From Antrodiella citrinella (taxonomy: Eukaryota; Basidiomycota; Agaricomycetes; Polyporales; Steccherinaceae): DNA of 20,206 nt. This document shows, piece after piece, positions 1-20,206 of the stretch. Location: the NCBI GenBank assembly GCA_004802725.1, contig SGPM01000425.1, forward strand, positions 1 to 20,206, given 5' to 3'. Positions within the stretch are counted from its first letter, which is position 1; each line of letters opens with the position of its first letter. Below the pieces are notes generated by a model. It did not search any database. It saw nothing but the letters and a program-made list of their open reading frames with translations, and was not told the origin of the DNA. A program made the translations under genes and the position numbers.

Positions 1-98
1 CTGGTGAACCTCGGAGGCCGGGCTCGGAGGGATCCGGGCGGTAAGTCTGCACGAATATAACAATGCAGGCACAAATAAGTGCTTGATATTTGTGGGCA

Positions 99-169
99 AG
101 GTTTAGTGGGGTCGTACCTCCCACATCGCCTTCAGTTTGGGTGAGGTTTAGTGGAGGTCGTACCTCCCA
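99..169. repeat. Tandemly placed 25/26-bp near-identical repeat with palindromic core
   Basis: Copies at 99-123 and 144-169 differ by a single missing A and are separated by 20 bp. The core of the second copy, GGAGGT-CGT-ACCTCC (152-166), is an inverted repeat with a 3-nt spacer. A weaker match, GTGGAGGTCGTATCT, lies at 972-986. This could be a dimeric protein-binding site or debris of a repetitive element; the window alone cannot decide. Confidence 0.6.
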
Positions 170-843
170 TCGCGGTTAGTGTAGCTACAATGTACCACCC
201 TATGCATGGCCGCGATCGGAGGATCTGACACCTCTTGGTTCGGCAAGGGAGGCGTCGCGGATGCCGATGATGCCGTGAAGCGTCTCTTTTGTTACGCGGC
301 CAGATCCAATGTCCATACTTTTGCGATCCGCTACCTCTTGCATCTAGTTGTTCAGTGTTCATGTCGACTCGTTCGAGTCCTTGGCAGTAGCAATAAGCAA
401 AGATCTCAGAACGGAGACGGATTTCAATCCTTGACGTATGAGGGAATCGTTGAATTGCGTACTTTCGATTGGGGTAACTTGGTGGGTATCGACGACCATG
501 GCGGTGAGTATACTTTTTGACGTCGGTTCCAGTGCTCACGCTAACTTGTTATCATTGTCAAAAGTAGACGATTATCTGACGACTGCACAATGTCTGCTCT
601 GGCATCCTCGACAATGTCGGGATCAACTCTGCGTGGATTGAAGCTATGTTACTTCTCGTCGTGACCCACAGTTCGTAGCCCCCGCCTCAGGTCCACGCAG
701 CGGTCACGATAACGTCTTCCAACCTTCCTAAGGCTGCGCACTCGAAGGCGCAGTCGCGATCTTGCCCGTGTCTTCTTATGATGGTCTCACCCGCATCATG
801 ATAAGGCAAGGTTCAGGTGTAAGCAATGGGTCATTGGTGGTGT

Positions 844-885
844 ATTGGGATAGAATATGGCTACGATAATCCATGCTATTCCAAT
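844..885. repeat. Imperfect inverted repeat (hairpin-capable)
   Basis: ATTGGGATAG at 844-853 pairs with CTATTCCAAT at 876-885 (nine of ten Watson-Crick, the tenth a G-T pair). An inner ATGG (857-860) pairs with CCAT (871-874). It lies about 370 bp upstream of the large gene. No function is assigned. Confidence 0.35.
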
Positions 886-1257
886 GTACCATCTCGCGTT
901 GAGTTCCAAGCTGTGGGGCAAGCTTGTAGCCCGTAGCTTGGACCGCATCTCGCTGCGATGTTTAAAGTAATGTGGAGGTCGTATCTGGACTGCTCGTTTT
1001 TCTGGGGAATATCAGAAAGCCCTTCCTCGTTCATACAACGAGGCTGCCCAGAAGTCATGAGCATTCTAGAACGGACTACACAATGCAAACCCTGGGGGAA
1101 TCAGATACGCACGGCGCTACACCTTCTCTTAAAGGGAGGAACCTCGAAGCAGGTCTGCCCAGGTCTTCACACCTCCAAATTTCTTTGTAAGTCTCTCCCC
1201 TGAAGTTCGACGATATCTTTCAGTCAAAGCTTGACTGGAAGATCTCTTCGTGCAGAC

Positions 1258-4200
1258 ATGAAGGAGCAAGACGAAGCGATCCCGCTAATGGCGGATAGCG
1301 CACAGCGCACAGTTGGAACAGATGGTATAATTTCTTGCACGCCTCGTAGAGTCCTCTCTCATTATCTTCTTCACTGCTCACGCAGAGGCTCTATTGCAAG
1401 GAGACGACGAGGTGAGTGTTATCGGTCTGAGCCGAAACTAGCCGCCGACAGCTACCTCTCTCTTTGTCCTAGGGGTCTTCTTCTCACCACTCCGCACAAG
1501 TTCCAGATCCTGGAATCACCTCACCGCACGTTTCCCCAGAATCGTCTCACACCATGAGAGACAAGCCTATTGAAAGCGGTTCGAATTCATCAGACAATAT
1601 CGACGACATCGACGATATGTATCTAGACTATCCGGAAGGAGACGGGCGTACACTGCGGACTGCCTCCAGCACCGTATCTTTCCGTTCTGCAGCTTCAATC
1701 CTTGATCAAGCTGAAGATGTCGAGATGGAAGACGCAGCCAATCACGCCACTCCCTTGACGTCGAATACAAGGGCCGCCGAGCAGACGACAGACCCTGTCG
1801 CTCAACACGTTGGGAGAATGCATTATAAAGACCCAGACCTGATTACTGAGATCCGAGGCATGTACCGGATATTGGATCTTGTCAGTGAGCAAGGGAGTGG
1901 TGGGCTTGGTACGCATCTTATTCATTGGGCCATTCAAGTTTGCTCATGCGGGTGTCTTCGCAGTGGACAAGATCGTGATCTCTCAAGACGCGTTGGGAAC
2001 ATTCATGAACGACTTACGACGCGGCACGTATACCTCGATGACGCGGGTCGATTTCGCCGGACTCGATGAAGTAACAGTCAAACCTCGAGGCATCTACGGC
2101 TCTCGCTTTGAAATCGTCAGGTTTATGCAAGACCTCGGAACCATCGACAACGAAGTGTACGTGATTTCTATTGTTCATAGGGCTAGTCACTTACCTTCCG
2201 ATAGAGCGACTCTGCTTCGTAACTGTCGAGACGACGCGTCGACGAATTCTGGTCGTACTCTTCGGTCTGGCTTGTACATGTTACGCGCGACATCGCAATC
2301 GCTTGTGTATGCTATCTTCTGGCCTGAGGAAAGTACTTGGAATGATGATGCCACGTCGGCAGCGCAGAAGAACAGAGTTACCTTTATGAGGTCTGTAGAC
2401 AGCTTACATCCAAACACTTCAAGAGACTGACTCAGTTCTTTAGGTATCTGACGAAGATATCTGATCAAATTCTAGCCCTTATTTCGGAGGCGCACGGTGC
2501 CGCATTGCAATGGAATGACGAAGATGCAGGAATCCAGATGGACACGGAGGAGGAGGATATAGGACGTTTATTCACATTCGAGGTGGAGAAGACGAATGAG
2601 CAAGAGGAACAAGCCGCGGTGCGGCCAGGCTTCACGGTGAGCGCCAAGAGTTATGCTTGATACTCTCGTGGCCCTTGCTCAACCTGACAGGTGGACTTTG
2701 CTCATCTTGCGCCTCATGCTGCGGACCAAGACGCAGACCATGTCGACCCCAACATTCTCATTCCACGGTTGGTACCGGGAGAAACCACGTGTGGTATACT
2801 GTATACCACAGTTGTGCGTCCTCGCAAGGATATCAAGCTTATGACAGAGAGATGTACCAGGATTCAGCTTGACACATACCTGTAAGCTGCTATAATGTCT
2901 CAGCGAGCTAGATTCTCATTGTCTCCTGATTAGGACACGGGGCTCCTTCCGCATTGACCCAGAAATATCGGATGCAGCACTCGACTTGTTTGTGGAAGCT
3001 GGACTCGGCCAGACGCAGATTGGTGAAGAAACTCTTCGCTTCCGCAACCTCCGCAAGGCTGCCTCGGATACTTACACCACGGAACTCCAACAAAGGCTTG
3101 ACGACCTAAAGCAGAAGATTGTAGATCACAACGCCCTGTTGGTTAGTGCATTGCAGGGCGTCATTGCTGATGCCGCTGCGAACAAGTTCAGGTCAGTAAA
3201 TGTATGATGGCGGCTTTGACTAACTGTCGCTGAGCTGTTATGATCCAGTATCATCGACCGAGAGCAACTCTTGGAGAAGGTGCCAACGAAAGAGGAGAGC
3301 CAGGCTGAGCGAGGTACGTGGATCCGTGAGTATACAATATATAATCTTATGCTCGGTAGGTCTTCTGCAAGATTTGTCTGCGCTACATCCAGATATCAAA
3401 GCCAAGTTGGAGGCGTTGTCGTCCCTCCAAAACGTGAAGATAAACTCGAACTCGTTCCAAACATTGAAGACGAGATTGCTTGCGGCGGAGAAGAGACTCG
3501 GACTTTCCGAGCCACAAACCAACTTAATCTCCGAGGAGACGCTCAGAAAAACGCAACCCGTTCCCCAACGGAATCAAGAACGAGAAGCTCATTCTTTGGT
3601 TTGAGGTCATTTGCTGATGCCGCTTTGTCTTCTATCATGCCCAAGGACATTTTCAGCAAACCGCAGTTGCAGCCCCTCCCGAAGGAAGCGGAATCCCGTC
3701 CAGAAACTTCTCAGACCGACGCCGAGTTTCTGCAGAGGTTACCCATAATCGCTGGCAACTTTCCGGTCCTTGTAAAGAATGTAGAAGAATGTGCTGCTAT
3801 AGCGCGTCTCTCCTTCGCGAATCTGGTGAAGAGAAAATGCCATGAACATGCCAAATGGATCCAGGATCAGCAGAAGAATGTGTGCGAACAGCAGATCAAG
3901 CACTATCTCGATTCGCAGCTTCGCTCCAAGCTGCAGTCCACCCGTCAAGATTATTTGGCAGCTGTTGCTGACAAATTCGTCAGGAACCCCAATCAGTACG
4001 TTTTTGTATATTTTACATGAGAACTTGAATTCATGTCAATCTTCAGTGTCGTCGTCGTCAAAGACTTCCAAGTGGAGAAACGCTTTCGGGACGGTATGAA
4101 TTTCTATTTGACAGTACACTATCTCAGTCCGCTCACCTGTGGTTGGTTCTCGGATAGTCATGTATCATATAGCTGGACATCATGAGGTTCAGTCAGGGGC

Positions 4201-7200
4201 AGCATTGGAGTATGCTGTTCACGAGTTACAGTTGACTCAGAGTGATCGCCATCAGCTTCAGCTCGACCAGGCCTTCGTCCCAACGCCGCAGATTGCGCGC
4301 CACACATCCGTCCGATTCAAGCTATCCATGAACCACCATCTGAAGTGAGTTCATGCTCGTACTGGTAAGATAATACTCTAATCCCTCATATTGCAATCCA
4401 GGCATATCCAGCTACTGCGAGACGGGCGATGTCTCGCTGTGACAGAGACCGACTCCGGTCATGTGAAGGTGTTCGTAGATCGGTGCCAAGAGATAGACCG
4501 AGCTATCGAATTCGACCGTTCGCGGAAGCAACTACATCGCGAGAAGATTGGTCAAGACTTTCTACTAGCGTTCGACGAGAGCAAGCGCATGCTGGCTGTA
4601 TGTGGGACCGAGAAGGTAGGAGGTGGCTCCATCTGTTTCGTGCGAGGCTAATACATTGGGAGGGTAGAAGTCATTGAACGTATTCATTTTTGACGAGAAG
4701 TATACATCAGCACAAGCGTTGGGAAGCCCGGTGGATTTTAGAAGTTGGTACGACGACCATACTCGATTGGCTCACATGGCCATTCTTTGTGGACAGAGTG
4801 AAGAGTTGGTCCTGGTCGACGAACACGCTATTGCGAGGATGTATTCTTTGACTACGCAACAATTTCGGTTAGTTCGCTGGTTGCTTGTGTTGTGTTATGT
4901 TCCCCTTTGCTTAAGCTTTCTCCTAGTCCTGCGTCATTGCAACTTCTCTGTCAGCCGATTGCCATCCATTCGTCTCCCGACGGGTCGTGTCTTGTAACCA
5001 CCGAATGTGATAGTGGCGGCCAGTACCTTCGCGTTTACCATTGGACGAGTTTTGGAAGTACAGATGGCATTTGTCTCGACTTGGGCGAAATGCCGGCGCA
5101 TTCCTCTATCTTAACGTCAATGGACAATCCCTCCCAAATGCATTACGTCGGCATGGATGTCGATGCGCAGCGTTGTAATTCCCTCGCTTTGGATGTCACG
5201 CGGCGCGTCACCGAATTTATGTTCAAGGAGAAGGGAGGTCGCGCAGAAAGGACCGTTGACAATCGTGCTACGGCGCACAATTGCCTCATCGAGTGCTTTG
5301 CCGATGTCTGGACTCGCTTCCCGGTGGTACCAGCTGTTCAGCGAGAAACCCTCAAGGCTACAAACGAACGTAAAGCTCCCTCCATTATCTTCGTATCTGA
5401 CATAGACCCTTCACGGTTCCAATCGCATTTCCGCGAAATTATCGCCCAATTTGAACGCAACACGCAAAAGCCCACTGGAGGGAAACTCAAACGTATCATC
5501 ATTGATGCCATTCCGTACAGCGAACTCGTCGCGAGGGACACCATGGATATATCATCTTTCAAGGCAGGCGAGTGGTTGGTCGACATTCTCTGTCTCATCC
5601 CAATCCACGTTGCTGTCACTCGCGACAACCGTTTCATTCCTCTGAAGGACGGCGTCTGGTCTGCTGAGCTTGAGCGAACACTATTGGGTGCCACCGTAGG
5701 GCAGATCGTGGACAATCTCACGTTTGGGTGGTATGAGTCAATATTCGGCTCCTACATGGCGACTAAGGTGAGGTCTCTTCGCAGACGCTGCTACCCTCAT
5801 CACTGACCTTTAGGTCCTCCATGTAGCCCGTACGAGTTGTATCATCGATGGGTGAGTTCCACGTCCCTCTAGGAGATGCTCGGTACAGCGCCAACGATGT
5901 TGACAGGCGAGCAATCCGTTGGCAAGAGCTTTGCTTTGAACCACCTAGTCGATACTTCGTTTGCTGGATCTGCCATGCGCACCACTGAAGGAGTGTGGAT
6001 GTCTGTCACTCCTACTGAAGATGCGTTGATCGTGGCACTCGATTTCGAAGGCGAGTCAGAACATAACTTTGCATTGACACTTGATGAGAACTAGTTAAAT
6101 TGCGTACAGGTGTTCACAGCATTGAGAGGTCCGCTCAAGAGGACACACTGCTGGTCCTCTTCAACACTGCTCTGTCGAATTTGGTAAGGCCACTTCCTCA
6201 GTAAAACTGATCGTATCCTAATATGTCTTCAGGTTTTGTTCAGGAACAACTTCGCATTGTCGCGTGATATTGCTGGTCTTTTTCAGTCGTTCCAATCGTC
6301 TTCAACCATTCTCGATCCAGCTTCAAACCCCACGCTTTTCAGATCTATGCTTGTGATCATCATAAAGGTTTGCATTCAACGCCTCAATAACTGAAGTTTG
6401 CTAACGCCATCTTAGGATGTCGTCGAATCCGACAAGAACGAGATCAGAAAAGAGTGAGCTTACATGCAGTAATCGTGTATCCAAATTGCACAACATCGCT
6501 TACTCTCAATACAGGTTTCAGCTCAAATTCCGGAAGATCGTGGAGTTAGAGCAAGGATCGAATTTCATCAGTCGTCTCCACGGGGGCAAGCTCACTATAA
6601 TTCCATGGCCAGTGATTCAGTCGTCGCAATTCTACACGCTGTTCCCATCTGTCAAGAAAATTCTGGATGCTCAGGATATCACTCATCCGAAGGCTGGCGT
6701 GTTCTTGCAGACCATGAAAACGCTCATGGCGAAGTTGAAAGTGTGTTATCGCATCTGGCTTCTGATTATCTGACATCGACTCACCCTATCTGCTCAGGCG
6801 AACGATTGGGGCGCTTTGGACCGTACGTTCGCGCAGCTCTTCCTTTAAAGAGCTGCAATTTAACACTTACCTATCACAGAGAACCTGGCTGCGCATAGAG
6901 CTCAGCAGCTATCTGCTCTGCTTCCGAGCGCACTGGCAACAGGTGCAGCCGAATTGGAGCCTGAGATCGAGCCACTCAAGGTACCTTTCGCATTCGTTAA
7001 TGAGCCTTGGCGTGCATTCTCACCACTGTGGGCTTGTAGGACTTCGACAGCGGTACACCTATACAGCTTCCAGACACCCGATCGCTCTTCTATCTCTTTG
7101 AAGGAGATGACTTAGAGAAGATATCGTCGCATCACCGAGAGCTGCATCTCCAAGCGTTGCTTGAAACTGCCATTGACGCCGATCAATTTGACACCAATCA

Positions 7201-10200
7201 AGGAGCCTGGGTCAAATCTCTTCAAGATCGTCTGGAGCGACTTGCCGTGCTAAGAATCAATATTGTCAGGGAATGGCTGGATGTCAACACGGCCCGCTTC
7301 AACCCAGACCTATCTCAGCTGCAGGAAGTTCGGCGAGCCTTCGACAGTCTGACCGTCACATTGAGAGCGAACATTAAGATTTGCGGGTTGCAGTGTTCTA
7401 GATGTCAACTGGCCTGCATATCTGCGTACCATCACGACGGACCTCATGATTGCCATACATCGCACGAATGCCCTCATCTATGTGATTACAATGAAACCCA
7501 CCCGGATGGTGTCGCCTGTGGTTTACCGTACGTCAGTCTCTCCTCACTGTAAATCATCTCTCATCCTATTCTGTCTAGTGCTGGTCATTCTCAGTCTCAT
7601 ATGTATGTCAACCACAGGCATCGCTTTCACTAGAATACTAACGAGCGTCCTCCTAGATGCGAAATCTCAGCTCACTTGTGTGGGAAACTTTGCGATCATC
7701 ATGGGAAACCCGGATGTCTCTTGCAATGTTCGAAAGTATGTCTCAAAGATAAATCAAGATCGCGCTTCACATTCACATCGATTCTCTTCGTTAGTCGGCC
7801 AATCATGAAGATGCGGAACATGCGTGTCCGGCAATTTCTCATCAATGTGGCGAGGTAATGTTTCTTTTCGCCCGTCGTACCTGTCATATGGTTTCCGACG
7901 CTCTCCAACATTGCTCCAACAGCCTTGTAGTCTTCAGGGCATTAGACTTCGGGATGGTACCTTCTATAATTGCCAGGGATTGTGTCAGGTCCCTCTGTGA
8001 GTTTCAGTCGGCTGTTTTCGCATTGTTGCAGGATCCGCATCGAGCTCACCACCATTCTGCAGCGATCAACGTCACGTGGACCATGTCTGTGAAAAGCAGT
8101 CGTGTCCACTTCAATGCAGACTGTGTAAGAGGCTTTGTGCTAGTCCGAACCATTTGCATGCTTTCGCCCCGGATAATACAGCGCACCTTTGCGGGTTTGT
8201 CTTACATCAATTTAACTGTATTAGTCTGTGTCTCATTGCATATATAGGCAGGATCATGCTTGTGGTGCTCAATGCGAGATGGATGGAATCTGTCTGATCG
8301 AGACTGCACCTCAGTCGATCGAAGCCACGTTCACCGGAGCGCACGAGACGTTCCAATACACTAAGGTATGTATGGTCATGGATTCTGTGTTAAATATATC
8401 AAATCCAAATCGTATCTCACATTAATTGAACAGTACTCGCAAGGTTCTTCATCTCACTGGCTATATAGACAAACGTAGTTCAACTTACATGCCATCCTGC
8501 AGCTAACAAGCGACTACCATGTGTCATTCGCGTTCCTCCAGGAGAGTTGTCGCACACCGGAAAGCATGTCCACAGCACAGAGAAGAAGATTTTCCATTTC
8601 TGTGAAACTCGGTGGGTGGTAATACACGGAGTTGAGCTGACGTTTTCTGATCGGGCGTACAGCTGTGAACAATGTGGATACTTCTGCACTTTACCTCTAG
8701 GTAAGACGCGTTCTTTTGGCTTGGTGGTCTGACCTCGCGCTGAATGAAGATCTCTAGGCCATCCTCAGCAAGAGCATGAGACGAGCCACGGGTCCATGTC
8801 TAGGACAAGATGGGCTGTAGAAGGTCCAGAGGGTACGATTGTCGAAGTGAATGGTCGCAAGTTTGCGTCGCGAGACGATGGCGCTCCTATGTTGGTAGGC
8901 CCAGTCTCGCTTTGACCTCAGGAAGCAGTGACTAAATACATTGTAGTGTTCCATGTATTGTCGGGAGATGGGACGTCATGTTCATATTGCTGATTGTCGT
9001 TCGCCCAACGTAGCAGGGTGTTCTGGTCCAGACTTGGAACATATCAGCACAAGAGTTCATCCGAACCCTGAGATCCCAAAGGACTACGTTAGTCACGCAT
9101 TGCACTGGAGGAGAACAGGTGAGACGCTCACAAGCCATCTGCATGTCAAATTATTTGAATTTCGTTGAAATCACAGGATTCAAAGGTATACTACCTTTCT
9201 ATAAACATGATTAATGTTGCTAAATCGACCTAGATCCATATTCTCATGATGATCAGAACACGTTCGCGAAATGGTACGACACTCCCCGCTGTCTTATCAA
9301 ACTGAAGAGCTCATCCTTTCGTATAGTGACTTTATGTGCTCTGGTACTAAAGTTAGCCTCGGTGACAGCGGTGCTCTCGCTAACAATTCTTGTCTAGGTC
9401 AAGAACATCTGGCAGATGCTACGGGTGTACCACACCCGTCCTACTGCACTCACGACATATTGCACCAACCCTTAGACTCGCTGCAACCACCCCCGGGTAA
9501 TATTGGATATGTTTCGCGAGACGGCCACCACTACAGTTGTCGTAATCCTGCTCAGATGCAACAGGCATTCCATGTGTGAGTCCCCTCTCAGCTCGACACA
9601 TACTAATTGACGCTAATCGTTCGCTACTTCGTCTATTTCAACCGCGACTTTACATGTTCAGCATGTTTGTGATTGACCGGTAAGACATATTGCTATCTGT
9701 GCTGCTACGCAGAATGTTCACGTGCGCTGGTCAGATCTGGCTCAATGAACCTGACGGATCGTCGGCCTCTTGCCAGTACTCCAATCACGCAGCAGCTAGT
9801 CGTACGCCACAACAACCGGCTTGGTGCTGTGTACTCTTCTTTACATGCTTTCTGGGTAGCCAGAGGCGCTACAGAGAACCCTCAGGGCGGTGCGACTGTC
9901 AATCGTCGGGATGCTTACAGCGTACTCCTCTTCAGAGAGTCGAACACTACTTGCGTCAACAATGATTTCTCCAGCACACCGCAGCAATTACTTTCTCAAG
10001 TTCTGCCCCACTACGCGGGAGGAGGAACCAATTACACATCTGCCTTGCAAGTAGCTCAATCGGTGATGGAGGCAAATTGGAGTACTGAACGGTCAGAGCA
10101 ATGCACCAAGTCGTCTGAAGCCATTCGTCTGAATGATATGATGCAGATCACCAGTCATTATTTTCCTCTCCGATGGCGAGTGCAGTCTACCGGACGAGAC

Positions 10201-10567
10201 AATGCGAGATTTGTGTCGTCGAGCAGTCGCTTTGGGGTATGCAATATGCGACCCTCCTCTTTATTCATCTTACCTGACCCCTCTGCCGATAGTCGACCCT
10301 TGTCTTTCCATGCTGTATCGTTTGGTCCCCGCAACGACGTCCTGCGTCGAATGGTCTCGATTGCTAACGAAGTAGAAGCCAGAACTCCTTCAGATCCTAT
10401 GCACCCGTTGGTTGCTTCGTCGTACACCGAAGCATTGGACACAGTGCGTGTATATCGATATGGTCATCTCGCCTCACTCACAGCGTTCCCAGATTCGTCT
10501 CGCTGAAACCTTCCTTGGTCTCGCCGACTCCTTGAGGAAGCCGCGTGGTGCTCTCATGCATGCTTGA
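1258..10567 (+). CDS. Very large GTPase-like protein with Cys/His-rich region and C-terminal vWA domain (about 2,284 aa, about 45 exons)
   Basis: Spliced by eye; the exons total 6,855 nt, an exact multiple of three. Exons: 1258-1324, 1386-1411, 1473-1908, 1964-2156, 2205-2390, 2444-2636, 2691-2881, 2934-3191, 3249-3313, 3360-3598, 3646-3995, 4047-4093, 4158-4344, 4402-4615, 4668-4867, 4927-5767, 5814-5838, 5889-6050, 6110-6183, 6233-6367, 6416-6453, 6515-6740, 6798-6822, 6880-6980, 7040-7527, 7579-7602, 7657-7735, 7795-7854, 7923-7996, 8063-8194, 8248-8365, 8434-8443, 8503-8611, 8663-8700, 8758-8894, 8947-9118, 9177-9185, 9234-9273, 9327-9343, 9398-9575, 9662-9679, 9735-10091, 10147-10236, 10293-10443, 10493-10567. 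Domains: residues 1-1239 have no recognised fold (acidic N-terminus, some coiled-coil-like helices); G domain about 1240-1450; Cys/His-rich about 1608-1995; vWA about 2055-2250. No signal peptide or membrane segment is evident, so it is probably cytosolic. The start at 1258 is preferred over the in-frame ATG at 1554 because two clean introns (1325-1385, 1412-1472) keep the upstream sequence in frame. It resembles an uncharacterised Agaricomycete family; the function is unknown. Weak points are the introns at 3599-3645 (donor GTTTGA) and 7997-8062. Confidence 0.88.
5889..6740 (+). other. G domain (P-loop GTPase, VLIG/GBP-like) of the large protein
   Basis: The P-loop GEQSVGKS (about residues 1246-1253) follows a short hydrophobic strand. 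A DxxG switch-II motif, DFEG (about 1291-1294), is split by the 6051-6109 intron. A hydrophobic strand ending IIKD (about 1361-1364) sits where guanylate-binding-type GTPases carry their T/RD base-recognition motif; a classical NKxD is not seen. This order and the missing NKxD suit the large interferon-induced GTPase class (GBP/VLIG) better than Ras-type proteins. Nucleotide specificity is inferred, not shown. The exon before it is only 25 nt (5814-5838); several donor choices exist there, and 5838/5839 was chosen because it keeps the strand and P-loop in frame. Confidence 0.8.
6051..6109 (+). other. Non-canonical GC-AG intron in the GTPase gene
   Basis: The exon ends GAAG and the intron opens GCGAGT and closes TACAG (59 nt). 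Removing it joins DFE to G-V-H-S-I-E in frame; reading through hits a TAG within 50 bases. No GT donor nearby preserves the switch-II DFEG motif. Confidence 0.8.
8434..8443 (+). other. 10-nt microexon
   Basis: The exon TACTCGCAAG lies between introns 8366-8433 and 8444-8502. The downstream donor GTTCTT is weak. Skipping the exon shifts the frame, and including it gives FQYTKYSQANKRLPC. The match to the remembered family pattern is the main support. Confidence 0.65.
9177..9185 (+). other. 9-nt microexon
   Basis: The exon GATTCAAAG lies between introns 9119-9176 (GTGAGA...CACAG) and 9186-9233 (GTATAC...CCTAG). It supplies the residues G-F-K-D joining TRRTG-like sequence to DPYSHDD. Its neighbours do not join in frame with the same residues without it. 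Confidence 0.75.
9662..10443 (+). other. von Willebrand factor A domain with complete MIDAS
   Basis: The strand MFVIDRSGSM gives the DxSxS metal site (D2060, S2062, S2064), assembled across the 9680-9734 intron. The MIDAS threonine is in GGGTNYTSAL (about T2159), and the second aspartate is in IIFLSDGE (about D2189), which appears only after removing the 10092-10146 intron. All five metal-coordinating positions are therefore present. Intracellular vWA domains usually mediate metal-dependent protein assembly. Confidence 0.9.
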
Positions 10568-10809
10568 TTACTTCTCAGACTCGGAGCACAGCTATCTAGT
10601 GCCGCAGATATATTCCCATGATCTTTCACGAATGCACTCAAAGAAACCGTAGCTCCATTTGACTGTCTTGAACGTTGTACAATGTATCTAGTGACGAATC
10701 TTGAACTTGTTCTTGTACCCATCCATTGGAATGCCGGAGACTCAAGTCTCAAGAACACGCGTAAAATGATACGAGTACAATTCTACGCAACAGTGACCTA
10801 ATCGAACAT

Positions 10810-13095
10810 TCAGGCCGGAACGTCGATCAGCTGACAGCGGGCATAATGTCGAGACAGAGCTCGCTGAATGTCCTGACGCCTGACAGATCGAACGATAGTC
10901 TCACCGCACAGGTAACAAAAATGGCTAAAAGTCAGAACAAATCAGAATTGGACAGTTATGAAGGGGATCTGAGAGACGTACGTGTTGCAACCTGGCGATG
11001 GACACTAGACATGCCAGTGAGTGCAAGGCGAACGAAGAAGAGGTCCAGTACCTACTGTCATATGATTACAGCCGTCCAATTTCTCCGTTGGGGTGCGGCA
11101 TCCTTTGCGATGTCAATTAGCCACGCGAAGTCTGGAGTGTTAGAACCACAGTACCTGGACAGTGCTTCCAACCCCGTTGATTCATGAGATGGTTCAACTC
11201 ATTTGTACCATCACAAGAATGCTGAGGACCTCCAACGTCGATAGTCCTGGAACAGTTCTTGCACCAGACATAGTTGCAGTTCGGCAGTGGACACACTATC
11301 AAATCCTGTGCTTCGTATTCCGATTTGTCAACGAAGACCGCTTGCTGACATCTACAAATTATGTTGACACTCGGTGGTTCGTCTTGATACAAGACGATGA
11401 AACTTGCCGGCGACAATGTAACAAGATAGAGAACGCAGCCATCTCCAGCTCCGTGAACAAAGCAAACTCTTCTTCCGTCAGGCCGATCTGCTGGACTATG
11501 ATCGTACTTAATGCTATTGAGAATATGAGCGACGTCTCGAGTGGTGAGAAGATATTGACTTACTACCAGGATCTGTTTTGTCTCTATCCGCTGAGCAAAT
11601 AGGGCATAGAATGGGAAAGCGGTGCTCCCCAAGCTTCGAGCGAATATAGCCCCTCACACAGTCCCTACAGAACTCATGTCCGCAAGGATCTACCCTAGCA
11701 ATCATGAACTCCGAGTGTTCTTCAAAGCAAACGCCACAATGGAACGTCGCCGGTACGGTGGCCTGTAGATCTCTCATCTGCACCCGCAGACGGTGGTCTT
11801 CCTCTTCAAATTCTCGTTGCTTCTCTGCTGCGAGGTGCGCAGATTCACCGATATCCTCGGAGTCGGCTTGCCACTCGAGCTGGATGCGAGTAGCAAAGAC
11901 GAAGTCGTCGTCATCCTTCTCTTCAACCGCGTGCATGATCATCTTCCCGTTAGGCTTCGTCGAGGTGGCTGCGGTAGTCGCACTCGACGTTCCAGGAAGT
12001 TTGGAACTGGATGCTATCGGTTCGAAGGATGACGATGACGACGACCGCCAGACAGTCGAGAAAACGGAGGAGGGTTGACTGGGCATCTGCTGCCCAGTTG
12101 AAAACGCGCGTCGTAGCGTCATAACCTGATCTTCCAACCTGGCGTTTCCTTCGGAAAGGTTGTCAACTTGCGACTGCAGATCATTGTAGGCGACTTGAAG
12201 CGATGCCCTTTCCGCCTTCAGAGCCAAAACTTCCAAGCTAGACTCCAAAACAGCATCGACAAGCTCCACGGAGTCTGACAGGGTACTTTTGATAGTGAAG
12301 GCGTACCCGGAATAGTTGGCGAGAAGCTGGGCTTGCCACTGTAGAGACGTGTCGGTAAGGAGATGAGGATCGTATTTGAACAACTCGGAAAGATAGTCGG
12401 CAGCCGCCTCGAGGTCAGGATGAAATATGAAGGCAGCACCCTCTGGATGGTTGTGTCGAGGATGAGAGTCGAATAGGACGAAGACATCCTTCGTTTCCGT
12501 GGTTATCTTCAAGAGACAAACGATCTCTGGGGGACGGGTTACCACAAGTGCCGTAGTCCCAGTGGTAGTGTTCTGTAGACGACTATGTGAAGTATAGGTT
12601 AGCTAGCACACCTTCTGACGGGGTAACATTCAAGACGAACGCTAGCAAGGCTCGAAATTGATCCCTCCTCGGGCGGTTGTACTGAGACCACAACGGAGTC
12701 AGTGTCTTATCGAAGATAGGTGCTTTGAGTATATCGTCAACATCTAGGTGCGCGGGAGTAGACCAATGAAAACATATTCGCAGAATATCCTGTAATTGAG
12801 CTCGTCAGATCCGCTCGCCTACAGCATTGCTGCCTCTACTCACCTCAAGAGTCTCTTTCTTGACCATTTCTTCCAGTAATGCGACCCCTTTCAATCCATC
12901 ACGCTCCTTGCCAAGGATGATCCTGGCACAATTGAGAGCTGCGAGGCCACACGCCGACGCGCCTCCTCCATCGCCTCCTACATACTGACTTCGGCCTGGA
13001 AAAGACACAATGTGTTCTGACCTCCCACGCAATACGTCCGCCAGAGGCCCGTCCATACTTGGTTTGGAGAGACTCGGTCTGCTGAAGGATACCAT
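10810..13095 (-). CDS. Putative cysteine protease (DUB-like) fused to RING-IBR-RING E3 ubiquitin ligase, 635 aa
   Basis: Exons in reading order: 13095-12844, 12789-12641, 12582-11564, 11513-11408, 11351-11155, 11102-11056, 11004-10982, 10924-10810; total 1,908 nt, an exact multiple of three. N-terminal domain (residues 1 to about 235): a papain-like nucleophile motif ASACGLAALN (C49) starting a helix, then FDSHPR (D172, H174), a Cys...Asp-x-His arrangement found in some deubiquitinating cysteine proteases. Residues 247-293 form a heptad-rich coiled coil, followed by a Ser/Thr-rich linker and an acidic stretch. The RBR module has RING1 (C416, C419, C434, H436, C439, C442, C460, C463), an IBR at about 504-568, and RING2 with C573, C576, the likely catalytic C586 in DGCNHM, C591, C596, C601 and C604. 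RBR ligases pass ubiquitin through that cysteine. Protease activity is inferred from motif spacing only. The 11407-11352 intron is GC-AG. It is convergent with the large GTPase gene, 243 bp away. Confidence 0.9.
11352..11407 (-). other. Non-canonical GC-AG intron in the RBR gene
   Basis: The donor is CGCCG|GCAAGT and the acceptor TTTGTAG|ATG (56 nt). Splicing gives HCRRCQQAVFVD, the start of the IBR zinc ligands. No GT donor in this stretch yields that join. This is the second GC-AG intron in the window. Confidence 0.8.
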
Positions 13096-13541
13096 GGTGA
13101 ATGCGCAGCGAAGGTAAGCAACAGGGGCACACGAGGCTCAGGAAATAGTGCGGAGGGAGAGATACCCAAGTTAGTGTATGCGTTTGCCAGAACTGTAAAG
13201 TGACCGTGAGTCCAAGATGCGGTCTAGCTCAGATCAAGCGTATGAAGGTCGAGATAGAGTGGTCAATGTGCAAGATCGTATATGATCAGGAGGAGATCGA
13301 CGGCGACGTCTATAGCAGACGGCGTCCGCGTCAATACAGCACTACAAAGGTACGACCTTAAAGCAGCAGAAATTGTAAACCTCCTTTCGAAAACATACAC
13401 AAGACATCGATGGTCATCAGTCATGCACAAGACTATGCTACAGGTACTCTGTGGGGATTGAAGGGATCATTAGACTTCCCGACTATGCAAAGATGTACAA
13501 AACCACGCCGACCAAACATTTGACTCTGAAGTCGAACTCAA
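13096..13541. other. Intergenic region upstream of the RBR gene
   Basis: 446 bp between the start of the RBR-protease gene and the 3' end of prefoldin subunit 2, both on the minus strand. It should hold the promoter of the former and the terminator of the latter. I see no coding frame, RNA gene or notable repeat. Confidence 0.6.
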
Positions 13542-14095
13542 CTACACATTCGTTGGTCGAATGTTATATTCCTGTTTGAACGTGTCGAACTCGTCCTCCT
13601 TGCTTTTGTACTGCTCCGCTAGGCCAGCGATCACTTTGCGGATCTGCACAAGTCGGTAAGCCACGTTGAATAGGAAAGTGTATGCGTGCACGCACCCCGT
13701 CGCGATTTGTCTGCAGCGCAGGCACGACATCCTTGACAGTTCTTTCCACCAGGACACCACCGACTAACCGGAAGCACTTCCTGTCTGGCTCCTCCGCTAG
13801 CACTTCATCAAGAGTGGTCAGGACTAATCTGACACGGGATGATCTGTATGAGCGGCGATGACAGAATAGAGGATTAGTTGACATACGAGTGCTCCTCTGC
13901 TTCCTGCTCCAACTCTCCAATCTTACTCGCCAACGATTGCAAGTCGCCTTGGTAACGATTATAGGACTGCTGGATCTCTGGCTAGTCGTGAACCATTCAT
14001 GAATGACCTCAAAACATATAGGTTGTTTCTGGCAACATACCCTGCATGGATAGCGTCGGTGGTTTGGCAGATTTCTTGACCTTCGTAGAAGACAT
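13542..14095 (-). CDS. PFD2: Prefoldin subunit 2 (126 aa)
   Basis: Exons in reading order: 14095-14041, 13977-13887, 13828-13696, 13643-13542; total 381 nt. Prefoldin is the hexameric cytosolic chaperone that hands unfolded actin and tubulin to the CCT chaperonin; subunit 2 is a beta-type subunit. The protein has the family plan: an N-terminal coiled-coil helix (QSYNRYQGDLQSLASKI...), a central hairpin with the highly conserved RKCFRLVGGVLVERTVKDV, and a C-terminal helix ending YNIRPTNV, close to the C-terminal pattern of eukaryotic PFD2. The length is normal. In intron 2 the acceptor at 13829 was chosen over one 15 nt upstream in reading order because it gives EEHSLVLTTLDEV, matching the family. 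It is divergent from the complex I gene at 14349. Confidence 0.95.
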
Positions 14096-14348
14096 TGCGA
14101 CAAATGAAGAGGTTGAAATGTGCAAGTACGTGGACGCTGTGTGGATGAACTGCAGCAAGTCGTAAATATCAGATCGTCTCGCTGTGATTGGCTGCCGAGA
14201 ATCCCGGCAACACCCGAATCGCATCTGGTGTTGTGTTGACCCGTCACCGCCGTCCCACACATCGTCCACCTTCCTCTCCTCGTCGTCTCAAACATTCTCG
14301 AGGGCTGAGTCGTCCGCTTGCGTCGGCTATCGACCGTTTCTTACAATC
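14096..14348. promoter_or_regulatory. Bidirectional promoter between prefoldin 2 and complex I subunit, with CCAAT element
   Basis: The two start codons face away from each other across 253 bp. An inverted CCAAT box, GATTGGC, lies at 14186-14192, and a C/T-rich tract at about 14265-14290 is typical of fungal core promoters. CCAAT boxes are bound by the Hap2/3/5 complex, which controls respiratory genes in fungi; a role here is inference. No clear TATA box was seen. Confidence 0.55.
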
Positions 14349-15414
14349 ATGTCGTTCCTTCGAGCTTATCTTGCCGCTGGGCCGTCGTCGCGCCTCGTTC
14401 AAGCCCGCCTCGCAGGCGTTGGGGCACAGACCATGCTGGCACGCAGAATGTTTTCTAACACCTCACGGCTGTTGGCCCAAGCACCTAAACACGCCGACCA
14501 CTCTCATCACGCCCACTCGCTCCCTCTGACCGCGAAGCACGGTGATGATATTAACCCATACAAAGGCGGGCCCAGTGCCATTGAAAAGGCCGTCCACCTT
14601 TTCTTCTTCACTGAAATCCTTAGAGGTAAGTGCATGCGCCATCGAACGTTTTGTTCTGAGTTCAAATGTTCTAAATTTGAAACTGTGTATAGGGATGTGG
14701 ATCGTTCTCGAGCAATTCTTCCGTCCACCATACACTATCATGTACCCTTTCGAGAAGGGTCCCTTATCACCTCGTTTCCGCGGTGAACATGCGTTGCGAA
14801 GATATCCAAGTGGGGAGGAACGTTGCATTGGTATGTACAAAGAATTTTTTGGACATACCATATTTTGATGTATTCCACCGGTTCAGCGTGCAAGCTTTGT
14901 GAAGCAATCTGCCCTGCTCAGGCCATCACTATCGAGAGTGAGGCCCGTCTGGATGGTTCGAGGAGAACAACCCGATATGGTCTGTCATTCGGTCCATTCA
15001 TGTTCCGGGTGTATTACTTATCCTCTTCCGTTTTGCACATAGATATTGACATGACCAAGTGCATTTACTGCGGTTTCTGTCAGGAGGCGTGTCCTGTGGA
15101 TGCAATTGTCGAGAGTACGCGTCACCATGTTCCTAAGATGACATCTATTGACTTACTGACCTTTTTCGCAAAATCCTTTCGTGGTGTCCTGTTTCACTCT
15201 CGTGTAGCGCAAAACCAGGAATTTTCTACTGAGACTCGCGAGGAGCTGCTTTACAACAAGGAGAAATTACTTGCCAATGGTGATCGGGCAGAGGCCGAAA
15301 TTGCTGCTAACTTGCATGGTGCGTCTGGCTTCTCGGACTTCTGTCCGATTGCTATACGGTACTTTGGCTAACTCGAGTGTGTTGTTTGCAATAGCGGATC
15401 ACGTATACCGGTGA
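14349..15414 (+). CDS. NDUFS8: NADH:ubiquinone oxidoreductase (complex I) 23-kDa iron-sulfur subunit, TYKY (236 aa)
   Basis: Exons: 14349-14625, 14693-14830, 14887-14979, 15043-15114, 15208-15318, 15395-15414; total 711 nt. This subunit carries clusters N6a and N6b in the hydrophilic arm of complex I and passes electrons towards ubiquinone. Both 2[4Fe-4S] ferredoxin motifs are intact: [12 protein letters not shown] (C137, C140, C143, C147) and [12 protein letters not shown] (C176, C179, C182, C186). The N-terminus is rich in Arg, Ala and Ser and lacks acids, as expected for a mitochondrial targeting peptide, and a His-rich linker follows. The C-terminus [14 protein letters not shown]...ADHVYR is family-typical, and the length is normal. 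The 93-nt (15115-15207) and 76-nt (15319-15394) introns are longer than the local average, and the last exon encodes only six residues plus stop. Confidence 0.97.
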
Positions 15415-16635
15415 CGGGGGTCAGGCTGTTGGAGGATTCTGAGAAGTTTCGCCTGGGAAGCTGTTCAGGTCACGGGTGGGAAGTCTTCTCCGTCTCCTTT
15501 GTGGCTTGTATGTTTCCCTCAGCGAATAGCTTATTCCCCTTTCTCTCAATGCTAAAGACAGAACTTTCGAACATCTGCTTTGGGTTGACGCCTTTGAGAG
15601 AGTGCGGAGATGGAACTTTATCACTGCCGCGGGTCGGCGTTCCAGCATTGTTCGGAATCGACTTGCCTTCAACAGATTCCTCTCCTCTGCTGCTGCAAAC
15701 CGCTCATGTTCAATCAGACAGATCAAGCCAAGTGTGCTAGATTGATGACCGGTCATACAATCACGACCATGATCAGCTTGTCGAGTTGCTGAGGCCCAGA
15801 CTCGTCAGTCATGACGCAGCTTTTGACCCAGAGCGGTTGGTTCGAGCTCTCGGACTTGAGACGCTTTGTTTGTATGACAGATCTTGCCCACAACGAACGG
15901 AACGGATGTCCACGCGAGCGATACCTCACGGCGAACACGAGCCTCTCAAACGGCTTTGACGACCTCGTCATCCCAATCCGGCAATGCAAGCTAGCTGAAG
16001 TGCGTATCCATAACAGACACATTCCATTGTCCCACTCGCTCAAACCTTGTTAGATGCTCAACGACCTGCGATTGGTTGGGTCCCCGGAATCCAAGCACGG
16101 AAAGTCTTGACGGGGTTTCGTGACCCGTATCGGGGGCAATACGCGAGACAGAGAAACCACTCTCGGTTTCACATTGCCCTACTCAGAGAACTCTTCGGCG
16201 CACTTCATCGCGTTTGTCCGGCACTGCTTTGACGCACGGTCCGCAGGGTCCTGGGTTGATGGTACTTTATCACCCCTATCCCGTCTCATCCATCTGTCTT
16301 CGAACTGGTGAACAGGTGAAAGCGTAGCTGCAATTGGGAGCACATCACCCGTGCTATCCGCTTACAGCCGACGTGCGTGCGTGCGTGTCCGCAAGCAAGC
16401 GGTGAACGTCGATCCCTACCCCGAATGAACGGAAGAACATGCACAGATGAAATAGGTGGAGCTGGTTTGTATGTACTCTTCACGCGGGACTGGCAAGCCG
16501 AGTGAGACTCTCCACTGAGATAGCGGTGGGTTTGGCTGACCGCATTCATCCATTCAGTCCAAATCGCAATGTCAACCATCCGCCGACACCCCAAGGTGCC
16601 CCGGCTAGGTCTTCGAGTTGAATACAACCACAACC
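15415..16635 (+). pseudogene. Gene-poor stretch with protein-like fragments, possibly a decayed gene
   Basis: No intact gene could be built. Plus-strand fragments look protein-like but break into different frames. One runs about 15557-15746 (RTFEHLLWVDAFERVRRWN... to KPSVLD, then stop). It appears to continue one base out of frame from 15744 (DDRSYNHDQLVELL...) to about 15950. Another, at 15811-16034, can splice through a well-formed 15-nt-donor-context GTGCGT...GTTAG intron to the frame at 16050, which meets a TGA after 18 codons and then reopens through 16270. A GTATGT...AAAG intron could precede the first fragment. I recognise no family. The alternatives are a real gene whose introns I failed to resolve, assembly errors, or 3' UTR and promoter sequence. 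The last 370 bp are presumably the promoter of the next gene. Confidence 0.3.
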
Positions 16636-17881
16636 ATGAACTTACAAACCATCATAAACGCAGACGACGTGGGCGGACTCCGACGGAACTATACGGGACA
16701 CGCGTAAGCACCATTCAAACAATACTACCTGCGTTTATTTACCTATGAGGACCTACTTACACCGGTTTCATTCCAGGTTGGGAGAGTTGGGCGAAAGCAC
16801 TACAGAGTTTCGGAGCGCTCGGGGATGGGATCCGCCACCCGGGTCAATCAAACCCAGCCCGTCTTCACGTTTGCCACCACCACCACCGCTCCACCTAGCT
16901 TCTACCAATCCCAAACCGGATTCTGCTGCGCAGAAGGAGACTCCGAGACCAACGAAACGGCGCAAGATTGCTGCGACTAGTTCTACAGATGGCAGCCCAC
17001 TTTTGCCACCTCCGCCAAAGGCGAACGGGAACAGGAACAGGAAACGCCAGCCCGTGGGCGGGCCCGTCGCCGCCGACAAGTCCAGGCTTTCTCCTTCTAA
17101 ACCTCCGGTTGGTTCTGGTTCTGGGGCAAACGTCCCTACATCAGCTGTCGGCAAGCGCCGCCGCCGTCAGCCTCAGCAGCCTCATGACGCCTTGCTTAAT
17201 GTTCCCAGTCCTGGTAACACCAAAGGCAAAGCACCTCGAACCAAGTCTCAGACTTCCCCAAGAGGCCGGACGAAGACGCATACGCACGTGGGACCACCAC
17301 GATCGTCAGCCTCAGCGTCCCCGGCCTCGCCATCTGAAGCGCAGCACGTCCTTCGCTTGGCCCGCGAAACCGCGCAATCGGAGTCTCTAGCCTCGCTGGG
17401 ACACACGCATCCGTTCATCATGGACGTCATACTGGACTCGCAGCCGCAGGTCACGCGGTACAGCGAGGACGTGCTCATGGATGCTCTCGAGGCGCGTCAC
17501 CGCTCACGGTCGTTCTCGCTCGGGTTCACGACTCAGCACGACTTGGACGCTTACTGGGCCGAACAGAGTGCGTCGCCTGGGCACAGCGTCGGGAAGGCAT
17601 TCGAACGGGTGAAGCCGAAGGAGATTTACCGTGTTTCTGCGGAAAGGTCGACTGCGACGTGGGATGGCGCGTTGGAGCCAGATCCAGACCCTGTCCCTGC
17701 GTCCCCTTTACAGAGGCTCAGTATTCAGGACGTTGAACATAGCCACGATGACAAGGAGGGCACTCTTATAACTCATAGCCACCCCCAAGTTGATACGGAG
17801 GACTTTTCTCTCGGAAGATATCAGGATTCGGGCGGAGGGGATCAAGATCACTCAGATTCTGCAGGGTCTGGTCGGGGATGA
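16636..17881 (+). CDS. Unrecognised proline-rich, basic, probably nuclear protein (390 aa)
   Basis: Exons 16636-16703 and 16777-17881, total 1,173 nt, separated by a 73-nt GTAAGC...TCCAG intron. The first exon encodes MNLQTIINADDVGGLRRNY. The protein then becomes Pro/Ser-rich, with a nuclear-localisation-like PRPTKRRKI (about 79-87), a second basic cluster GKRRRRQ, and many Ser/Pro/Lys sites before about residue 210. A more ordered stretch follows (about 220-320, including HPFIMDVILDSQPQVTRYSE), then an acidic, Gly/Asp-rich tail. No domain is recognised; it could be a transcriptional or chromatin accessory factor, but that is only inferred from composition. Reading as one long exon after a short coding first exon supports a real gene. 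It is convergent with the minus-strand gene ending at 18873. Confidence 0.75.
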
Positions 17882-18872
17882 GACATGAACTGGGTAGCTT
17901 ATTGTTTGTCTTTGGTTTGGGTCTGTGGGTATTCCGAGGATAATGATATGATGAACAACAGATTCTAGACAGACACGAATACGCTATGGCAGTTGCTGAT
18001 ATCGATCGGTGTTGGCGCAAGGTCTTGGTCGGCTTCGCCGAACGTATATGGTTACGAGTCAACACTGGTCACGACACTTTTACCGTCGTGCCAAACTTGG
18101 CCTGATGAGTGACATTCCATGTGTACGAGTACGTCACGACGATACTCCGTGCGAGAATCCCGCCTCCGAGAGGAATGTCACCGCCTCAAGAATATATGAA
18201 TCAGAGCTTCAAATGTTTTGAATGCGATTCCTCCATGGCATGGCGCATTCACACAATCTATCACCTAGCACACTGCCTTTACGACTACAACTACGTATAT
18301 ACACCCACTTTGCAACCGCCATATGTGAATAAGATCATCAGAGTGTTCTGAAGAATGAAATAAGGATGAAATATACACGATTTGGTGTGGGATTGCCATT
18401 ACCGCGGACGACAGAGAGGGGGAGAAGCGAAATACTGATGCATACGCATGATAAGAACCTCACAAAGCACCGCTTCACGTATTCATTGTGTCCCATCTGG
18501 GTACGGCATCTGGTAAGGTTGTACGCCGGAGAGACCAAGATGGAAGTAACGTCAACCCCCCTCGCGGAGATGAGTCATTACGAGCCATCCTGACCATGAC
18601 ACGACATCGATTCCGACTCCCGAGAGTCCACGTCGATCCATGAGAGCGGATGACAGGCAATCACGATCTGCGCATGAATGCACAGTACGTATATGTATAT
18701 CGCAGCAGGACATTAACACAAGATAACCATCAACAACAAGGGTAATAGTACTGCAAACGGGGGAGATGAGATTCAGACACAAGAAAACTGGGGAAAGGAC
18801 AGAAACACACGGAGCAAAATAACCTTCACATCTCAATAAACCACGGGCATCACTGCGCACACCTCGGCTCCC
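17882..18872. other. Convergent intergenic region, probably two 3' UTRs
   Basis: About 990 bp between the stop of the proline-rich gene and the stop of the Arg/Asp-rich gene. It is less GC-rich than the flanking coding sequence. Short open frames on both strands lack recognisable domains. An AATAAA occurs at 18834 (+), far from the plus-strand stop. No RNA gene or mobile element was identified. Confidence 0.55.
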
Positions 18873-20206
18873 CTAATCGTCCTGATCCATCGGCCCTTCG
18901 TCCCTCTCCCTATCATCCCTGTGCATCCTCTTCGACGCCGAAGAACCACCTTGCTGCGGCTGCTGATGCTGGTGCTGCTCATACCTCGCGTCACGGTCCG
19001 CGTCCACCTCCATATCATTCCTCGACCGTTTCCGCGAATCCAACTGTGGCGGCGGCGCGTGCCGGTCCTCACGGTCACGGTCATACGCGTCCCGTTCCCG
19101 TTCCCGGTCTCTGCCATACTCGCCGCCACCCGACTCCAAACCCAGGTGATTTCGCGACGAAGAGGACGCACCACCAGCGTACCGCGCCGCCGCCGCCTCC
19201 TACGCGTCTCGAGTCGCGCTCGTACGACTGCCCTGAGGTCGGCCTGGACGCGTCATTCGACACCGGCGTGTCCGAGCGCGACCGGCCGTGCGGGAGGATC
19301 CCCGGCCCACCGCCCATCCCTTGACCTTGTTCTTCGCGCACCCAGGGTGGCGGCCCCCCTGCGCGCAACTCTGCGTCCTCCATCGCCATGCGCTCCCTTA
19401 GATCCCTGGCCCGTTCCACCTCTTCCATACGCTCGATCTCGCGCGCGTGGTACAGCTCTCTGTCGTGTTCCGGGTCGCGTTCGCGGTAGATCTGCGCCCC
19501 TGGTCCGACGCGTTGGTGATTATGCAGACGGCCGGACGAAGGCCTCCCGGACGTGGGGGAGTGGCCCGGGGGTGGCGAGGGTGGTCCGGAGGTCGGCGTG
19601 ACCTGGATATGAGGATGCGCACCATGACCCTGTTGTAAACCATGCTGTTGTGCTTGATGCGGTGTCAATTCATGCAGATCGTGGCGCCTGCCCCTCCCCC
19701 CTTCTGATTCTGACACGCTGGATCGACGCGAGCGGTGCACGGGTGGTAAGGTATCGAGACGTCCATGATCACCGTGCATAGACTGGTCCATCTCGCCATT
19801 GCCACCGCCATGCGAGTGCCCACGATTGTGGCGGTGACGGCTTCGTTCACGGGGATGAGAGGACGCGTTGCTGTGCGACCGCAGAGGTTCCTGACCGTGC
19901 TGCCATCCAAGTGGCGGCCCATGCTCTCTGTCCCTCTCACCATCCCAACCCCTGTCCCTGTCCCAGTCTCTCTCCCTCTCACGGTGCCCACCACCCGCCC
20001 TCGAATTCCCCGAATTCCCCCTGTGCTGAGGCGGTTCCTGCCCGTGTAGAGGCGGCGGATACGCTTCATGGGGCGACATCCCCGCCATGGGCGGCAGCGC
20101 CGGCAGTTGTCGTTGAGGGTCAAACCCCGGGCCGCTCTCGTGCTGAAAATTGTGGACGACGGGGATGCCGTGTGGTGGCGGTGGCCCCGCCAGGGGTGAG
20201 ACGAGG
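18873..20206 (-). CDS. 3' part of a low-complexity Arg/Asp-rich, probably nuclear protein (partial)
   Basis: The frame is open from the right window edge, so the 5' end lies outside. In reading order the sequence is proline- and histidine-rich, then an RERDWDRDRGWDGERDRE tract (about 19990-19920), Ser/His-rich sequence, a charged helical segment (RELYHAREIERMEEVERARD, about 19450), a second RDRERERDAYDRDRED tract (about 19110-19060), a basic RKRSRND cluster, Gln/His runs and an acidic end, GPMDQDD, before TAG at 18875-18873. The upstream frame (stop at 19081) must switch to the downstream frame near 19200. Two intron choices fit: 19263-19200 (GTGTCG...CGTAG, 64 nt) or 19203-19134 (GTAGGA...TGGAG, 70 nt). 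A one-base indel in the GGC-rich run is also possible. The family is unrecognised; the tail of a Cyc8/Ssn6-type co-repressor is one weak guess. Confidence 0.72.
19060..19990 (-). repeat. Two low-complexity hexamer-derived tracts encoding RD/RE repeats
   Basis: At about 19060-19110 and 19915-19990 the coding strand is built from degenerate CGGGAC/CGGGAA-like units encoding alternating Arg-Asp and Arg-Glu. Such tracts can change length by slippage. Mixed-charge RD/RE domains occur in nuclear speckle and RNA-processing proteins, so nuclear condensate targeting is plausible but unproven. Confidence 0.6.

What the first reader, a model, noticed from the sequence alone, without database searches (positions are those of the whole stretch)
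1258..10567. A single fungal protein joining a VLIG/GBP-like GTPase, a long NFX1-like Cys/His array and a MIDAS-competent vWA domain
Seen directly: P-loop GEQSVGKS, DFEG, IIKD, dozens of clustered Cys/His and a complete DxSxS...T...D metal site, all in one frame after splicing. From knowledge of the families, very large interferon-inducible GTPases and NFX1-type zinc proteins act in animal cell-autonomous immunity. This combination with a C-terminal vWA is not one I know to be characterised. I infer a GTP-driven assembly factor with metal-dependent partner binding, possibly for intracellular defence or protein quality control. Over 1,200 N-terminal residues have no recognised fold.
Basis: partly seen in the sequence, partly recalled or inferred. 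Interest (0 to 1): 0.82.

Follow-up and report, generated by a model that had tools for sequence, protein, structure and literature searches.

The report
Giant mushroom GTPase with zinc array
A wood-rotting mushroom appears to make one giant protein that joins a beta-propeller, a GTPase engine of the type used in animal cell defence, about 80 likely zinc-binding residues and a metal-binding adhesion-type domain; hundreds of relatives exist in mushrooms, and what they do is unknown.

Summary
Spliced, 1258-10567 (+) gives one 45-exon frame of 2,278 aa in Antrodiella citrinella (Polyporales). The deposited model of this gene (P0001) lacks the P-loop, most of the zinc array and the vWA. Here GEQSVGKS, RTTEGVW, DFEG, IIKD, 82 Cys/His in 445 residues and a complete MIDAS are intact. 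In 102 of 119 relatives of at least 1,900 aa, five tested signatures (P-loop, DFEG, at least 50 Cys/His between, DxSxS, SDG) sit in one chain, so it is very likely one gene.

Predicted folds of two relatives assign much of it: a beta-propeller interrupted by a fast-diverging helical insertion, a GBP/atlastin-class G domain with a GBP-like helical domain, the array and a vWA. 'NFX1-like' fails at profile level; 'no recognised fold in 1,200 N-terminal residues' does not hold.

The family is large (452 proteins, 120 listed). All named rows in three listings are Agaricomycetes except two Glomeromycotina. Nine open-access searches found no study of it.

Most likely it is a cytosolic, GTP-driven assembly scaffold; a role in fungal cell-autonomous or non-self defence is plausible but untested.

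The parts
1258..10567 (+). whole gene, 45 exons, 2,278 aa model
   Evidence: homologs
1836..2555 (+). N-terminal alpha/beta domain (residues 153-340), conserved in the family, fold not assigned
   Evidence: predicted on relative P0245; pLDDT 84-96 in most ten-residue blocks of its residues 111-250, with a dip at 91-110; mapped
2577..2858 (+). first strands of the beta-propeller (residues 348-423)
2859..3990 (+). helical insertion with long helices (residues 424-733); the fastest-diverging region after residue 150 in 11 of 12 same-contig pairs (measured over 441-760)
3599..3645 (+). doubtful 47-nt intron or 1-nt frame change inside the helical insertion
   Evidence: relatives read resemble the unspliced downstream frame (by eye)
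3994..5230 (+). rest of the beta-propeller (residues 735-1052)
5750..6809 (+). GBP/atlastin-class G domain (residues 1226-1449)
5851..5929 (+). G1 P-loop GEQSVGKS (residues 1240-1247, interrupted by intron 5852-5906)
   Evidence: identical in 105 of 119 homologs, GQQSVGKS in 12
6041..6111 (+). G3 DFEG (residues 1285-1288), interrupted by a GC-AG intron 6051-6109
6365..6418 (+). G4-type K-D of IIKD (residues 1357-1358, interrupted by intron 6368-6415)
6810..7378 (+). helical domain after the G domain (residues 1450-1600), aligns with the GBP1 middle domain
   Evidence: 6loj_B, model 46-482
7382..9564 (+). zinc-ligand array (residues 1602-2045) with a long beta-hairpin at about 1788-1818
   Evidence: zinc binding itself inferred
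9565..10564 (+). C-terminal vWA domain with complete MIDAS (residues 2046-2278)
   Evidence: Pfam VWA_2 E 5e-10

Best explanation
This is one gene for a cytosolic multi-domain large GTPase of the GBP/VLIG/RHD3 class, from a family spread through Agaricomycetes and also seen in Glomeromycotina. Shown by sequence and predicted fold: the order of parts (alpha/beta domain; propeller with helical insertion; G domain plus helical domain; Cys/His array; vWA), intact nucleotide and MIDAS motifs, and conservation of the set in one chain. Inferred: GTP binding lets the G domains pair and the helical domain rearrange, as in GBPs and atlastins. The propeller and its fast-diverging insertion bind a cue or target. 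The zinc array is a rigid binding surface. The vWA recruits an effector or client through its metal. The result is a GTP-controlled assembly. The most likely use is cell-autonomous or non-self defence, since copies multiply, often on one contig, while the insertion diverges and the GTPase core stays fixed. My rough odds: GTP-dependent assembly 0.75, defence role about 0.35.
Against: No biochemistry, expression or localisation data. The GBP/atlastin arginine of the P-loop is replaced by Ser (recalled motif), so hydrolysis may be slow or use another residue. A variable coiled insertion may simply be unconstrained; no dN/dS test was possible. Only two copies were found in the A. citrinella genome (the tool calls its counts lower bounds), unlike a rapidly expanding immune family, and most same-contig pairs are not exclusive sisters. 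Folds are predictions on two relatives, with pTM 0.54 and 0.51, so how the domains pack is not known. pLDDT falls to about 50 in the part of the model that includes the P-loop end. A whole-protein Pfam scan of my earlier model, with a wrong P-loop junction, gave no GBP match. vWA and zinc arrays also fit ubiquitin or chaperone roles.
Confidence: 0.5

Rival explanations
1. A zinc-dependent ubiquitin ligase or quality-control factor: the G domain gates a Cys/His module that works as an E3, with vWA and propeller as substrate adaptors, as in RNF112 (G domain plus RING; recalled).
For: RNF112 is the second Foldseek hit for the C-terminal model; 26S proteasome Rpn10 is among the vWA matches, tied with TFIIH, pilus and other vWA within about 2 Z; the Cys/His are highly conserved.
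Against: No RING, RBR, HECT or other E3 profile among the 20 families matched by 24 members, and no family for the isolated array.
Confidence: 0.2
2. A membrane-shaping or tethering GTPase like atlastin/Sey1/RHD3.
For: Best Foldseek hits are atlastins; RHD3 is the best Pfam E-value for the G domain.
Against: No strong transmembrane segment; RHD3 score 36.0 bits is below its 42.4-bit cut-off; the C-terminus is a vWA, not a membrane tail.
Confidence: 0.1
3. A nucleic-acid-binding defence factor (ZNFX1-like in effect): the zinc array binds RNA and the G domain controls assembly on it.
For: Length of the array and recurring HxCxxxC cores, six in the protein and five of them in the array.
Against: No NF-X1 profile match; no helicase or nuclease family among the matches.
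Confidence: 0.15
4. Artefact: two or more genes fused by the reading, or a decaying pseudogene.
For: Doubtful junction at 3599-3645; the deposited model P0001 lacks the P-loop, most of the array and the vWA.
Against: Five signatures in one chain in 102 of 119 full-length relatives; 65% identity over 96% of the query to P0002; motifs intact.
Confidence: 0.05

Closest known systems
Guanylate-binding proteins (GBP1/GBP2/GBP5, PF02263)
   Same: G-domain fold, GKS/T/DxEG layout, helical domain after the G domain; Pfam GBP above cut-off for the window's G domain
   Different: No P-loop arginine (Ser instead), IIKD rather than the recalled T(L/V)RD, no CaaX end; large N-terminal propeller part, zinc array and vWA added
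VLIG / URGCP large GTPases (PF25683)
   Same: Giant size; 'VLIG-type G domain' appears in the UniRef names of three relatives (P0148, P0174, P0185)
   Different: URGCP_GTPase 23.6 bits against a cut-off of 55; VLIGs are not known to me to carry a propeller, zinc array or vWA (recalled)
RHD3 / Sey1 / atlastin (PF05879)
   Same: G domain; P-loop like the recalled GSQSTGKS of RHD3/Sey1; top fold hits
   Different: No membrane segment found by hydropathy; different flanking domains; RHD3 below curated cut-off
Deposited fungal 'VWFA domain-containing protein' / 'hypothetical protein' entries
   Same: These are the family itself
   Different: Only automatic names; no functional study found in nine open-access searches

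Membership tests
GBP (PF02263) | P-loop GxxxxGKS | tested here: met
   GEQSVGKS in 105, GQQSVGKS in 12 of 119 homologs; intact in the window
GBP (PF02263) | switch-I Thr in the T-x-G-I/V-W context and DxEG switch II | tested here: met
   TEGVWM aligned with TKGIWM of GBP2, DFEG with DTEG; census
GBP (PF02263) | profile score above curated cut-off | tested here: met
28.7 bits vs 21.1 for the window's G domain; 22.6 bits for P0002.
GBP (PF02263) | catalytic arginine at the fourth P-loop position (recalled) | tested here: not met
   Ser at that place in at least 117 of 119 homologs (GEQSVGKS/GQQSVGKS)
GBP (PF02263) | T(L/V)RD base motif (recalled) | tested here: inconclusive
   IIKD: the Asp is kept, Lys replaces Arg
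GBP (PF02263) | helical middle domain after the G domain | tested here: met
GBP (PF02263) | C-terminal effector helices and CaaX end | tested here: not met
   C-terminus is a vWA ending in ALMHA; only some GBPs have CaaX (recalled)
VLIG/URGCP (PF25683) | profile score above curated cut-off | tested here: not met
   23.6 bits vs 55; weak match in 22 of 24 members
RHD3/Sey1/atlastin (PF05879) | profile score above curated cut-off | tested here: not met
   36.0 bits vs 42.4
RHD3/Sey1/atlastin (PF05879) | membrane-spanning segment | tested here: not met
   highest 19-residue mean hydropathy 1.57 (hydropathy only)
NFX1-type zinc finger | zf-NF-X1 profile match | tested here: not met
   not among the 20 families matched by 24 members at E up to 1; no family for the isolated 450-residue array at E up to 10. 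That the library holds the NF-X1 model is recalled
NFX1-type zinc finger | repeated HxCxxxC core (recalled) | tested here: met
   five in the array, one more at residue 1068; weak by itself
vWA with MIDAS | DxSxS, Thr, Asp and the Rossmann-like fold | tested here: met
vWA with MIDAS | metal binding | not testable with these tools
   needs purified domain
beta-propeller | propeller fold | tested here: met
cell-autonomous immunity GTPase | inducible on infection and needed for defence | not testable with these tools
   no expression or phenotype data

The most novel reading that the evidence does not exclude
Mushroom-forming fungi and arbuscular mycorrhizal fungi have their own GBP-class immune machinery: a family of giant GTPases that sense through a propeller with a hypervariable helical arm, assemble on GTP and recruit effectors through a zinc array and a MIDAS vWA. 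That would extend GBP-type cell-autonomous immunity, reviewed for plants and animals, to fungi.
Probability: 0.3. Interest if true: 0.87.

Novelty: new variant of a known kind. Interest (0 to 1): 0.62.

Why it matters
GBPs act in cell-autonomous immunity in animals and, by first results, in plants (PMC9005921, passages seen). The main text of that cross-species review has no occurrence of 'fungi' or 'fungal', and two papers on fungal immunity and cell death have none of the GTPase terms that I searched for in each. If this family assembles on GTP, mushrooms offer a new setting in which to test the origin and logic of such defence; if it is a ligase or quality-control factor, it is a new GTP-gated zinc machine.

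Tried and rejected

Led nowhere: the GBP profile in the own genome (the tool said that nothing rang in any control). Zinc geometry could not be checked because no model coordinates are in the files. No DNA of other fungi was fetched, so there is no dN/dS. Nine literature searches on the family and one on the species gave no paper on it; only open-access papers were searched, and only the first 15 of 35, 15 of 7,767, 12 of 1,457 and 10 of 497 were listed.

Against my reading: two copies found in the own genome (lower bounds), and only one of the 12 same-contig pairs is an exclusive sister pair (Scleroderma, clade of 2; the others lie in clades of 3 to 26), so most duplications are not recent, or the sampling is incomplete.

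Full report
What is there. The window is contig C363 (20,206 bp) of a 30-Mb assembly in 602 contigs. The best database match, P0001 (EUX98_g8249), is annotated on a 20,206-bp contig of Antrodiella citrinella, Polyporales, Steccherinaceae; that the two contigs are the same is inferred from length and sequence. A population study names an A. citrinella reference assembly, GCA_004802725.1, from strain DSM 108506 off a rotting Norway spruce log (PMC12878558, passages seen). A splice search without homologs, with the start given, ran from 1258 to the stop at 10567 with 47 exons. After correction by hand with relatives the model has 45 exons and 2,278 aa; 30 exons are identical in both. One intron, 6051-6109, is GC-AG. 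The deposited 1,656-aa model of the same gene lacks the P-loop exon, most of the zinc array and the vWA.

Uncertain places. The first 150 residues are hardly conserved, and P0001 starts at a later Met. The 47-nt intron 3599-3645 is weak: by eye, the unspliced downstream frame resembles relatives, so a single frame change in the assembly or in the gene is possible there. It lies in the variable insertion and does not touch the domains named below.

Relatives. One search found 452 proteins, of which 120 were listed. I dropped P0001 (same gene) and used 119. Four of the 120 rows carry no name; the named ones are all Agaricomycetes, from Polyporales, Boletales, Agaricales, Russulales, Hymenochaetales and Jaapia (class and orders recalled from genus names). 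Search 2, with a 681-residue piece so that only proteins of roughly 375-1,190 aa qualify, found 156, of which 120 were listed; only the 7,994 candidates sharing most words were scored. It adds Cantharellales, Sebacinales, Auriculariales and Gomphales, and two Glomeromycotina: P0192 of Rhizophagus irregularis (35% identity over 93% of the query) and P0240 of Dentiscutata erythropus. P0192 starts just downstream of the P-loop and keeps 62 of 82 array Cys/His. Search 3, with the N-terminal 911 residues (so only proteins of about 500-1,590 aa), found 24; the 23 named are all Agaricomycetes and one is unnamed. No confirmed relative turned up in GTDB genomes or IMG/VR. One further copy was found in the own genome, on C65 (counts are lower bounds).

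One protein, not several. Of 119 relatives of at least 1,900 aa, 102 carry the P-loop, DFEG, at least 50 Cys/His between G domain and vWA, DxSxS and the SDG Asp in one chain. Eleven lack only the DxSxS pattern at the expected distance, and six lack other items.

Zinc array. 82 Cys/His at residues 1601-2045; 70 are at least 90% identical in 119 relatives. The pattern C-x3-C-x(4-9)-H-x(2-4)-H-x-C occurs three times and HxCxxxC five times in the array. A long beta-hairpin interrupts it. No Pfam family matches it. That it binds zinc is inferred from the ligands.

Evolution. By my count of the 120 rows, 19 species have two or more entries, in some (such as Boletus edulis) partly from different assemblies. 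In these 12 pairs, one per species, the G domain is 83-99% identical and region 441-760, mostly the helical insertion, 25-79%. That region is the lowest of the eight regions after residue 150 in 11 of 12 pairs; in Armillaria nabsnona the vWA is lower (75 against 79). This fits a fixed engine with a diversifying arm, but also a plain unconstrained linker. One pair is an exclusive sister pair on the tree.

How it may work, and novelty. See the best explanation; every functional step is inference. The parts are known kinds. The combination is a family with automatic names only (VWFA, VLIG-type G or guanylate-binding N-terminal domain-containing). Nine searches of open-access papers found no study of it in their listings. 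Papers opened by term search only: PMC10197012 has none of the six terms VLIG, GBP, guanylate, vWA, von Willebrand, NFX1; PMC12881547 has no GTPase, GBP, guanylate, dynamin or NFX1; PMC9005921 has no 'fungi' or 'fungal'.

Noticed in passing
window 11517-12602 (-) and 11120-11653 (-): Convergent neighbour: RING-finger protein with coiled coil (zf-C3HC4 E 1.7e-6); the next piece reads like an IBR/RING2 (CPLPNCNYVWCKNCSRT), so probably an RBR-type E3 ligase (recalled pattern; no Pfam match for that piece).
   Followed up: partly
window 14787-15368 (+): 4Fe-4S dicluster protein, by pattern the 23-kDa complex I subunit (NDUFS8/Nuo8) (Fer4 E 4.4e-11; name recalled).
   Followed up: partly
window 16658-17878 (+) and 19081-20205 (-): Long open frames without Pfam match, rich in few residues by eye; the second is Arg/Ser/His-rich and runs off the contig.
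   Followed up: no
window 6051-6109: GC-AG intron that splits the G3 motif DFEG; the deposited model P0001 lacks this whole stretch.
   Followed up: yes
G000 contig C65, 2818-7465 (-) (L002, L005, L008, L010, L012, L013, L016): Second copy of the family in this genome, 41-86% identical by matched piece; the deposited P0219 covers only part of it, from the helical region to the G domain.
   Followed up: partly
P0192 (Rhizophagus irregularis): Glomeromycotina member with an extra charged tail after the vWA and no P-loop in the deposited model: probably truncated annotation.
   Followed up: no
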